Source: Pirellulaceae bacterium
GTDB taxonomy: Bacteria > Planctomycetota > Planctomycetia > Pirellulales > Pirellulaceae
DNA length: 64,000 nucleotides
Direction of reading: 5' to 3'
Assembly (NCBI GenBank): GCA_020852965.1
Contig: JADYZV010000011.1
Span: 45,909 to 109,908, forward strand
Positions 1-64,000 of the stretch are shown piece after piece; the first letter of the stretch is position 1; the number at the start of each line of letters is the position of its first letter. The notes beneath the pieces were generated by a model. That model was not told where the DNA came from. It did not search any database and saw nothing but the letters and a program-made list of their open reading frames with translations. The position numbers and the translations under genes are program-made.

Positions 1-2
1 AC

Positions 3-389
3 CAATCCATTGTCACTCGTGGACTGGAAGTGGTACACGCGTTTGAAGAAGCATTATCGATTATCGATGACTATCAGGGATGCGCGCCGGCCAAAATTGC
101 GTATGAGCCACGAGCGGGCGAAGGTGCGTGGGCGACGGAAGCTCCGCGAGGCATGATCTACCATCGCTATCGAACCACGTCGGAGGGATTGATAGAATTC
201 GCCAAAATCGTCCCCCCAACCTCTCAGAATCAACGACAAATTGAGGTCGACTTAAGAGCCTACCTGCCCAGTGTCTTGGATCTACCAGACGCGGAGTTGG
301 GGATGGCCTGCGAACGCCTGATCCGTTCTTACGACCCCTGTATCAGTTGCGCCACGCACTTCCTCAAGCTGGAGATCGACCGACAATGA
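3..389 (+). CDS. NiFe hydrogenase large subunit, C-terminal part (5' truncated by window)
   Basis: The reading frame is open from the window edge, so only about the last 128 residues are present. The end carries RSYDPCISCATH, the C-terminal nickel-ligand motif DPCxxCxxH of NiFe hydrogenase large subunits. A short tail (FLKLEIDRQ) follows the His and is what the maturation protease removes after nickel insertion. The form of the motif suggests a group 3 (cytoplasmic, cofactor-coupled) enzyme, but the subgroup cannot be fixed from this fragment. The stop overlaps the start of the protease gene by 4 bases (ATGA), so the two are translationally coupled. The small subunit and any diaphorase subunits should lie upstream, outside the window. 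Confidence 0.9.
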   Translation, partial: QSIVTRGLEVVHAFEEALSIIDDYQGCAPAKIAYEPRAGEGAWATEAPRGMIYHRYRTTSEGLIEFAKIVPPTSQNQRQIEVDLRAYLPSVLDLPDAELGMACERLIRSYDPCISCATHFLKLEIDRQ

Positions 390-988
390 AATCGGCGATA
401 AAACAGACGACAGCCCCAACGAAGCCTTCCCCATCGTCGCAGCCGTTGGTCATCGGTATTGGCAGCCCGCACGGTGATGACCGCGCTGGCTGGGAGGTTG
501 TCGAGCGATTGCGTGCAATGGACTTGAGATTTGCATCGAACCGCTTGCATAAGGCTGCGGTGCCACACGACGCGTTGGACTGGTTCGATCCACAGACGAC
601 CACACATTTAGTCGACGCGATTGCTATCCATTCAGACCGATTGCTCCGTTTCGAGCTGGCTCGTGATCCACAAGGCAATTTGCAAACGCTGCTCACCGAT
701 CAGGACCAGGGGCGACATCCCGTAGCTTTCCCAGCATTGCGTTCGCACTCAACGCATCAGTTTGATTTGCGCTCCGTGTTGGAACTTGCCGCAGCACTCA
801 ACACACTTCCGCGGCGCATCGTGTTGTGGGCGATTCCGATCGAAATCAACGCGACGCCAACGGGGACTCTCGATTGGTCCGCCACAGACTCGAATGTCCA
901 GCAGATAGCCGCACTTCCCCATGCCACATTAGAACGCCACATCCAGCATGCCGTGCAGCGTATTGCCCACGAGATTGCCCATGCATGA
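386..988 (+). CDS. Hydrogenase maturation endopeptidase (HycI/HoxW-type)
   Basis: Predicted 200-residue protease that trims the C-terminal tail of the hydrogenase large subunit after Ni insertion. It has the family N-terminal motif GIGSPHGDDRAG, with acidic residues expected to bind nickel, after an unusually long polar leader of about 25 residues rich in Lys, Thr, Pro and Ser. I chose the ATG at 386 because it overlaps the stop of the large-subunit gene (ATGA); an in-frame start 39 bases upstream would overlap further without benefit. The C-terminal half is less conserved, as is usual. It overlaps hypA by 8 bases at its end, so it sits in one operon with its substrate and the Hyp factors. 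Confidence 0.85.
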   Translation: MKSAIKQTTAPTKPSPSSQPLVIGIGSPHGDDRAGWEVVERLRAMDLRFASNRLHKAAVPHDALDWFDPQTTTHLVDAIAIHSDRLLRFELARDPQGNLQTLLTDQDQGRHPVAFPALRSHSTHQFDLRSVLELAAALNTLPRRIVLWAIPIEINATPTGTLDWSATDSNVQQIAALPHATLERHIQHAVQRIAHEIAHA

Positions 989-1337
989 ACAGTCTCTGGT
1001 CAAAGCTCTCTGTGCGCAAGTTCTAGTAGCTGCAGCACCCGTTGCCGCAGACAAGATTCGCCAAGTAAAAGTTGCCATCGGTCCCCTCTCCGGTGTCGAC
1101 CCCATACTGGTTCAATCCGCCGTCGAACAAGTGGGTCCCAACTACGGCTTGACGCAATGCGAACTAACGATTGAGCATGTCGAACTCGAGGCCTTATGTC
1201 GAGACTGTCATAGTCGTTTCACGATCGAAGATTTCGTGTTCCGTTGTGCCGACTGCAAATCGTCCAAAGTCCAAGTCACGCAGGGGGACGAATTCCAGCT
1301 ATTGTCAGTAACCGTTGAAGAAATGATCAATGATTAG
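981..1337 (+). CDS. hypA: Hydrogenase nickel incorporation protein HypA
   Basis: 118-residue nickel metallochaperone that works with HypB to load Ni into the hydrogenase large subunit. It starts with MHEQSL; the MHE tripeptide holds the N-terminal His that binds nickel in this family, and this fixes the start at 981 rather than the upstream in-frame ATG at 948. The C-terminal half has two CxxC pairs (CRDC and CADC) forming the structural zinc site. Length is normal for HypA. The start lies inside the last codons of the maturation protease gene (8-base overlap). Confidence 0.93.
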   Translation: MHEQSLVKALCAQVLVAAAPVAADKIRQVKVAIGPLSGVDPILVQSAVEQVGPNYGLTQCELTIEHVELEALCRDCHSRFTIEDFVFRCADCKSSKVQVTQGDEFQLLSVTVEEMIND

Positions 1338-1562
1338 GCGTTTTAGTGTTAGTGCTGGAAACGCTATATTCCGCGCTGTGGAAACCCCAACCACCCCAGA
1401 GCGATAAGCTCTTCGGCAGCGTGGTATGCTTAACGAAGCGATCGATTGTTTAACCCGGATTATTCGTCGGCCGCAGGACGCTCTCGTTATCGTGTGGCCC
1501 CATGCCCGCTTGCCGGGCGTGTGCCAAAGTTTTTCGGGTAGGAATGGCGTGACGTGAACTTC

Positions 1563-1616
1563 CTTCCTTTCCGCCGCGATCGCCGCCCGTTGGCGGCGAT
1601 CGCGGCGGAAAGGAAG
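1563..1616. repeat. Perfect inverted repeat, 25-bp arms, 4-nt loop
   Basis: The left arm 1563-1587 and right arm 1592-1616 are exact reverse complements, with loop CGTT at 1588-1591. The stem is GC-rich in its inner part (CGCGATCGCC) and has polypurine/polypyrimidine ends. No T-run follows, so it is not a classic intrinsic terminator, though such a hairpin would block or stabilise a transcript 3' end. It could be a dispersed palindromic element. Confidence 0.9.
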
Positions 1617-1644
1617 ACTGGCTTTGCAGAGGACTCGCTAACTA

Positions 1645-1679
1645 CAAAACTGATTCACCAGCGAGACGAGCTCGCGGGG
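1645..1679. repeat. Dispersed repeat copy (CAAAACTnnTTCACC...GAGCTC family)
   Basis: This stretch aligns with 26862-26896: both share CAAAACT, TTCACC, CGAGCTC and a terminal GGG, with about a quarter of positions differing. Both copies lie in intergenic sequence. Function unknown. Confidence 0.55.
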
Positions 1680-1952
1680 GTCTACGAAGCCCGGTGAACG
1701 ATGCGCAAACTACAAAACTATTTCGCGAGCACATACTAGCCTTTGCACGATCCTAAGCGTGACGCTCACTAGCGCGTGGCGGCTGATACTCGCAGTCTGT
1801 TAATTCAATGATATATGCAAGTAGCGTTTCACAAACGAGTTGCGTTGAATTGGCCGTTGCATATAAATGATCCGGGTTAAACGAAGTTACCGAGTCAATG
1901 TAAATTGTTGGAAATTTCGAAAGAGTATTGAATTCAAACGCGAAAGAAAGAT

Positions 1953-2630
1953 ATGAGCACACGCACGATCCAAGTCGATCGCGATATCGCAGCCGATCGC
2001 AAACAAGCAGCCCAAGTAGCACGCGAACAATTTACGCGGCAAGGTACACTGGTCGTCAACTTGGTCTCATCACCTGGGGCCGGTAAGACTAGCCTGTTGC
2101 AAGCCACCGCGGAGTACTGGAACGGTCGGCAGCGCATGGCGGTATTGGTCGGCGACATTGCCACCAATCGCGATGCGGAGCGTTTGGCGCCGTACATGCC
2201 AGTGAAACAACTTACTACAGGAGGTGCCTGTCACTTAGAACTCGAATTGGTGCAGCGAGGGCTGAAGCAGTTGCCTGAAGTTGACTATGAGTTTCTGTTC
2301 ATCGAGAACATTGGTAATTTGGTCTGTCCGGCTTCGCACGATCTCGCTGAGCACTTACGCGTGGTGTTGGTCAGTACGACCGAAGGAGACGACAAGCCCG
2401 GCAAGTACCCTAAAATGTTCCGAACGAGTCAAGCGATGCTTATTTCAAAACTCGACTTGCTCCCCTACGTCCCTTTTTCAGTCGCAGCGGTCATTGAAGA
2501 TGCGCGAACGATCCAGGGAGATATAGAGGTCATGCAAGTCTGCGCACTTACCGGCACTGGTATAGAGACTTGGTGCGAATGGCTCGACCAGCAACGCCAG
2601 CAACTCCTCGTGAAAGGGGCTAGCGTTTAG
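1953..2630 (+). CDS. hypB: Hydrogenase nickel incorporation GTPase HypB
   Basis: 225-residue SIMIBI-class GTPase that drives Ni delivery with HypA. The P-loop is SSPGAGKTSLL near residue 45, followed by GDIATNRDAERL (switch region), GGACHLE with the conserved Cys-His pair of the metal site at the G domain, and ENIGNLVCPASHDL. SKLDLLP is the base-recognition motif. It lacks the His-rich N-terminal nickel-storage stretch found in some HypB proteins and starts almost directly with the G domain. It is separated from hypA by 615 bases but only 8 bases from hypF. Confidence 0.95.
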   Translation: MSTRTIQVDRDIAADRKQAAQVAREQFTRQGTLVVNLVSSPGAGKTSLLQATAEYWNGRQRMAVLVGDIATNRDAERLAPYMPVKQLTTGGACHLELELVQRGLKQLPEVDYEFLFIENIGNLVCPASHDLAEHLRVVLVSTTEGDDKPGKYPKMFRTSQAMLISKLDLLPYVPFSVAAVIEDARTIQGDIEVMQVCALTGTGIETWCEWLDQQRQQLLVKGASV

Positions 2631-2638
2631 TTGATCCC

Positions 2639-4942
2639 ATGCAAGCTTCAACCACAACACCTGTAGTCGTTTGCAGCAAACTACTGTTGCGAGGGAGCGT
2701 GCAAGGTTGCGGAATTCGCCCCACCATCGCGAGAATTGCAACATCCAATGCACTGAGGGGTGACGTACGCAATAGCCAGGCGGGCGTCGAAATCACACTC
2801 TACGGGGAACACTCATCGATCGCTAGTTTTTGCACGGCACTGCGTGAGAGGACGAGCGGCTCACTTCAAATGCTGAACGAAAGCCTGGCGAGCGGTGAGC
2901 TAACGCCTGAGGACTTTCAGATTGTGTCGAGCGACAATGATGGAGTCGTCGACGCCATCATTCCACTCGACCTGGTGACCTGCCGTGATTGCTTAAATGA
3001 AGTAGCAACTCCAGGTAATCGACGGTTTGGCTACGCCCTCAATAGCTGTGCCCAGTGTGGTCCTCGCTATTCCATTCTACGAAGCATGCCCTACGATCGT
3101 TGCCGCACCAGCTTGAGCGGCTTTCCAATGTGTGACGATTGCCAGCAGGAGTTTGGCGACGCAGCGCATCGTCGATTTCATGCACAGAACAATTGTTGTC
3201 CTGTCTGCGGACCGCAGATTTGGCTTGCATCCCCCGCAACTGATGCAGCCGCAGTCGCAGGAAGTCTCGCGCTCGACGCGGTGGCCGATGCCATTGGTCA
3301 CGGGCAGATCGTGGCGATCAAAGGCGTTGGAGGTTACCAATTGGTATGTGACGCCACGCGCGACGAGAGCGTATTGCGACTCAGGCAGAGGAAACGCCGA
3401 GCGTCCAAGCCGCTTGCGTTGATGGTTGGCTCGCTGGAGACCGCGCGGAATATCGCGATGCTCGACAAGCTTGAATGCGAGGCGTTGTGCCACCCAGCAG
3501 GTCCAATCGTAATCGTCCGATCCAAACTCGCGGAACCGATGGCGGCGTGCATTCACCCGGGCCTAGCCTGGGTGGGAGTGATGCTTCCGACCACGGCAAT
3601 GCACGCGATGTTGATCCAGCGTCTGAAGCGGCCTCTCGTGGTTACGAGCGGCAATATCGAAGGGGAGCCGATCGAGATGGATGCGGAAGCTGCCGAGTTG
3701 CGACTAGCTGGCGTCGCTGACTGTTTCTTGCATCACGATCGCCCCATCCTCCGCCCGATCGACGACAGTGTGGTACGCTGCATGGCGGGAAGTACGGTCA
3801 CCCTGCGCGCCGCCCGTGGACTGGCTCCGATGTCCGTGGAAACTAACTTATCTTCCAGCTCTTGCGTGGCCGTCGGAGGGGAACAGAAGTCAGCGATTGC
3901 ACTATCGAATGGAGTTCGCACCTATCTCGGGCCGCATCAAGGTGAGCTTGATACGCTGCGCAGTCGCGAACGATTTGCCGAACAGTATCAAGCGCTTACG
4001 GAGCTGATAGGTGTTGAGACGAACCTATTCGCCTGCGATACGCATCCTGGATATTTTGCTACGAACTATGTTGCGGGCATTCCTGACGCTATGCCGACGA
4101 CAGTTCAACATCATCATGCGCACATCGCGGCGGCAATGGCCGAGCATGGATGGTTGGATCGACAAGTGCTTGGTTTTGCTTGCGACGGTACGGGCCTGGG
4201 AGCAGACAACACAGTTTGGGGGGGCGAAGTACTTTTGGCAACGGCTCACACCTATCAGCGAGTCGCTCACCTGCTCCGTTTTCGGCTGGCCGGAGGCGAG
4301 GCGGCCATTCGCGAGCCATGGCGAGTGGCGGTGGCACTGCTCAGCGACTGTGGGTATGACATCGAACAAATTGCATCGTGGCTGCATCGACCGGAAGAAA
4401 CCATCCGGGCTGTACTGGGTGTACTGGCTAGCTCAACCGTTGGATTGGCTCCGGTCACCAGCAGTGTAGGTCGTTTGTTCGACGGGGTCGCCGTCTTGGT
4501 CGAATCATTAAGCGATGCGACTGCCGCCGCCAAAGTCACCTTCGAAGGTGAAGCTGCGATGAGACTCGAGTCGATGTGCACCACTAGCGAAAGGGGACAG
4601 TATACAATGCGGCTGACCGATGACGTACCAAGACAAATCGATTGGCGACCGATGCTGAGGAACATGGTTGACGACTTGCAATCTCGCGTCCCGGCAGGAG
4701 TGATCGCCATGCGGTTTCATCGTGGCCTAGCCAATTGCATACGACAGCTAGCCACGCAGTACCCTGAGCTACCTGTTGTGTTGTGCGGCGGCGTCTTTCA
4801 AAACCGCGTGCTCGTGGAGCTGGTGGCAGAGACGCTCGAAGGAAGAAGGGCCGATTCGCTTGGAATACCAGGTAGAGTTCCACCCAATGATGGCGGGTTG
4901 GCACTCGGGCAGCTTGTTGTCGCACATTTACAAAGGATATAG
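2639..4942 (+). CDS. hypF: Carbamoyltransferase HypF
   Basis: 767-residue enzyme that makes the thiocarbamate on HypE, the source of the cyanide ligands of the NiFe site. Domains in order: N-terminal acylphosphatase-like domain (about 1-95), two tandem zinc-finger modules rich in CxxC pairs (about 115-200: CRDC, CAQC, CDDC, CPVC), a YrdC-like domain (about 210-390, KGVGGYQLVCDA), and the C-terminal Kae1-like carbamoyltransferase domain (HHHAHIAAAMAEHG, FACDGTGLGAD, LCGGVFQNRVL). The acylphosphatase motif reads VQGCGIRPT instead of the usual VQGVGFRP, but the Arg is kept. Length is normal. It follows hypB by 8 bases and precedes hypC by 3. Confidence 0.95.
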   Translation: MQASTTTPVVVCSKLLLRGSVQGCGIRPTIARIATSNALRGDVRNSQAGVEITLYGEHSSIASFCTALRERTSGSLQMLNESLASGELTPEDFQIVSSDNDGVVDAIIPLDLVTCRDCLNEVATPGNRRFGYALNSCAQCGPRYSILRSMPYDRCRTSLSGFPMCDDCQQEFGDAAHRRFHAQNNCCPVCGPQIWLASPATDAAAVAGSLALDAVADAIGHGQIVAIKGVGGYQLVCDATRDESVLRLRQRKRRASKPLALMVGSLETARNIAMLDKLECEALCHPAGPIVIVRSKLAEPMAACIHPGLAWVGVMLPTTAMHAMLIQRLKRPLVVTSGNIEGEPIEMDAEAAELRLAGVADCFLHHDRPILRPIDDSVVRCMAGSTVTLRAARGLAPMSVETNLSSSSCVAVGGEQKSAIALSNGVRTYLGPHQGELDTLRSRERFAEQYQALTELIGVETNLFACDTHPGYFATNYVAGIPDAMPTTVQHHHAHIAAAMAEHGWLDRQVLGFACDGTGLGADNTVWGGEVLLATAHTYQRVAHLLRFRLAGGEAAIREPWRVAVALLSDCGYDIEQIASWLHRPEETIRAVLGVLASSTVGLAPVTSSVGRLFDGVAVLVESLSDATAAAKVTFEGEAAMRLESMCTTSERGQYTMRLTDDVPRQIDWRPMLRNMVDDLQSRVPAGVIAMRFHRGLANCIRQLATQYPELPVVLCGGVFQNRVLVELVAETLEGRRADSLGIPGRVPPNDGGLALGQLVVAHLQRI

Positions 4943-4945
4943 AGC

Positions 4946-5224
4946 ATGTGTTTAGGTGTCCCCGGAAGAATCATGGATTGGCTTGATCGCGATCCACTCT
5001 TTGCACGAGCGGTGGTTGAGTTCGACGGAGTTGGGCTTGAATGTCACATGGCCTGCGTTCCCGACGCCAGCATTGGCGATTATGTGATCGTGCATGCCGG
5101 TGTGGCGATCTGCCAAGTGGACGAGCTTGAAGCCATGCGGACGCTCACGGAATTGCGACGACTCGAGCTAATCGAAACCATCGCAGAGGAGTGTGATCAG
5201 TCGCGTTCGGGAGAGGAAGTATGA
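4946..5224 (+). CDS. hypC: Hydrogenase assembly chaperone HypC
   Basis: 92-residue chaperone that carries the Fe(CN)2CO unit with HypD and delivers it to the large subunit. It starts MCLGVPGRI; Cys2 is the conserved residue that contacts iron and HypD. The stop overlaps the hypD start (ATGA), as expected for partners made in equal amounts. Confidence 0.95.
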   Translation: MCLGVPGRIMDWLDRDPLFARAVVEFDGVGLECHMACVPDASIGDYVIVHAGVAICQVDELEAMRTLTELRRLELIETIAEECDQSRSGEEV

Positions 5225-6345
5225 AATACGTTGACGAGTTTCGCGATCCAGCATTAGCACGACAGCTTGTCAAGCAAATCCGCCACGAGGCGTCGCAGCG
5301 GTGGATCTTGATGGATGTCTGCGGCGGTCAAACCCATAGTCTGCTGCGTTATGGGATCGAGGATGAGTTGAGCGACTCTGTCGAACTGATTCATGGGCCA
5401 GGCTGTCCAGTGTGCGTCACTCCGGTGGAAGCCATCGACTTTGCACAACAACTGTCACTGCGTCCCGATTGCTTGCTGACTAGTTTCGGCGATATGCTGC
5501 GTGTGCCTGGCAGCCGGCAATCGCTGCTCGAAGCTCGCGCCGCCGGTGCCAACGTCAGGATGGTCTACTCTCCGCTGGAGGCAGTGAAGTTGGCCGAGGA
5601 ACTGGCAGAGGAGCAGCCACATAAACAAGTTATCTTCTTCGCTGTTGGCTTTGAAACGACTGCCCCCGCCACCGCTTTGGCAGTGCTGCAAGCGCAGGCG
5701 CGGGGCCTGCATAACTTTAGTTTACTGGTCGCGCATGTCCGCGTGCTGCCGGCCATGCAGTCGCTGTTGAGTTCGCCTGAGAATCGCGTACAAGGGTTTC
5801 TAGCTGCGGGGCACGTGTGTACCATCACGGGCTTCGAGGAGTACGCCGAATTGGTAAACGATTATCGCGTTCCGGTAGTCGTCACCGGCTTCGAACCGCT
5901 GGACTTGTTGCACGGCATCGCAACGGCGGTGAAGCAGCTTGAGAATGGTTTGCCCGCAGTCGCCAACTGTTACTCGCGCAGCGCGCGTCGCTGCGGAAAC
6001 ACAGCAGCCATGGAGAGTGTCCATCGCGTCTTTGAAACTGTCGATATGCCGTGGCGCGGCTTGGGGACGATCGCCGGAGGTGGATTGCGATTGCGTGCCG
6101 AGTACAGCCAATTTGATGCTGAGCAGCGATTCGAATTACCTGTCACTTCGACCACAGCGTTGCCAATTCTTCCAGTCGAAGAATGCCTGAGCGGGCAAGT
6201 CATGTCGGGGCGCATAAAGCCACCCCAGTGCCCACATTTTGCAAGTCGCTGCACACCTGACAGTCCCTTGGGTGCTCCTATGGTTTCCAGCGAGGGAGCC
6301 TGCGCAGCGTACATGCGATACCACCCCTCGGCGCTTGAGTCTTGA
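5221..6345 (+). CDS. hypD: Hydrogenase iron-cofactor scaffold HypD
   Basis: 374-residue [4Fe-4S] scaffold on which the Fe(CN)2CO centre is assembled. Visible family motifs are MDVCGGQTHSL (CGGQTH), GPGCPVCVTP, the FFAVGFETTAPATA stretch, and a Cys-rich C-terminus (CPHFASRC...GACAAY) that binds the cluster. Length is normal. It ends 16 bases before the end of the convergent HicB-like gene. Confidence 0.95.
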   Translation: MKYVDEFRDPALARQLVKQIRHEASQRWILMDVCGGQTHSLLRYGIEDELSDSVELIHGPGCPVCVTPVEAIDFAQQLSLRPDCLLTSFGDMLRVPGSRQSLLEARAAGANVRMVYSPLEAVKLAEELAEEQPHKQVIFFAVGFETTAPATALAVLQAQARGLHNFSLLVAHVRVLPAMQSLLSSPENRVQGFLAAGHVCTITGFEEYAELVNDYRVPVVVTGFEPLDLLHGIATAVKQLENGLPAVANCYSRSARRCGNTAAMESVHRVFETVDMPWRGLGTIAGGGLRLRAEYSQFDAEQRFELPVTSTTALPILPVEECLSGQVMSGRIKPPQCPHFASRCTPDSPLGAPMVSSEGACAAYMRYHPSALES

Positions 6346-6360
6346 CGAGATCAATGCGCT

Positions 6361-6552
6361 TCATGAAACGATAAGATCCTCAACGCGCCGCGCGCCAGGA
6401 ATCATCCCTGAAGACAAATCGGACTGGAGATCCTTTAGGTGTTCCATAAGATCGTCCAGGCGGCTACCCTGCGTCCAATAGTCGGGGTATTCTTGCAAAT
6501 AGCCCAACCAAGAGTCATCTTCCTGCCAAACTACGATTTTTACGACTTGCAT
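6361..6552 (-). CDS. HicB-like (UPF0150-type) small protein, orphan antitoxin candidate
   Basis: 63-residue protein MQVVKIVVWQEDDSWLGYLQEYPDYWTQG-type (written here only in outline): a beta strand, the Q-E-D-D-x-x-W-L-G segment and a later acidic helix, as in the degenerate RNase-H-like fold of HicB/UPF0150 proteins. I start at the ATG at 6552; a GTG five codons upstream is possible. No HicA toxin gene is visible on either side. It lies on the opposite strand inside the hyp cluster, between hypD and hypE. Function as an antitoxin is only inferred from family. Confidence 0.55.
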   Translation of the reverse strand: MQVVKIVVWQEDDSWLGYLQEYPDYWTQGSRLDDLMEHLKDLQSDLSSGMIPGARRVEDLIVS

Positions 6553-6601
6553 GCTGTCACCTGTCACCCCATTAAAAACGATCGCTTCATTTTAGTCGAT
6601 A

Positions 6602-6696
6602 TAAGCACCCACGCATAAGTTACCTGGCATCTCAATGAACCCAGGCTAACGGCAAAGCGGCCGAATATGCGCAAGAACTTATGCGTGGGTGCTTAC
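6602..6696. mobile_element. 95-bp element with perfect 20-bp terminal inverted repeats (MITE- or REP-like)
   Basis: Left arm 6602-6621 and right arm 6677-6696 are exact reverse complements (TAAGCACCCACGCATAAGTT and its complement), enclosing 55 bases with no gene. It lies just upstream of hypE; the right arm ends 16 bases before its ATG. It may be a miniature non-autonomous transposable element or a palindromic regulator of hypE. No transposase is present in the window. Confidence 0.7.
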
Positions 6697-6712
6697 GTGC
6701 AGAATTGCAACC

Positions 6713-7753
6713 ATGAATTCACAACAACTCCAATGTCCGGTACTTTCTAGTTCGAGCGATTGTGTGCAGCTTGCCCACGGTGAAGGTGGGCGATTGATGC
6801 GCAAGCTTCTACAAGAGCGGATCGTGCCGATCTTGGGTGGTAGCACGCTCAGCGACGCAGCGGATTGCGGACCCGTCGATGGCTGCGTAGTTGTCTCGAC
6901 AGATAGTTTCGTCGTCGCCCCTCTGTTTTTTCCAGGTGGGGACATTGGTTCGCTGGCAGTCTGTGGAACTGTGAACGACCTGGCCGTCTCAGGTGCCAAG
7001 CCACTGTGGCTTACGCTCAGCCTCATTATCGAAGAGGGACTACCGCTTCCGCTGCTCGAGCGAGTTTTGCGATCCGTGGCCGACGCGGCTCGACAATGCG
7101 ATGTGCAGGTCATCGCCGGGGATACCAAAGTTGTTCCGCGCGGAGCGGCTGATCAATTGTTTATCAACACAACCGGAATAGGAGTCAAGCGTCAATCTAA
7201 CGAATTGAGTTGCACCGCTCTTCGCCCCAGTGATGTGCTACTGGTTAGTGGCCCGATTGGTCAGCATGGGATCGCCGTTCTCGTAGCGCGCGAACAACTC
7301 AGTTTGACTCCAATGCCAGTGTCAGATTGCGCTCCCTTGCACGTCGCCTGCGCTGCATTGCAGGATGAGCTCGGAGTGGATCTGCGAGCCATGCGGGATG
7401 CAACACGGGGAGGTGTTTCGGCGGTGCTGCATGAATGGTCCGAGGCGTCGGGCACCACGATGAAGCTGAACGAATCGCTGCTCCCTATTGCACCTGCAGT
7501 TCGTGGTGCTTGCGAATTGCTGGGCTTGGATGCGTTGTACGTGGCCAATGAAGGGACCTTCGTAGCTGCGGTCGCACCGCAGGCAGTCGACCGCGCTATT
7601 GCGGCTCTTCACGCAGTGCAGGTCTCATCCCAGGCAATCGCGATTGGCGAAGTTATTGAGCGAGGAAATTCTGCAGTGGTTATCGAGCGGCTGTTCGGTA
7701 GGCTGCATCCGGTCGACGAGCCCTCGGGGGCTCCGCTACCGAGGATCTGTTGA
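6713..7753 (+). CDS. hypE: Hydrogenase expression/formation protein HypE
   Basis: 346-residue PurM/AIR-synthase-like protein that dehydrates its own S-carbamoyl cysteine to thiocyanate, supplying CN to HypC-HypD. It has the N-terminal AHGEGG motif, STDSFVV and GGDIGSLAVCGTVNDL (ATP/substrate loops), DATRGGVSAVL, and the C-terminal PRIC whose last Cys carries the modification. I prefer ATG 6713 over the in-frame GTG at 6689, which lies inside the inverted-repeat arm. The last 18 bases overlap the end of the convergent dihydroorotate-dehydrogenase-like gene. Confidence 0.94.
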   Translation: MNSQQLQCPVLSSSSDCVQLAHGEGGRLMRKLLQERIVPILGGSTLSDAADCGPVDGCVVVSTDSFVVAPLFFPGGDIGSLAVCGTVNDLAVSGAKPLWLTLSLIIEEGLPLPLLERVLRSVADAARQCDVQVIAGDTKVVPRGAADQLFINTTGIGVKRQSNELSCTALRPSDVLLVSGPIGQHGIAVLVAREQLSLTPMPVSDCAPLHVACAALQDELGVDLRAMRDATRGGVSAVLHEWSEASGTTMKLNESLLPIAPAVRGACELLGLDALYVANEGTFVAAVAPQAVDRAIAALHAVQVSSQAIAIGEVIERGNSAVVIERLFGRLHPVDEPSGAPLPRIC

Positions 7754-8785
7754 TACGGGATCGGTTGATACGGAATCCACTGATACGCTGGGAGTGTAGG
7801 AGGTCAACGCCCGCATGTAGTTAGCCCGCTTCAATCCCTCAGGGTTGGGACAGTGTTTCAGGCTCATGCTCCCCTGCAGTTGCTTGACCGATGTGTACTC
7901 GTGCTCGGTGAGCCACTGCTGCAGGCCCTGCTTGAGTTCGCGAAACGCGTGGGGTCCGCGGCTGAGCAGAGCCGATGCACAGGCGACCACGTTGGCTCCG
8001 GCGGCGATGGATTTCACAACGTCCTGTGTCGAGTGTACGCCACCAGTGGCCGCCAGTGACAATTCGACTTGATCGCGAAGGATAGCAATCCACCTTAGTG
8101 CCAAACGCAGTTCCGACGGAGTACTCAGTTCGAGCGCCGGCACGTACTCAAGCGACTCGAGTTCGATGTCAGGTGCCAAATAGCGATTGAATAGCACGAG
8201 CCCATTCACGCCCAATGATGCCAACTCGCGCGCGAAGTGCGGCAAGGCACTAAAATACGGTCCGATCTTGACTGCAATTGGTATCTGGATGGTGTCGCGG
8301 ACCGCTCTAATCAGCTTAAAATACTCCTCTTCGGCTTGCCGCGCATCGACCAGAGGATCGCAGGAGACTTCGTAGATGTTTAGCTCCAGCGCAGCGGCAC
8401 CAGCCTGCTCGATCAACCCCGCATAGCGTACCCAGCCACCCATTGTCGAACCGTTGAGACTGGCAATGATCGGCATATCGAGTTGCTGCTTCGCATCGGC
8501 GATCAACTTCAAGTAGGCGCCAGGCCCCGTGTTGTAGTTGTCAAGTTGCGGGAAGTAATCGCTAGTCTCGGGAGAGGACAAGGCCCAGAAATCGAGCATA
8601 CGAGCCACTTCCATTTCTTCATGCTCGATCTGCTCTTCAAAGATCGATGGCAATACGGCTGCCGCCGCGCCCGCCGCGCGCAGGTGCTGAAGCGACTCCA
8701 AGTTGGAGGTTAATGGACACGCCGATGCCAGCAGCGGACTGTCAAGCTGCAGGCCCAGGTAGTCGATCGTCAGGTCAACACTCAT
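7736..8785 (-). CDS. Dihydroorotate dehydrogenase-like flavoprotein
   Basis: 349-residue TIM-barrel protein of the DHOD-like family: LTIDYLGLQLDSPLLASACPLT at the N-terminus, the ASLNGSTMGGW and AAALELNIYEVSCDP strands, VKIGPY with the FMN/substrate Lys, and ATGGVHSTQDVVKSIAAGANVV for phosphate binding. Such proteins are commonly found next to nifJ and may not act in pyrimidine synthesis; the true substrate is unknown. Start at 8785 is supported by AAGGAG eight bases upstream. The C-terminus ends in a low-complexity tail of repeating S-T-D-P/S-V-D units encoded by a TTGATACGG-like tandem repeat, and the gene end overlaps hypE. Confidence 0.85.
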   Translation of the reverse strand: MSVDLTIDYLGLQLDSPLLASACPLTSNLESLQHLRAAGAAAAVLPSIFEEQIEHEEMEVARMLDFWALSSPETSDYFPQLDNYNTGPGAYLKLIADAKQQLDMPIIASLNGSTMGGWVRYAGLIEQAGAAALELNIYEVSCDPLVDARQAEEEYFKLIRAVRDTIQIPIAVKIGPYFSALPHFARELASLGVNGLVLFNRYLAPDIELESLEYVPALELSTPSELRLALRWIAILRDQVELSLAATGGVHSTQDVVKSIAAGANVVACASALLSRGPHAFRELKQGLQQWLTEHEYTSVKQLQGSMSLKHCPNPEGLKRANYMRALTSYTPSVSVDSVSTDPVSTDPR

Positions 8786-8934
8786 GGCTACTCCTTGGAA
8801 TTCCTCAATCAGTTCAAGCGCAACCGTTCCCGCCATAGTGGCTGATCGCTCCGCCGATCAGTCGCTTCGGCACTTCGCAGTGGATTGACGCTACCCACAC
8901 TCCATTCACGATAGAGCACTCATCGGCGGCGCGA

Positions 8935-11900
8935 TCAGCGACTATCTACTAGATCACTGTAGGCCCGCTCCACACCTGCCAACTGTTCGTAGTAGTGCCA
9001 AGTGTCATCGATATCGCGCTGGGCCAAATCGAGCAAGCGGTTCGCTTGCGCGGGATTGGAGCGCACCAACATCGCAAAACGCGCTTCCTGCATGGCGACA
9101 TCCTTGAACCGCAGGCTGGGTTTATGACTGTCGAGACGGAAGGGATGCCCGCTATCGTGTGCATGTCGTGGATCGTATCGATACAAAGGCCAGAAGCCGC
9201 ACTTGACTAAGTCTTTTTGATGGGTCATCGATGTAGACATGTCGATGCCGTGGGCGATGCAATGGCTGTAGGCTAGTATCAGCGATGGTCCGCGATACGA
9301 TTCGGCTTCATGAAAGGCGCGGATGCACTGCGCAGGATTGGCACCGATGGCCACTTGTGCGACATAGGTATTGCCATAGGCAACAGCCATCATGCCTAGG
9401 TCCTTTCGCCGAGCCTCACGACCGTCGCTTGCGAATTTGGCAGTGGCCCCGCGCGGTGTCGCTTTCGACGCTTGGCCTCCGGTGTTGGAGTAGACTCCCG
9501 TGTCTAGTACTAGTATGTTCACGTCGCGTCCCGAGGCGAGTGCATGGTCCAAACCACCAAAACCAATGTCATAAGCCCAACCATCCCCACCGACAATCCA
9601 CAAACTGCGTCGCGCCAAGCTATTCAACAGAATCGATAACTCGTGGGCTGACTCGGTATCCATTTGGCTGAGCAGTGGTTGCAACTCAGCAATCCGTCCC
9701 CGTTGCGCGGCATAGTCGGCTTCGTCGGCCAGCGGGCTGTCGACCAACAAAGAGACCTTCTCTTGACCCAGCATGTCCGTTTGTTGTGTGAGCAATTGAC
9801 GAGTACGCGCCAGTTTGCTGTCCAAAGCTAGTCTCAATCCCAGACCAAATTCGGCATTGTCTTCAAACAGCGAATTGGCCCAGGCCGGACCTCGCCCTGC
9901 GGCGTCTTTGGACCAGGGGGTCGTCGGCAAGTTGCCGCCGAAGATAGACGAGCAACCGGTAGCATTGGCGATGACACTGCGATCTCCAAATAGCTGCGAC
10001 ATCAGTTTCAGATAGGGAGTTTCGCCACAACCAGCGCAGGCCCCCGAGTATTCGAACAGCGGTAGAAGCAATTGCGAGCCCTTGACCGAGTCTGTTTTGA
10101 CTGAAGTGCGATCTATCTCCGGTAGTTTCATGAAGGCGTCAAACCGACGCTTTTCCTGCTCTAAATGCTCCGCCTTGGGGCGCATGTTAATCGACTTGTG
10201 CTTGGCGACTTCCTTGCTCTTGGCGGGGCAGACATCCACGCAGACGCCGCAACCGGTGCAATCCTCTGGGGCAACTTGGATGGTCAACGCCTGCCCAGCG
10301 TGCTTCGCGTTCCCAGCGCGGTATAGGAAATCAGCAGGCACATCGCTGAGTGCCTGCACGGGGTACTGCTTCGTGCGAATCGCCGCATGGGGACAGACGA
10401 AAGCGCACAGGCCGCATTCGATACAAATATCGGGATCCCAGATCGGAATCAACTGGGCGATGTTTCGCTTCTCATAGCGAGCGGTTCCTGTGGGAAAGGT
10501 CCCATCGATGGGCATCGCGCTGACCGGCAACAGATCGCCTAGGCCGGCGATGATTTGGCCGGTCACACGGCTAACGAAATCGGGTGCGTCGCGCGATACG
10601 GGTGGCGTCCGCTCAATCCGGCTAGTAGCTTGGCTGGGAACGCTAACAGCATGCAATCCTGCTAGGGCTGCGTCGACGACTTCGAAGTTCTTGCGAACGA
10701 CTGCGGCACCTCGCTTGGAGTAGGTCTTCTCGATAGACGATTTGATCTTGTCGATCGCCTGTTCACGCGGCAAGATACCCGACAGAGCAAAGAAACAGGT
10801 CTGCATGATCGTGTTGATGCGTCCGGCCAAACCGGCACTCTGAGCCAGCGAGTCTGCATCGATCACATACAACTTGAGTCGCTTGGCGATGATCTGCTCT
10901 TGCACATCGCGAGGCAAATGCTCCCATACGGCCAACGGATCAAACGGACTATTGAGCAGTAGTATGGCGTCGTCCGCAGCGATATCGACTATGCTCATCC
11001 GACGCAGAAAGTCGAATTGATGGCAGGCTACGAAATTGGCTTGGCGAATCAGGTAGGTCGATTCGATAGGTCGTGGACTAAACCGCAAGTGCGAGACGGT
11101 GGCGGCACCTGCCTTCTTCGAATCGTAAACGAAGTAGCCTTGCGCGTGCAGGTCCGTTTCTTCGCCAATAATTTTCACCGAGTTCTTATTCGCACCGACG
11201 GTGCCATCGCTCCCTAGACCGTAGAAAACTGCGCGAATAACATCCGACGGCTCATGCCAACGGTCGGCATCCCACGGCAAGCTGGTGAGGCTGACGTCAT
11301 CGTGGATGCCGATGGTGAAATGCCGTTTAATACGCGATCGAGCGTCAACATTCGAGTCTTGCGATAGGTGTTCCAACACGGCCGCCGCCATGGCTGGAGT
11401 AAACTCTTTGCTAGATAGGCCAAAGCGACCTCCTGATACAAGAGGTCGCTCTTGGGATTTCAGCGAATCCCATCCTTCGGCCAGCGCAGCCACGACATCC
11501 AAGTACAACGGTTCGCCGATAGCGCCTGGCTCCTTAGTGCGATCCAGCACGGCAATCGACCGAGTCGAGTTGGGGAGGGCCGCGATAAACCGCTCGACAT
11601 CAAAGGGACGGTAGAGCAGCACTTGGAGTAGTCCTACTGCTTGCCCTTCGGAATCCAGTCGCTCGACAGCTTCACGCGCCGCGCCACATCCGCTCCCCAT
11701 CATCACGATGACTCGAGTGGCTTGGGGATGGCCAAAGTAGCTGAACAGTTGGTACTGGCGACCCGTCAACTCAAACAGACGATCCATTTCCGCCTGAACC
11801 GAGTCGCTCGTCCGCTCGTAGAACGGATTGACCGCCTCGCGGGCTTGGAAGAAGACATCTGGATTCTGCGCGGTACCGCGCAAGACTGGTTGATCGGGAT

Positions 11901-12522
11901 CAAGACTCCGCAGGCGGTGCTGGGCAATCGCTGAGCGATCGAGCATGTCGTGAATCGTATCCTGTCCCAGCAACTCAATTTTGTTAATCTCATGCGAGGT
12001 GCGAAAGCCATCGAAGAAATGCAAGAACGGAATACGGCATTTGAGCGTAGCGGCATGGCTAACGAGAGCCAGATCTTGAGCGGCTTGAACCGATGAAGAG
12101 GCCAGCATAGCCCAGCCGGTGCCGCGTGCCGCCATGACGTCGCTGTGGTCGCCGAAGATCGATAGCGCGTGCGTAGCGATGCTGCGTGCCGCCACGTGAA
12201 TCGCACAGGGACTCAATTCTCCAGCGATCTTAAACAGGTTGGGGAGCATGAGCAGCAACCCCTGAGAAGCGGTGAAGGTCGTCGCCAGCGCACCCCCTTG
12301 CAAGGCCCCGTGCAGTGCGCCGGCGGCACCACCTTCGCTCTGCATCTCAATCACGTTGGGGACCGTCCCCAACGCGCTCTGTCGTCCACTGGCCGACCAG
12401 GTATCGGCCAGTTCCCCCATGGGTGACGCAGGTGTGATGGGATAAATTGCGATTACCTCACTGGCTGCATACGCCACACGAGCCACCGCCTCATTGCCAT
12501 CCACGGTTACATACTCGGCCAT
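8935..12522 (-). CDS. nifJ: Pyruvate:ferredoxin (flavodoxin) oxidoreductase, single chain
   Basis: 1195-residue homodimer-type PFOR that converts pyruvate plus CoA to acetyl-CoA and CO2, reducing ferredoxin or flavodoxin. It begins VDGNEAVARVAYAASEV with YPITPASPM (domain I), then domain II, the gamma domain and EKR region (YDSKKAGAATVSHLRFS). Two 4Fe-4S motifs lie near residues 700 (CIECGLCAFVCP) and 755 (CTGCGVCVDVCP). The TPP domain has GACAGCGETPYLKL, GDGWAYDIGFGGLDHA and DTGVYSNTGGQ near residue 980-1000. Length matches the bacterial family. All cofactor motifs look intact. Together with the hydrogenase it implies ferredoxin-linked fermentation. It follows the universal stress protein gene by 145 bases and is upstream of the DHOD-like gene on the same strand. 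Confidence 0.97.
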   Translation of the reverse strand: MAEYVTVDGNEAVARVAYAASEVIAIYPITPASPMGELADTWSASGRQSALGTVPNVIEMQSEGGAAGALHGALQGGALATTFTASQGLLLMLPNLFKIAGELSPCAIHVAARSIATHALSIFGDHSDVMAARGTGWAMLASSSVQAAQDLALVSHAATLKCRIPFLHFFDGFRTSHEINKIELLGQDTIHDMLDRSAIAQHRLRSLDPDQPVLRGTAQNPDVFFQAREAVNPFYERTSDSVQAEMDRLFELTGRQYQLFSYFGHPQATRVIVMMGSGCGAAREAVERLDSEGQAVGLLQVLLYRPFDVERFIAALPNSTRSIAVLDRTKEPGAIGEPLYLDVVAALAEGWDSLKSQERPLVSGGRFGLSSKEFTPAMAAAVLEHLSQDSNVDARSRIKRHFTIGIHDDVSLTSLPWDADRWHEPSDVIRAVFYGLGSDGTVGANKNSVKIIGEETDLHAQGYFVYDSKKAGAATVSHLRFSPRPIESTYLIRQANFVACHQFDFLRRMSIVDIAADDAILLLNSPFDPLAVWEHLPRDVQEQIIAKRLKLYVIDADSLAQSAGLAGRINTIMQTCFFALSGILPREQAIDKIKSSIEKTYSKRGAAVVRKNFEVVDAALAGLHAVSVPSQATSRIERTPPVSRDAPDFVSRVTGQIIAGLGDLLPVSAMPIDGTFPTGTARYEKRNIAQLIPIWDPDICIECGLCAFVCPHAAIRTKQYPVQALSDVPADFLYRAGNAKHAGQALTIQVAPEDCTGCGVCVDVCPAKSKEVAKHKSINMRPKAEHLEQEKRRFDAFMKLPEIDRTSVKTDSVKGSQLLLPLFEYSGACAGCGETPYLKLMSQLFGDRSVIANATGCSSIFGGNLPTTPWSKDAAGRGPAWANSLFEDNAEFGLGLRLALDSKLARTRQLLTQQTDMLGQEKVSLLVDSPLADEADYAAQRGRIAELQPLLSQMDTESAHELSILLNSLARRSLWIVGGDGWAYDIGFGGLDHALASGRDVNILVLDTGVYSNTGGQASKATPRGATAKFASDGREARRKDLGMMAVAYGNTYVAQVAIGANPAQCIRAFHEAESYRGPSLILAYSHCIAHGIDMSTSMTHQKDLVKCGFWPLYRYDPRHAHDSGHPFRLDSHKPSLRFKDVAMQEARFAMLVRSNPAQANRLLDLAQRDIDDTWHYYEQLAGVERAYSDLVDSR

Positions 12523-12667
12523 AAATAAAGCTTCCCTCTTGCGCTTGCGCGCTTCAACTCGGTCTATTCATGAGTTTGTGTGAAAAGCGAAGTTAACCTT
12601 AAAAGCCGATGGGTTTACGCCTCAGCAAAACACGGCCTGCTATCGAATCGCCACATCGCTTCAATCA

Positions 12668-13546
12668 TCAAGTTGCCTGTCGCCGCGCGATCCAAACCGA
12701 ACAACGCGCGTGGCGAATGGCGAAACGCGAGGTGCTCCCCATCAGAAAACGAGACAACAAACCTCGTCCCGTGTTTCCCAACACGAGCAAATCGCTGCCA
12801 CGCCGCTGGGCAAAGTCAACCAGCCCCTCGCCAATGTGGCTATCTTCGATCACGTGCATATCCACATGGGGCGAAAGGGACTGCACGCTATCGAGCCGCG
12901 CGTTCAGTTTTTCAAGCATGTCCGTTCGTAACTCCTCCGAATCGTAGGTTACTGGGAGCTCGGAAAAGGATAACGGAGAAAGTAACACATTGACCAGGTC
13001 GATATGCGTCTGAGCCCCCCAGCCAAACTCTGAAAGTTGCTCAATCGCGAACTCCGCCGCCGGCGATTGGTCATCGGCAATGCACAACTTGAGATTTCGA
13101 TGGGTGGGCGATTCCCCTTGGTCGGGCCGAACCACCAGCACGGAGCACGGAGCGTGCGTGGCCACAAAATCACTGGTGCTACCGAGCATCATTCGCTCGA
13201 GCATGCTTGATCCCACGGCCCCCAACACGACCAACTCAGACTTCAGCGCTTCCGCCTGCGCAACGATAGTGCTCCCCGGGTGTCCGTTGACAAATATCGT
13301 TTGGAGCCGGACATCAGCTCCCTCAAAAAGCCCCTCGATCCGACGACAGGCTTCCGCGACCCTTTGCTTCTCAGCTTCTTGGTTGCGTTCCATCCACTCG
13401 ACCACGTCAAGCGAACCATGAAAGCCCACCAGCGGGGTCACGGCCAGGATTGCCAACTCCAGAGGTTGGGAGTGTGGCAATCGCGCCAGTAGGCTCGCCG
13501 CATGCTCAGCGTACTTCGATCCATCGGTTGCTAGTAGTACTCGCAT
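12668..13546 (-). CDS. Tandem universal stress protein (two UspA domains)
   Basis: 292-residue cytoplasmic protein with two Usp folds. Each half starts with a beta strand plus acidic loop and ends with a nucleotide-binding G-2x-G-9x-G(S/T) signature: GAVGSSMLERMMLGSTS in the first half and GNTGRGLLSRFLMGSTS in the second, so both domains likely bind ATP. I chose the ATG at 13546 (MRVLLATDGS), preceded by a GGAG sequence. It is upstream of nifJ on the same strand and may be induced under the same low-oxygen or energy-stress conditions; that is inference from location. Confidence 0.88.
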   Translation of the reverse strand: MRVLLATDGSKYAEHAASLLARLPHSQPLELAILAVTPLVGFHGSLDVVEWMERNQEAEKQRVAEACRRIEGLFEGADVRLQTIFVNGHPGSTIVAQAEALKSELVVLGAVGSSMLERMMLGSTSDFVATHAPCSVLVVRPDQGESPTHRNLKLCIADDQSPAAEFAIEQLSEFGWGAQTHIDLVNVLLSPLSFSELPVTYDSEELRTDMLEKLNARLDSVQSLSPHVDMHVIEDSHIGEGLVDFAQRRGSDLLVLGNTGRGLLSRFLMGSTSRFAIRHARCSVWIARRQAT

Positions 13547-13791
13547 TCTTAGTTCTCCAAAAAATTCCAATCTCAAACCATCTGGCGACGCGCCAAGAGC
13601 AGGAGGTTCACTACAGCCAGGAGCAGATGCATAAAGGAGTCCTTGTGTGAGGATCTGCAGATAGTAGCAAATTAATTATCAGCAAAACTCGTACCAACTG
13701 CAACCAACTTTCTGAACTAGCCAACAGGGATTCGCAGTAGCCAGTGTAGATGTTGTTATGTGCAGGCTAGTCGCGTTCGTGCGAAAATGGC

Positions 13792-14091
13792 CTACTTGCA
13801 TTGCGCGGGATCGCTCACGCATTGGGGGGTAAGGCTCAGCATTGGTCGCAAGAAGCTAGATCGCGTTTTGGATTCTTTCTCAGTCCGGTTGACGTGGTTG
13901 CCCGAGGTCCATGGTGCCAACAGCCGCTTCGAAAGTTTCACAAGCGTGATCATACCATCCGTCGATCCGTATTGTTCAACGACCTTCGCCATTGGATCGT
14001 CTCGATCGTAAAGAAATGGCAAAGGTTCGTCTTCTATTTCATGCGGAGAAACGTCGTGAGCTGGCTTGATCAAGTCGGCACTTCTTCGCAT
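13792..14091 (-). CDS. Hypothetical protein, 99 residues (uncertain)
   Basis: An open frame whose start overlaps the last 22 bases of the potassium channel gene. The protein is polar, with an acidic N-terminal third (HEIEDEPLPFLYDRDDP) and a basic C-terminus; I recognise no family. The overlap makes translational coupling possible. The opposite strand is also open here over a similar length, so this may be no gene at all. Confidence 0.3.
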   Translation of the reverse strand: MRRSADLIKPAHDVSPHEIEDEPLPFLYDRDDPMAKVVEQYGSTDGMITLVKLSKRLLAPWTSGNHVNRTEKESKTRSSFLRPMLSLTPQCVSDPAQCK

Positions 14092-15095
14092 TCGTACAAT
14101 AGCAGTTCGGATATGGCGGCGACCTTGCCGAGCGCAATCAGAACATCGTTAGGCCGAATGGTTGCCGAGCTCGAAGGAGGGAGTAAAACTTCTCCGTCGG
14201 GTCGACGAATAGCGACGATGATAACTCCTCGACTACGAAAATCGGTTTCCGAAAGGAGACGATTGGCGCATGGCGAATTCGAACGCACCCTGATTTCGGC
14301 CAAGTCAAGCGTGGTCCCCGTACCTGAAACAATTTCAAAGAAGTCCTCGACCTGCGGGTTGATTAGCAGTTGAGCCATGGTCGTGGCGCCGTTGGCAATC
14401 AAACTGACAACGCGGCTCGCTCCAGCCCTCTCCATCTTGTGAGCGCTGTTCTCGTCAGTAGCTCGTGCGATGATTTGCAGGTCGGCAGCGATCAGGCGCG
14501 CCGACAGCACGACGTACAAGTTGTCCGCATCGCTGTCTAGAACGACCGCCAATCCGCGTGCGCGCTGGACTCCCGCATCCATCAATGTACGGTCGTTGGT
14601 CGCGTCGTCACGCACACAAAGCCAACCCTGCTGCTCACATTCCAGCAGCGCCTCTTCATTTTGGTCGATGACCACAAATGGAAGCCTACGGTCGCAGAGA
14701 TGTCGGCAGATCGTGCGGCCCATGCGTCCGAAACCACACACAATGAAGTGATCTTTCACACTTTTTAACGTTGAATTCATGCCATGTCTCCTGAGCCATG
14801 TTCGGAGTTCTGCACGGACCATCATTTCGCCAAGTTGCACAACTGCGAATAGAAAAACTCCGAGTCCACATACCATATATACGATCACGAAGATCTGGCT
14901 TCGCGGTGTCAACGGCCTTACCGTGTCATACCCGACCGTGCTCAGCGTGATGACCGTCATGAACAAAGCATCAAGCAGCGACCACTCTTCAACCAACCAA
15001 AACCATCCGGTTCCAACGAAGGTTAGAACTACCAGTACGGCGACGATCCAAGCTATTCTTCGCATCGATTTAGGAATGGTCGTGCTACGCCTCAT
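14070..15095 (-). CDS. Two-TM potassium channel with RCK (TrkA-N/TrkA-C) domain
   Basis: 341-residue membrane protein. TM1 is about residues 13-35, a pore helix follows, TM2 is about 67-90, then a cytoplasmic RCK domain starts with FIVCGFGRMGRTI (Rossmann glycines near 121-126) and ends with a TrkA-C-like beta region. The selectivity filter reads TVGYD at 53-57, where most K+ channels have TVGYG; the last Gly is replaced by Asp. The rest of the pore is normal, so K+ conduction is likely but the altered outer filter could change selectivity or rate. A start at Met11 (15065) is an alternative. Confidence 0.88.
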   Translation of the reverse strand: MRRSTTIPKSMRRIAWIVAVLVVLTFVGTGWFWLVEEWSLLDALFMTVITLSTVGYDTVRPLTPRSQIFVIVYMVCGLGVFLFAVVQLGEMMVRAELRTWLRRHGMNSTLKSVKDHFIVCGFGRMGRTICRHLCDRRLPFVVIDQNEEALLECEQQGWLCVRDDATNDRTLMDAGVQRARGLAVVLDSDADNLYVVLSARLIAADLQIIARATDENSAHKMERAGASRVVSLIANGATTMAQLLINPQVEDFFEIVSGTGTTLDLAEIRVRSNSPCANRLLSETDFRSRGVIIVAIRRPDGEVLLPPSSSATIRPNDVLIALGKVAAISELLLYECEEVPT

Positions 15096-15355
15096 TGATT
15101 GTCACGGCGAGAACCGTCGTTTGATTTTCACACTTCAAAGCACTCGAGCTACTCAAGCCACTCATGCTAGCACTCGCCGTGCCAGATTACAAAGGACTTT
15201 TCGCAACTTATTGCATCGTTGAACAGAAAATCTTTGCTTGTAGGAAAACCAACGTCCCATTCCATGATGTCGCAGACTCCGAAGTGTGCGAAATCGCACA
15301 ATGCTCTGGATGGCGGAAAGGTAAGTCGACGTTATTCCGACGTTCGCCAAGTCGA

Positions 15356-16024
15356 CTAGCTGCGAGGGCGGACACTTCGAATAGCTGTCCGCAGTGAGGA
15401 TACGTCCGCGCGCCAACTGGGTAACACAAGGGTCATCAAAGTGGCTTCGATGTTCGTGAGTGTGACTGCCAGGGCAGCTAGCCGCAACGGCCAAACGGCC
15501 CAACCAAGTACGATTGCAACGCCTGCTAGCAGCACCAACCCCTGCGACTTCTTCGCTGCCCAGGTGTGATAACTGGGGATGCGATGGTACTTCACTAGCC
15601 CTGTCACCGTTGTCAGAAAATAGCTCCCGACCGCCGCAGCCAGCCATAGATACTCGGCTCGGAACGCATCCCAGCAAAGTATTGCCGTGCCGGCCAGTAG
15701 AGCAGTGTAGAGTGCGGCGTCGGCAAAACTGTCGAGTCGCGCTCCAAAATCGGAACGTTGGTGTAACCAGCGAGCCAGTCGTCCGTCGATCCAATCCGAT
15801 AGCGTGAGCGTAATAAACAAACCCACAAACCAATATCGGAGCCCAACCAGTGCCAATACGAGTAGCACGATCGAGCCCACGAGGCGCACCATGCAAATCA
15901 CATTCGGTACAGTAAAAATCCAATGCCGATAGGCTTCGTCGCGAGGTTCGATATGCGGCGACTCCAGGTTCAACGGTTGGTGCGACCGCTGGCTAGCTGG
16001 CTCAAGCTTATCACGAATTGGCAT
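15356..16024 (-). CDS. CDP-alcohol phosphatidyltransferase family protein
   Basis: 222-residue integral membrane enzyme that transfers a phosphatidyl group from CDP-diacylglycerol to an alcohol. The catalytic signature D-x2-D-G-x2-A-R-x8-G-x3-D-x3-D is complete (DWIDGRLARW...GARLDSFAD), and about six hydrophobic segments are present. The acceptor (glycerol-3-phosphate, inositol or other) cannot be told. It directly follows cdsA, its substrate supplier, with no gap between stop and start (16025/16024). The 260 bases downstream, to the channel gene, show nothing. Confidence 0.88.
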   Translation of the reverse strand: MPIRDKLEPASQRSHQPLNLESPHIEPRDEAYRHWIFTVPNVICMVRLVGSIVLLVLALVGLRYWFVGLFITLTLSDWIDGRLARWLHQRSDFGARLDSFADAALYTALLAGTAILCWDAFRAEYLWLAAAVGSYFLTTVTGLVKYHRIPSYHTWAAKKSQGLVLLAGVAIVLGWAVWPLRLAALAVTLTNIEATLMTLVLPSWRADVSSLRTAIRSVRPRS

Positions 16025-17020
16025 CTAAACCGTTTCTGGCTTGAAGGTGAACAACAGGGCGAAATAGTAAATGGCCGGAGCGGTAAACGTCAAACTATCG
16101 ATTCGATCAATCATCCCACCCATTCCGGGTAAGAGGTTGCCACTATCTTTAACTCCTGCTTCGCGCTTGAGCGCCGACATATTCACGTCGCCCACAAATC
16201 CAACCACGGACACAATCGCTCCGGCTCCCATGGCCAACGCGAGACCACGCCAAAAAGGATAGTCGACCGCAAGGGAAGTAAGCCATGGTACTGCGACGAC
16301 CGATAGGAACACGGTCACCACGAGGCCACCCGCAAATCCCTCCCACGTCTTACCTGGGGAAATTGAAGGTATCATTTTATGCCGACCGAAGCGTCTGCCA
16401 ATCAGTGCCTGCGCGATGTCGTCGCATTGCGTCAGCAAAATAACAAACAATGGCCAGCCCATCGGTCCCACGGCTAACCAAGATGATTCAGGCGAATCGG
16501 AGGCGACTGGTAAGCTCGACAACGCGACGATGTGCGACAGCCCCCAGAAAAAGAGCACAGACGCCCAACAATAGCCCCCCGTCGCCCGCAGGTAACCACG
16601 ACTCGCTCCATGGAGTACCTGCACCGTGCCGATCGCGACCCAAACGAACATCGGAAACGCTAGCAACGACCACTCGGTCTGGACTAGCACCAACGACGCG
16701 TAGTGCCCCAGGCCTAGCAAGGCCACGGTCCAGGCGAGCCGTGATGCGTCTGCCGATTGGCGACGGTAGAGTTGATTAAACTCCCGCAGTGCCAATAGCC
16801 CAGCGACGTACATCAGTATTGCCAAACCGATTTCTCCAATCAGCAGTGCGGCGGTCAGAGCGCCCAAGAGTACCCACCACACACCGAGACTCTTCCAACG
16901 TTGGCTTCTGACCTGCGGCGATGCATTGCGTAGCGCTAGCGCTCGGACTAGCGTGCCGATCAACAGCGCGCAGCATACGATGATGACGATGGCTTGCAAA
17001 CCCGATCCACCTTCAAACAT
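16025..17020 (-). CDS. cdsA: Phosphatidate cytidylyltransferase (CDP-diacylglycerol synthase)
   Basis: 331-residue membrane enzyme converting phosphatidic acid and CTP to CDP-diacylglycerol. It has about eight hydrophobic helices and the family's C-terminal signature SALKREAGVKD...LPGMGGMIDRID. The position normally occupied by His in HGG is Met here (MGG). The motif GKTWEGFAGG and an aspartate pair in CDDIAQAL, which bind metal-CTP in the family, are kept, so activity is likely. Start overlaps the end of the upstream VTT-domain gene by 8 bases. Confidence 0.88.
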   Translation of the reverse strand: MFEGGSGLQAIVIIVCCALLIGTLVRALALRNASPQVRSQRWKSLGVWWVLLGALTAALLIGEIGLAILMYVAGLLALREFNQLYRRQSADASRLAWTVALLGLGHYASLVLVQTEWSLLAFPMFVWVAIGTVQVLHGASRGYLRATGGYCWASVLFFWGLSHIVALSSLPVASDSPESSWLAVGPMGWPLFVILLTQCDDIAQALIGRRFGRHKMIPSISPGKTWEGFAGGLVVTVFLSVVAVPWLTSLAVDYPFWRGLALAMGAGAIVSVVGFVGDVNMSALKREAGVKDSGNLLPGMGGMIDRIDSLTFTAPAIYYFALLFTFKPETV

Positions 17021-17792
17021 GATTGGGCCCTTGCAGATTTCTTGTCATATCCTGCCTCCTTGTCGGGCATTGCAGGTGCTTGCGAATGCGACGCGTCCTA
17101 CGAGACATTTTGCGCAGGGCTGGCCTCATTGCAAAGGGCAGCAAGAGAGTTGCGAGTAAGGCCAGAATAAGTGGAAGGTCCAGCAGTGACCAGACCCCTT
17201 CATCGGCTACGACTTGCAAACTAGGAATGCGCGTTCCGATGAATGTGAAAACAAGTGTGCCAGGGAGTATTCCAAGATGCGTCGTCCACCAGAAGGTCAC
17301 TAGGGGAATGCGAGCCACGCCAGCACCATAGTTGACGAGCGTAAAGGGGGCGTGTCCGAAACGCAGAAGCAGCAAATAGAACGCACCTTCGCGACGAAAC
17401 CGGCGCGCAAGCTTCCTTAGTTTCACCGTGCCGACTCGACGCTGAATCAACTCGCGAGCGAAGTAGCGGCCAATGAAGAAAGAGACCACGGCAGCCGACG
17501 TCAAGCCAATTTCTACCATAGCAACCGCAGGCCACAGCCCCAAGAGCCAGCCCGCAACCACCGACTTTCCCGCCGTACCGGGAACGAGTGACAGTACGGC
17601 ATACGCAAATACTCCCTGGCACCAGAACACCAGTGGCCTGCGTGCGAATTGCTCTCGAAGCTGTCGCTCGCTTTCGACGATCCACTGCCAATTGGGCGCG
17701 TACCGAATACCCAGACCGACCGTTGTCACGGCCAGGATGAAGAATAATGTAATCAGTATGCGTCGCGAAAGCATATTAACGTTTAAGCCCAT
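17013..17792 (-). CDS. TVP38/TMEM64 (VTT/DedA-like) membrane protein
   Basis: 259-residue membrane protein with the VTT/SNARE-associated domain: the SLVPGTAGKSVVAGWLLG re-entrant-type segment, then SFFIGRYFAR, LRFGHAPFTLVNYGAG and a final TM pair. The family includes lipid scramblases or flippases for polyprenyl phosphates and phospholipids. A basic, Arg-rich tail of about 40 residues follows the last helix. It is the first gene of an operon with cdsA and a CDP-alcohol transferase, which fits a job in phospholipid movement. Confidence 0.82.
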   Translation of the reverse strand: MGLNVNMLSRRILITLFFILAVTTVGLGIRYAPNWQWIVESERQLREQFARRPLVFWCQGVFAYAVLSLVPGTAGKSVVAGWLLGLWPAVAMVEIGLTSAAVVSFFIGRYFARELIQRRVGTVKLRKLARRFRREGAFYLLLLRFGHAPFTLVNYGAGVARIPLVTFWWTTHLGILPGTLVFTFIGTRIPSLQVVADEGVWSLLDLPLILALLATLLLPFAMRPALRKMSRRTRRIRKHLQCPTRRQDMTRNLQGPNHV

Positions 17793-18018
17793 CTATCGAC
17801 TCCAAGCTTCTACGAGCGCCGTTTCGCACTTTCGCACAGTGTGCATGAGTAGCTGTACCCCTGCCGCACATGCATCATGACCGTCGACGGTTGCTAGCAT
17901 TCAACATGCAAATATTGGTCCCACGTTGGCTAGAGTCTAACCTTTTGGCGAACTTCAGACGTTCTCCCAGCGCAATTGGGCAGACCAGAGCCTGCACTGC
18001 GGAGCCCGATTCCCAACA

Positions 18019-19143
18019 TTAGCGACTGGCGATGGACCGCCGGAAGAGGGCTAGCGCGGCGGCAAAAAATCCGAAGGCCATGAGTGCCACCGTAGCAAAA
18101 GAAGGCCAGACATTGCTAAACCCTGCGCCGCGGTAGATGATGGCTTGGGCTACGCTCACGAAGTGCCGCGAGGGAAGAAAGAACGTAATCGCTTGCAACC
18201 ACGGCGGTTGACTGTCGATAGGAGTCATGCCACCGGATAGCATTTGCAAGGCGACAATAATCAAAATGACCAACATGGCAAACTGAGGCATGGTGCGAGT
18301 CACCGTCCCCAAGAAGACACCGAGAGCTGTTGCAAAAAAAAGATAAACGGCTACGCCACTGAGGAACAACGGAATCGAACCGGCTACCGGCACTTGCAGA
18401 GCGCGCACGATCACTACGTAAACAGCGAATGTCGCTGCCAACAGAATCACCAGACTGTTAGACCAGATCTTGGCCAACGCAATGTCCAGTGAAGTCAATG
18501 GCATCACCAGCAGGTGTTCGATCGTCCCGTGTTCGCGTTCGCGAATCAATGCAGCGCCAGTTAAGATCACGGTCAACATCGTGACTTGATTCACTAGCCC
18601 CATCAGGCTGGCAAACCATACCGGATTGCCGTTGGCATTAAACGCGCGGCGTATGACCAACTCGATCGCCAGAGGAGCGCTGCGATCGCTGCGACTCTGA
18701 AAGCGACTAACTTCGCGCTGCACGATGGCCTGGATGTAGTTGGCTCCAATGCCCGCTTGCCCCATGGCCGTCGCATCGATGTTAACTTGAATCTCCGCTG
18801 GTCGCCCCTGCACGATATGGCGTTCAAAGTTGGGAGGAATGTCAAGCACAAACATAAAGCGACTCGCGTCCATGGCGGCGTCAACTTCGCCAGCTTCAAT
18901 CAAAACCGGCTCGTTGAAGTTCGGTTCAAAAAAGGCATTGGCTATTCGTCGCGAGAGTTGTGAACGATCTTCGTCGACGATTCCAATCGATGCATTGTGC
19001 ACATCGGACGATGTGCCCCGGGCCTGCACATAGATGGCTAATGAAAACGAGTAGACCAAGAAGGCCAGCAGCACCTTGTCGCGTTTCAACGAACGCAATT
19101 CCTTTGTACCCAGCCAGAAGATTGAGCTTAAACGCTGCCACAT
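18019..19143 (-). CDS. ABC-2 type permease (YhhJ/YbhR-like)
   Basis: 374-residue permease: one N-terminal TM near residues 25-45, a large extracytoplasmic domain (to about 170), then five C-terminal TM helices, as in the ABC2_membrane_3 type. I start at ATG 19143 (MWQRLSSIFWLG), 2 bases after the stop of the fused ATPase gene; a longer open frame upstream overlaps that gene and lacks similarity. It is the third gene of an HlyD-ATPase/permease-permease operon matching the order yhiI-rbbA-yhhJ of enterobacteria. Confidence 0.88.
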   Translation of the reverse strand: MWQRLSSIFWLGTKELRSLKRDKVLLAFLVYSFSLAIYVQARGTSSDVHNASIGIVDEDRSQLSRRIANAFFEPNFNEPVLIEAGEVDAAMDASRFMFVLDIPPNFERHIVQGRPAEIQVNIDATAMGQAGIGANYIQAIVQREVSRFQSRSDRSAPLAIELVIRRAFNANGNPVWFASLMGLVNQVTMLTVILTGAALIREREHGTIEHLLVMPLTSLDIALAKIWSNSLVILLAATFAVYVVIVRALQVPVAGSIPLFLSGVAVYLFFATALGVFLGTVTRTMPQFAMLVILIIVALQMLSGGMTPIDSQPPWLQAITFFLPSRHFVSVAQAIIYRGAGFSNVWPSFATVALMAFGFFAAALALFRRSIASR

Positions 19144-19145
19144 GG

Positions 19146-21905
19146 CTATTGCTCCTGCTTGCGTAACGCCGCGGTCGCCAGCAGTGTTAGGACGGGGAAG
19201 AACGCGACCAATGCGAGGAAATCCCCCACCAGCTGCGTTGCCGTCAAGCCCTTGGTAAAGGCGCCGACGCTGGCATGCATGTAATACGTCGTCGGCCAAA
19301 ACACGCCCATCCAATGAGCCGTGCCTTCGAGCGTCGAGACCGGTTGCATGAGTCCCGAAAACTGAATGGAGGGGAGGATTGTCACAATGGTCGTCACGAA
19401 CACGGCCGCCACCTGGCTCGACGTGAACGATGAGATGAGCAAGCCAATGCCCGTGACGGCAATGATATAGGCCACAGCGCAGGCCAGCAACATCAGGCCA
19501 CTCCCTTTAATTGGCACGCCGAACAGAAACACATCCATGATCGTCAACACACCGAAACTGACGAGTCCCATGCCAACGTAGGGTATTTGTTTGCCCAGCA
19601 AGAACTCAAGTCGCGAAGTGGGCGTGACGTAGAAGTTCATGATCGATCCCAATTCCTTTTCCTTGACGACGCTGACAGCCATCAGGATTGAAGGGATCAA
19701 CACCAGAAGAATAGCGGGTACGCTGGGGACCATGGCGTAAACGCTTTGGAAAGTTGGATTGTAGCGAAAACGCTGTTCGATCCTCAGATCGGGACGAGCG
19801 GACAAATGTCCACCTTTCATGGCCAAGTCCCGTAGATGAGAAGCATGTACCCCCTGCACGTAACCCTCAACCGTGGACGCTCGCGAAGGATTGGAGCCAT
19901 CGATCCAGGCAGAAACCTGGGGGCGCGTTCCCCGCCGCAGTTCGCGACCGAAGTTGGGCGGGATCTCGATGGCCAACGAAATACGATCCTCCTTAAGCTG
20001 ACGTTCCAAGTCATCTTGACTATAGAGTGACGTCTGCTGCCGAAAATAGTTGGAACCGATCAAGGCACCGATGTAATCGCGACTTTCTGGACTGCGGTCT
20101 TGGTCGAGTACGGCGAAGTCGATTTTATTGACATCCATCGTAATGCCGAAGCCGAAGACAAGCATTAGTAGAGCTGAGCCAATGAAGGCAAACCCGAGCC
20201 GCACTGGATCTCGCAAGATTTCCAAACTTTCGCGATGGCTGTACGCGAGAGCCCGCTGCAGACGAAACAAGCTGGCGGCTGGTGGCGCACTCGAAGTGTC
20301 TGTGTTCGCTGGGAGTGTGGCTGGTGTCAGGCGGGGCGCACTTGTGGCGAACTGCGAACCTTCAGCGGTTTGGATGTAAGCGATAAATGCTTGTTCCAGA
20401 TTTCCACCCCCTCGAGCATCGGACAACTTGTCAGGTGCGTCGCAAGCTAGTACCTTGCCTGCATGCATCAGCGAAATGCGATCGCAGCGCTCCGCTTCAT
20501 TCATAAAGTGGGTTGAGATGAAAATGGTTACCCGTTCTTCGCGCGATAGACCAACCAACAACTCCCAGAAATGGTCTCTAGCCACAGGGTCTACACCGGA
20601 GGTTGGCTCATCCAAGATCAGCATCTCTGGTTGGTGAATAATCGCCACTGCCAGAGACAGGCGTTGCCGCACCCCCAGTGGAAGCTGCGCGGCCAGTTGG
20701 TCTAAACTGGATTCCAAACCGAATTGTTTAGTCAGTTGCTCGATTCGCGACCGCCGTAGCTTCCATGGTAGATGAAACAAGCGAGCGTGGAGCCACAAGT
20801 TCTGGCGGACCGTGAGTTCACTGTAGAGCGAAAATGACTGCGACATATAGCCCACGCGGCGACGTACATCCAAACTGCCTGCCTCGACGGCTTTTCCAAA
20901 TAGGCTGGCGCGTCCCTCGCTGGGAGGTAACAAACCGGTGAGCATTTTCATGGTCGTCGTTTTGCCGCAGCCATTGGAACCGAGAAAGCCAAAGATCTCG
21001 CCGCGCTCGATTTCGAAGTTGACGTTGTCTACTGCCACAAACGAGCCGAAACGCCGTGTTAAGCCTTCCGCACGAATGGCCAGTTCTTCGATGTTGGTTG
21101 GGCGCGGCGGGATGCGGAGAGTGGCTTGTCTGTCGTCAGTGCTTCCGGGCAGAAGGCTGACGAACGCGGCTTCAAGCGAATCGCGGAGGGTTTGCGACTT
21201 GATCTGCGAAGGGGAACCGGTGGCAAGCACTCGCCCCGCGTGCATGGCGATCAACCAATCAAAACGGTTGGCTTCATCCATATAGGCAGTCGAAACGAGT
21301 ACGCTCATCTGCGGCCGCTGGCTACGGATATCGTCGATCAATTCCCAGAACTGTTGTCTCGACAATGGATCAACGCCGGTGGTGGGCTCGTCCAATAACA
21401 ACAGATCGGGATCGTGGATCAGTGCGCAGCACAGTCCGAGCTTCTGCTTCATGCCGCCGGAGAGTTGTCCCACAAGGCGGTCTGGAAAGGGAGCGAGCCC
21501 AGTGGCGGATAGCAAACGGTCGATGCGTTGCCGTCGCTCTCGTTTGGATTGTCCGTACAAGCGTCCAAAAAAATCTAAATTCTCGAAAACACTCAGTTGC
21601 GTATACAAGTTCTTTCCGAGGCCTTGTGGCATGAATGCGATGCGGGTGCACACCGCATCGCGGTGCCTACGCTGGCGGATGTCGCCTCGCAGCACGCAGA
21701 TACGCCCGGCTTGAATGATCTTTGCGCCAGCCACAAGGCTCATCAACGTCGACTTGCCGACTCCATCCGGACCGATCAAGCCGATCATTTGTCCATTGGG
21801 CACATCGAGTGAAATGCCAGCCAGCGCAGTCGTCTTGCCGTAGCGATGGACGACCGACTCAAGCCTCACGACGGGCATTTCGACTATGCCGCCCAAGCCA
21901 CTCAT
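19146..21905 (-). CDS. Fused ABC transporter: two ATPase domains plus ABC-2 permease (RbbA-like)
   Basis: 919-residue fusion. ATPase 1 has Walker A GPDGVGKST (near residue 45) and signature LSGGMKQK with LLLDEPTTGVDP. ATPase 2 has GSNGCGKTT, signature region LPLGVRQRLSLA in place of LSGGQ, and LILDEPTSGVDP. From about residue 560 an ABC-2 permease follows with one TM, a large periplasmic loop and five TMs. This is the architecture of E. coli RbbA (YhiH), described as ribosome-associated, though its operon place argues for an exporter. The second signature motif is degenerate, so the two sites may be unequal. An internal Met10 could be the start. Confidence 0.9.
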   Translation of the reverse strand: MSGLGGIVEMPVVRLESVVHRYGKTTALAGISLDVPNGQMIGLIGPDGVGKSTLMSLVAGAKIIQAGRICVLRGDIRQRRHRDAVCTRIAFMPQGLGKNLYTQLSVFENLDFFGRLYGQSKRERRQRIDRLLSATGLAPFPDRLVGQLSGGMKQKLGLCCALIHDPDLLLLDEPTTGVDPLSRQQFWELIDDIRSQRPQMSVLVSTAYMDEANRFDWLIAMHAGRVLATGSPSQIKSQTLRDSLEAAFVSLLPGSTDDRQATLRIPPRPTNIEELAIRAEGLTRRFGSFVAVDNVNFEIERGEIFGFLGSNGCGKTTTMKMLTGLLPPSEGRASLFGKAVEAGSLDVRRRVGYMSQSFSLYSELTVRQNLWLHARLFHLPWKLRRSRIEQLTKQFGLESSLDQLAAQLPLGVRQRLSLAVAIIHQPEMLILDEPTSGVDPVARDHFWELLVGLSREERVTIFISTHFMNEAERCDRISLMHAGKVLACDAPDKLSDARGGGNLEQAFIAYIQTAEGSQFATSAPRLTPATLPANTDTSSAPPAASLFRLQRALAYSHRESLEILRDPVRLGFAFIGSALLMLVFGFGITMDVNKIDFAVLDQDRSPESRDYIGALIGSNYFRQQTSLYSQDDLERQLKEDRISLAIEIPPNFGRELRRGTRPQVSAWIDGSNPSRASTVEGYVQGVHASHLRDLAMKGGHLSARPDLRIEQRFRYNPTFQSVYAMVPSVPAILLVLIPSILMAVSVVKEKELGSIMNFYVTPTSRLEFLLGKQIPYVGMGLVSFGVLTIMDVFLFGVPIKGSGLMLLACAVAYIIAVTGIGLLISSFTSSQVAAVFVTTIVTILPSIQFSGLMQPVSTLEGTAHWMGVFWPTTYYMHASVGAFTKGLTATQLVGDFLALVAFFPVLTLLATAALRKQEQ

Positions 21906-22927
21906 GGCGAATCTGCAGCCGGTGGCACTAGCGCCGGTGGCTGATCAGGGAAGGGAGGCCCAATGAAACTAGGCCACTCGGCCAGCGGATCGACCTGAAT
22001 GTATGCCACGCCACGAATACCGGTCTTGATGCGTTCCAGGTACGGTTCGACGCGCTCCGGCGGCAACTGAACTTTGACTCGGAACATCAGTTTATCTCGC
22101 TCGTCGGCCGTTTCGACTTGCTTGGGCGTAAACTGCGCTTCGGGCGAAACAAAGCTCACTTTCGCACGGGCGGCATATTGCGGAGCCACGTCGAAAACCA
22201 CGCGGGCCTGGCTACCGATGGCGGTACGTACTGCCGCGTCAGCAGGCAGATAAACCTCCATGTAGATCTCGCTTAAATCGAGCAGAGTGATAATCTTGCC
22301 CCCCGCTGGAAGCACTTCCCCTTTTTCAGCCAAGCGGTATAGCACGCGGCCGCGTGCTGGAGCGAGCAGCAAGGCGTCTGCGATTTGCGTCTCGATCTGC
22401 CTGACCTGCGCGGCAGCCGCCTTGACGGCGAACTCTTGGGTTCGCAAGGCTGCTTTGGTAGCTCCCAAATTGGCTTGGGCCACCGCAAAGCTATTGAGCG
22501 TGGCCTCGTATTCCGCATCGGCGATGGCGTTGCTCGCTTTGAGTGTCTTGGAGCGCGCCGCCTGCTTTTCCGTAAGGGCCAGGTCACTTTCGCTCTTGGC
22601 TATATTGGCCTGAGCCTGGTCGACCGATTGCTCAACCTCGGCCAACTGGGCTTGCGCCTGAGCCAAAGCCGCCTCGAGCTGTAGAGTGTCCATGCGGGCG
22701 ATTAACTGCCCCGGCTCGACCAAGTCGCCTTCCCTGACGAGCAATTCCTCAACACGACCCGCGAACTTGGTTGCCACATCGACTTGGACAGCCTCGATTC
22801 GCCCATTTCCCACAGCGATTCCTTCTGGCAACGCCTCAGGTTGTTGTGAAAGCCACAACCGCCAACCAGCCAGCCCGACAGCCACCAGCACGGTTAGCAG
22901 CAACAATCGTTTTATGGTGGTATGCAT
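21902..22927 (-). CDS. HlyD-family periplasmic adaptor (YhiI-like)
   Basis: 341-residue membrane-fusion protein. One N-terminal TM (about 7-24), a lipoyl half (VATKFAGRVEELLVREGDLVEPGQ), a long alpha-helical hairpin rich in Ala, Gln and Glu (about 75-175), the second lipoyl half (LLLAPARGRVLYRLAEKGEVLPAGG), then beta-barrel. The stop overlaps the start of the fused ATPase gene (ATGA). It should link the inner-membrane ABC complex to an outer-membrane channel, for which no gene is seen here. Confidence 0.9.
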   Translation of the reverse strand: MHTTIKRLLLLTVLVAVGLAGWRLWLSQQPEALPEGIAVGNGRIEAVQVDVATKFAGRVEELLVREGDLVEPGQLIARMDTLQLEAALAQAQAQLAEVEQSVDQAQANIAKSESDLALTEKQAARSKTLKASNAIADAEYEATLNSFAVAQANLGATKAALRTQEFAVKAAAAQVRQIETQIADALLLAPARGRVLYRLAEKGEVLPAGGKIITLLDLSEIYMEVYLPADAAVRTAIGSQARVVFDVAPQYAARAKVSFVSPEAQFTPKQVETADERDKLMFRVKVQLPPERVEPYLERIKTGIRGVAYIQVDPLAEWPSFIGPPFPDQPPALVPPAADSP

Positions 22928-23513
22928 TGTGGGGAATTTAGCCTCTTGGCGACCTTCCGAGCCAATCTATAGCGAGTCCAGGATGGTTTATCCCGATTTA
23001 TTCGTAAACCGCAGCGTCAGCAAGAACGTTTGAGTCTAAATCGTATCTCGATAGCATGAATAAACCAGGTTGAAGCTTGCACTTCAGCTAAAGCAAGTAA
23101 CATACCAGCAATGGTTATTTGCACCAAGACGCAACGTCGGCAAACAACCGCCGGCTGCTTAGTTCGACTTTCGCACGTTCGATCACACTTTCGATTTGCA
23201 ATGGTGAACGCTCCCTAGCTGTTTTATAGTTATAGCAAGCTGTATCCTTATCATGGCGCGCAAATTGCTAAACGTTACCAACGGTTCGCGAGCTGACACA
23301 CCTGTCATCGTCGGCTCGCCGTGATCGCTCCCGAACGAATCGGACATTGCATTGCCTAGTGCTTCAACCACATTAGATCTTGGGGTTGGGAGAGTAGAGC
23401 GATTGTCTCAATCGCTTGAGAAACGATTGGGACAATCGTTCTACTCTGGGCGCTGCCAACCCCACTTTTAAATCTGGTTGAAGCACTAGGTCTTCCAACG
23501 AGGAATCTCAACA
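22928..23513. other. Non-coding spacer with repeats, upstream of thioredoxin gene
   Basis: 586 bases between divergent genes. It holds a stretch at about 23013-23030 (GCAGCGTCAGCAAG) related to 33300-33318, and the 136-bp palindromic element at 23355-23490. Promoters for both the HlyD operon and the thioredoxin gene should lie here but I cannot place them firmly. Confidence 0.6.
23355..23490. mobile_element. 136-bp nested palindromic element with 16-bp perfect terminal repeats
   Basis: Outer arms 23355-23370 and 23475-23490 are exact reverse complements. Inside are GGGGTTGG/CCAACCCC (23382-23389 and 23457-23464) and a 24-bp arm pair 23391-23414/23424-23447 with two mismatches, built on GATTGTCCCAATCG. 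The whole can fold into one long, slightly bulged hairpin. It lacks coding capacity. Related core sequences occur at 38761-38826 and 39036-39062, so it belongs to a dispersed family. Confidence 0.75.
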
Positions 23514-23927
23514 GTGAATCTAGTCTGCTCAGCATGTTTGGCCGTCAACCGCGTGCCGGATTCGAAATTGCACGACAAACCTGTATGCGGCAAATGTAAA
23601 CAGGGGCTCCTGCCCACCCATCCCATTGAGTTGACCGAAGCCACGTTTGCTAAGTTCATCGCGAAAACGGATGTGCCGGTGCTCGTCGACTTCTGGGCCG
23701 CCTGGTGTGGGCCTTGTCGGATGATGGCACCTGCGTTTGCTGAGGCTGCCACGCAGCTCTCGCCACGCATCGTGCTTGCCAAGCTCGATACCGAGGCCGC
23801 TCCACAGACAGCGGCTCGGTTTAACATTTCTGGCATTCCAACTGTAATCCTGTTCAAGGCGGGACGCGAAGTGACCCGCCGCTCTGGTGCCCTGAGCGCC
23901 CAACAAATCATCCAATTCGTAAGTTGA
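23514..23927 (+). CDS. trxC: Thioredoxin 2 (zinc-ribbon thioredoxin)
   Basis: 137-residue thiol-disulfide reductase. The N-terminal zinc ribbon has two CxxC pairs (CSAC and CGKC), and the thioredoxin fold carries the active site WCGPC near residue 65 and the cis-Pro loop GIPT. This arrangement is that of TrxC. It starts with GTG at 23514 with GAGG about 10 bases upstream. It lies just after the palindromic element. Single gene; no partner visible. Confidence 0.93.
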   Translation: MNLVCSACLAVNRVPDSKLHDKPVCGKCKQGLLPTHPIELTEATFAKFIAKTDVPVLVDFWAAWCGPCRMMAPAFAEAATQLSPRIVLAKLDTEAAPQTAARFNISGIPTVILFKAGREVTRRSGALSAQQIIQFVS

Positions 23928-24068
23928 GCGACGTGCGGAAAACAATAGTCGGATTCTAAGCGTGGCAGAAGCTTCCAGCATGTGGTTCAGAAATCGCAAG
24001 CTGAAAGCCAGCGTTACTCTTTCCCCGCACGATGGTAAATCACCTGTGGCCGGAGGCGATCAAAGAAA

Positions 24069-26795
24069 TTGACTACCACAATTAAAATCAAGACAGCGAA
24101 AGTTGGAAATCTGCAACGCATCTTTTCTCCGGAAGTCGTCTGCGTGATCGGAGCCAGCCCACATCCATCGAGCGTGGGCAATACGGTCATAGAAAACTTG
24201 CTGGGTGGTAGCTCGGACGATAAATTTAAGGGAAGGCTCTTTGCAGTCAACCCGAAGTACGAGCAGGTTGAAGGAGTCGAGTGCTTCGACAGCGTAGCTC
24301 GACTACCTCAGTGTGCTGATTTGGCCATCATCTGCACACCTGCCGTAACCGTTCCGGACATCCTTCGGCAATGTGGTCGAGCGGGGGTGGGAGGCGCAGT
24401 TATCCTTTCGGCGGGATTTCGCGAGGCTGGCAAGCAAGGGGTGCTGTTGGAAGATGAACTATCCAAGGCAGCGAAAGAGTACCCCGAGTTACGAATCATC
24501 GGGCCGAACTGCCTTGGCATCATGTCTCCGTGGCGTTCGCTCAATGCCAGCTTTGCCAGCGATTCACCTCTGCCTGGTCATGTGGCGTTTCTCTCTCAAT
24601 CCGGTGCGCTTTGTACGGCCGTGCTGGATTGGGCGATCGACGAAGGGGTAGGGTTTTCGCATTTTGTTTCTGTGGGCAACATGCTCGACGTGGGCGTCGC
24701 TGACTTGATCGACTTTTTCGACGCAGATCCCCATACCGATGCGATCGTGATGTACGTCGAGTCGATTACGGGGGCGAGGGAGTTCATGTCCGCCGCCCGT
24801 GCGTTTACGAGAAACAAGCCAATCATCGCCTACAAAGCAGGTCGCTTCGCAGAGTCTGCCAAGGCAGCCGCATCGCACACCGGAGCGATGGCGGGAGTGG
24901 ATGATGTCTACGAAGCGGCCTTTGCGCGGGCTGGCATCGTACGAGTCGATGAGTTCTCTGATTTGCTCGACTGCGCCGAACTACTCGCTCGGCAAAAACT
25001 ACCCCGTGGTCAGCGACTCGCCATCGTGACCAATGCGGGTGGCCCAGGTGTCATGGCTGCGGACGCTCTACTACAACGCAACGGCACACTGGCCAAGCTG
25101 TCCACCGAAACACTGCGTCACCTCGACGATTGCCTCCCGGCCGCTTGGTCGCAGTCGAATCCCGTTGATATCCTGGGTGATGCTCCCCCCAAACGCTTCG
25201 CGGATGCAACGCAGATTGTTTTAAATGACAAGTCTGTTGATGCCATGGTCGTGGTGCTTTCGCCCCAAGCGATGACCGATCCAACGGGGGCCGCTGAAGC
25301 ACTCATCCAGACAGTCAAGTCGACGCAGAAACCAGTCTTGACGGCCTGGATGGGCGGCTCCCGAGTGCGCGGGGGAATCGAGAAGCTCAACCAAGCCGGC
25401 ATCCCCACCTATCGCAGCCCTGAAGAAGCCATTCGAGCTTTTCAGTATCTGGTGCAGTATGCGCGGCGGCGCGAATCGCTCTACGAAACGCCGTATTCTC
25501 TGCCTATCGAATTTACGCATGATCGAGAGAGTCTAAGAGGGCGGTTTAAAGAGTACTTTACCGATGAATCGAACATCTTGTCGGAAGCAAATTCCAAGGA
25601 ATTGTTGGAAGCTTACGGGATTCCCGTCAGCCAGCCACTTCTCGCCGAGACACCCGATGAGGCAGCCCGCATCGCCACGGAAATTGGGTTCCCGGTTGCC
25701 GCAAAGATCCACTCACCGGATGTGACTCACAAATCGGACGTGGGTGGTGTGATGCTGAATGTTGCCGATGCAAACGCTGCCCGAGCCGCGTTTGAGACAC
25801 TTATCGAGCGTTGTCGAAAGGCCAAGCCAGCGGCACGCATCGACGGTGTTACGATTCAGCGCATGTTCGTAGACCCTGCGGGACGCGAGCTCATCGTAGG
25901 GGCCAAACGCGACCCCGTTTTCGGAACCGTATTGATGGTTGGGGCAGGCGGAACCAATGCAGAGTTATTGCGTGACCGATCACTGGAGCTGCCACCACTC
26001 AACGAACGACTCGCCCGACGCATGCTTGAATCACTGCGTCTGTGGCCACTGCTGGGGAGCTACCGTGGCAAGCCCGCAGTCAACCTTGAGCGGCTGATCG
26101 AAACCTTGATTCGCATATCATACTTAGTTGCCGACTTCCCAGAGATCATCGAATTGGATGTGAATCCACTGCTGGTCACCGCTAAGGAGTCCATCGCACT
26201 GGACGCGAGGATGGTCGTCGAAGCTTCGCCGCGCAGCGCTTCACCGAAGGCTTACTCACATCTAGCCATTCTGCCCTACCCATCCGAACTCGTCAGGGCA
26301 GCCAAGCTGAAGGACGGTACCGAATTCAGGCTACGTCCGATTCGCGGTGAAGACGAACAGCTTTGGCAAACGATGATTGGGAGCTGCTCGCAAGAGACGA
26401 TACGGCTACGGTTTGGATGCTTGTTTGACGGCTCGAGCCACGAACTGGCATCGCGATTCTGTTTCAATGATTACGACCGAGAACTAGCGATGGTTGCCGA
26501 AGTCATGGACGGTTGTACTCCCGTGATGATCGGTGTGGGACGACTGGTTGCGGATGCTGAGCACAAGGAAGCCGAATTCGCCGTTTTGGTGATCGACGCC
26601 TGGCAAGGACGAGGCCTGGGGGGGCTGCTGACCGACGAGTGTCTTTCGATTTGCAGCTCTTGGGGAATTCGTCGAGTCGTCGCCGAAGTCGCCCCAGAGA
26701 ACCGACGCATGTTAAAGTTGTTCGAGAAGCGTGGGTTTCGCTCCGATCGCACCATCGCAGCCGATGTGGTGCGCGTATCGAAAGACCTACTGTAA
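24069..26795 (+). CDS. ADP-forming acetate-CoA ligase fused to GNAT acetyltransferase
   Basis: 908 residues. About 15-470 is the CoA-binding/ligase alpha part (CVIGASPHPSSVGN, GPNCLGIMSP, FLSQSGALCTA, the phosphohistidine region ASHTGAMAGVDD, NAGGPGVMAADA). About 490-720 is the ATP-grasp beta part (AAKIHSPDVTHKSDVGGV, ELDVNPLLV). About 740-908 is a GNAT domain with the acetyl-CoA loop WQGRGLGGLLTDE. The ligase half can make acetate plus ATP from acetyl-CoA and ADP. In relatives with this layout (Pat/YfiQ) the GNAT domain acetylates proteins and the ligase half has lost catalysis; here the conserved His in SHTGA is present, so ligase activity remains possible. Start is TTG, with GGAGG upstream near 24052. 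Confidence 0.88.
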   Translation: MTTTIKIKTAKVGNLQRIFSPEVVCVIGASPHPSSVGNTVIENLLGGSSDDKFKGRLFAVNPKYEQVEGVECFDSVARLPQCADLAIICTPAVTVPDILRQCGRAGVGGAVILSAGFREAGKQGVLLEDELSKAAKEYPELRIIGPNCLGIMSPWRSLNASFASDSPLPGHVAFLSQSGALCTAVLDWAIDEGVGFSHFVSVGNMLDVGVADLIDFFDADPHTDAIVMYVESITGAREFMSAARAFTRNKPIIAYKAGRFAESAKAAASHTGAMAGVDDVYEAAFARAGIVRVDEFSDLLDCAELLARQKLPRGQRLAIVTNAGGPGVMAADALLQRNGTLAKLSTETLRHLDDCLPAAWSQSNPVDILGDAPPKRFADATQIVLNDKSVDAMVVVLSPQAMTDPTGAAEALIQTVKSTQKPVLTAWMGGSRVRGGIEKLNQAGIPTYRSPEEAIRAFQYLVQYARRRESLYETPYSLPIEFTHDRESLRGRFKEYFTDESNILSEANSKELLEAYGIPVSQPLLAETPDEAARIATEIGFPVAAKIHSPDVTHKSDVGGVMLNVADANAARAAFETLIERCRKAKPAARIDGVTIQRMFVDPAGRELIVGAKRDPVFGTVLMVGAGGTNAELLRDRSLELPPLNERLARRMLESLRLWPLLGSYRGKPAVNLERLIETLIRISYLVADFPEIIELDVNPLLVTAKESIALDARMVVEASPRSASPKAYSHLAILPYPSELVRAAKLKDGTEFRLRPIRGEDEQLWQTMIGSCSQETIRLRFGCLFDGSSHELASRFCFNDYDRELAMVAEVMDGCTPVMIGVGRLVADAEHKEAEFAVLVIDAWQGRGLGGLLTDECLSICSSWGIRRVVAEVAPENRRMLKLFEKRGFRSDRTIAADVVRVSKDLL

Positions 26796-27032
26796 AAGGG
26801 TTTGTCCCCAACCGTTCCTACCCCCTGAGAGCTTGCCTCGAATGGGGTCCCAGACTTTCTGCAAAACTCGTTCACCGGTGAGGCGAGCTCACTGGGACAC
26901 CATTTAATAGAGGACCGATAACCAGCTCTTCCATTTTCGTCTATAACATTTGGCCAAGAACTATTAGCTGTGCGAACGGCAATTTGAATCCGATGCACAG
27001 TAGAAATCCAACAATGGCAATTGACCAACGCA
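26796..27032. other. Intergenic with dispersed repeat
   Basis: 237 bases with no gene. The repeat copy 26862-26896 is bounded by GTCCCAG (26847-26853) and CTGGGAC (26892-26898), a small inverted pair that could form a hairpin after the ligase gene. A related CCCTGnGAGCTTGCCT string appears at 26823 and again near 40731. Confidence 0.5.
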
Positions 27033-30000
27033 ATGGCTCGCACCCACAACGCCCCTTCTCAACTCGACGCAAGCAAACCGAACATCGCGACCTCTCCCCC
27101 ACGGCGTTGGTTGGGATGGGATGGGCCGATTTTGCCACGCGTCGTCCAGCAGTTGCGCAGCGACTATGCCGTGGGGGGGACGTGGGATATGCGGCAGGTG
27201 ATGATCGTCCTGCCAGGCGGGCTGGCGCGGCGCCGTTTGGGCGAGCTGTTGGCGGTGGCTGCCAAGCAATACGAGCTGATTCTCTATCCCCCCCAAATTG
27301 TTACCGTAGGGACACTTCCGGAACAACTGTATGTGGCCAAGTTTCCGTTCGCCAGCGACTTGGTCCAGCAACTTGCCTGGACGAAAGCTCTGCAGCAGAC
27401 GCCGACCGATGAGCTGACGCAGGTCGTGCCGCTACCACCGGCCAAATCCTCGGTCCAGCAGTGGTTGGAGTTGGCCAAGATCTTTGCCGGCATCCATCGC
27501 GAACTGGCCAGCGATGGGCTGAACTTCGCTCAAGTCGTCGACGCGCTGGGCACACACCCCGAACGAGAACGCTGGCAGGCATTGGCAGGGATTCAAGCGC
27601 GCTATCTAGCCACGCTCGATGGACAGCATTTATGGGACATACAAACCGCGAGGCTCTGCGCGCTCGATTTCCGCGAACCGGCGACCGACAAAAAAATAAT
27701 CGTCGTCGGTTGCGTTGATTTGAATCGCACTCAACGTGGCTTTCTCGAACAGATCGCTGGCCAAGTCGCTTTGTGGATCGCGGCCCCCGAATCGGCTGCC
27801 ACCATGTTCGATTCATTTGGAGGCCTCCAGAGCCAAGCTTGGGCGGATTTCGAGCTCGACATTCCCGCCGAGAGCCTGTTGGTCGGCAACTCTCCGACAG
27901 ATCAAGCCGAACTGGCCTGCGCTTGTCTAGCCGAACTCGCAGATCGCTACCACGCGGGCGATGTCACGTTGGGTGTCCCCGACGCGGCCCTGGTGACCGA
28001 ACTGAAGCAACAATTGGGTCAAAGCGGACAGACCGCGCGCTACGGACCAGGCACGCCGCTCACGCTGTCTGAACCGGCGCTGCTCCTGAGATTGCTTGGC
28101 GAGTACATCGACACCCAAAGCTTTGTGGCGTTGGCGGCTTTGGTGCGTCATCCCAGTATGCCGAATATGTTTGCCACGTACGGCGCTAACCTGCCCTACA
28201 ATTGGCTCGCGCTACTGGACAGCTACTACCAAGCCGCCTTGCCCAAACAGGTCGATAGCTTTGTCAATCAAGAAGAACGGCTACAACCGGCGGCTGAGGT
28301 CTATGTAGCAGTCATGCAGGCGATCTCCGCTTGGCTCTCACCCTTGTCGACACAGTCGCAGCCGGTCTCCGAATGGGTCGAACCGCTATTGCGTGTGATG
28401 CAAGCCGCCTATGAAAAACAAATGGTCGATCTGGACGATCCCGTCGAAGGACCACTCTACTCGGCGGCCACTCAGCTTTGCGAAGCGATCCTTACACTGC
28501 GAGATTTTCCCTCGGAGCTCGAGCCTTCGATGACTGTCGCCGAGTTGATCGATTGGCTGCTGCACAGTGCCTCAGGTCGTCTGGTCCCCGAACCCAATCA
28601 TGCCTCCGCGATCGAAATGCTCGGTTGGCTCGAACTGGGGCTCGACGATGCTCCCGTGTTGATTCTTACCGGTATCCACGATGGGGTAATTCCCGAGAGT
28701 GCCAACGCCGATGCCTTTCTCCCCAATGGGCTGCGTCGACAGTTGGGAATGATGGACAACGCGCGGCGTTATGCGCGCGACATCTACGCATTGCAAGTCA
28801 TGTTACGGACGCGCGAGCATGTGCGACTCGTTGTCGGAAAGAGCGATGCCAACGGAGATCCGCTGACTCCGAGTCGATTGTTGATGGCGTGCGATCTGGC
28901 TCAGCTACCGGAGCGCGTTTTGCACTTGGTCAAAGAAGATGCCGTCGACATTCTGCCTGCCGTCGAAAAACGCTGGAAGAAAAGAGGTGGAGGGAGCAGT
29001 TTGGCCATCCCGCGTCCCCAGCCCGGCCGCCTACCGCGCGGGCTGACCGTCACCGCCTTTCGTGACTTTCTCGCCTGCCCTTACCGCTATTACTTAGGGC
29101 ATGTTCTCAAATTGCGTGAAGAACACGATGCCGATGCGGAGCTCGACGCACCGATGTTTGGCAATCTATTGCATGACACATTGCAGTTGTTGGGCGAAGA
29201 CGCGGTGGCAACCAGCCAAGATGCTAGCGAAATCGAAGAGTTTTTGATTCGTAGTTTACACGAGGTGGCGGCCGCGAGGTTTGGCCCCAATCCCCCTTCC
29301 GCCGTCCTCATCCAGATCGAACAAGCCGAACAACGCTTGCAAGCCTTCGCTCCCAAACAGGCCGAACGAGCCGCACTGGGATGGGAAATTCGGCACACCG
29401 AAAAAGGAGTTGACTTGGATGACAACGTCCTGCTCGGTATCGATAAAACGATGCGCTTAATTGGTCGCATCGATCGCATCGACTACCATCCGCAGAGCGG
29501 ACGTTGGGCCATCTGGGACTATAAGACGAGCGACAATGCCAAGCAGCCGCTGGCAGTTCACTGGAACAAGACCAACGGCTGGCAAGACCTGCAATTGCCA
29601 CTCTATCGCTTCGTAGCTCGCCATTTGGGCGTTGGAGAAAATCCATCGTTGGGCTACATCGCTCTTCCCAAACAACCTACGGATGTCGGTTTCTATCCCG
29701 CCGAATTCACGGCCGAACAATTGGCCGAGGCGGACGAACTGGCCCATCGCATCGCTTCACAAGTTGCCAACGGCGAGTTCTGGTCCGACGAATTGGGAGT
29801 CCCAAAGTACGACAACTTCGCGCGCATTTGCCAAACCAACGTGCAACATGTGGAAGTCGATCCTCCGCCGCGACGCATCGCGCGCTATCGCTCAGGCGGA
29901 AACTCAGTTTCAGCCGAGACGGTCGCCGCCGCAGTCGAACTTTTGAAAACCAATGAGCTCGCGCAACCCAGTTTCGAACCATTACTGATTCGCGCTTCGG

Positions 30001-33000
30001 CGGGTACCGGTAAGACATTTCAGCTAACCAATCGCCTCCTTCAGATCATTCTTTCGGGACAAGAGGTCGATTCCATTCTGGCGAGCACTTTTACTCGCAA
30101 GGCGGCGGGCGAGATCATGCACCGAGTCCTGCAGCGACTTGCCCAAGGTTGCTTGGAGGAGTCGGTGCGACAAGAACTGTCTCAACATCTGCTCGGTGTC
30201 GATACCTCGGCGGCCGCCTGCCTGGCAGCCTTGCGCCGAGTTACTCGCTCGATTCATCGCCTGCGTATCGGTACGCTCGATAGCTTCTTTGCGCAAGTCG
30301 CTCGCACGTTCACTTTAGAGATGGGACTTCCACCCGGCTGGACACCGCTCGATCCAGTGCTGGAATCCCAAGTGCAACTGCAAGCCATCGGCCAAATGCT
30401 CGACAATCACGATCGACCGACGCTGGTGAGTTTAGTGCGGATGCTATCCAAGGGCGAATCAACGCGACAAATCTCCGAGCAGATTCGTCAGACGGTGGCC
30501 GCGGGCTACACAATTTATCGCGCTGCGGAGCAGCCGGCTTGGGATCAATTGCCACTCCCCGCTCCGCCGTCTGAGCAGGCCGTCGAATCGGCGCTGATTG
30601 CGGTGCAGCAGAATCCAATCCTGAATAAATCAGGTACCGTCAACAAAAGTGCGTTGAAGCAGTTGGAAGTCTTTCATCTTCAGTCCAGCACAGGCGACTG
30701 GGAAGCTGTCATCAATCATGGTGTCTACGGGAATATCGATGCCGCCCAACCGACCTATTACAGTAGCCCAATTCCCGACAATTTGGCTATCGCGCTGCGG
30801 CTGTTGGCCGAGCGCGCGGCTGCGGAGCTATTGCCGATCCGCCGCAATCAAACGTTGGCGAGCTTTCGGCTGCTCGAAGCCTACGACAACGAGTACACCG
30901 CGTCGATTCGCCGTCGACGTGCATTGGCATTTCAGGATGTTAGCTATTTCCTTGCGCGTTGGATGACACAGGGGCAAACCAGCGGTCGAAAATCAAAACC
31001 GCAAGGCGCTCGGCAGCTTGCCGCCGCGCGATTAGCCTTCCGGCTAGATTGTAACGTGCAGCATCTGTTGCTCGACGAATTTCAAGATACTGCTCCCGAG
31101 CAGTGGCAGATCTTGCAACCCCTGGCTATTCCCTTGGGAGGGGCGAGCAGCTCGGATCGCTCCTTTTTCTGTGTGGGGGATACCAAGCAAGCCATCTACG
31201 GTTGGCGCGGTGGAGTAGCGGAGATCTTTGATTCAGTGGGGCTCGCCATCGACGAAATCCGACAGACTGAGATGAGCGAGAGCTTTCGCAGTAGCCCCGA
31301 AGTCATGCAGGCGGTCAACGAGGTCTTCTTCCATCTACCCGACCATGGTAACTACTCGAATTGCGATGGCGTGGCCACCCGTTGGTCAGCCGCTTTCCCG
31401 CAACACCGCACCGCGCGCAGCCAGCTTGGCGGCTACGTCCGATTGCAAAACGGTCCCAAGCCCGATAAGGAGCTTACATCAGAACAACGCCAAGCCATCT
31501 TCTTGGATCATTCGGCTCGTCAGATAGCCGAGCTCACTTCTCAAAGCGATGTCAGCATCGGAGTGCTCTTCCGCACCAATGACGATGTGGGACGCATGAT
31601 AGCCTTGCTGCGCGAGCGTGGTGTGGCAGCCAGTCAAGATGGTGGCAATCCGCTCAGCGATTCGGTAGCGGTCGAACTGATGTTGTCACTGATTCACCTG
31701 GCCGATCATCCAGGCGATCGAATGTGTGCTTTTCACGTCGGCACTTCTCCACTGGCTCAATGGCTGCCCTACTCGAGCGCTCGCCAGCCTGAAGAACTGG
31801 CTCACTGGTTCCGTACCTTGGTGGCGCGCTGCGGGTTGGGCCAAGCAATTGCACAGGTTGCTGATCCACTGGCCGACCATCTGTCGTGGTGGGACCAACA
31901 CCGGTTGGAACAATTGATCCGCGCTGCGCACGAGTTTCAACCGAGTTACCAAGGTCGGCTTCGCGATTTTGAGGAAGCCATCCTGCGCGGTCGCGTCGCA
32001 CTGCCAACCGAGGCTCAAGTCAAAGTGATGACGGTTCACAAGAGTAAGGGGCTCGAATTCGACGCGGTCTTTCTACCCGACTTGGATGTCGAACTCTCTT
32101 CGAGTAACAATCTGTTTGTGTTGCGCGGCAGCGACCCTTGTCAAGCGCCCGACGGAGTGCTGCGCTACATGAATGCCAAGCTGCAAACGCTGTTGCCTGA
32201 CGATTGGCAGCGCGCCTTTACCCTGGATAAGGAGCGTGGTATCAACGAATCATTGTGTTTGCTATATGTTGCTATGACGCGCGCGCGTCAAGCCCTCTAC
32301 ATGACCGCGCGTCCGACCAGCGGTAAACCTCTGCAATCGCTCGGATCTTTGTTGCAATCGACGCTTGCCGGTGGAGCTCAGTGTACGGAGCCCGAAGCCG
32401 TATTATACGAATTGGGTTCTGCGACATGGTATCGCAGCAAACCATCGCCGCCCGACCGTGATGCTTCATCCCCGTCCGCAGAAAAGGCGACGCGCCAACC
32501 GACGCAGATCGCCTTGCGAACCGACGCGTCATCCGCCCCCGTGCGCGGCTTGCGCGTGGCCGCTCCCTCGAGCTTGGTGGCACCCCAGGTGCCCATCCCC
32601 TTGGTGCGCGCCTTCTCGATGGAACATTCGGTGGGGGCCACCCATGGCACGTTGGTACACGCCCTCTTCGAACAGGTCAATTGGCTGGAGGATTTCCGCT
32701 TCGACCTGGCTCTGTTGCGTCGCGTCGCCTTGGCCAGCGTCGAGCCCGAAGCGCTCCGACACGTTTCTTTGGACGCCGTGCTGGGCGAGTTTGCAGAGCA
32801 ATTGAAGCTCAACAGTGTACAGGCTGCACTCAGCCAAAAGCGCTATCAAAAGACTCAGTTTGGTCAAGTTCCAGATTCGGTCGAGATCGACACCGAGCGC
32901 GAGGTCAGTTTGATCATCGGGGACAAGCTCATTGCAGGCACCATCGATCGCCTGGCCGTGTTGATCAAAGACGGTCGCCCCTATGCCGCCGAGATCTTCG

Positions 33001-33197
33001 ACTTCAAGACCGATCAGTGCGATGCCAAACAGCCTAAAAGGTGGCTCAAGCAGCGTATCGAGCATCATCGACCTCAGCTTGAGATCTATGCGCACGTTGT
33101 GTCCGAAATGTTCCATTTGCCTCGATCGAGTATCGCCACCTATTTAGTAATGCTCGCCAGCGACGACCTCGTGCTCTGTCCCGCCGCAGACAGCTAA
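27033..33197 (+). CDS. AddB-AddA fusion: helicase-nuclease with two PD-(D/E)XK domains
   Basis: One uninterrupted frame of about 2054 residues joins an AddB-like half (1-960) to an AddA-like half (970-2054). AddB part: N-terminal helicase-like remnant (MIVLPGGLARRRL), LILTGIHDGVIPE, then FLACPYRYYLG and nuclease residues near D814 and D829-Y-K831. AddA part: Walker A ASAGTGKT (K994), LLDEFQDTAPEQW, VGDTKQAIYGWRGG, VHKSKGLEFD, YVAMTRARQALY, and a C-terminal nuclease with D1972 and D1990-F-K1992. This enzyme should process double-strand ends for recombination. Cysteines typical of the AddB iron-sulfur cluster are not evident beyond one in FLACP. I prefer ATG 27033 over TTG 27021. No recD-like gene is nearby. 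Confidence 0.88.
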   Translation: MARTHNAPSQLDASKPNIATSPPRRWLGWDGPILPRVVQQLRSDYAVGGTWDMRQVMIVLPGGLARRRLGELLAVAAKQYELILYPPQIVTVGTLPEQLYVAKFPFASDLVQQLAWTKALQQTPTDELTQVVPLPPAKSSVQQWLELAKIFAGIHRELASDGLNFAQVVDALGTHPERERWQALAGIQARYLATLDGQHLWDIQTARLCALDFREPATDKKIIVVGCVDLNRTQRGFLEQIAGQVALWIAAPESAATMFDSFGGLQSQAWADFELDIPAESLLVGNSPTDQAELACACLAELADRYHAGDVTLGVPDAALVTELKQQLGQSGQTARYGPGTPLTLSEPALLLRLLGEYIDTQSFVALAALVRHPSMPNMFATYGANLPYNWLALLDSYYQAALPKQVDSFVNQEERLQPAAEVYVAVMQAISAWLSPLSTQSQPVSEWVEPLLRVMQAAYEKQMVDLDDPVEGPLYSAATQLCEAILTLRDFPSELEPSMTVAELIDWLLHSASGRLVPEPNHASAIEMLGWLELGLDDAPVLILTGIHDGVIPESANADAFLPNGLRRQLGMMDNARRYARDIYALQVMLRTREHVRLVVGKSDANGDPLTPSRLLMACDLAQLPERVLHLVKEDAVDILPAVEKRWKKRGGGSSLAIPRPQPGRLPRGLTVTAFRDFLACPYRYYLGHVLKLREEHDADAELDAPMFGNLLHDTLQLLGEDAVATSQDASEIEEFLIRSLHEVAAARFGPNPPSAVLIQIEQAEQRLQAFAPKQAERAALGWEIRHTEKGVDLDDNVLLGIDKTMRLIGRIDRIDYHPQSGRWAIWDYKTSDNAKQPLAVHWNKTNGWQDLQLPLYRFVARHLGVGENPSLGYIALPKQPTDVGFYPAEFTAEQLAEADELAHRIASQVANGEFWSDELGVPKYDNFARICQTNVQHVEVDPPPRRIARYRSGGNSVSAETVAAAVELLKTNELAQPSFEPLLIRASAGTGKTFQLTNRLLQIILSGQEVDSILASTFTRKAAGEIMHRVLQRLAQGCLEESVRQELSQHLLGVDTSAAACLAALRRVTRSIHRLRIGTLDSFFAQVARTFTLEMGLPPGWTPLDPVLESQVQLQAIGQMLDNHDRPTLVSLVRMLSKGESTRQISEQIRQTVAAGYTIYRAAEQPAWDQLPLPAPPSEQAVESALIAVQQNPILNKSGTVNKSALKQLEVFHLQSSTGDWEAVINHGVYGNIDAAQPTYYSSPIPDNLAIALRLLAERAAAELLPIRRNQTLASFRLLEAYDNEYTASIRRRRALAFQDVSYFLARWMTQGQTSGRKSKPQGARQLAAARLAFRLDCNVQHLLLDEFQDTAPEQWQILQPLAIPLGGASSSDRSFFCVGDTKQAIYGWRGGVAEIFDSVGLAIDEIRQTEMSESFRSSPEVMQAVNEVFFHLPDHGNYSNCDGVATRWSAAFPQHRTARSQLGGYVRLQNGPKPDKELTSEQRQAIFLDHSARQIAELTSQSDVSIGVLFRTNDDVGRMIALLRERGVAASQDGGNPLSDSVAVELMLSLIHLADHPGDRMCAFHVGTSPLAQWLPYSSARQPEELAHWFRTLVARCGLGQAIAQVADPLADHLSWWDQHRLEQLIRAAHEFQPSYQGRLRDFEEAILRGRVALPTEAQVKVMTVHKSKGLEFDAVFLPDLDVELSSSNNLFVLRGSDPCQAPDGVLRYMNAKLQTLLPDDWQRAFTLDKERGINESLCLLYVAMTRARQALYMTARPTSGKPLQSLGSLLQSTLAGGAQCTEPEAVLYELGSATWYRSKPSPPDRDASSPSAEKATRQPTQIALRTDASSAPVRGLRVAAPSSLVAPQVPIPLVRAFSMEHSVGATHGTLVHALFEQVNWLEDFRFDLALLRRVALASVEPEALRHVSLDAVLGEFAEQLKLNSVQAALSQKRYQKTQFGQVPDSVEIDTEREVSLIIGDKLIAGTIDRLAVLIKDGRPYAAEIFDFKTDQCDAKQPKRWLKQRIEHHRPQLEIYAHVVSEMFHLPRSSIATYLVMLASDDLVLCPAADS

Positions 33198-33256
33198 CGT
33201 AGCACGTTGGCCCCCAGCGTGACTCTCGGTGGGGACCACCGAACTACCGTGATATC

Positions 33257-33286
33257 TTAACCGTTCACGAGTTAGTGAGCGGTTAA
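33257..33286. repeat. Hairpin (12-bp arms, one mismatch) after the AddBA gene
   Basis: TTAACCGTTCAC (33257-33268) pairs with GTGAGCGGTTAA (33275-33286) with one mismatch, loop of 6. It lies 60 bases after the stop and could act as a transcription end, though no T-run follows. The next bases, about 33300-33318, match a stretch near 23013, so it may be part of a dispersed repeat. Confidence 0.55.
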
Positions 33287-33336
33287 GCGAAATCGCAACT
33301 CGCAGCGTAAGCAAGGAACTTTGAGTAGCAGTGACT

Positions 33337-34032
33337 ATGTATCGCCGCCCTAAACTCGGACTACAAGACTGTCGCCAGCACGGCATCGATTCGCGCGCCG
33401 AATTGTTGATAGTCGAAGGCGACTCCGCTTCGCAGGCCGTATGCTCGCTGCGCGACGCCGAGTTTCAAGCGGTACTCCCCATGCAAGGCAAGCCAGCCAA
33501 TGCGTTGAAAGCCTCCGCCCGAGTATTGCGTGAAAACGTATTGTTTGGTGAACTGCGCGACGCCTTGGGCTACGGCACTGAAGAGAACTCGAAAACGCCC
33601 GCTGAGGTTGATCCGGCTCGCTGTCGTTACTCGCGAGTCCTATTGTTGTTCGATCCAGATGCCGATGGGATTCATGGTGGAGCGCTGATATTAATTTACT
33701 TTTATCAACAATTCCCAGCTCTACTCACTGCCGGCCTTGTGTCAGTGATACGACCGCCACTATTCGAGCTCAGCTATTCGCAGACAGCTCATCCCGACGC
33801 ACCGCGCATGAGCCAGTTGGCTTATACCGAAGAGCAATTTCAGCAGCTCCAGCGCGAGCTCAATCTAGCGGGTGCTGTTCGCTTGAAGACGCAGCGCATG
33901 CGTGGACTCGGTGGCATGCCGACCGAATTGCTGCGGACGACTTGTATCGACCCAACTACTCGCACCGCATACCGACTCAGCATTGCCGACGCACAATCCG
34001 CCATCGCTATTTTTGGCGGCTCGCAGATCTAA
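33337..34032 (+). CDS. Stand-alone TOPRIM plus gyrase-B C-terminal tail, no ATPase
   Basis: 231 residues matching only the C-terminal half of type IIA topoisomerase B subunits. TOPRIM motifs are LLIVEGDSA (E27, D29) and FDPDADGIHGGALI (D106, D108, D110), so all three acidic metal ligands are present. The tail contains RMRGLGGMPTELLRTTCIDP, like the GyrB/ParE ending (KGLGEM). The GHKL ATPase and transducer are missing, and no remnant is seen upstream, where AddBA ends and repeats follow. It may be a functional regulator of gyrase or a DNA-cleavage partner, or a decaying paralogue. ATG 33337 is chosen; GTG 33331 is in frame. Confidence 0.75.
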   Translation: MYRRPKLGLQDCRQHGIDSRAELLIVEGDSASQAVCSLRDAEFQAVLPMQGKPANALKASARVLRENVLFGELRDALGYGTEENSKTPAEVDPARCRYSRVLLLFDPDADGIHGGALILIYFYQQFPALLTAGLVSVIRPPLFELSYSQTAHPDAPRMSQLAYTEEQFQQLQRELNLAGAVRLKTQRMRGLGGMPTELLRTTCIDPTTRTAYRLSIADAQSAIAIFGGSQI

Positions 34033-34271
34033 GTTGGCTTTGCACCTAGCACTAGCCGCCCACCATCAGCCATTCTCTTCTCGATGCTGCGTAATGTGGC
34101 CCGACGCTCCGCCGTCGGATGCCAACTTGAGTTCAACCTGATGACTTCCGAATTGGATCGCTTGATCATATTGTCTGCTACAATATACACTTCCGTGGGC
34201 CACGATCAAAAAGTCCTTCGTCTTAAACTCAGTTTTGTTTCCGCCCCCAATTGATCTACCGGAGAAGCACG

Positions 34272-34973
34272 ATGAACGAGAACAGGCCTCCTATCAGCCG
34301 CCGAGAGATGTACACCCTGCTTGCTGCCTGCCCGGCGGCCTTTGGAATGATGGCCGCAGGCGTTCATGCCCGAGACGCAAGCCATTCGAAAAGTGCTGGC
34401 AAAGTGCTAATGCCCATTGGCGATGCTACCGAATCGATGGACAGCTTGTACGCCATCTTTCGATTGGCCGAAGAGGGGTATGAGGTGGTGGTCAGCGGCC
34501 CCGAGGCACGCCTGTATCATTCGGTGATGCACGAACAGCCACCCCACAGTGATGTGCCATGGGATCTGACTCAAGAGACCAAGGGTTACCATATCGAAGC
34601 GACGGTCGCATTCAAGGACGTCCGGCCGGAAGAGTACGTGGGGCTCTTCCTCTCGGGTGGTCGTGCTCCGGAATACATTCGCTACGACAAAGATCTGATG
34701 CGGTTAACGCAGCACTTTATTGAACAGGATAAACCGATCGCCGTCGTATGCCATGGGATTGAAATCATCGCCGCGGCCGGTGGACTGAAAGGAGGCCGTC
34801 GCGCGACGACAGTCGGCAAGTGCGCTCTGGATATCACTCAAACCGGCGGTGTCTACGTCGATGAGCCTTTTGTCGTTGACGGCAACGTCATCAGCACTCG
34901 CACTTGGCATACTTATGGCACACCGTTTTTCAAGCGGTTCATCGAGAAGCTGCAGAGCGCGAAACCTTCATAG
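34272..34973 (+). CDS. DJ-1/PfpI family protein with Tat-type signal
   Basis: 233 residues. The N-terminus has SRREMYTLLAACPAAFGMMAAG, a twin-Arg motif followed by a hydrophobic stretch, then a DJ-1/PfpI fold with the nucleophile elbow AVVCHGIE (Cys160, His161). Family members act as glyoxalases, deglycases or proteases; which one cannot be told. Export of a DJ-1-like protein is unusual. The start ATG at 34272 has GGAG about 8 bases upstream. It is followed by 227 bases without a gene. Confidence 0.8.
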   Translation: MNENRPPISRREMYTLLAACPAAFGMMAAGVHARDASHSKSAGKVLMPIGDATESMDSLYAIFRLAEEGYEVVVSGPEARLYHSVMHEQPPHSDVPWDLTQETKGYHIEATVAFKDVRPEEYVGLFLSGGRAPEYIRYDKDLMRLTQHFIEQDKPIAVVCHGIEIIAAAGGLKGGRRATTVGKCALDITQTGGVYVDEPFVVDGNVISTRTWHTYGTPFFKRFIEKLQSAKPS

Positions 34974-35200
34974 GGCTTGGCACTCCCTTGCCCTGCAGCG
35001 ATTCGTGGCATGGCTCTTACGTAGCAATCTATTGGAGGATGAAGCTGTCGTTCGCTGGTACGACATGCTGAACCGCAAGTTTCTTGGAACTATTCAATGC
35101 ATCCCAGGCGCTGTGGCCAATTTACTTTGAAAACGAGTCCTCTCCCGTTCCGGAGTGATTGTTATCTGCCTCGGTCAGCATTTACCTGGAGGAAACACAA

Positions 35201-35623
35201 ATGAGTTTTAACGTCGAGGGAGTGCTTTTTCGCAGCACAGAATTTGACGCAGTAGAATTTTTTTGTGAGTTGAAACCGACGATTCCACTGCGATTGATTC
35301 GAGTCGTAGACAGCCAGGTATGGGGAATCTGTTCTGATGCCACCAGCGGATCGCATCGCGAATTGGTGGAGATCGCCCGACTTGCGTCGGTTCCGCTGCA
35401 ATTGGCAATGTACTACGGCTTCTTTAGTGTTCCTTGCATTTATGATTGTCGGCTGTTCGAATCTGGTCAACTTACTCACCAGCAAGACGAGGACCCAGCC
35501 CACAACACATGGAACTTTACAAGCAACGTTGAGCCGCTTGGATTGAACCCTGACGTAGATTGGGACCGGGAACTCGAAACCCTGTTCCGCGGTTGCCAGG
35601 GCAATATCGTTCTAGAGCATTGA
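35201..35623 (+). CDS. Hypothetical protein, 140 residues
   Basis: I do not recognise the family. The protein is mixed alpha/beta, acidic, with no signal peptide or TM helix; two Cys lie in VPCIYDCRLF near residue 85. The start at 35201 is supported by GGAGG 8 bases upstream. It stands alone between the DJ-1-like gene and convergent TerB-like gene; the 232 bases downstream hold nothing I can identify. Confidence 0.65.
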   Translation: MSFNVEGVLFRSTEFDAVEFFCELKPTIPLRLIRVVDSQVWGICSDATSGSHRELVEIARLASVPLQLAMYYGFFSVPCIYDCRLFESGQLTHQQDEDPAHNTWNFTSNVEPLGLNPDVDWDRELETLFRGCQGNIVLEH

Positions 35624-35855
35624 GCTTGCAACGAATGCGGCACATCTTTAAGGCGACGTGTCAGGCAGTTCATCGATCTGTGACGAGCGGTTCCGATTGA
35701 ATTTGTCGATGGTCATGGGGTGTCGGTGCTCGGCTCACTTGGGTTGGTCCTGTCGAGTCTCGTTGGCCGGCGTGCACGAAAAATCCCCAATCTCACTAAT
35801 CGGCTCGTGACCCCATTTTCCCATGTCGCACGGACTAAGCTGTTGCCAACTTTGC

Positions 35856-36440
35856 CTACTGCAAGTCGGCGGGTTTGTCGAATGCGTGAGCCAGGTCAAG
35901 CAATGCCAACTCTTCATTCTTGGAGATTCGATTCCCTAGTCCCAGAAATCCGCCTGCGGCATCTGCGACCTGTCGCGCCCGTTTGAGCATACTGTTTCGC
36001 ACTGCGGCCAAGTGCGTGGCATCCAATTCACGCGCTAGCGCGCGCGCATAATTCTGCCAAGCTTCTTGCAGTGCCGAGTCAGGACAATCCTCAAGCCACC
36101 CTTGGAGAAGTCGATAGTTGGCCGTGTCGACCGAAATTCCTTCGTCGGCTGCGGCACGCAACACCGCGTCCCGCTCAGCCTCCGAAACACTCCCGTCTGC
36201 CCAGGCCACGCGAACCAGCGGATACAAGCCTAATGCAATAAACGATTCGGCCGTGACACCCACTTGAAGCAAGCTATCGAGAACCGTAGGATCATCGATC
36301 TGAGCGATTTCAGCAATTTGTGCGCGGCGATTATCTTCGTCAGCCTGGGAACGCAAATACTCCAACAGGGCAATATCTTGCTTCCGATAAAACTTCTCGT
36401 CCAAGTCACGACTGCTATCGGTCAATAGTTCACGTTTCAT
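35856..36440 (-). CDS. TerB-like (tellurite-resistance-fold) protein
   Basis: 194-residue all-helical cytoplasmic protein. The middle (PLVRVAWADGSVSEAERDAVL) carries the acidic WADGxxxxxE motif of TerB-like domains, which bind divalent metal. I start at ATG 36440 (MKRELL); a longer in-frame ORF upstream overlaps the PLP gene and is unlikely. Role unknown; it is downstream of the PLP enzyme gene on the same strand. Confidence 0.6.
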   Translation of the reverse strand: MKRELLTDSSRDLDEKFYRKQDIALLEYLRSQADEDNRRAQIAEIAQIDDPTVLDSLLQVGVTAESFIALGLYPLVRVAWADGSVSEAERDAVLRAAADEGISVDTANYRLLQGWLEDCPDSALQEAWQNYARALARELDATHLAAVRNSMLKRARQVADAAGGFLGLGNRISKNEELALLDLAHAFDKPADLQ

Positions 36441-36507
36441 GGGTTGCTTTTCAAAAAGGAGAATTAGTGCTCTGGTCAACCGTTGTGCGGCAAAGTGTAG
36501 TAGCGGC

Positions 36508-37599
36508 TCACAACGGTGGTTGAAAAAGATTATCCACATCAACCAGTCTACAGCCAGCATGTTCACCGTCGCAATGCTGGTTCATGCGTTCAACGGAGGC
36601 GGCATCCTTAAATCCACTGCCGGAAACAATGCAGACGACGGACGACTCGGGGTCGAATTCACCATTGCGGACCGCGTTGAGTGCTCCCGCCAGGGAAACA
36701 GCACCCGCGGGCTCGCAAAAGATGCCCTCCTCTCGCGCCATGCGTTTTTGAACTTCAAATGTTTCGGCATCGCTGACGGTATGCCCGGTGCCTCCCGATG
36801 CGGTGCAGGCAGCGATCACGTCGTGACCGTCGATCACCGACGCAACCTGTAAACCGCTGATCGACGTGGTGCATTGCACATCGGTGGCTCGATCGCTGCG
36901 ATTGCGAAGTGGGCTGGCGATCGTGTCGTTCCCCTGCGGCTGAACACAATGCACGGCAGGCCTTGCGGATGTTTTTAAGAATCCACGAGCCGTTGCCAGC
37001 GTCAAACCGCCCCCGCCTGCCGGGCAAAAGACATGATCGACCGAACGATCCAAAGTAGCAAGTTGTGCTTGGATTTCAAACGCGATACTTTCGACCCCCT
37101 GCATCCCCAGCGGACTTAAGCGATAGGCGCTGATCTGCAACTCGCATTCGGGCCCATCCGCAAGTTGATGCAGGCGATCGAAGACTTGATTGTTAATCTC
37201 CGCGTCTATCCCAAAGCCACGGACTTTTTCAATTTCGGCTCCATAAGCCATCATCTGCTGCAACTTGGCCAGCGGGGCCGATTCGACAACCGCTATCTGG
37301 CATCGAATTCCTGCCGCAGCACAATACGCGGCTAGTGCTGCACCGGTGTTTCCACTCGATGTCGCAATACAAGTGCGTCGATTACGCTGCAACATGTGGC
37401 TGACCGCCAATGCAGCAAACCGATCCTTGTACGATCCGCTCGGATTGGTCGATTCGAGCTTGAAGTACAAATGTTTGATTCCTAACGCGGGGCCAATCCG
37501 TCTGGAACGGACACAGGCCGTCTGTCCTTCGCCGAGTGTCACCTGAAAGCCTGGATCGACGGTGGGTGAATAGCGATCCGCCCAGTTCCAAATGCTCAT
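36508..37599 (-). CDS. PLP-dependent threonine synthase/dehydratase-family enzyme
   Basis: 363-residue fold-type II enzyme. The PLP lysine is in NPSGSYKDR (K58), followed by ATSSGNTGAALAAY (phosphate loop) and PAGGGGLTLATA. The SxxxKDR context resembles threonine synthase; the length fits a threonine synthase-like or threonine/serine dehydratase enzyme, and either is possible. The window shows no other threonine-pathway gene. It neighbours deacylase, SDR, aldolase and symporter genes on the same strand, which suggests amino-compound catabolism. Confidence 0.75.
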   Translation of the reverse strand: MSIWNWADRYSPTVDPGFQVTLGEGQTACVRSRRIGPALGIKHLYFKLESTNPSGSYKDRFAALAVSHMLQRNRRTCIATSSGNTGAALAAYCAAAGIRCQIAVVESAPLAKLQQMMAYGAEIEKVRGFGIDAEINNQVFDRLHQLADGPECELQISAYRLSPLGMQGVESIAFEIQAQLATLDRSVDHVFCPAGGGGLTLATARGFLKTSARPAVHCVQPQGNDTIASPLRNRSDRATDVQCTTSISGLQVASVIDGHDVIAACTASGGTGHTVSDAETFEVQKRMAREEGIFCEPAGAVSLAGALNAVRNGEFDPESSVVCIVSGSGFKDAASVERMNQHCDGEHAGCRLVDVDNLFQPPL

Positions 37600-37765
37600 T
37601 CTGCTTTAACCTCGGAAAATTCTGAGTTTACGAAAGAAGTCAACGATGATAGCGATTAGATTTACGTCAGAGGATCTTACTCGCTTCGATGCATACTTAA
37701 ACTGTCACTTCAATGGCACGAGCATTTGCAACATTCGTGAACAGCTACGAAAAGAACGGCTGTGA

Positions 37766-38737
37766 TCAAGGTTTAAAACTTTCGGCTACGACGGCTACGG
37801 CGTCGCACTGGTTGATCCTTGGATAGTCGCGAATGACCACAACTCGGCCACTCTGCTGTGACAAAACCTGATGCGTTACAGGACTTGTTGCACTGACGAT
37901 CTCCGCTAGCAAGTCACCTGCTGCGATCGACTGACCCAATTCGACTGCCGGAATAAAAAAACCTGTCGCGGGTGCTGGGTGAGCTACCTGCATGTGCCCC
38001 GCTCCGGGCCTCGCGTCCTCGACAATATCGCAGGCCACAGACGATGGTTCGGCAGTGAATGGATCTTCTATTGCAGGCAACATTCCTAGGTGTCGCATGA
38101 TATTGAGGCAGCCCGCTACCAGCGGATGATCGGGCTTGCGCGATTGTGCGACCCCGGATAGGGCTTCGGCGAGTTCGCGGTAAGCTCCCAGATACTCGAC
38201 ATAAATCGCGGGTACTCCACAGTCGCGAGCCAGCGACAACGAGCGTCCTTGCAATTCGGCAGACGTTCCCCAAACAAACGGCAGCCCAAACGCAACCGCC
38301 AATTGACGCTGTTGTTCCAAAATGGATCGATCCTCATGCAGGGTGTATCCTGCCAATGGGAAGACGCACAGTTCGGTGCCTCCGGTATGCAGATCGACAA
38401 AAAAATCGGACTGGCGAATCCGATCGCTCAAGGCGCAGGCAAGTTGCTCTGTCGGTTTGCCGTTAAGCGTTCCCGGAAAAACGCGGGCAAGGTCGATGTT
38501 ATCCGCGCCACATCGATGGCCTCGTTGGTAGGCTGACTGATTGGCAATCGGAATCAACGTGAGATTGCCGCGTAGGCTTTCGCGAAGTTCGGTGTCTGAA
38601 TCGAACCGATCGATCAATTCCTTTACCGCCAGCATCGGCAGATACTCATCACCATGGATCCCAGCAGTGATCAATAGTCGCGGACCATCGCGGTCGCCGG
38701 CAAACTCTCGATACTCAAACAGCGAGGCATCCGCCAT
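37766..38737 (-). CDS. M14-like succinylglutamate desuccinylase/aspartoacylase family protein
   Basis: 323-residue zinc-dependent deacylase. Zinc ligands are seen in GIHGDE (H28, E31) and DLHTGG (H117), with the substrate-binding R/N region NIDLARVFPG. The C-terminal part includes a biotinyl/lipoyl-like beta domain (LLAEIVSATSPVTHQVLS...GRVV). Substrates in the family include N-succinylglutamate, N-acetylaspartate and N-acetyl-diaminobutyrate (ectoine breakdown); I cannot choose. It probably belongs to the same catabolic set as its neighbours. Confidence 0.8.
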   Translation of the reverse strand: MADASLFEYREFAGDRDGPRLLITAGIHGDEYLPMLAVKELIDRFDSDTELRESLRGNLTLIPIANQSAYQRGHRCGADNIDLARVFPGTLNGKPTEQLACALSDRIRQSDFFVDLHTGGTELCVFPLAGYTLHEDRSILEQQRQLAVAFGLPFVWGTSAELQGRSLSLARDCGVPAIYVEYLGAYRELAEALSGVAQSRKPDHPLVAGCLNIMRHLGMLPAIEDPFTAEPSSVACDIVEDARPGAGHMQVAHPAPATGFFIPAVELGQSIAAGDLLAEIVSATSPVTHQVLSQQSGRVVVIRDYPRINQCDAVAVVAESFKP

Positions 38738-38760
38738 ATTCTTGTCACTTTTGGGCTAGC

Positions 38761-38826
38761 ATTGTAGAACCATTGTCCCAATAGTTTGGGGAATTGAGTC
38801 ATTGTAGAACCATTGTCCCAATAGTT
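38761..38826. repeat. Two exact 26-bp direct repeats, 40-bp period
   Basis: The 26-base unit that opens ATTGTAGAACCATTG and ends CCCAATAGTT occurs at 38761-38786 and again, identical, at 38801-38826. It is a variant of the GATTGTCCCAATCG core in the 23355-23490 element. With only two copies it is not a CRISPR array. Confidence 0.85.
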
Positions 38827-38939
38827 CGCTGCTTCAATTTGCCTAACCCAGTTTTAATCCCAAACAATTGAGGACTTCTCGGTGATCACCATCATATTCA
38901 TCGAGCAAATTCACCAAAAGTCTACCGTCGCTTGCATTT

Positions 38940-38997
38940 CGTGCTCGTGCTCGTACTCGAATCGATTACGAGCACCATTTCATTGAGCACGAGCACG
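38940..38997. repeat. Inverted repeat CGTGCTCGTGCTC, 32-bp loop
   Basis: 38940-38952 and 38985-38997 are exact reverse complements (13 bp). The arms themselves consist of the hexamer GAGCAC repeated, giving low complexity. It could form a hairpin at the end of the SDR-aldolase transcription unit or before the deacylase gene. Confidence 0.7.
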
Positions 38998-39075
38998 ACA
39001 ACTTGAAAGGATAATGGCGTTCGGCGAGAAGTGTCAACGATTGGGGACAATCGTTGTACTCTGAAGCGTGAACGG

Positions 39076-39885
39076 TTACGCTTTTTTGGATGCCACTTGA
39101 GCAACAGTGCGCATATCTTTAAAGCGAAAGCCGCCATCGACGGGGAGAACAACGCCGGTGATGTAGTCCGCAGCATCGGAAACTAAAAACGCCGCAGCGC
39201 GACCGATATCTGCCGGTGTGCCCAGCCGCCCCCAGGGCAGAATGTCGCCGGCCGAATCGACGACTTGGTCGGAGTATTTCGCCCGTTCGGACGGCGTATC
39301 GATCCAGCCCGGTTCGATCGCGTTGACATTGATTCGGTGCGAGAACAACTCCACGGCAATGCACTGTGTAAGTTGATTCAAGGCCGCTTTGGCCGCACTG
39401 TAAGGCGAATCTCCTTCGAACGGCATCTCCGCCACCACGCTAGTAATGAACACGATTTTTCCGCCGCCACCACGTTCGACACAATGGCGGGCCATCGCCT
39501 GAGCGATGTGAAAGCCGGACTTGAAGGTTGCGTCGATCACCTTATCGAACTCGCCCGCCGAGAAATTCAGAAAGCTATCTCGCTTCCCGTAGGCCGGATT
39601 GCTGATCAGAATATCGATTCCACCAGCCTGTTGTATGGCTGATTGCAGCAGTGCAGTGCATCCGTCGGACGAAAACACGTCGGCTTCTATCGTCCAGCAC
39701 TGACGACCCAGCGCACGAACGTCATCCGCAGTCTGCGCGAGATCTGGATTGCCTGGACGATCGTTGAGAATCAGATCGGCCCCAGCCCGCGCGAGTTCCA
39801 TAGCGCAACCACGACCGATCCCTTGCGCAGCCCCCGTGACGAGCGCCCGTTTGGAATCCAAGCGAACCAGTTCAGTTAAGCTCAT
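39076..39885 (-). CDS. Short-chain dehydrogenase/reductase
   Basis: 269-residue NAD(P)-dependent oxidoreductase. Cofactor motif TGAAQGIG (G18, G22, G24), SNPAYG in place of NNAG, catalytic Ser in ITSVV and YSAAK (YxxxK), and the C-terminal PVDGGF common to SDRs. Substrate unknown. The start overlaps the end of the aldolase gene by 14 bases, so they are coupled and probably act in sequence on the same compound. Confidence 0.88.
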   Translation of the reverse strand: MSLTELVRLDSKRALVTGAAQGIGRGCAMELARAGADLILNDRPGNPDLAQTADDVRALGRQCWTIEADVFSSDGCTALLQSAIQQAGGIDILISNPAYGKRDSFLNFSAGEFDKVIDATFKSGFHIAQAMARHCVERGGGGKIVFITSVVAEMPFEGDSPYSAAKAALNQLTQCIAVELFSHRINVNAIEPGWIDTPSERAKYSDQVVDSAGDILPWGRLGTPADIGRAAAFLVSDAADYITGVVLPVDGGFRFKDMRTVAQVASKKA

Positions 39886-40633
39886 CGAATTTCAGACTAT
39901 CTTGTGAAAGGCCGGTGTACCAACCATGGAATTCACTGCTGTTGACCAGTAACTGGGCACCCTGGTCTTTCCTTTTCTGCATCTCGCCAGCAGCGACCAT
40001 CGGGCCACCAAAGGCCTTTTTGTGTTTGCGACACGCGGTGGCAACGATCTCCCACGCTTCGTCAAGCGTCATCTCTCCGCTTTGACGAAGCCGCAGACCA
40101 AGATCCCCCGGACCGACAAAAATCAGGTCGACACCTTCCACGGCAGCAATAGCTTCTGCGTTGTGAACGCCTTCAGGCGTTTCGATTTGCACGCACAGAA
40201 ACGTTTCGCGGTTCGCCCAGGCGACGTACTCATCAGCGTCGTGGATATGAAAATCGGCGTCCAATCCAGCGTTGTCCAGTCCACGATCTCCCAGCGGTGG
40301 AAACTTGACAGCATCCACCAACATCTTGGCCTTGCCCGCAGTCGATACGTGCGGAATCATCAGTCCAGCGGCACCATCCTCAAGGTAACGGTACAGTCTA
40401 GTCTTCTCCAAGGTGGGAGGGCGAAGCATGATGTCGATATCGAACAGATGCGAGAATGCGAGCAAAGCTTCCACTTCGCGAGCCGTCATGGATCGATGTT
40501 CCATATCGACCCAGATGCAATCGTATCCGACCCGTGCTGCGTGGCAGACATAAGCTGGAATGTAGTGTCCCATGACGCAAGTGCGAACCATCTCGCCGCT
40601 GCGTATTTTCGCGAGTGTTTTGCTTTTTCTCAT
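39872..40633 (-). CDS. HpcH/HpaI aldolase/citrate lyase family protein
   Basis: 253-residue class II-type aldolase that splits or forms 2-keto-hydroxy acids using a divalent metal. Visible: WVDMEHRSM, MLRPPT (substrate Arg), VQIETPEG (metal Glu) and FVGPGDLG (metal Asp). Relatives act on 2-keto-3-deoxy sugars acids or 4-hydroxy-2-oxoheptanedioate. With the coupled SDR it suggests a sugar-acid or hydroxy-acid pathway. Confidence 0.86.
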   Translation of the reverse strand: MRKSKTLAKIRSGEMVRTCVMGHYIPAYVCHAARVGYDCIWVDMEHRSMTAREVEALLAFSHLFDIDIMLRPPTLEKTRLYRYLEDGAAGLMIPHVSTAGKAKMLVDAVKFPPLGDRGLDNAGLDADFHIHDADEYVAWANRETFLCVQIETPEGVHNAEAIAAVEGVDLIFVGPGDLGLRLRQSGEMTLDEAWEIVATACRKHKKAFGGPMVAAGEMQKRKDQGAQLLVNSSEFHGWYTGLSQDSLKFDELN

Positions 40634-40804
40634 TAATTAATATCAATAGCTTGGGAGGTTATCAACGATCGGAAAATAAATAAATGCCGGGTTTCGACTG
40701 AAGCATAAGCCGCCAGACTTTTTCAGACCCCTGCGAGCTTGCCTGGCAGGTGAAGAAGTTTGGAAGCTAGCAGATGATAATACATGACACGGCCAATGCA
40801 ATGG

Positions 40805-42316
40805 TCAGTCGCTTCGCTTTCGTGCTGGCCCCACTTTGGACAATAGCTTGCAGGCGACGATGCCAACGCTGACACCGGTCAATAGGGCGGCAGGTTGAAT
40901 CCATTGAAAGCTGATGGGATCGCTGCCCGTGTCAGGATTCATCCCAAAGAACACGCCTGAGAAGGCAATGAGCACAGCCACACCAACGCTCGCGATCGTG
41001 GCAATCCAAACACCGATTGCGTTGGAGAATGGTACATACAATGCGAAGAAAAACAACAACGCAATCGGAACCGAGAGCAGGTTGACGGTTTTGTTAGTGA
41101 TCGCCATAAAGTTCCCCGGAATGTACTGTATCAGGCTGCTTGTTCCGACGATAATGGCACCGATAGCGACGGCCAATAACCTCGCAAACAGCAGATGTTT
41201 GGCTTCGGTTCGCGGCTTCAATCCGAAGCGATCCAAAAAATCGGTCATTATCACTGCGGTGATTGAGTTGACGCCTGAGTCGATGCTGGACATCGCGGCG
41301 GCAAACAGCCCCGACACGACCAATCCGGTAATGATCGGGGGAAGCCGGTTGGCAATAAAGAAGGGAAACAATTCGTCCGCTTGGAGTCTTAATGTTGTTT
41401 CACGCGGCAGCAACTCGGGATGGGCCTGATAGTATCCCAGTAATGCGATCCCAACCAAACCCAAAGTAATACCGACAATCGTCGCGGCAGCTAGCTGAAT
41501 CGCGATCGCTCGTCGCGCAGCTTTGACATCCTCGGTGGCCATATATCGCTGCACGGCAACTTGATCACCAGCAGCGGTGGCAACCGTCCACAGGAATACC
41601 GATAGCATCGAACCCAACACCGTCACTCGGGTCGCCGGGTTCAAGCTAAAGAACTGCTGGCTATCCCAAACGTCCGACTGCCATTGCGTCGGGAACCAGC
41701 CCAACCCGCCCATTTTCCAGGTGATGGTTCCCAGGACCAACAATGCCCCGCCATAAAGTAGAACCGTTTGCATGAGGTCCGTGATCACAACCGCACGCAA
41801 GCCACCCAGCGATGTGTATGCGATAGCGAAGCCTCCGGTGAACAGGACGATCCAAGGGACCATCGCATCGTCCACTCCGATCATCGTCGCAATCGCTTTG
41901 GCGGTTAGATAGACCAACACCGACATCCAAACCAATCGCAACAGCAAGAACAGCGTTGCCCCCAGCAATCGGATGCTCAGTCCCAACTGATTCTCCAGCA
42001 GTTCGTACGCACTGGTGACTCGCTGACGCATGTAGATGGGGAGTAGAACCCACGCGACGAACATATAGATGAACGGGTAGGCCAGGAAATTCGTCAAGTA
42101 AATCGGGCCCTTCCCAGCAACTTCACCTGGCAACGCCAGATAGCTGATGGTGCTCAGCAAAGTCGCGAACAAGGAAATGCCGATCAGGATCGGATTCATC
42201 TTCCCCGAACCTACAAAATACTCGTTCGAGGTCTCCTGCTTGCGACCAAAGTACCAACCCAGTCCAATGGTTGACAACGCGTAGACAAGCAGGATGATCC
42301 AATCAATTGGGGCCAT
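40805..42316 (-). CDS. Sodium:solute symporter (SSS family)
   Basis: 503-residue transporter with about 13 TM helices. The N-terminus (WIILLVYALSTIGLGWYFGRK), the TLLSTISYLALPGEV segment and the unwound central region SSIDSGVNSITAVIMTDFLDRF are typical of SSS proteins; the last includes the Na+-binding Ser pair. Substrate unknown (sugars, amino acids, sialic acid or carboxylates). It is on the same strand as, and 171 bases upstream of, the aldolase-SDR pair, so it may import their substrate. Confidence 0.88.
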   Translation of the reverse strand: MAPIDWIILLVYALSTIGLGWYFGRKQETSNEYFVGSGKMNPILIGISLFATLLSTISYLALPGEVAGKGPIYLTNFLAYPFIYMFVAWVLLPIYMRQRVTSAYELLENQLGLSIRLLGATLFLLLRLVWMSVLVYLTAKAIATMIGVDDAMVPWIVLFTGGFAIAYTSLGGLRAVVITDLMQTVLLYGGALLVLGTITWKMGGLGWFPTQWQSDVWDSQQFFSLNPATRVTVLGSMLSVFLWTVATAAGDQVAVQRYMATEDVKAARRAIAIQLAAATIVGITLGLVGIALLGYYQAHPELLPRETTLRLQADELFPFFIANRLPPIITGLVVSGLFAAAMSSIDSGVNSITAVIMTDFLDRFGLKPRTEAKHLLFARLLAVAIGAIIVGTSSLIQYIPGNFMAITNKTVNLLSVPIALLFFFALYVPFSNAIGVWIATIASVGVAVLIAFSGVFFGMNPDTGSDPISFQWIQPAALLTGVSVGIVACKLLSKVGPARKRSD

Positions 42317-42603
42317 GTTGAGCGATCGGGTTCGGTGGGGTCAGTTGTTGTAAGCTTGATCGATACGATTGATTCAAGGCAAGTGGTGGCGAAATCGCCC
42401 GACTGCGAAAATCAATGTTTGCGATGAAAGCCGTAATAACATAGCACATCAGGAACCAGCGGTGGGCCACGTCTTCGTCGTTCGAGATGGCGAAGACTCT
42501 CCGGCCCGATCGAGCCTCTGTGTCGCACGGCAACGACTGGGGAGCGAACCGCTGGTTGCCTTGCACAAGCTGGTGGTCCGACCGCTGGCCACACCACAAA
42601 CGC

Positions 42604-42897
42604 CCGGTGCCTTCTAGGGTTTTTGAACTCTTAGAAGCAGACTACCGACGCGCCGACAAATTGAAGCTTCTCGAGTTGCTTCGGCCGCACCTGTCTGGAT
42701 GTAAGGACGCGATCTCGAGGCCCGAAATTGGTCGCCAATTGAATTTAACAAATGCAGCGGTTGCCATGTCTTTGCATCGCATGCGACAACGCTATCGCGA
42801 ACTACTCCGAGAAGAAGTCGCATCTACCGTCGATGTTCCATCGGAAATCGATGATGAAATCCGAAATCTGATGACGATTATCAGCCAATGCGACTGA
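42604..42897 (+). pseudogene. Remnant of planctomycete-type ECF sigma factor (C-terminal part)
   Basis: The segment VFELLEADYRRADKLKLLELLRPHL, then a region-4 helix-turn-helix (EIGRQLNLTNAAVAMSLHRMRQRY) and RELLREEVASTV matches the ending of the ECF sigma factors common in planctomycetes (pieces quoted are under 20 residues where joined by this gap: VFELLEADYRRADKLK and LRPHL). No region 2 is visible upstream in any frame; the preceding 290 bases read as unrelated sequence. An ATG at 42487 opens the same frame but adds no recognisable domain. I read this as a truncated gene, though a short HTH protein is possible. Confidence 0.6.
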
Positions 42898-43112
42898 TTT
42901 TCTGCCCACCATTCTGCGTTGCGTAGCAAGTCGGCTCTTGCACGGGCCGAAACGACCAATCCAAACTTCATGGAGCGAAACGTCGCAGTAGCTGGACCTT
43001 GAAAAGGTAGGCATTCCACAGGAGAATTGTAGGACACTAGGTTCCACTTCCCCACTCCCGATTTGGTTATTCCCAATTTCGTTTTTTCACCAAGCCCTGG
43101 AACAAATTCACT

Positions 43113-44141
43113 ATGCAAACCGAGCATCGAATACTAGAGGTTCGCCGCGACCACGTTTTAGTCCAGCCACTTGATGGTATCAAACCCGAAGCGTTGAAGG
43201 TCGATGGCCCTTCCAAATACGTGGAAAATGAAGTCATCATTGTGGAGCCCCTCGATGGTGAAGCTGGTAAAAGCCAGCAGCGTTGGAAGGTGATCGCCGC
43301 ACGCACCGACCCATCGTTTATCGGCTGCACACCTCCGAAAGTCGCGGCAGTGAGCGACGACAACGAATACGAGTTTACGGAGTACGTGAGCTACAAAGAT
43401 GGAATGGCCTTCGATAGAGCGCTGGAGGATTTCCGTCTGGGAGACTATAGCAAGGCACGGCGCGTGTTGCGCAAGTTCATCAAGCGGTTTCCATACCATA
43501 TCGATTCGTACCATCATCTGGGCATTATCGAAACCAATCTCGGTCATTACGATCGGGCTTTGAAATACTTTGAGATGGGTTATCGCATTGGACTAATGTC
43601 GATCCCGAAGGGTTTCTCGGGTCAGCTTCCCTGGGGGTTTCTTGGGAACCGCCCGTTCTTGCGGGCCGCACATGGCTATGGGTTGGCCTTGGAACGGGAG
43701 CGTCACCATTTGGAAGCGGTCGATGTTTATGAACAGATTCTGGCGCTCAATCCCAACGACAATCAAGGGATTCGCTACTTGCTTCCCAGCCTGTACCTGG
43801 AAGCCAAAAGCCCACAAAAAGCCAGGGCCGCCTTGGAAAAGCACGGCGCGGATGGAACCAATCTATACACGCGCTGTCTGATCGAGATCTTGGACGGTCG
43901 CCGACGAGAAGCTGTCCGCTGGCTTTGTCGTGGACTGTCGTACAATCTGTACATCCCCGAGATCGTGCTTTCACAAATAGAAGAAACAAATGAGAGTCAA
44001 CGGTATGGTGTGGCCATGGGTAGCAGAGACGAAGCCATCGAGTACGTGCGGGAAACCGCCCCCTGGCGTCGCGAAGAAGCGCAAGAATTCCTGCGTCGGT
44101 TGAACCCTTCGCCCAACGGCTTAAGCGCGCTCTTGAGCTGA
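43113..44141 (+). CDS. TPR protein, C-terminus frameshifted
   Basis: 342 residues as read. The N-terminal 100 residues form a beta-rich domain of unknown type; from about 100 on, TPR-like helical pairs follow (ALEDFRLGDYSKARRVL, HLGIIETNLGHYDRALKYF, and LALERERHHLEAVDVYEQIL). The motif LALNPNDNQGIRYLLP follows. At about 44101-44106 the frame shifts: the -1 frame continues as a plausible helical tail (PFAQRLKRALELKDALDS ... IPKILEECCKAI) to a stop at 44272. One lost base would explain this. So the true product may be about 385 residues. Confidence 0.75.
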   Translation: MQTEHRILEVRRDHVLVQPLDGIKPEALKVDGPSKYVENEVIIVEPLDGEAGKSQQRWKVIAARTDPSFIGCTPPKVAAVSDDNEYEFTEYVSYKDGMAFDRALEDFRLGDYSKARRVLRKFIKRFPYHIDSYHHLGIIETNLGHYDRALKYFEMGYRIGLMSIPKGFSGQLPWGFLGNRPFLRAAHGYGLALERERHHLEAVDVYEQILALNPNDNQGIRYLLPSLYLEAKSPQKARAALEKHGADGTNLYTRCLIEILDGRRREAVRWLCRGLSYNLYIPEIVLSQIEETNESQRYGVAMGSRDEAIEYVRETAPWRREEAQEFLRRLNPSPNGLSALLS

Positions 44142-44272
44142 AGGACGCACTCGATTCACGCGACGAGCTGCCGCTCGGTGAACTGCGCTCCGCCAAGGCC
44201 AACGAGCTCTATGGAATCTTTACCGACCAGAACATTCCGAAGATTCTCGAGGAATGCTGCAAGGCGATTTAA
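44142..44272 (+). pseudogene. Out-of-frame C-terminal tail of the TPR gene
   Basis: After the TPR stop, the -1 frame stays open and reads as a charged helical tail ending EECCKAI with TAA at 44270-44272. The frame is already open before the stop (PFAQRLKRALELK over 44102-44143), so it is best explained as the same gene after a single-base loss. It could also be a sequencing error. Confidence 0.5.
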
Positions 44273-44570
44273 TTGCGTGTTGGGGTCGCGATCGGGCCAG
44301 TGATCGAAGACTCCGGATCGACCTCTCATTGGCAAGGCTTAGTTGAAACATGAGTGCCGATATTCTTTCGCTGGTTCTATCGACGTGGGAGAAATTGCCG
44401 AGTTTCTACTCGGATGAGCTTGAAGACCCCGTGACGAACAGATTTTGTATGGCTTTGATGCGCCCATGCGCCTTCCTGTCCTGCCTAAACGGCTCCTGAC
44501 CCTCTTTCCATCACGTTCATTTTGGCTCACTTATTAAGCTTCAGCAAACTCCATACTATGAATCGTAAGT

Positions 44571-45905
44571 TCATTTGGTCGTGATCTCGCTGACGTCGAT
44601 ACCGCGGGTTTTCATGCGGTGCCCCCATTTCTCGCGGGCCACTTTTCGCATGTCGACATTGATGTCTACTTCGTCAACGATCTCGATTCCAACCAGGGTT
44701 TCGACGACGTCTTCCAGGGTCACGACGCCCTCAAGTCCGCCGTGCTCATCGACGACCATCAGAATGTGCTCGCGATTGTCCAGCAGTTTTTCCAGCACCG
44801 TGCTTAAACGTGTTTTGTCCAGGACCGCATGTATTTGTCGCTTCGTGAAGTCCTTCAGTGCAGTTTTGCCGTCGTTGCGAATGTCGTCCATCAACAATTC
44901 GTTCTTCAAAACGAAGCCTGTGATGTCGTCGCGATTCTCTGCATAAATAGGGATTCTTGAGAAGTGAAGTTTTTCATGCTTTTGCAACACTTCGCGGGCG
45001 GTCATGTTTTCCTGGAGTGCGAACACAACGGTGCTTGGGGTCATGATGTCTTCTACGCACAGATCGGGAAAGCGAAAAAGATTTTGTAGAATCAGTGATT
45101 CCTTTTTGTCTAGGTGCCCGCCTGCGGCACCGATGCCCGCCAACGCTGTGAACTCGTCGCGATTAAAACCGTGGTGACTATGACCACCGGCTAACCATTT
45201 CGTGATCAGCTCCGACACAAAGATGAACGGATACAAGATGAAGTTTAGGAACTTGATAAAACTCGCGGAGATCGGCGCGAGTCCTCGCCAGTAGAGTGCG
45301 CCGATTGTCTTGGGGATAATCTCCGACACAAATAGAATCAGCAGCGTCAGGACGATCATAGCGATGCCAACCGCACCGTCACCCCAGTACTTCGCCGCGT
45401 AAGCTCCTGCCCCGCCGGACCCGACTGTGTGCGCGATCGTGTTCAATGTCAGAATCGCGGCCAGTGATCGATCGACGTTGGACTTAACGCTCTTGACTTT
45501 CGCGGCACTGGACTTGCCTTCTTTTTCCAGGTTGGCGATGTACGACGGCGAAATACTAAGCAAGACCGCTTCTGCCACCGAACATAACGAAGAAAACAGC
45601 AACGCAATCAACGCGTACAAAATGCAGAGGAACAGATCTTTTGGGTCGTAGCTCGCACCACCCCTGCCCAGCTCATCACTGGAAAGCAGTAGATCACTAT
45701 TCTGATCAAGAGCTCGAAACGCTTTGGGCATCTCACTGAACTCGGCACCATCGATTTGTCCGTCGCTATTGGTGTCATACGTTTGAAACGTGGCGTTCAC
45801 TGCAGGCGACGCCGCAGGGACGCCACCTCCGGCCGCCAATGCCGAGTTGCCTGAGAATGCAAGAAAGAAGACGGACAAACAAAGAAATACAGAAATGCGG
45901 GTCAT
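44571..45905 (-). CDS. EF-hand plus DUF21/CNNM and CBS-pair membrane protein (CorC/HlyC-like)
   Basis: 444 residues. Signal peptide about 1-24 (cleaved near ALA-AGG), then a short periplasmic part with two EF-hand-like calcium loops: DTNSDGQIDGAEF (about 44-56) and DQNSDLLLSSDEL (about 67-79). The second lacks the usual Gly at position 6. A DUF21 domain with four helices follows (about 92-250), with the family motif SEIIPKTIGA, then a CBS pair (EDIMTPSTVVFAL; MVVDEHGGLEGVVTLEDVVE). The CorC_HlyC C-terminal domain is nearly absent. CNNM relatives export Mg2+ or bind Mg-ATP; a calcium sensor on the outside would be a new input. Confidence 0.88.
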   Translation of the reverse strand: MTRISVFLCLSVFFLAFSGNSALAAGGGVPAASPAVNATFQTYDTNSDGQIDGAEFSEMPKAFRALDQNSDLLLSSDELGRGGASYDPKDLFLCILYALIALLFSSLCSVAEAVLLSISPSYIANLEKEGKSSAAKVKSVKSNVDRSLAAILTLNTIAHTVGSGGAGAYAAKYWGDGAVGIAMIVLTLLILFVSEIIPKTIGALYWRGLAPISASFIKFLNFILYPFIFVSELITKWLAGGHSHHGFNRDEFTALAGIGAAGGHLDKKESLILQNLFRFPDLCVEDIMTPSTVVFALQENMTAREVLQKHEKLHFSRIPIYAENRDDITGFVLKNELLMDDIRNDGKTALKDFTKRQIHAVLDKTRLSTVLEKLLDNREHILMVVDEHGGLEGVVTLEDVVETLVGIEIVDEVDINVDMRKVAREKWGHRMKTRGIDVSEITTK

Positions 45906-46672
45906 GATCGGGAAACTAATTATGAAAGTGAACGAGCACCGAACGGTAGTAATTAAAGTCTATTCGATTCCAGTCTTCCTTGCGGCATCAGCTTTTCGCT
46001 CGCAACCACCCTCATGGTGATAAAGTTCCCTCCAGATGATCATTCGAGCACTCCAGTTCAGGAGTACTACGACCCAGACTGCAAGGCCCTACACCGATAA
46101 GGAATTCCTCAGCTCTGTTCACCAATCACCCCTTCAATCACGCACGGGTCTCATATTCAGACTCAGAATCAGATGCTCTGCACAATTAACCCAAGATACG
46201 CATTAGCCGAACCAAGTGCAATCTTAGGCACAAAATCCACATTCTTTTGAGTGCATTGATGAGAAATCGAGCATGAAAGTATATCACGATTTCAGCTGGT
46301 ACAGTCGGCCCACGATAGCGGGAGAAGCATCCAGTGTTTTGAACGCGAGCAGCGAGCCCGCATCTACACACTCTCCTACATGACTGGATTGAGACAGAAA
46401 GAGCTTGCTTCACTGACTCGGTCCAGTTTTAATCTCAAGGCCATGCTGGCATCCTTTCTGATTCCACCTTGTGCGACGTCTGCGCGTAGGGAGCCTGCTT
46501 AGATGCGTCAGCGACGTCCCCACGTTAACTCAGGACGGTTCGTCCTTTGAACGCAAATGGCTATTTTGGTGTGTCGGACCGAAGTGGGGTGCCCTTTTGA
46601 ATCAAGCGCCTCAAAGACAGACAATGCGATGAGGTACACCGCAGAAGCCTGGTTCTTTGTCGAAGCCATATC
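45906..46672. other. Non-coding spacer at the left edge of the accessory island
   Basis: 767 bases in which I find no gene with family support. Short open frames exist on both strands but are unlikely. It separates the conserved CNNM gene from the ubiquitin-like operon and is the probable left junction of the island, though no direct repeat marks it. Confidence 0.6.
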
Positions 46673-47035
46673 CTACGTTTCTCGATATTGGTCGCACCAT
46701 TGAATTAGTCCGCGTCGCAGAAAAAAATGGCTCCGACAGCCAATCTGTCGCCAAACTGAAGGCTGCAGTGTGATCGAGCCATCATCGGCGTGTTCGATCA
46801 GTCTCCACCTTGGTTTGGCATCAGGCAGAAGGCTCACCTGGAGTACTTGCTTGCACCCGCAAGGGCAAAGCAAGGCCACGAACCATAAATGCTTGCCCTC
46901 GCCTAAAACATAGACAGCTTTTGGGTCGAGCTTGTCCGGCAATTCCTCGACGTGAACGGTTCGCAGCGGTCGAACACGCTGAACAAACCACGACCGCAAC
47001 CAACCCCAGATGCCAGCCAATATCCGTCGCATCAA
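46673..47035 (-). CDS. DUF6527-type small zinc-binding protein of the UBL operon
   Basis: 120 residues. After a hydrophobic, basic N-terminus (RRILAGIWGWLRSWFVQR) come beta strands with CPCGC (C57, C59, C61), PRW, the acidic DGSITLQPSVWR and then GCRSHF (C100, H103). The Cys/His set suggests a zinc site. This pattern matches the DUF6527 family as I know it, often encoded beside bacterial ubiquitin-like, E2 and JAB-E1 genes. Its job is not known; a treble-clef E3-like or adaptor role is a guess. Its start overlaps the end of the JAB-E1 gene (ATGA), so it is the third gene of that operon. Confidence 0.75.
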   Translation of the reverse strand: MMRRILAGIWGWLRSWFVQRVRPLRTVHVEELPDKLDPKAVYVLGEGKHLWFVALLCPCGCKQVLQVSLLPDAKPRWRLIEHADDGSITLQPSVWRQIGCRSHFFLRRGLIQWCDQYRET

Positions 47036-48429
47036 ACCTTCCCTTCATCGCTTAACTCCGGCCTGTCCAACAGCGGCGTAACGTCGCCCCGGCCAACCTC
47101 TTTGGCGAGCACTGGACAGACCTTTGAATCGCCTTCAGCATCCTTGAAAACATGCGGCTCATGCACCGCGTATCGCAGCGTTGCATATGCGTTGTTGTCG
47201 TCGTAACGAAAGCGATGAATTCGCGCCAGAAGTTCATTGACGGCCATCGACGCCACCATCGAGTTCACGCTGATGACTGCCGGGCGATCCTCCTGCACTC
47301 CCTTAATATACTTCTGCAACAGTTGCTTCTCGTACTCCGCAGGATCGTCACGTTTCATCAACTCCGCGCGGACATCCTCCGAGTCATAGATTCCACGCGA
47401 CTTTAGACTAGACTTGCCGGGCTGAAGGTAATGCACGGCGCCGGTAATTTGATCGACGCCGCCGGCAGGCAACGCGCGAAGCTGCACGCCCATGTCGATA
47501 TAGGGCAGCGTATAGAAGGTCGCGAGACGATTCAACATATCGCGTGCGGCGAAGCTGTCAGTACAGCCAAACACCAGATCACATGATGCCACCGCTCGCA
47601 CCACGTCGGGCGTGGCGAGATCTTGTGCCAATGGCAGCACTTCGGTCCCCAGTCCGATATTGCCGATTGCCTCGGCCAACACCTCGACCTTGTATCGGCC
47701 AAGATTAGCGTCGCTGGCTTTGGTCATATACATTCGGTTGAGATTCTTCCATTCCGACCGGTCAGGATCGACCAGCACCAGGAACCCAACCCCGAGGCGA
47801 ACGAGTTGCTCGATAAGCGGCGTGCCGGTGCCAGAGCAACCGATCACCGCGATACGCATCTTGCGTAAGCAAGCGACCGTCCCTGCGCCGAACACCTGCG
47901 CGTGCCGCCTGGCAAACTCAGGGATCTCTCGACCAGAGTCGGGATACCACAAGTTCATATCTTCGCCGACCATGCTGACGAGACTCACGGGGTGAAACTC
48001 ACCCTTATCATCGAGCGCCCGTGCGAACATGCGACCGCATGGCAGCATCACTGCGCTCACATGGGGCTGGTTGTCTTCGAGCATCGTGCATACCGAGCCA
48101 AGGAAACTCGCGTCGGACGCGTCGTCATAGCCCGAGAACGTATCCATACCGCCAGGATGGCTGTGGACTTTTAGAATTGCCATGCCGCGGTCAGCGGCCT
48201 CTTTAATCAGGTCGTCAGCAAACTGTGTGGGCCATGTAATGGTGACCGCCGTGCGCTTGCATTCCGCGTGCGGGATCAACACCATCTTGCGTAGCATAAA
48301 TGCATGGCGACCTCGACCACGCAGTCGCCCGCATAGCACGAGCGCTGCGGCCTCCATGCCGTCTCCCGGAAACAAATGTGCTTTGAGCTGCGCGTGCTGC
48401 TCGTCCGTCAATCGAAGAAGGTATTCCAT
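47032..48429 (-). CDS. JAB (JAMM) isopeptidase fused to E1/ThiF-like adenylating enzyme
   Basis: 465 residues. The N-terminal JAMM protease (about 1-160) has the full metal site: E26 in GDGMEAA, then HSHPGGMDTFSGYD (H89, H91, S99, D102). The C-terminal E1/ThiF domain (about 180-420) has the nucleotide loop GCSGTG (197-202), D221 and NLNR (229-232) and FGCTDSFAARD. Cysteines C283 and C289 lie near where E1s place conserved residues, but I see no clear crossover-loop catalytic Cys. The enzyme should both activate and cleave a ubiquitin-like protein. It starts 8 bases after the UBL-E2 stop. Confidence 0.88.
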   Translation of the reverse strand: MEYLLRLTDEQHAQLKAHLFPGDGMEAAALVLCGRLRGRGRHAFMLRKMVLIPHAECKRTAVTITWPTQFADDLIKEAADRGMAILKVHSHPGGMDTFSGYDDASDASFLGSVCTMLEDNQPHVSAVMLPCGRMFARALDDKGEFHPVSLVSMVGEDMNLWYPDSGREIPEFARRHAQVFGAGTVACLRKMRIAVIGCSGTGTPLIEQLVRLGVGFLVLVDPDRSEWKNLNRMYMTKASDANLGRYKVEVLAEAIGNIGLGTEVLPLAQDLATPDVVRAVASCDLVFGCTDSFAARDMLNRLATFYTLPYIDMGVQLRALPAGGVDQITGAVHYLQPGKSSLKSRGIYDSEDVRAELMKRDDPAEYEKQLLQKYIKGVQEDRPAVISVNSMVASMAVNELLARIHRFRYDDNNAYATLRYAVHEPHVFKDAEGDSKVCPVLAKEVGRGDVTPLLDRPELSDEGKV

Positions 48430-48437
48430 TTCCCACC

Positions 48438-49160
48438 TTACCGTTTCAGTTCGTCAAGGAGCCACTGCTCGACGCGGCGGTAATGCACCGCTAGATCGTC
48501 AACCCCTTCGCGCCATTCGTAGTGACGTGACCACTGCTGATACTCCTCTCCGTCGATCTTGAGCGGAGTCAGGTTAGGGATGCCGGTACCGCTTTGCTTG
48601 GACAGATGCGGAAGAAAATAGGCCATGTCGAGCTTGGCTGGCGGATAGCCACCCTCGACTTTGATAGCCATCGTCGCCCTATTGACATTAAAGCCATGAG
48701 GGATTGGATAGCCGTGGATCAGCAACCAGCGAACCCGTTCTTCCTTCACAGTCTCCCAGTTCAGTCCGAGCGAGTTGAGAAACGCGGCATCTTCCTCCGG
48801 CAGGTCAAACGCCCGACGGGCGGGCGGCGCCTCGTGCGCCGCCATTTCCCCGTCAGTTTGAGCCAGTTCCATCGTGACGAACCGCTCGACCCCCTTCTCC
48901 CGCAAATCAACTTTCTCGCCGTCAGTGACCTCGTCCATTTGGCCTCCGCTCAGCTTCTGGTGGATGCGCCACTTATCCGCTGTTTTGCTGACCAGCGCCA
49001 GAAGTTGATCCTTGGTTATGAACGGTGCGTTCACCTCGTAGCGTTCCTTGTCGATGCGAATGCGATATAGTTTCGCTTTCGGCACCGGCTTGCCCTGTTT
49101 GACAAGCTCTTCGACATCCACTTCCTCTGCCTCAAATTCATCTTCTGGCTGCGTAACCAT
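48438..49160 (-). CDS. Ubiquitin-like (multiubiquitin-type) domain fused to E2-like domain, cysteine-free
   Basis: 240 residues. An acidic leader (1-25) is followed by a single beta-grasp ubiquitin-like domain (about 28-104: KLYRIRIDKERYEVNAPFIT, GEKVDLREKGVERF) of the multiubiquitin type. An E2-like domain of the Prok-E2_E kind (about 118-240) follows: DLPEEDAAFLNSLG, GYPIPHGFNVNRATMAI, GGYPPAKLDMAYF, and the terminal WSRHYEWREGVDDLAVHYRR. The whole protein has no cysteine, so the E2 part cannot form a thioester. The UBL domain also has no Gly-Gly end. The ATG at 49160 has AGGAGG 7 bases upstream, an ideal RBS. It is the first gene of its operon. Confidence 0.8.
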   Translation of the reverse strand: MVTQPEDEFEAEEVDVEELVKQGKPVPKAKLYRIRIDKERYEVNAPFITKDQLLALVSKTADKWRIHQKLSGGQMDEVTDGEKVDLREKGVERFVTMELAQTDGEMAAHEAPPARRAFDLPEEDAAFLNSLGLNWETVKEERVRWLLIHGYPIPHGFNVNRATMAIKVEGGYPPAKLDMAYFLPHLSKQSGTGIPNLTPLKIDGEEYQQWSRHYEWREGVDDLAVHYRRVEQWLLDELKR

Positions 49161-49410
49161 TCAAAACCTCCTGGGCCGAGGCCCGGTTGAACACACACCC
49201 ATCAGGATATTGCCGCACCAGCAGGCAACCCCTATATTGACGAGCTAGGCCCTGCCAGCACCGTGCTGCCACCGACCTGAACCTTATTGCCGACGAGCCG
49301 CCGGATTTTGCCATCGATTCCACAAAAAAGTTTTTTTGTGGCGATTTTGCTGTAGTAATCGGCAATAAGAAGTGGGAAGGGACGCCCGGCATCGCCCTGG
49401 GAATGGCCAA
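49161..49410. promoter_or_regulatory. Divergent promoter region between UBL operon and sigma/ImmA operon, with 22-bp palindrome
   Basis: About 250 bases separate the two divergent operons. A perfect 10-bp-arm inverted repeat lies at 49320-49341 (CCACAAAAAA then GT then its complement). Its A6/T7 tracts mean it could be an operator or a bent A-tract. It sits nearer the sigma gene (70-90 bases before its GTG), placing it where a shared regulator could act. I cannot define -10/-35 boxes with confidence. Confidence 0.6.
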
Positions 49411-50025
49411 GTGGACGAACTGATCGCACTTACCGATGAAGAGCAAGAGGCGCTACTGGAGCGGCTGACGCACCATGCGCTTTGCAAGATGCGTCGCTTG
49501 ACCTGGCGTGGAGCGCGCGTGGTCCGTGGCGGCTCGGTCCCCAAAGGGTACGAACCCTACGATTTCGCACTAGACGCGATCCAGCAACTGCTTGACGACA
49601 GTCGAAGCTGGAATCGCGAAGTATATCCAACGCTAGAGTCGGTACTGCGGTCATTCGTCGATAGCAAGATCAGTGGGATGGTGAACCTCACTGAAAACAA
49701 GCTGGACCGCCGTCTTACTCCACCAAAGGGACAGTCGGCCACAATGTATGACATTCCGAATACCGAGTCAGATCCCCTTCGCTTGTTGATCGACGTTGAA
49801 CGCCAGCAACAATTACATGACGCTGCGTTCAAAGAGTTCGACGGTGATACGCTGCTGGAGAACCTGTTCATTTGCATTGAAGACGAAATCACTAAGCCGA
49901 AGGACATTGCCTCCTTGCTCGACATGAAGGTGGAAGAGGTGAACAACGGACTGAAACGCCTTCGTCGCGCGCTCAACAAGTTGGAAAAAAAATTCCTGCC
50001 CGCAGGTGCGAGGGCAAAGTCATGA
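49411..50025 (+). CDS. Sigma-70-like factor or DNA-binding protein heading the divergent operon
   Basis: 204 residues. It begins with helical EEQEALLERLTHHALCK, then WRGARVV, GYEPYDFALDAIQQLL (region-2 like), a loop, and a C-terminal helix-turn-helix (ITKPKDIASLLDMKVEEVNN, GLKRLRRALNKLEKKF), as in region 4 of ECF-type sigmas. The sequence is diverged and I cannot exclude a plain HTH regulator. Start GTG at 49411 gives MDELIALT; an in-frame GTG at 49372 exists. The stop overlaps the next gene's ATG (ATGA). Confidence 0.6.
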   Translation: MDELIALTDEEQEALLERLTHHALCKMRRLTWRGARVVRGGSVPKGYEPYDFALDAIQQLLDDSRSWNREVYPTLESVLRSFVDSKISGMVNLTENKLDRRLTPPKGQSATMYDIPNTESDPLRLLIDVERQQQLHDAAFKEFDGDTLLENLFICIEDEITKPKDIASLLDMKVEEVNNGLKRLRRALNKLEKKFLPAGARAKS

Positions 50026-50453
50026 GCGACGACATTCGCTACAAATACCCAGTTTGGGACCATCTTTTCACTCTGCTTTATCCCTGCGATGAATCAGTGA
50101 CCAACGAGGAGGTCAAAGAGGATCTGGCACGCCTTGGCATCGACATGAAGCCAGCATTTCAACGTCTCCACAAAATGATCGAGGTTCAGCGGGCGAAGGC
50201 CCAGTTTGCATCGGCAAAAGCCAAACGGGCGACCATAGGCGAGAGTATCCATGGCGTCGTTGCCCCGAGGTTTGACGACCTTCGGCAACGGGTCAATGAC
50301 TTTGTCGGGAAGATGAAAGGCGACGAGGCTCAACTCGCTTACTTTCACAAGTTAGAATCGGCTGCTAGCGAAGAAGATCTGCAATCTCTTCTCGATGACT
50401 TGGAGAAGCTCGAAGCCATTCAAGAGTTACCAAATGACTCCAAGAGCAAGTAA
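50022..50453 (+). CDS. Small helical hypothetical protein between sigma-like factor and protease
   Basis: 143 residues, predicted mostly helical (EEVKEDLARLGI, RLHKMIEVQRAKAQ, LESAASEEDLQSLLDDLEK). I recognise no family. It is translationally coupled to the genes on both sides: its ATG overlaps the sigma-like stop and its end overlaps the ImmA/IrrE start by 20 bases. In known ImmA/IrrE pairs the partner protein is a repressor cut by the protease; this protein is a candidate for such a substrate or an anti-sigma-like partner. No TM helix is visible. Confidence 0.65.
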   Translation: MSDDIRYKYPVWDHLFTLLYPCDESVTNEEVKEDLARLGIDMKPAFQRLHKMIEVQRAKAQFASAKAKRATIGESIHGVVAPRFDDLRQRVNDFVGKMKGDEAQLAYFHKLESAASEEDLQSLLDDLEKLEAIQELPNDSKSK

Positions 50454-51222
50454 TACACTGCCACTCGCCGAAGCCTCCAAACTCTGGTCGCTATATGGCT
50501 TCACGTCGCCGAAGGAGTTGATCCTTGAAGACTTGGCGATGGCGATGAATATCTTTGTCGTCGATGCCCGGCTCGACTCCGCCGCCGCAAGGCTTGTTCG
50601 CAAAGGTGACTATGGGCTGATCCGCGTGAGTGATCGACTTCGGTTTTCCGGCCAGCGACGGTTTGCGATCGCGCACGAAATCGGACATTTCGTAATGCAT
50701 AGGAAGGTCTCTCAGCTATTAGCCTGTACCGATTCCGACATGCGTGCAAGCTACCGGTCAAGCCCCTATGAAATTGAAGCCAGCATTTTCGCCGGAGCGC
50801 TGCTTATGCCGCGTGAACTTTTTCAATCCCGTATCGTAAGGACGGTTCCGACAACGGATGTCATCAAAGATCTCGCCAGCGAATTCGACACATCACTTAC
50901 CGCCACCGCACTCAGGTATGTCGAGACATCAAAGGACTATTGCGCCTTCGTTGTCTCCGAGAACAACAGGATTCGGTGGTGGCGGGCCAGCGACTCTTTC
51001 GCCAAACATAATCTTTGGCTTGACAGCAAGAACACTCTGCCACGGCACAGCGCGGCTGCAGCATTCTTCGTTGAAGGAGAAGCGCCCAAAGAGCCAATAC
51101 AAGTGGATTTGAAGGACTGGTTTGGCGAAATGAATGACATTGATTCCGACTATGTAATTGAACAGGCAATACCCCTGACTGAGTTCAATCAGGTGGTAAG
51201 CTTGATATGGTTGCCATGTTAG
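50434..51222 (+). CDS. ImmA/IrrE-family metallopeptidase
   Basis: 262 residues. The zinc motif AHEIGHFVMH (H81-E82-x2-H85) and the downstream third ligand Glu in IEASIFAGALLMPRE (E115) define the family. The region before it (AMAMNIFVVDARL ... RLRFSGQRRFAIA) is the usual approach. After residue 130 comes a C-terminal region of about 130 residues of unknown fold. I chose ATG 50434, inside the end of the previous gene; an earlier in-frame start (50395) would overlap more. Relatives cut repressor proteins under stress. Zinc ligands are all present, so it should be active. Confidence 0.85.
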   Translation: MTPRASNTLPLAEASKLWSLYGFTSPKELILEDLAMAMNIFVVDARLDSAAARLVRKGDYGLIRVSDRLRFSGQRRFAIAHEIGHFVMHRKVSQLLACTDSDMRASYRSSPYEIEASIFAGALLMPRELFQSRIVRTVPTTDVIKDLASEFDTSLTATALRYVETSKDYCAFVVSENNRIRWWRASDSFAKHNLWLDSKNTLPRHSAAAAFFVEGEAPKEPIQVDLKDWFGEMNDIDSDYVIEQAIPLTEFNQVVSLIWLPC

Positions 51223-51663
51223 CAGCTAGATAGCAGTTTTCTTAGCTTGGCGGCCAAGAGGCGATCAAAACCCCATTCGTAGCGACTCGACTATTGCGCT
51301 ACTTCTTTACCTATCAGGAATGTTACAGAATCAGTCGATGCGTCTGTTGTCGGCCGGAAATCATTCCCTCTCAAGACTTGCCGAAATTAAGTTTCCGCAA
51401 ATGATGTCGGCGTCTAAACGTCGTGACACAGGAGGGCGTGACCTGTGCGCCCAAGAGTGGGACCCGCAACCTGCATCGGAGTGAAACGCCGTAGGTACGT
51501 TCTGCAAGGAATTATAGTGGATTTATGTGGGCAGTAGTTTTCCGCTGCCAGTTGACTTCCCCTTGCGTTGACGAGCAACGCATTCGCTCGCAAGACGCCA
51601 AGTAATCGCTCCGTCCATGTAGGACACGCATTGACGCAAGTGGCGGATGCCGGAGCCACTCTG
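51223..51663. other. Non-coding spacer with CGGAGTGAAACGCCG motif copy
   Basis: 441 bases with no supported gene between the protease and the integrase remnant. A copy of TCGGAGTGAAACGCCG is at 51476-51491; related copies are at 53511-53525 and 55993-56008, so three occur around the integrase and nuclease genes. Confidence 0.6.
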
Positions 51664-52709
51664 ATGCCGACAACTCTGAAAAACGCTACCAAGAAGTATA
51701 TTCAAGCACGAAACCTAGCCCGAGGAACCAGAAGCGAATATCAAACTACAATTACAAAGTGGCAGCAGTGGAAGGGGCGAGTGCCTATAGAAAAACTTGA
51801 CCGTCCAACGATTCGAGATTTTCTGGGTTGGGTCTTTGACCGTGCGGTGGAAGAGGGCGGAACAAATCCTGGGCGAACTGCCAACAAGGCTCGCACGCAC
51901 CTTCGTGCTATGATTTCTTGGGCGTGGGAAAACGACCTTCTCGAAATGCCACCGCGTTTCCAAAAGCCGGTCCCATACAACAACGTTGCCGGTAGACACT
52001 ACCTGACAAAAATGAACTCAACGCTCTCTACTTCGCGACTCATGAGATGCAGCGTCCAAGGGGCTGGACGAATTCCACCCCCGTAGGTCGATATTGGCGA
52101 GCAGCGTTAGCCGTTTTCTTCAACTACGGTCTCGATTCTGGAACGGTCTTGGGAACTACACCAGCCCATGAACCGATTCTCTGGCGGCATGTGTCTTGGA
52201 ATAGGACCGCGCCCAATCGCGAAGTAAAAGAGCAGTCGAGATGGGGTTGGCTGACTTACCGTCGAGTCAAAACCGGAAAAGCTTTTTGTCGCCCGATGAA
52301 TCGAGTTGTCCACGCCCATATTAAGAGCCTCCGAGCGGAACATAATCTCCCCAACGACCCCGCGTTCTTGGGTGGTGGCTCGCGACCGAATGTGAGATTC
52401 CGAGAACTCTGTCATCTCGCCGAAATCGCCGCAAAGACAGATGGTGACACGGGAGACCAAATGCCATGGGTACTCAAGGACCTTCGCAAGACTTGTGCCA
52501 CGCACTACGACGAGCACATGCCAGAATCATCAATCGAAATTCTGGGCCACTCTGTGGGCGGTGTTACTTATCGACATTATGCCCATCGTGCTCCGTTGGC
52601 TTTTAGGGTAATCAATACCTTGCCGCAACCATCGGCATTCTCTGCACTGCTGAAGGGATTCGACGAGCAGTGCCCATGTTGCCGGAGGCAGTTTGCCGAT
52701 GCATCATAG
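51664..52709 (+). pseudogene. Tyrosine recombinase/integrase, frameshifted
   Basis: A phage-type integrase split into two frames. The first part (51664 to about 52012) holds the SAM-like core-binding domain (ARNLARGTRSEYQTTITKWQ). At the A-run 52008-52012 the frame must shift by -1 to continue as NELNALYFATHEMQR and on to the stop at 52709. The catalytic domain has the box II motif DLRKTCATHYDEH (Arg), GHSVGG (His) and the nucleophile in TYRHYAH. One A deleted from a run of six would explain it. Integrases mark mobile elements and this one may have brought in the neighbouring genes. It may be a pseudogene or contain a sequencing error. Confidence 0.75.
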
Positions 52710-52907
52710 CTAAAATGGAGCAAAGCGTCGGTTCGGCTACGTCTGGGTCGATGCCCTGTGGATCTCATTCGGTCGATGAAGCCGAAACATCTCTAGGAGG
52801 GATTTCCTTATCTGCGGGAAACGTGTCACATCGCCGGTAGTGGGCAATCGGTGCTGGTACAATCGAAAAGTTCTGGGTGAACGGTGTCGTTGGGCGTAGG
52901 AGCATAT

Positions 52908-53450
52908 GTGAACGTACTTTCCGAAATCCTCCAAACAGCTACAGCGGGTGTAGAGGCAAGATATTTCCACTTGCAGGTTGCTGGCGGAACCCCCGTTTAC
53001 CGGGAGCGAGTCTACTGCTACGAACTGTATCACCAAATGCGTAAGAACTGGCCGGTCGACTGCCAATTTCATCTCAACGGCGAAGTCGACAAGCAGGCTC
53101 ACCCCATCCTGCGTCGGCTTGGAGCAGACTCTGCAAAACCTGACTTTCTCATTCACAATCCCGGAGCAATGGAGAGGAACTACGCAATCATAGAGGTAAA
53201 GCACTCAATGGCCCGTGCTGGTGTCGAAAAGGACCTGCGGACGCTTGACCTCTTTGTACGGGAAGTCAGGTATCAGAGAGCCATCTATCTCATCTACGGG
53301 TCGCAGGCGAACACCGAGGGAGTTGAACAGATCAAGGCAATCGCCAACAATTTACAAATAAATACGCCCATTGAAATGTGGCTGCATTCCGAGGTCAATC
53401 AGCAGGCCAAGCACTACGCTACGCTCCCTCGGACGGTGCCCGACCGCTGA
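52908..53450 (+). CDS. PD-(D/E)XK-type nuclease-like protein
   Basis: 180 residues. The sequence KPDFLIHNPGAMERNYAIIEVK carries a PD-(D/E)XK arrangement: P78-D79 ... E96-V97-K98, the metal and catalytic residues of a restriction-type nuclease fold. No other domain is recognisable. The start GTG 52908 has AGGAGC six bases upstream; GTG 52884 is in frame but worse. The 3' end runs into a tRNA-like stretch (53423-53462), so the last residues (TVPDR) may not be original. Its location in the island suggests a defence role, not proved. Confidence 0.65.
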   Translation: MNVLSEILQTATAGVEARYFHLQVAGGTPVYRERVYCYELYHQMRKNWPVDCQFHLNGEVDKQAHPILRRLGADSAKPDFLIHNPGAMERNYAIIEVKHSMARAGVEKDLRTLDLFVREVRYQRAIYLIYGSQANTEGVEQIKAIANNLQINTPIEMWLHSEVNQQAKHYATLPRTVPDR

Positions 53451-53462
53451 GCTACTAGTCCC
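53423..53462 (-). other. tRNA 5'-half-like sequence
   Basis: Read on the - strand from 53462, the bases GGGACTAGTAGCTCAGCGGT and on give a 7-base acceptor-like strand followed by a D-arm-like GCTC...GGGC pair. The next bases do not form an anticodon stem and no T-arm or CCA end follows, so it is not an intact tRNA. It may be a scar of a tRNA attachment site or a chance match. It overlaps the end of the nuclease-like gene. Confidence 0.25.
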
Positions 53463-53998
53463 AGCGGCGGTCACCTCGACCTGCGACTCGAAATGGATTT
53501 GTTGAGCCTCAGGAGTGAAACGCCGAAGGCACATGGGACGATGAAACCGACGCGTCGGAAAATATCGGATTGCGCGAGGTACTCGCGATCAGGAGCGGCA
53601 ACTGGTGACTTTTCGACCGAAGCTCACGACGAGTTCGGTTGACTGCCCAAGTTAGCGGACACCGACGCTGGTCGGACCTGCTGGCGTAAAAGGAATTTGC
53701 AAATCTAGTCAGCGTCACGCCGATTGAGAGAAAAATGTGCACTTGACGGCACGGCAAGGACTCGCCGTGGCGTGAAACTCCGCCGCCTCGACTAACAACG
53801 TTGAAGATCCAATGCCGCTGGCACGAGTACCTTGGGGGCCTGAACGAGTCGAGAAAACCCTGGAAAACTTGAGTCGTGTGCAGCTGTTGGTGCGTTCCAC
53901 TCCAACCTTATAGCCCTGATCCTTGCTGTCGTTCATTGAAAACGACGAGCCTACTCGTTACCGAAGCGACAAGTGAGGGTTGTAGATTAACTCATGTT
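53451..53998. other. Non-coding spacer inside the island
   Basis: 548 bases with no credible gene. A motif copy AGGAGTGAAACGCCG lies at 53511-53525. Several short open frames on both strands are low-complexity and unsupported. Confidence 0.6.
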
Positions 53999-55357
53999 TC
54001 AGGGCTTCTCGCGGTTCTTCCTCTTATCAAGTTTTGCACGTGTCTTCAGCAAACGAGCTTTCTTGTCCGCCGATTCTCGGGCCTCTGCATTGTCGACGCG
54101 GAGGGCAATGTGCTTTGACCGTATCCCCTCGGGCATCACGAATGTCACCTTCTTTCCGGCGAGAGTCGCTTGCATATGACTAACACGTTTAACGTCCCCA
54201 TTTGCGAATGCCAGATCATACTGCTTGCACTCCAGCTTTCCCGCGCCATAGGCCGCATGGACCTTGACGGCGATATGGTCTGCATTGTGAACTTGGCCTT
54301 TGTATCTGATGCGCAAGTGCTTGCACAATGGCCAGCTCATTTCCAGGTGCGCATGTCCCGAGGGGGATTTCCTTACACCTTCGCTTAGCATCTCTTGGGC
54401 TTGCTTGTTCGTGACCAAGAATCGCCTCATGGTTCTATCGTGCGCCCACTCTGCGACCGTCCCATAGTCCTTTCCGCAGCAGGTACAAATCACCCGTCCT
54501 TCTTGTCGCACCAACGCAGGGTCCTCATCCAGAATTGGCGGGACCACTTCAACAGAACAAACGTGCGGGGCGAGGGAGAACTGAAGATGTGGCGCTACCA
54601 GCGGCATCGGAGCATCTACCGGTTCACATAGGACATCGAAGGAAATCGTCTCAAAGGGGAAACACTGTTGATCGACTGTTAGTTGCGGCTCGTGTCCTGG
54701 TCCTGGTGAGATCTCTACATTTGCCCTCTTCTCTTCCCCTTTTTCCGCCGCTTCATCGTCCAGCTTAAGCAATACATCCCGTTCTCTTTGGGCCACAATC
54801 TTCCAAATGAGAAACTCGGCGTATTGCTGCGGAGTTCCGTGATGTCGACCGCAGGAACAGAGAATTCGACCATCTTGAAGGAGCTTTGCCGGCGGAATAG
54901 CGGAGATTTTAGGCGTAATGCGAACATCACAGATTCTGGGACGAGTCTTGAAACATGGACCAGGCGGACGAAACTCTGACCAGTCGACACTCCGCGCTTC
55001 CTTCAGTGTCACCAGATCGACTTCCAGCTTCTTGGCACGCACAATGACGGGCTTGTAGAATCCTCGGTGAGTGACGATTACAATCTTGTTGACCTTGACG
55101 CCGCCTTCGACGAGGTACTTCCCCATGATGGATTCGAACTTCGTCGAGTCCATCGGCCTACCCTCGTCTTTTGCCTCCACTGCAATCTTTATACGGTATT
55201 CACCTACCTTCGTTTCTATAAGTACGTCGATCTCTCGAGTCTCTGCTTCCCCATCAACCTCGACCAAGACCGACTCGCGAACGACGGCATCATCTGGTGC
55301 CAAGGCCCTTTGGACGAGGCCAACCAGCTCCTGGAACTCGTTTGATCGCTGCGGCAT
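53999..55357 (-). CDS. Mrr-like restriction endonuclease with duplicated Cys-rich module
   Basis: 452 residues. The N-terminal domain (about 1-120) is of the Mrr/PD-(D/E)XK type: FQELVGLVQRAL, then REIDVLIE (D44) and VEAKDEG (E61, K63), with metal and catalytic residues intact. Beyond this is a region with two related modules: DGRILCSCGRHHGTPQQYAE and EGRVICTCCGKDYGTVAEWAH, each a Gly-Arg-hydrophobic-Cys-x-Cys unit about 150 residues apart, perhaps zinc-binding target-recognition domains. The C-terminus is highly basic (KKARLLKTRAKLDKRKNREK). It could cut modified or foreign DNA. ATG 55357 has AGGAG upstream. Confidence 0.7.
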   Translation of the reverse strand: MPQRSNEFQELVGLVQRALAPDDAVVRESVLVEVDGEAETREIDVLIETKVGEYRIKIAVEAKDEGRPMDSTKFESIMGKYLVEGGVKVNKIVIVTHRGFYKPVIVRAKKLEVDLVTLKEARSVDWSEFRPPGPCFKTRPRICDVRITPKISAIPPAKLLQDGRILCSCGRHHGTPQQYAEFLIWKIVAQRERDVLLKLDDEAAEKGEEKRANVEISPGPGHEPQLTVDQQCFPFETISFDVLCEPVDAPMPLVAPHLQFSLAPHVCSVEVVPPILDEDPALVRQEGRVICTCCGKDYGTVAEWAHDRTMRRFLVTNKQAQEMLSEGVRKSPSGHAHLEMSWPLCKHLRIRYKGQVHNADHIAVKVHAAYGAGKLECKQYDLAFANGDVKRVSHMQATLAGKKVTFVMPEGIRSKHIALRVDNAEARESADKKARLLKTRAKLDKRKNREKP

Positions 55358-56523
55358 CTCGTGCTCCTTTGGCCACTCGGTCGCTACTCGTCACAACGAG
55401 ATTATAGAATGGTAACCCGTCGTCCCCAGTAGGGCGATTGGGACGTTGTGCCAAGAATGTCAAACGCAAATAAGAATCAGCCACTTTCGCAGCCATATCG
55501 GCCATTGTACAATGAGGCCAGCATAGCAAGGATCACCTTCGATTGCCGCGCGGCAAACCGATCGCAACTTTGGCTGCTATTCCAAAGTCCTTTGTACGCA
55601 ACGACATACGTTCTACCACTGGTTCCAAAAGAGACGACTGGCACCTGTTGATTCGTCAACGGTGCCTTTCGCTCTTCCTTCTATTCGTCACCAGCCACCC
55701 TGCGATAATGGCTGGTTCTTAGTTGCGATTGAGAGCCCAAGAACGCATCAGTTTGGTGTACCTGACTGAATGCCGTGCTCGGAGGTCAACGCCTGCGTCC
55801 GCGTGTCTGGGCTCTCGCATCTGCGGTCAAGCCATTTGAGAGAGTCGCCGATTATGCTGCGAAAGTCGACTGGAGCCGACAACCCGAACGCATTTCACAG
55901 CGACTTCTGCAATGTCAGGTGAATCTGGTGATGACTCACAAGCATGCTCCGGTCCCAAAGTTACCGGAGCAGCGGGTGCTCCGGAATCTGCGTCGGAGTG
56001 AAACGCCGACGCTCCTTGGCTGCAAATGCGGGCATCGCATTGGTCTTGGAACCGAGTGCGAAATGACGGTTCGACCTTGGTCATCAACGGCAGCCGCGTT
56101 CGGGCCGAAAATCAACCGTTCCGTTCAGCCAGAATGATGGCCCTGATCCGGACGCCTAAACTGCTGGCGAATTCAAATTCAATTAGCGCCAGCGCTGAGG
56201 GAATGGCGATTGACGGGGTGTAGAATTAACATCGAATTCGGCTGGCAGGGCGTCATTGACGCTGTCCAAGGTACGCCCGACTATACCAACTACTTGGATC
56301 GCCGGATCACACCCCGTGCCTAGGTGATGACGATAGATTTTTGGAAGTTGCTTTGGTGTATACTGGCAGGTAACGACAACAGCCTCTGCTTGCTGGCCCC
56401 GCGCTGCCGACGAAATATATCGATAGGCAGTGATAATCGCTCAATTGACATTCGCAGCGAGTTGACGCCAAATTCCACTGCGTTCGCGAACTTAAGCGTT
56501 AACGACGGTTCCAAAGGGATCCC
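55358..56523. other. Long spacer with decayed sequence, right edge of island
   Basis: 1166 bases. A frame at 55775-56137 (+) is open for 120 residues but includes the dispersed TCGGAGTGAAACGCCG motif (55993-56008), so it is probably not a gene. A short stretch at 56231-56323 (+) reads IEFGWQGVIDAVQGTPDY-like and ends in TAG; it may be the last part of a lost gene. Otherwise I see nothing. Confidence 0.55.
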
Positions 56524-59500
56524 ATGAGATACCTCACCTTCTCTTGCTCAAAGTCTGCAGCGATACGAGCGTTTGGAGGCACCGCTGTGAGCATTCTCCT
56601 GTGTGGTCTTTATATCACCCTGAATACACAGCACGGTTCGCTACATTCCACCTTGCTTTCCAGCGACCGCGTCCAGCTGACGCAAGTTGCCGACAAGGAG
56701 CTCGAAACTACGATCCTGGAATTAGTCGCCAACCAGGCATGGGATGAGGCATTAGCTGAGATCGAGCAACTTCATAACCGTGTAGTGAGCGTTTCTGATA
56801 AAGCCGCAATCGCCAGATATGACAATGTCAAGACACGCATGCGCGCTGCGGCGCGCGTCACGCCATCTTTGGAGCGGGAACGCACCTTCCTCGACCAATT
56901 GGCACAACGAGTGGTCGAAACCGCTCCTGACGCGTTCGTGACCCAGTTGTTGCATGAGCGGATCCTCGTGGATTTTCGGTTGATCGCGGTACTCGATTTG
57001 CACGTCGCTCAACAAGCTTGGTCTGGGCGGACGTGGTCGAATTCATTTTATGGATCAAATGAAATCGACTGGTTTTGGAAAAATGTTGAAGCTGCGCAGG
57101 ATTACTACTCACAGTTCAAAGAGGATGACTGGCAAAGTCGAGCTGGCATTCCGCTTGACGTCTATGGCAATCCGGTCTTCTTCGACGTACCGTCGAAGTA
57201 CTCGGAGACACTTGGCTGTGGTGAGAAGATTATGTTCTTAGCGGCTGAAATCGAACAGCTCGATCCAACCGCGGAGAAGCATGACGCCGGTCGGATAATG
57301 CTCTATCGCGCGCGACTGGCTGGACGGCTGTTTGGACCGATGAGAGATCCAGAATGGGAAGAGTTCACCTATGATCTGAATCAGCGACCATCGTTCCTCC
57401 CGAACGAAGCGGTCAAGGGGATGACACCTGTCAACAAGCTAACAGATGACGAAACTAGAATCCAAGTGGGGCTGAACCTCCGCCAGTTGTCGCTCCCCGC
57501 ACAACACAGCCCGCTGGTTTTATATCGTCAGTTGGAACAACTCTATCCAAACTGCGATAGCGTTCCACGGGCGATGTACGAGGTAGGGCAGTTTTACCAA
57601 ATGCGGCGTCAGTTCTCGGCTGCGTTTCGTGAGTATGAGCGTGTATTGGCAAAGTTCCCTGACCATCAGCGAAGTGTGCTGGCACGGCAGCAAATGGAAA
57701 TATTGAAACGCCCAGACGTGCTGCTCGGACGGACCGGCGTTTATCTACCTGGCAGTCAACCGCAGGTGTGGTTCACCTACCGCAACACAGCCGCGATTGA
57801 ATTCACCTTGCGAAGGCTGAATGTCGAACGGTTTCTCGCTGACCAATCGACTGGCGAGGGAGCCTGGCGGTGGATTCCGACCATCGATGCCTTTGGGGCT
57901 TGGGGGAAAGACGACGATGCGGTAAACAATGCGGGAGGTGTAGTGGCGAGTTGGCGAATCGAATTGCCGGAGTCATCGATGGAAGCTGCAACCGGTTCAA
58001 CACTTGTACCGCATGACAAAATGGGTGAGTACCTGCTCGAAGCTCGTGTTCCAGGAACCGACGAGGTTTCTCGGGCGATCATTCTGGTGACATCCGTAGC
58101 GATCGTCCATGAAAGCCAATCCGAACAAACGTTGCTAACCTTGGTCGACGCCAGCACGGGAGAACGATTGCCAAACGAAACGCTGCGTATGATTCAGCCT
58201 GACCAAGGTACAAAGAAGCTACGCAGTGTCGAGTACAAGTCGAATGAAGCGGGCGAGGTGACCGTGGCTTCCTGCGAAGAGGATGATGCATTTATCTACG
58301 CGCGGACCACAAGCCGAGGGAAGGCGTTTTTGTCGGTATCCGATCTAGCAACGCAGTCATGGACGGAGCCAATTGTAGCGACGTATACCGCTACCGATCG
58401 CCCCGTCTATCGCCCCGGGGAAGTCATGCAATTTAGGTCGTGGTATCGACAACAACACGAGGATGACCTTCTCGCCTGCCCCGCTGTCGGCACCTCGCTG
58501 CAGATCGTGATCGTTGGACCGGACGATAGCATACTGACGACACTCGACCTGAAGTCCGACGAAACGGGAAGTGTCGATGGGGCTGTTGAACTGGGGAGTG
58601 AAGCCGCCTTGGGGTTATATCAGGTCTTCGTGAAAACATCCGAAGACGCACAGAGAGAAAGCTCCCCATACTGGATGTACTATGATACGCCGTCGACGCG
58701 CTTTCGCGTTGAAGAGTACAAGCGGCCAGAATATCGCGTGAGTGTTGCTCCACTGGCCAGGACACAGTCAGCCAACGACATTGCGTTTCAGCTGGAAGCG
58801 ACGTACTACTTCGACGATCCAGTGGCGGCTGCCGATGTCGAGTACACGTTGTATCGTCAGTTCAAACGGATAATATTTACCACGCCCCAACCGTTCGATT
58901 GGCTGTATGGTGCTGGTTACGGACGCTACAGCTATCTCTATCCATGGCTTGGAGATACCACTGCCGAATTGCCTGATTCTGACGCGAACAGCGGTTGGGG
59001 TTCGACTGATCGGCGCGGAGAAGAGGTTGGCAGCGGTACCACCAAGCTGGACGCAAAGGGGCGAGCTGTGGTGCGGTTTGATGCGAGTCAACTGGTCCCT
59101 CCATCCAACGACGCCGTGCAGTTCACGCTGTCGGTCGGCGTTCGCGATGACAGCCGCCGCTCGATAACCGCCGAGGGGACGACCATTGTTGCCACAAAGA
59201 CTTTCTTCACTTTCGCCGAACTCGACCGGGGATGGTATAAATCGGGCGATCCGGTTCAGCTAACAATTGCCACACGCGATGCGAACTCGTTGCCAATGCC
59301 GGCGAGTGTTTCGGTCGAGCTATCGAAGGTCGGTCCTGTCAACTTGCCCGACGCGACTGTTAGCCCTGAATTGATCGATGTTCAATCCCTTGCTACAGCC
59401 GACGAAGGGATAGTCTCCGTAACGTTCGCCGACTTGCCTGTCGGACAATATCGAGCGATTGTCCAAGCGGACGATGGCGCAGGCGATCGCGCATCGATTG

Positions 59501-62500
59501 ATGATCCAGGGAACGAATTCGCTGCCGCAGTAAATTTCGTCGTCTATGGCGACCAGCTTAACGATCAGCGGAGACGCTACGGGGATCTGGAATTGATTCC
59601 CAACGCGCGAACCTATCAGCCGGGAGACACGGCGCGAATCCTGGTTAACACCAATCAACCTCCGCTGCAGTTGTCGTTGGAAGATAGTCTCGGTGTGCGG
59701 CGAACTTTTGATCTCGCCGAGCAGTCGAGCGTGATTGAGATTCCCATAATCTCTAAGAACTCTCCGAGCACTTTGTTCCGCGCCTCCGCCGTTCGAGATG
59801 GCAAGTTCTTTACGGAACGACTCGACCTGTTCATCCCTCCGGTCGATCGCATGCTGCAAGTCGCTGTCAACGCGGATGCTCGTAAGTACGAACCTGGTTC
59901 AGAGGCCACTGTCCGCGTCGCCGTCACCGATGATAACGGAGATCCCGTTTCAGGCGATGTGGTGCTGGCTGCTTACGATGCTTCCGTGTTAGCCATCCAG
60001 CCCGAACTAGGAATCGGTCCGAAACAGATGTTCTTGGCGACTAAGCCATCTGTCTGGACTTGGGACAATGATGATTCCTTTTCATCGTCGCTAGGATCGC
60101 ATCAATTTGAGTCCTCAGGTGACTTTTTATGTCCTGAGTACGCGATCGCCGACGAGTATTTCTATGGTCCCTGGTCGGCCGACGCACGAACTGGTCAGAA
60201 CACCGATCCGGACGACATTACGACTCGTCGCGGCGTGGGTTTAGGTGGCTCAGCTCCGGAAGCAGGCGACTTCACACCCACGGCAGAAAGCGGCGCAGCG
60301 CAGCAGTCGAAATCGACCGCAGGGGCAAATGAAACTCAATCTGATGACGATGAAGTTGATCCCAACGCCGCGCGCCGCCAGTTCGTACCACCCGTTGTTC
60401 GTCAAGATTTCTCAGCAAGCGCTGCGTGGTTACCTCACCTGCGACTCGACGACCAGGGAAAGGGTGAAGCGAAGTTCCCATTGCCAGACTCGTTGACGAC
60501 CTGGAAACTGCGAGCTTTTTCGATCACCCCCAAAACTCAGTTGGGTGACGGATCGGGCCTGTTGCTCACATCCAAGCCGCTGCTCGTGCGACTGCAAACA
60601 CCGCGGTTCCTGATCGACCAGGATCAGGTCGTCGTCTCAGCCAACGTACACAATGGACTGGCCACGGAGAAGGATGTACGCGTCGAACTATCCGTTCCAG
60701 AGAGCCGCCTGCACAGCGAAGATGCTACTGATGCTGCCCGTGCTGCTGCGACGAAGGACGGACTGGTGATTCTGGTCCGCGAGGGGCGAATTGCTGCGGG
60801 AGAAAGCCAGCGATTCGATTGGAAGCTGCGTGCGATTCAGCCGGGAACGGCGAAACTGACTGTGAAAGCACTTACCGATGAAGCAAGCGATGCAATGGCT
60901 GGCGATCTGCCGATCATTCCGTTTGCGATGTCCGAACACAAGTCACAATCGCTTGCGTTGAAGCCAGGGGATTCTGGCGAGTTTGAACTCTCGTTCGATT
61001 TACCCGAGGACCTGCTGGCTGGCTCGCTGTCCGTGGAGTTGAGCGCTACTGGCTCTCCGGCCAATGCGTTGTTCGAAGCCATTCCCTTCCTGATCGACTA
61101 TCCCTACGGTTGTGTCGAACAGACGATGAGTCGCTTCTATCCGCTGGCCATTGCAACGGATGCCTTGCGACGCCTTGACGCCCAGGCGGTAGACCTCAAG
61201 CAACCTGCGAAAAGCGGTCCTCGCGGAATGCTGCGGCCGGGTATTCGCCGCGACGCGCTGCTTAGTTCTGAGGAGATTGAGCGGATCGCCGACCTAGGTT
61301 TGCAGCGACTTTATCGCTTCCAGCATCAGGACGGCGGTTGGGGTTGGTGGGAGGACGATTCATCCACACCGTTCATGACGGCCTACGTGCTGGTTGGCTT
61401 GAATACAGCGGCCAAGGCTGGGATCGAGGTGCGTGGAGAGGTGATCAACCGCGGCAGGCGTTATCTTTCCGGTTGGTTCACGGAGGGCGTCCAAGTAGCT
61501 GATAGCTTACCCCATGCACAGTCGCTGGCCTATATGGTCTACGCGCTCGCATTGCCATGGGATGCAGAATCGGAAGCCACGGATCACCGTGCCAGTGAAA
61601 TCACCTCCGCGTTTGACATTTTGCTCAAGCGGCAGAGCGAACTGAATCACTACGGTCATTGCCTGTTGGCGTTGTCGTTGCAAAACGCTGGCAAAACGCG
61701 CGATGCCCAGCAAGAGTTGCAGAAATTGCTTGGGCAGGTGCAAGTCAACGAAGAAACGGCCACCTTGTCGGTCGACGCAGCCGAGTGGTGGAGATGGTGG
61801 AACAGCGATGTCGAGACCAACGCTTGGTTGTTGCGGGCTCTGGTAGCGATCGATCCCGACAATCCGCTCGCCGAAAAAGTTGTTCAAGGGCTGGTAACCA
61901 ATCGAATGAACGGTTCGTATTGGCGGAGCACTCGCGATTCCGCACTGGCTGTACTGGCTCTGAGTGAGTACATGGTCCATGAGAATATCCTGAGCGAACA
62001 TATTGAATTCAATTATGCGCTCGACAACCTGCCGACGACCAAAGTCAACGCTCGTGATTTGCCACTCCATCCCGATAACCACCTACAACTCGATCCCGCC
62101 GCCTTGAAGACTGGATGGCACTCCGTGAGAGTCTCCAAGCCAGAGGGGAATCATCTGCATCTGAATCTGACGGTCGAGTACCAGCGAATCGTTGACACCA
62201 TTCCTGCCGTACGCGATCGGATATCGATCGAACGAACCTATCGACGGATCAAGAAGAGTAGCGATGCATCGAACCTACATGCGAGTGGTGATTCGCTAGA
62301 CACCTTTGAGATCGGTGACATCATCGAAGTCGAATTGCGGATTCGAACTGAGCAAGCCTATGAGTACCTGGCGTTTGAGGATCCGAAGCCGGCCGGCTGT
62401 GAGCCGCTACAGTTGCGAAGCGGCAGTGCCTGGGGCAACGGATTGTGGGGCAACGTCGAGCTTCGTGATCAGAAAGTCGTTTTCTTTTCGTCTTCGTTGG

Positions 62501-62646
62501 GTGCCGGTGAGCATGTACTAAAGTACAAGCTACGAGCCGAAACGCCAGGCATCTTCCGTGCGATGCCCGCGACGGGCTTCGCCATGTACACACCCGAGAT
62601 TCGCGGCAGCACGACTGAGCAGACCATCGTGATCCACGATAAGTGA
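56524..62646 (+). CDS. Alpha-2-macroglobulin family protein with thioester
   Basis: 2040 residues. An N-terminal hydrophobic segment (about 19-36) probably anchors or exports the protein; no clear lipobox. A helical TPR-like stretch follows (about 335-400), then macroglobulin beta domains, including TYTATDRPVYRPGEV (MG2) near 620. The central A2M domain has WLPHLRLDDQGKGEAKF near 1300. The thioester motif YGCVEQT has Cys1530, close to the alpha/alpha toroid (GWGWWEDDSSTPFMTAYV). Bacterial homologues trap proteases or defend the periplasm by a reactive thioester. The C-terminus has the receptor-domain-like part. It is much longer than E. coli YfhM (about 1650). No penicillin-binding partner gene lies nearby. 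Confidence 0.9.
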   Translation: MRYLTFSCSKSAAIRAFGGTAVSILLCGLYITLNTQHGSLHSTLLSSDRVQLTQVADKELETTILELVANQAWDEALAEIEQLHNRVVSVSDKAAIARYDNVKTRMRAAARVTPSLERERTFLDQLAQRVVETAPDAFVTQLLHERILVDFRLIAVLDLHVAQQAWSGRTWSNSFYGSNEIDWFWKNVEAAQDYYSQFKEDDWQSRAGIPLDVYGNPVFFDVPSKYSETLGCGEKIMFLAAEIEQLDPTAEKHDAGRIMLYRARLAGRLFGPMRDPEWEEFTYDLNQRPSFLPNEAVKGMTPVNKLTDDETRIQVGLNLRQLSLPAQHSPLVLYRQLEQLYPNCDSVPRAMYEVGQFYQMRRQFSAAFREYERVLAKFPDHQRSVLARQQMEILKRPDVLLGRTGVYLPGSQPQVWFTYRNTAAIEFTLRRLNVERFLADQSTGEGAWRWIPTIDAFGAWGKDDDAVNNAGGVVASWRIELPESSMEAATGSTLVPHDKMGEYLLEARVPGTDEVSRAIILVTSVAIVHESQSEQTLLTLVDASTGERLPNETLRMIQPDQGTKKLRSVEYKSNEAGEVTVASCEEDDAFIYARTTSRGKAFLSVSDLATQSWTEPIVATYTATDRPVYRPGEVMQFRSWYRQQHEDDLLACPAVGTSLQIVIVGPDDSILTTLDLKSDETGSVDGAVELGSEAALGLYQVFVKTSEDAQRESSPYWMYYDTPSTRFRVEEYKRPEYRVSVAPLARTQSANDIAFQLEATYYFDDPVAAADVEYTLYRQFKRIIFTTPQPFDWLYGAGYGRYSYLYPWLGDTTAELPDSDANSGWGSTDRRGEEVGSGTTKLDAKGRAVVRFDASQLVPPSNDAVQFTLSVGVRDDSRRSITAEGTTIVATKTFFTFAELDRGWYKSGDPVQLTIATRDANSLPMPASVSVELSKVGPVNLPDATVSPELIDVQSLATADEGIVSVTFADLPVGQYRAIVQADDGAGDRASIDDPGNEFAAAVNFVVYGDQLNDQRRRYGDLELIPNARTYQPGDTARILVNTNQPPLQLSLEDSLGVRRTFDLAEQSSVIEIPIISKNSPSTLFRASAVRDGKFFTERLDLFIPPVDRMLQVAVNADARKYEPGSEATVRVAVTDDNGDPVSGDVVLAAYDASVLAIQPELGIGPKQMFLATKPSVWTWDNDDSFSSSLGSHQFESSGDFLCPEYAIADEYFYGPWSADARTGQNTDPDDITTRRGVGLGGSAPEAGDFTPTAESGAAQQSKSTAGANETQSDDDEVDPNAARRQFVPPVVRQDFSASAAWLPHLRLDDQGKGEAKFPLPDSLTTWKLRAFSITPKTQLGDGSGLLLTSKPLLVRLQTPRFLIDQDQVVVSANVHNGLATEKDVRVELSVPESRLHSEDATDAARAAATKDGLVILVREGRIAAGESQRFDWKLRAIQPGTAKLTVKALTDEASDAMAGDLPIIPFAMSEHKSQSLALKPGDSGEFELSFDLPEDLLAGSLSVELSATGSPANALFEAIPFLIDYPYGCVEQTMSRFYPLAIATDALRRLDAQAVDLKQPAKSGPRGMLRPGIRRDALLSSEEIERIADLGLQRLYRFQHQDGGWGWWEDDSSTPFMTAYVLVGLNTAAKAGIEVRGEVINRGRRYLSGWFTEGVQVADSLPHAQSLAYMVYALALPWDAESEATDHRASEITSAFDILLKRQSELNHYGHCLLALSLQNAGKTRDAQQELQKLLGQVQVNEETATLSVDAAEWWRWWNSDVETNAWLLRALVAIDPDNPLAEKVVQGLVTNRMNGSYWRSTRDSALAVLALSEYMVHENILSEHIEFNYALDNLPTTKVNARDLPLHPDNHLQLDPAALKTGWHSVRVSKPEGNHLHLNLTVEYQRIVDTIPAVRDRISIERTYRRIKKSSDASNLHASGDSLDTFEIGDIIEVELRIRTEQAYEYLAFEDPKPAGCEPLQLRSGSAWGNGLWGNVELRDQKVVFFSSSLGAGEHVLKYKLRAETPGIFRAMPATGFAMYTPEIRGSTTEQTIVIHDK

Positions 62647-63051
62647 TCGCACATTCTAAAATCTTCGAGCAACGCTTCTAGGTCGACACACCACTTTCGG
62701 AGATCCGTTTCGATCCGGCCAAGTACATAAGGAGGGCGTGTCATTTGCAGCAAGAGGACCAAGTTCAATAACCGCCCTCGGTCCGAAACACCAATCGTCG
62801 TTACCAGTTTCGACTTCGCGCTGAGATTGCAAAGACTACGGTGGCAGTGCTGCAGATCCCTTCGCCCGCTGGTTACTAAGGGGACTTTCACAGATAGCGG
62901 GGAAGGTTATGAACTCGATCCTGCTTACCGTCAGACGATTGCCTGACAACCAGTGATCTAAGTAGGCAAACCCACAGCTGTCGCAGGACGGAATGAAGAA
63001 GCGCGACGACCAGTGAGAACCGAATTCAGACTCGCATTTGAGTTTGAGCTT
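62647..63051. other. Non-coding spacer after the macroglobulin gene
   Basis: 405 bases without a supported gene. Open frames on the minus strand overlap the end of the macroglobulin gene and lack similarity. Confidence 0.6.
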
Positions 63052-63213
63052 TCATGAAGCGCGAGAAGGACGTCGCATGTTCCGTGTCGCATAGTAGAGT
63101 CCAGCCACAACGGCCCAAACAATCACGATCTCTGGAATTCCCGGGTGCAATGTAGTCCCAGCAACCGCACCAAGCGCCGCGGCAATGGATAGCCAGAAGG
63201 GAAACGAATTCAT
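63052..63213 (-). CDS. Small membrane protein, 53 residues
   Basis: MNSFPFWLSIAAALGAVAG, then PEIVIVWAVVAGLYYATR and a basic end (RRPSRAS). Two TM helices with an internal loop of about 12 residues; the C-terminus probably faces the cytoplasm by the positive-inside rule. The ATG at 63213 has GGAG about 8 bases upstream, which favours it over longer frames. Family unknown. Confidence 0.55.
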   Translation of the reverse strand: MNSFPFWLSIAAALGAVAGTTLHPGIPEIVIVWAVVAGLYYATRNMRRPSRAS

Positions 63214-63254
63214 GTTGATCTCCAATTTGAATGTATCGCGGGGAAGGTCCGCCG

Positions 63255-63813
63255 TCACCGGGCACGAGCGGACAAAATTGACTGCAGAAGCTCCGTGATC
63301 GAGTGCTCCAGTGCACGGCTTGGTTCTGCATTTCGGCGGGGGCCATAGGCTCTGCCCCAATTATGCCACTGACCATAGTACTCGTGGTGCCCTACGAAAT
63401 CCAACGCTGGTTGCGGAGTCTTGGCCGGGATTGCTTCTGTGACCAATGTCTCTTGCATCATCCCCATGTCTTTGTGGACATAGAGATATTGTAAACCCAC
63501 GTCAGTAATTTGTGTTTGGTAGGCCGTCAATTTTCGCAGGCGCTGGCAATCGACCAACTTTCGCAGTGACTCGTCATGAATTGGGCAGGTTCCGCCGATT
63601 GAGATCGGCCACAATGTGGCCGTCAGATTCTTCACGAGCCCATCCATCCAGTCCGTTGACACTATCGATTGCTCGTTGATGCGGCGATCGGTACATGACG
63701 CTTTGCAACGCGACCAATGGCGCAACTACGAGAGCGATTAGAGCCATCACTAGCAACAACGCACTTGAACGGTATTGGAATGGGCGAGCATCAGTAGGGG
63801 AGTGTGTTACCAT
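63255..63813 (-). pseudogene. Frameshifted membrane-anchored LRR-like protein
   Basis: Two overlapping frames join into one plausible protein. The first (63813 inward) has an N-terminal TM helix (SALLLVMALIALVVAPLVAL) and reaches HIVADLN. Near 63593-63603 it must change frame to continue GGTCPIHDESLRKL, a leucine-rich-repeat-like unit (LRKLVDCQRLRKLTAYQTQ) and ITDVGLQYLY, to the stop at 63255. Such short LRR proteins are common in planctomycetes. A 2-base loss or 1-base gain explains the break; it may be a decaying gene or a read error. Confidence 0.5.
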
Positions 63814-63987
63814 TGTCGGATTTGCATACGGTCAACATCTATTGCTCGATAAAGAATCCATGTAATTCCTGGTTTTGGGGTGGGAGCCATTCGATTAAAA
63901 TCTGGCGACTCAGGCCCGTGATCTCGGGTTGCTAGTAACAACCACTGTCACAATGTACCAACCCCAAACCCAAGGGACACATGTACC

Positions 63988-64000
63988 ATGAAAATTCTCG
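63988..64000 (+). CDS. Possible start of a further gene at the window edge
   Basis: ATGAAAATTCTCG at the very end reads MKIL, a common protein start, with AAGGGA about 12 bases upstream. Only four codons are visible, so the product cannot be named. The 174 bases before it show no gene. Confidence 0.25.

Follow-up and report, generated by a model that had tools for sequence, protein, structure and literature searches.

A Bub-type operon in a Pirellulaceae bacterium encodes a cysteine-free ubiquitin-like/E2 fusion with a conserved Ser-x-His at its predicted active site

The window analyzed here is a stretch of 64,000 nucleotides from a Pirellulaceae bacterium (GenBank assembly GCA_020852965.1, contig JADYZV010000011.1), and all positions are counted from its first letter. 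The locus consists of a minus-strand operon centered on a fusion of a ubiquitin-like (Ubl) and an E2-like domain, faced by divergent genes on the plus strand:

46673..47035, minus strand: DUF6527 protein (PF20137, E 2.1e-21)
47032..48429, minus strand: JAB-E1 fusion of BubCD type, 465 aa (Pfam and BubCD homology)
48438..49160, minus strand: Ubl-E2 fusion gene of BubA-BubB type, 240 aa, without cysteine (Pfam domains and translated ORF)
48441..48824, minus strand: E2-like part of the fusion, residues 113-240
48522..48533, minus strand: W210-S211-R212-H213, predicted E2 active site (family-model alignment)
48846..48851, minus strand: Gly104/Glu105, predicted point of cleavage at the Ubl/E2 border (split relatives, PDB chain ends, low pLDDT)
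48849..49085, minus strand: Ubl part, approximately residues 26-104, the last residues being the conserved QTDG (Pfam Multi_ubiq and alignment with Citrobacter BubA)
49372..50025, plus strand: 217-aa gene, divergent, possible regulator (homologues divergent from the matching operon in loci L002 and L003)
50022..50453, plus strand: 143-aa gene between the operon and the CapP-like gene, without convincing family match
50395..51222, plus strand: M78 peptidase like CapP, divergent from the operon (PADLOC capP, E 2.9e-56; Pfam PF06114)

The fusion gene starts with an ATG at position 49160, immediately preceded by AGGAGG, while a plus-strand reading of the same interval contains stops and was ruled out. 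The initial annotation, made from the sequence alone, had described one polypeptide joining a multiubiquitin-type domain to a Prok-E2_E-like domain. Pfam bears this out, placing Multi_ubiq (PF14452; E 5.7e-12) at residues 32-96 and Prok-E2_E (PF14462; E 5.7e-32) at residues 120-234; each match exceeds its cut-off. The closest named homologue comes from a Pirellulales bacterium (86% identical), and the window's genome contains one PF14462 match. The count of zero cysteines in 240 residues likewise agrees with the annotation, whose coordinates were right, with the gene on the minus strand. The catalytic cysteine of canonical E2 (UBC) enzymes is thus missing, and no HPN motif of canonical E2s was found in the fusion sequence. 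Because the protein has no cysteine at all, any Ubl covalently attached to it must be held by a bond other than a thioester. Taken alone, the cysteine-free state is unremarkable: at 1% cysteine, the chance of a wholly cysteine-free fusion protein is about 9%, and 21 of the 49 rows in our homologue listing (the window's own protein counted) are cysteine-free. More notable is the Ser-x-His, which is conserved at the E2 site.

Eight bases lie between the stop of the fusion and the start of the JAB-E1 gene, whose own stop is overlapped by the start of the DUF6527 gene. The JAB-E1 protein matches BubCD with E 8.3e-80 and is 37% identical to the Citrobacter plasmid homologue. Across 25 JAB-E1 proteins, the JAMM residues of the JAB domain are kept in 22 (H89) or 23 cases (H91, S99 and D102); D102 aligns with D104 of Citrobacter BubCD, which is Ala in several deposited structures. 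The adenylation core comprises G197-x-S-G-T-G202, D223, R232, K247 and D291. In DUF6527, the predicted metal-binding motif CPCGC...CxxHF is invariant in 25/25 proteins; the gene occupies the matching place at L057, and a hypothetical protein lies at the matching coordinates in L056. With a Ubl of the multi-ubiquitin family, an E2-like BubB homologue, an E1 fused to JAB and a DUF6527 gene downstream, the locus is a further member of the known Bub (bacterial ubiquitination-like) operon type, represented by Citrobacter BubA, BubB and BubCD (PDB 9ea4, 9ea8, 9eae and 9eav; Ye et al. 2026, as cited in PMC13373217).

The surroundings were compared with a set of 24 loci picked by two sequence patterns, one for the Ubl (G[VI]ERF...) and one for the E2 (WSRHY). 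M78 homologues occur in 10 of these loci (E 2e-24 to 7e-4). CapH together with CapP controls Bub operons, and the CapP-like M78 protein may possibly act as a DNA-damage regulator of the Bub-type operon here. A CapH partner was sought in the 217-aa and 143-aa genes, and no convincing family match was found. Homologues of the 217-aa gene are present in two of the 24 loci (L002 and L003, near-identical to each other), while no family match under E 0.01 in Pfam and PADLOC scans and no convincing match in the PDB were obtained for its product; the C-terminal stretch reads, by eye and without family match, like a sigma-factor HTH. Further along the plus strand, the N-terminal part of an integrase (51568-52086) is followed by a weakly matching C-terminal part (52047-52709), and since the two lie in overlapping, different frames, this island integrase looks broken. 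Next come a 188-aa protein similar to PADLOC PD-Lambda-3_A (52884-53450, plus strand, E 4.7e-8), perhaps another defence gene, and a 452-aa protein whose match to the Mrr nuclease is weak (53999-55357, minus strand, E 0.0066, below cut-off). No CD-NTase match was found among the 10 proteins scanned between 46673 and 55357.

The initial annotation had stressed that the Gly-Gly end of ubiquitin is missing. This is literally true, but the implied lack of a glycine end is misleading, because a single conserved glycine, Gly104, sits at the Ubl/E2 border. This linker residue (in QTDG) is invariant in a 47-row alignment. More specifically, the pattern-picked set comprises 5 fused and 19 split loci, and in 18 of the latter the Ubl ORF stops directly after the glycine matching Gly104, the exception being L014 with six further residues; the Ubl tail is part of neither search pattern. 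A second set of 15 split loci, taken from the family-model survey described below, is more mixed. Here the Ubl stops at the glycine in five (two of them, L061 and L073, being seeds already in the 18/19 count), six carry 2-6 extra residues beyond it, and four (L062, L069, L070 and L081) show no clear match to the Gly end. Among fused proteins, [DEN]G precedes the E2 in 58/58 (window and Citrobacter counted), and the fused genomic loci L078 and L080 have QQG/QYG instead. Residues 31..104 of the predicted structure model align with Citrobacter BubA 155-229; in the numbering of the plasmid homologue, G229 is the last residue of the deposited Citrobacter BubA chains and E230 the first of BubB chain 9eae_C. 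Furthermore, the linker (residues 101-110) has a pLDDT below 50 in the model and is variable. Judged from these comparisons, the fusion protein is likely a precursor to be split in two.

The opposite possibility, suggested in the initial annotation, is that the fusion works uncut, with the E2 holding its own Ubl in cis and serving as the modifier itself or as a non-covalent sensor. The phylogeny gives this some backing. For an E2 tree, 50 rows (21 of them fused) were selected from the sequence sets retrieved, excluding L003, L031, seed repeats, distant SWH/SYH forms and Cys forms; in this tree the window's fusion falls in a clade of seven rows that is fused throughout (SH-aLRT 96) and lies apart from Citrobacter in the best tree. 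The fusion, whose conservation the initial annotation had proposed to check, is general in this clade and present in 5 of the 24 pattern-picked loci. On the best tree the fused/split state changes nine times, which suggests that multiple fusion events may have taken place; since well-supported branches force only one change, repeated fusion or fission is not claimed. An uncut fusion is nevertheless quite improbable, given that the Ubl of split relatives ends at Gly, that the linker is variable and modeled with low confidence, that the depositors treated Citrobacter BubA and BubB as separate chains, and that the adjoining gene encodes a peptidase domain with JAMM residues. If the fusion is indeed a precursor, the Ubl may be kept in store as part of an E2 fusion, in parallel to eukaryotic ubiquitin, which is produced as fusions. 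Related Ubl/E2 sequences, fused or split, were also found in 96 plasmid records, 54 of them predicted to be conjugative.

To describe the E2 site, we ran the Pfam PF14462 model over genomes other than those of Bacillota and Chloroflexota, with matches in 16/392, 9/398, 6/199 and 9/395 genomes (the centre genome counted each time). This family-model survey yielded 40 loci beside the window's own. The E2 domain could be extracted in 37, a count that leaves out L064-L066, all under the cut-off. At the column of Ser211, 34 of the 37 domains have Ser and three, from distant relatives, have Cys (L035, L037 and L040; L040 falls short of the family cut-off, which L037 passes only with its neighbours in the frame). 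All Ser forms but one have His at +2 (33 of 34), giving Ser-x-His in 33/37; the exception, L072, reads S-x-N, and the three Cys forms all lack the His. Three of the 37 loci (L061, L073 and L074) are the WSRHY seeds again, without which Ser-x-His stands at 30/34, and the site residues of L071, L072, L081 and L082 were read by eye. The 24 pattern-picked loci were unusable for WSRHY conservation because the search patterns include this motif. Around the site, the alignment of a Ser form (W-Q-R-W-S-R-H) with a Cys form (W-A-W-L-C-Y-E) is free of gaps. In protein searches, which favour close relatives, WSRH occurs in 46 of 49 homologue rows (the window's own counted; P0042, P0048 and P0049, of 137-149 aa, lack it) and in all of the best 120 of 1377 split-E2 homologues. 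A third search (best 120 of 1088 rows) added little and its rows stand outside the site tally, and a Prok-E2_B comparison set was discarded with matches in 1/246 genomes.

Since WSRH occurs family-wide, two readings of this copy are rejected, one as Cys-free by accident and the other as an isolated mutant. No cysteine is present here, but the predicted E2 site is not empty. The view that the protein is no standard E2 stands as regards the catalytic cysteine, but needs amending on two points: the Ubl does have a glycine end that could be used, and a conserved Ser-x-His occupies the E2 site in place of Cys. Larger regions were also inspected for E1 genes. An E1 homologue is found in 14 of 15; of the Cys forms, two have such a neighbour, and none was found near the third, L037, in its larger region L043, whose upstream side ends at the contig end. 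Long proteins with a C-terminal E2-like domain carrying SYH, with an adjoining E1, are encoded in L036 (1492-2586, minus strand) and L038 (664-1803, plus strand); their N-terminal halves resemble repeated Ubl domains when read by eye, with no Ubl-model match.

In the predicted structure model, Ser211 lies 12 residues before the last helix; the catalytic Cys of UBE2D lies about 13 residues before the matching helix. As described in the account of PMC9501438, UBCH5B with Ser in place of Cys forms a stable oxyester with ubiquitin. On the basis of the Ser-x-His/Cys column, the helix distance and this precedent, we predict that the Ubl is bound to Ser211 as an oxyester, with assistance from His213. 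The initial annotation had pointed instead to the His of WSRH, and the near-constant His of the Ser forms would suit a covalent link through His213 (an acyl-imidazole). However, in the Cys forms it is the Ser that has given way to Cys, and the His is absent; L072 has Asn at the His position, leaving this option barely credible.

A more serious competitor to the Ser211 oxyester is a catalytically dead, RWD-like E2 domain that only binds or positions the Ubl at the E1, the target attacking the E1 adenylate directly. Thioester E1s usually carry their Cys in the later part, and no conserved Cys was seen there in 25 JAB-E1 proteins or in a 20-row E1 alignment. The sole invariant Cys of the 25 is C289, in a GC.D motif at the adenylation site, and C283 and C33 are each kept in 23/25. 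Such an E1 fits a thioester-free cascade, and the missing E1 thioester Cys, like the missing Cys of the fusion, speaks for a dead domain. So does PDB 9eae, a solved complex of Citrobacter BubCD and BubB, which indicates that the E2 docks on the E1. In addition, the published assignment favours it: in the parts of PMC1779556 that treat these operons, Iyer, Burroughs and Aravind (2006) described the fusion and the missing E2 cysteine as 'inactive E2', and judged the domains catalytically inactive, 'inactive E2/RWD-like' and probably Ub-binding. The conserved Ser of the Prok-E2_E family aligns with the Cys of relatives. Had the site died, neither the retention of Ser-x-His across 33 of 37 diverse members nor a Cys in the matching column of relatives would be expected, so that we consider a dead E2 unlikely. 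Ser341 of the E1 (25/25) was looked at as an alternative carrier and is not proposed, because other E1s have at this column the first Cys of a CxxC, which we take to be a structural zinc site. Following the PG motif, a Cx(2)C pair is kept in 9/9 distant E1s (L041, L042 and L044-L050) versus 0/11 core Bub E1s of the 20-row alignment, and the zinc site was possibly lost in Bub E1s.

Taken together, we lean slightly toward a Bub-type Ubl-E2 fusion that is likely a precursor cut after Gly104, with Ser211 of its E2, instead of a cysteine, then carrying the Ubl. The JAB (JAMM) peptidase next door would cut the fusion after Gly104 and may also strip the Ubl from targets. The E1 domain would adenylate the freed Gly104, and Ser211, with His213 as helper, would accept the Ubl as an oxyester and hand it to the target. 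The broader proposition, that an E2 clade swapped Cys for Ser-x-His and runs an oxyester Ubl cascade without thioester relay, with a Cys-bearing sister branch beside E1 genes, is tentative, at a little under even chances; if true, the swap, as that sister branch shows, took place inside a single family. The 'inactive E2' label becomes a testable claim, the residue replacing Cys in Bub being read off an alignment with Ser and Cys forms, and the one-Ubl fusion, with 240 aa and no Cys, is a convenient test protein. This may help settle how a carrier enzyme does without cysteine, in an operon type that is itself already known; the work of Ye et al. 2026 on the Bub mechanism may already settle the Ser211 question.

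Compared with Citrobacter Bub, the window's operon has in common the gene order, the JAB-E1 fusion, DUF6527, a WSRH E2 without Cys at the site, and a fusion splitting at Gly/Glu. It differs in having one Ubl domain versus three in the Citrobacter BubA structure 9d59, in an E2 about 35% identical, and in the CapP-like gene nearby, where Citrobacter plasmids carry an unnamed gene and a winged-helix regulator. Bil (BilABCD) and type II CBASS (Cap2/Cap3) are bacterial E1/E2/JAB conjugation systems whose E2s use Cys. In contrast to Bil and to Cap2 of type II CBASS, the E1 of the window has JAB, not E2, as its fusion partner; the E2 is fused to the Ubl, and the CBASS CD-NTase has no match in the interval scanned. 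The closest published description is operon type 6e as set out in the relevant part of PMC1779556, which shares PolyUbl, a Cys-less E2, JAB-E1 and a metal-binding protein and, in some species, the Ubl-E2 fusion. The metal-binding signatures are similar but not identical (C-x3-C ... H-x2-C in type 6e versus CxCxC ... CxxH in the window). In that description the type 6e E2 is called inactive, whereas the Ser-x-His in the column of the relatives' Cys argues otherwise.
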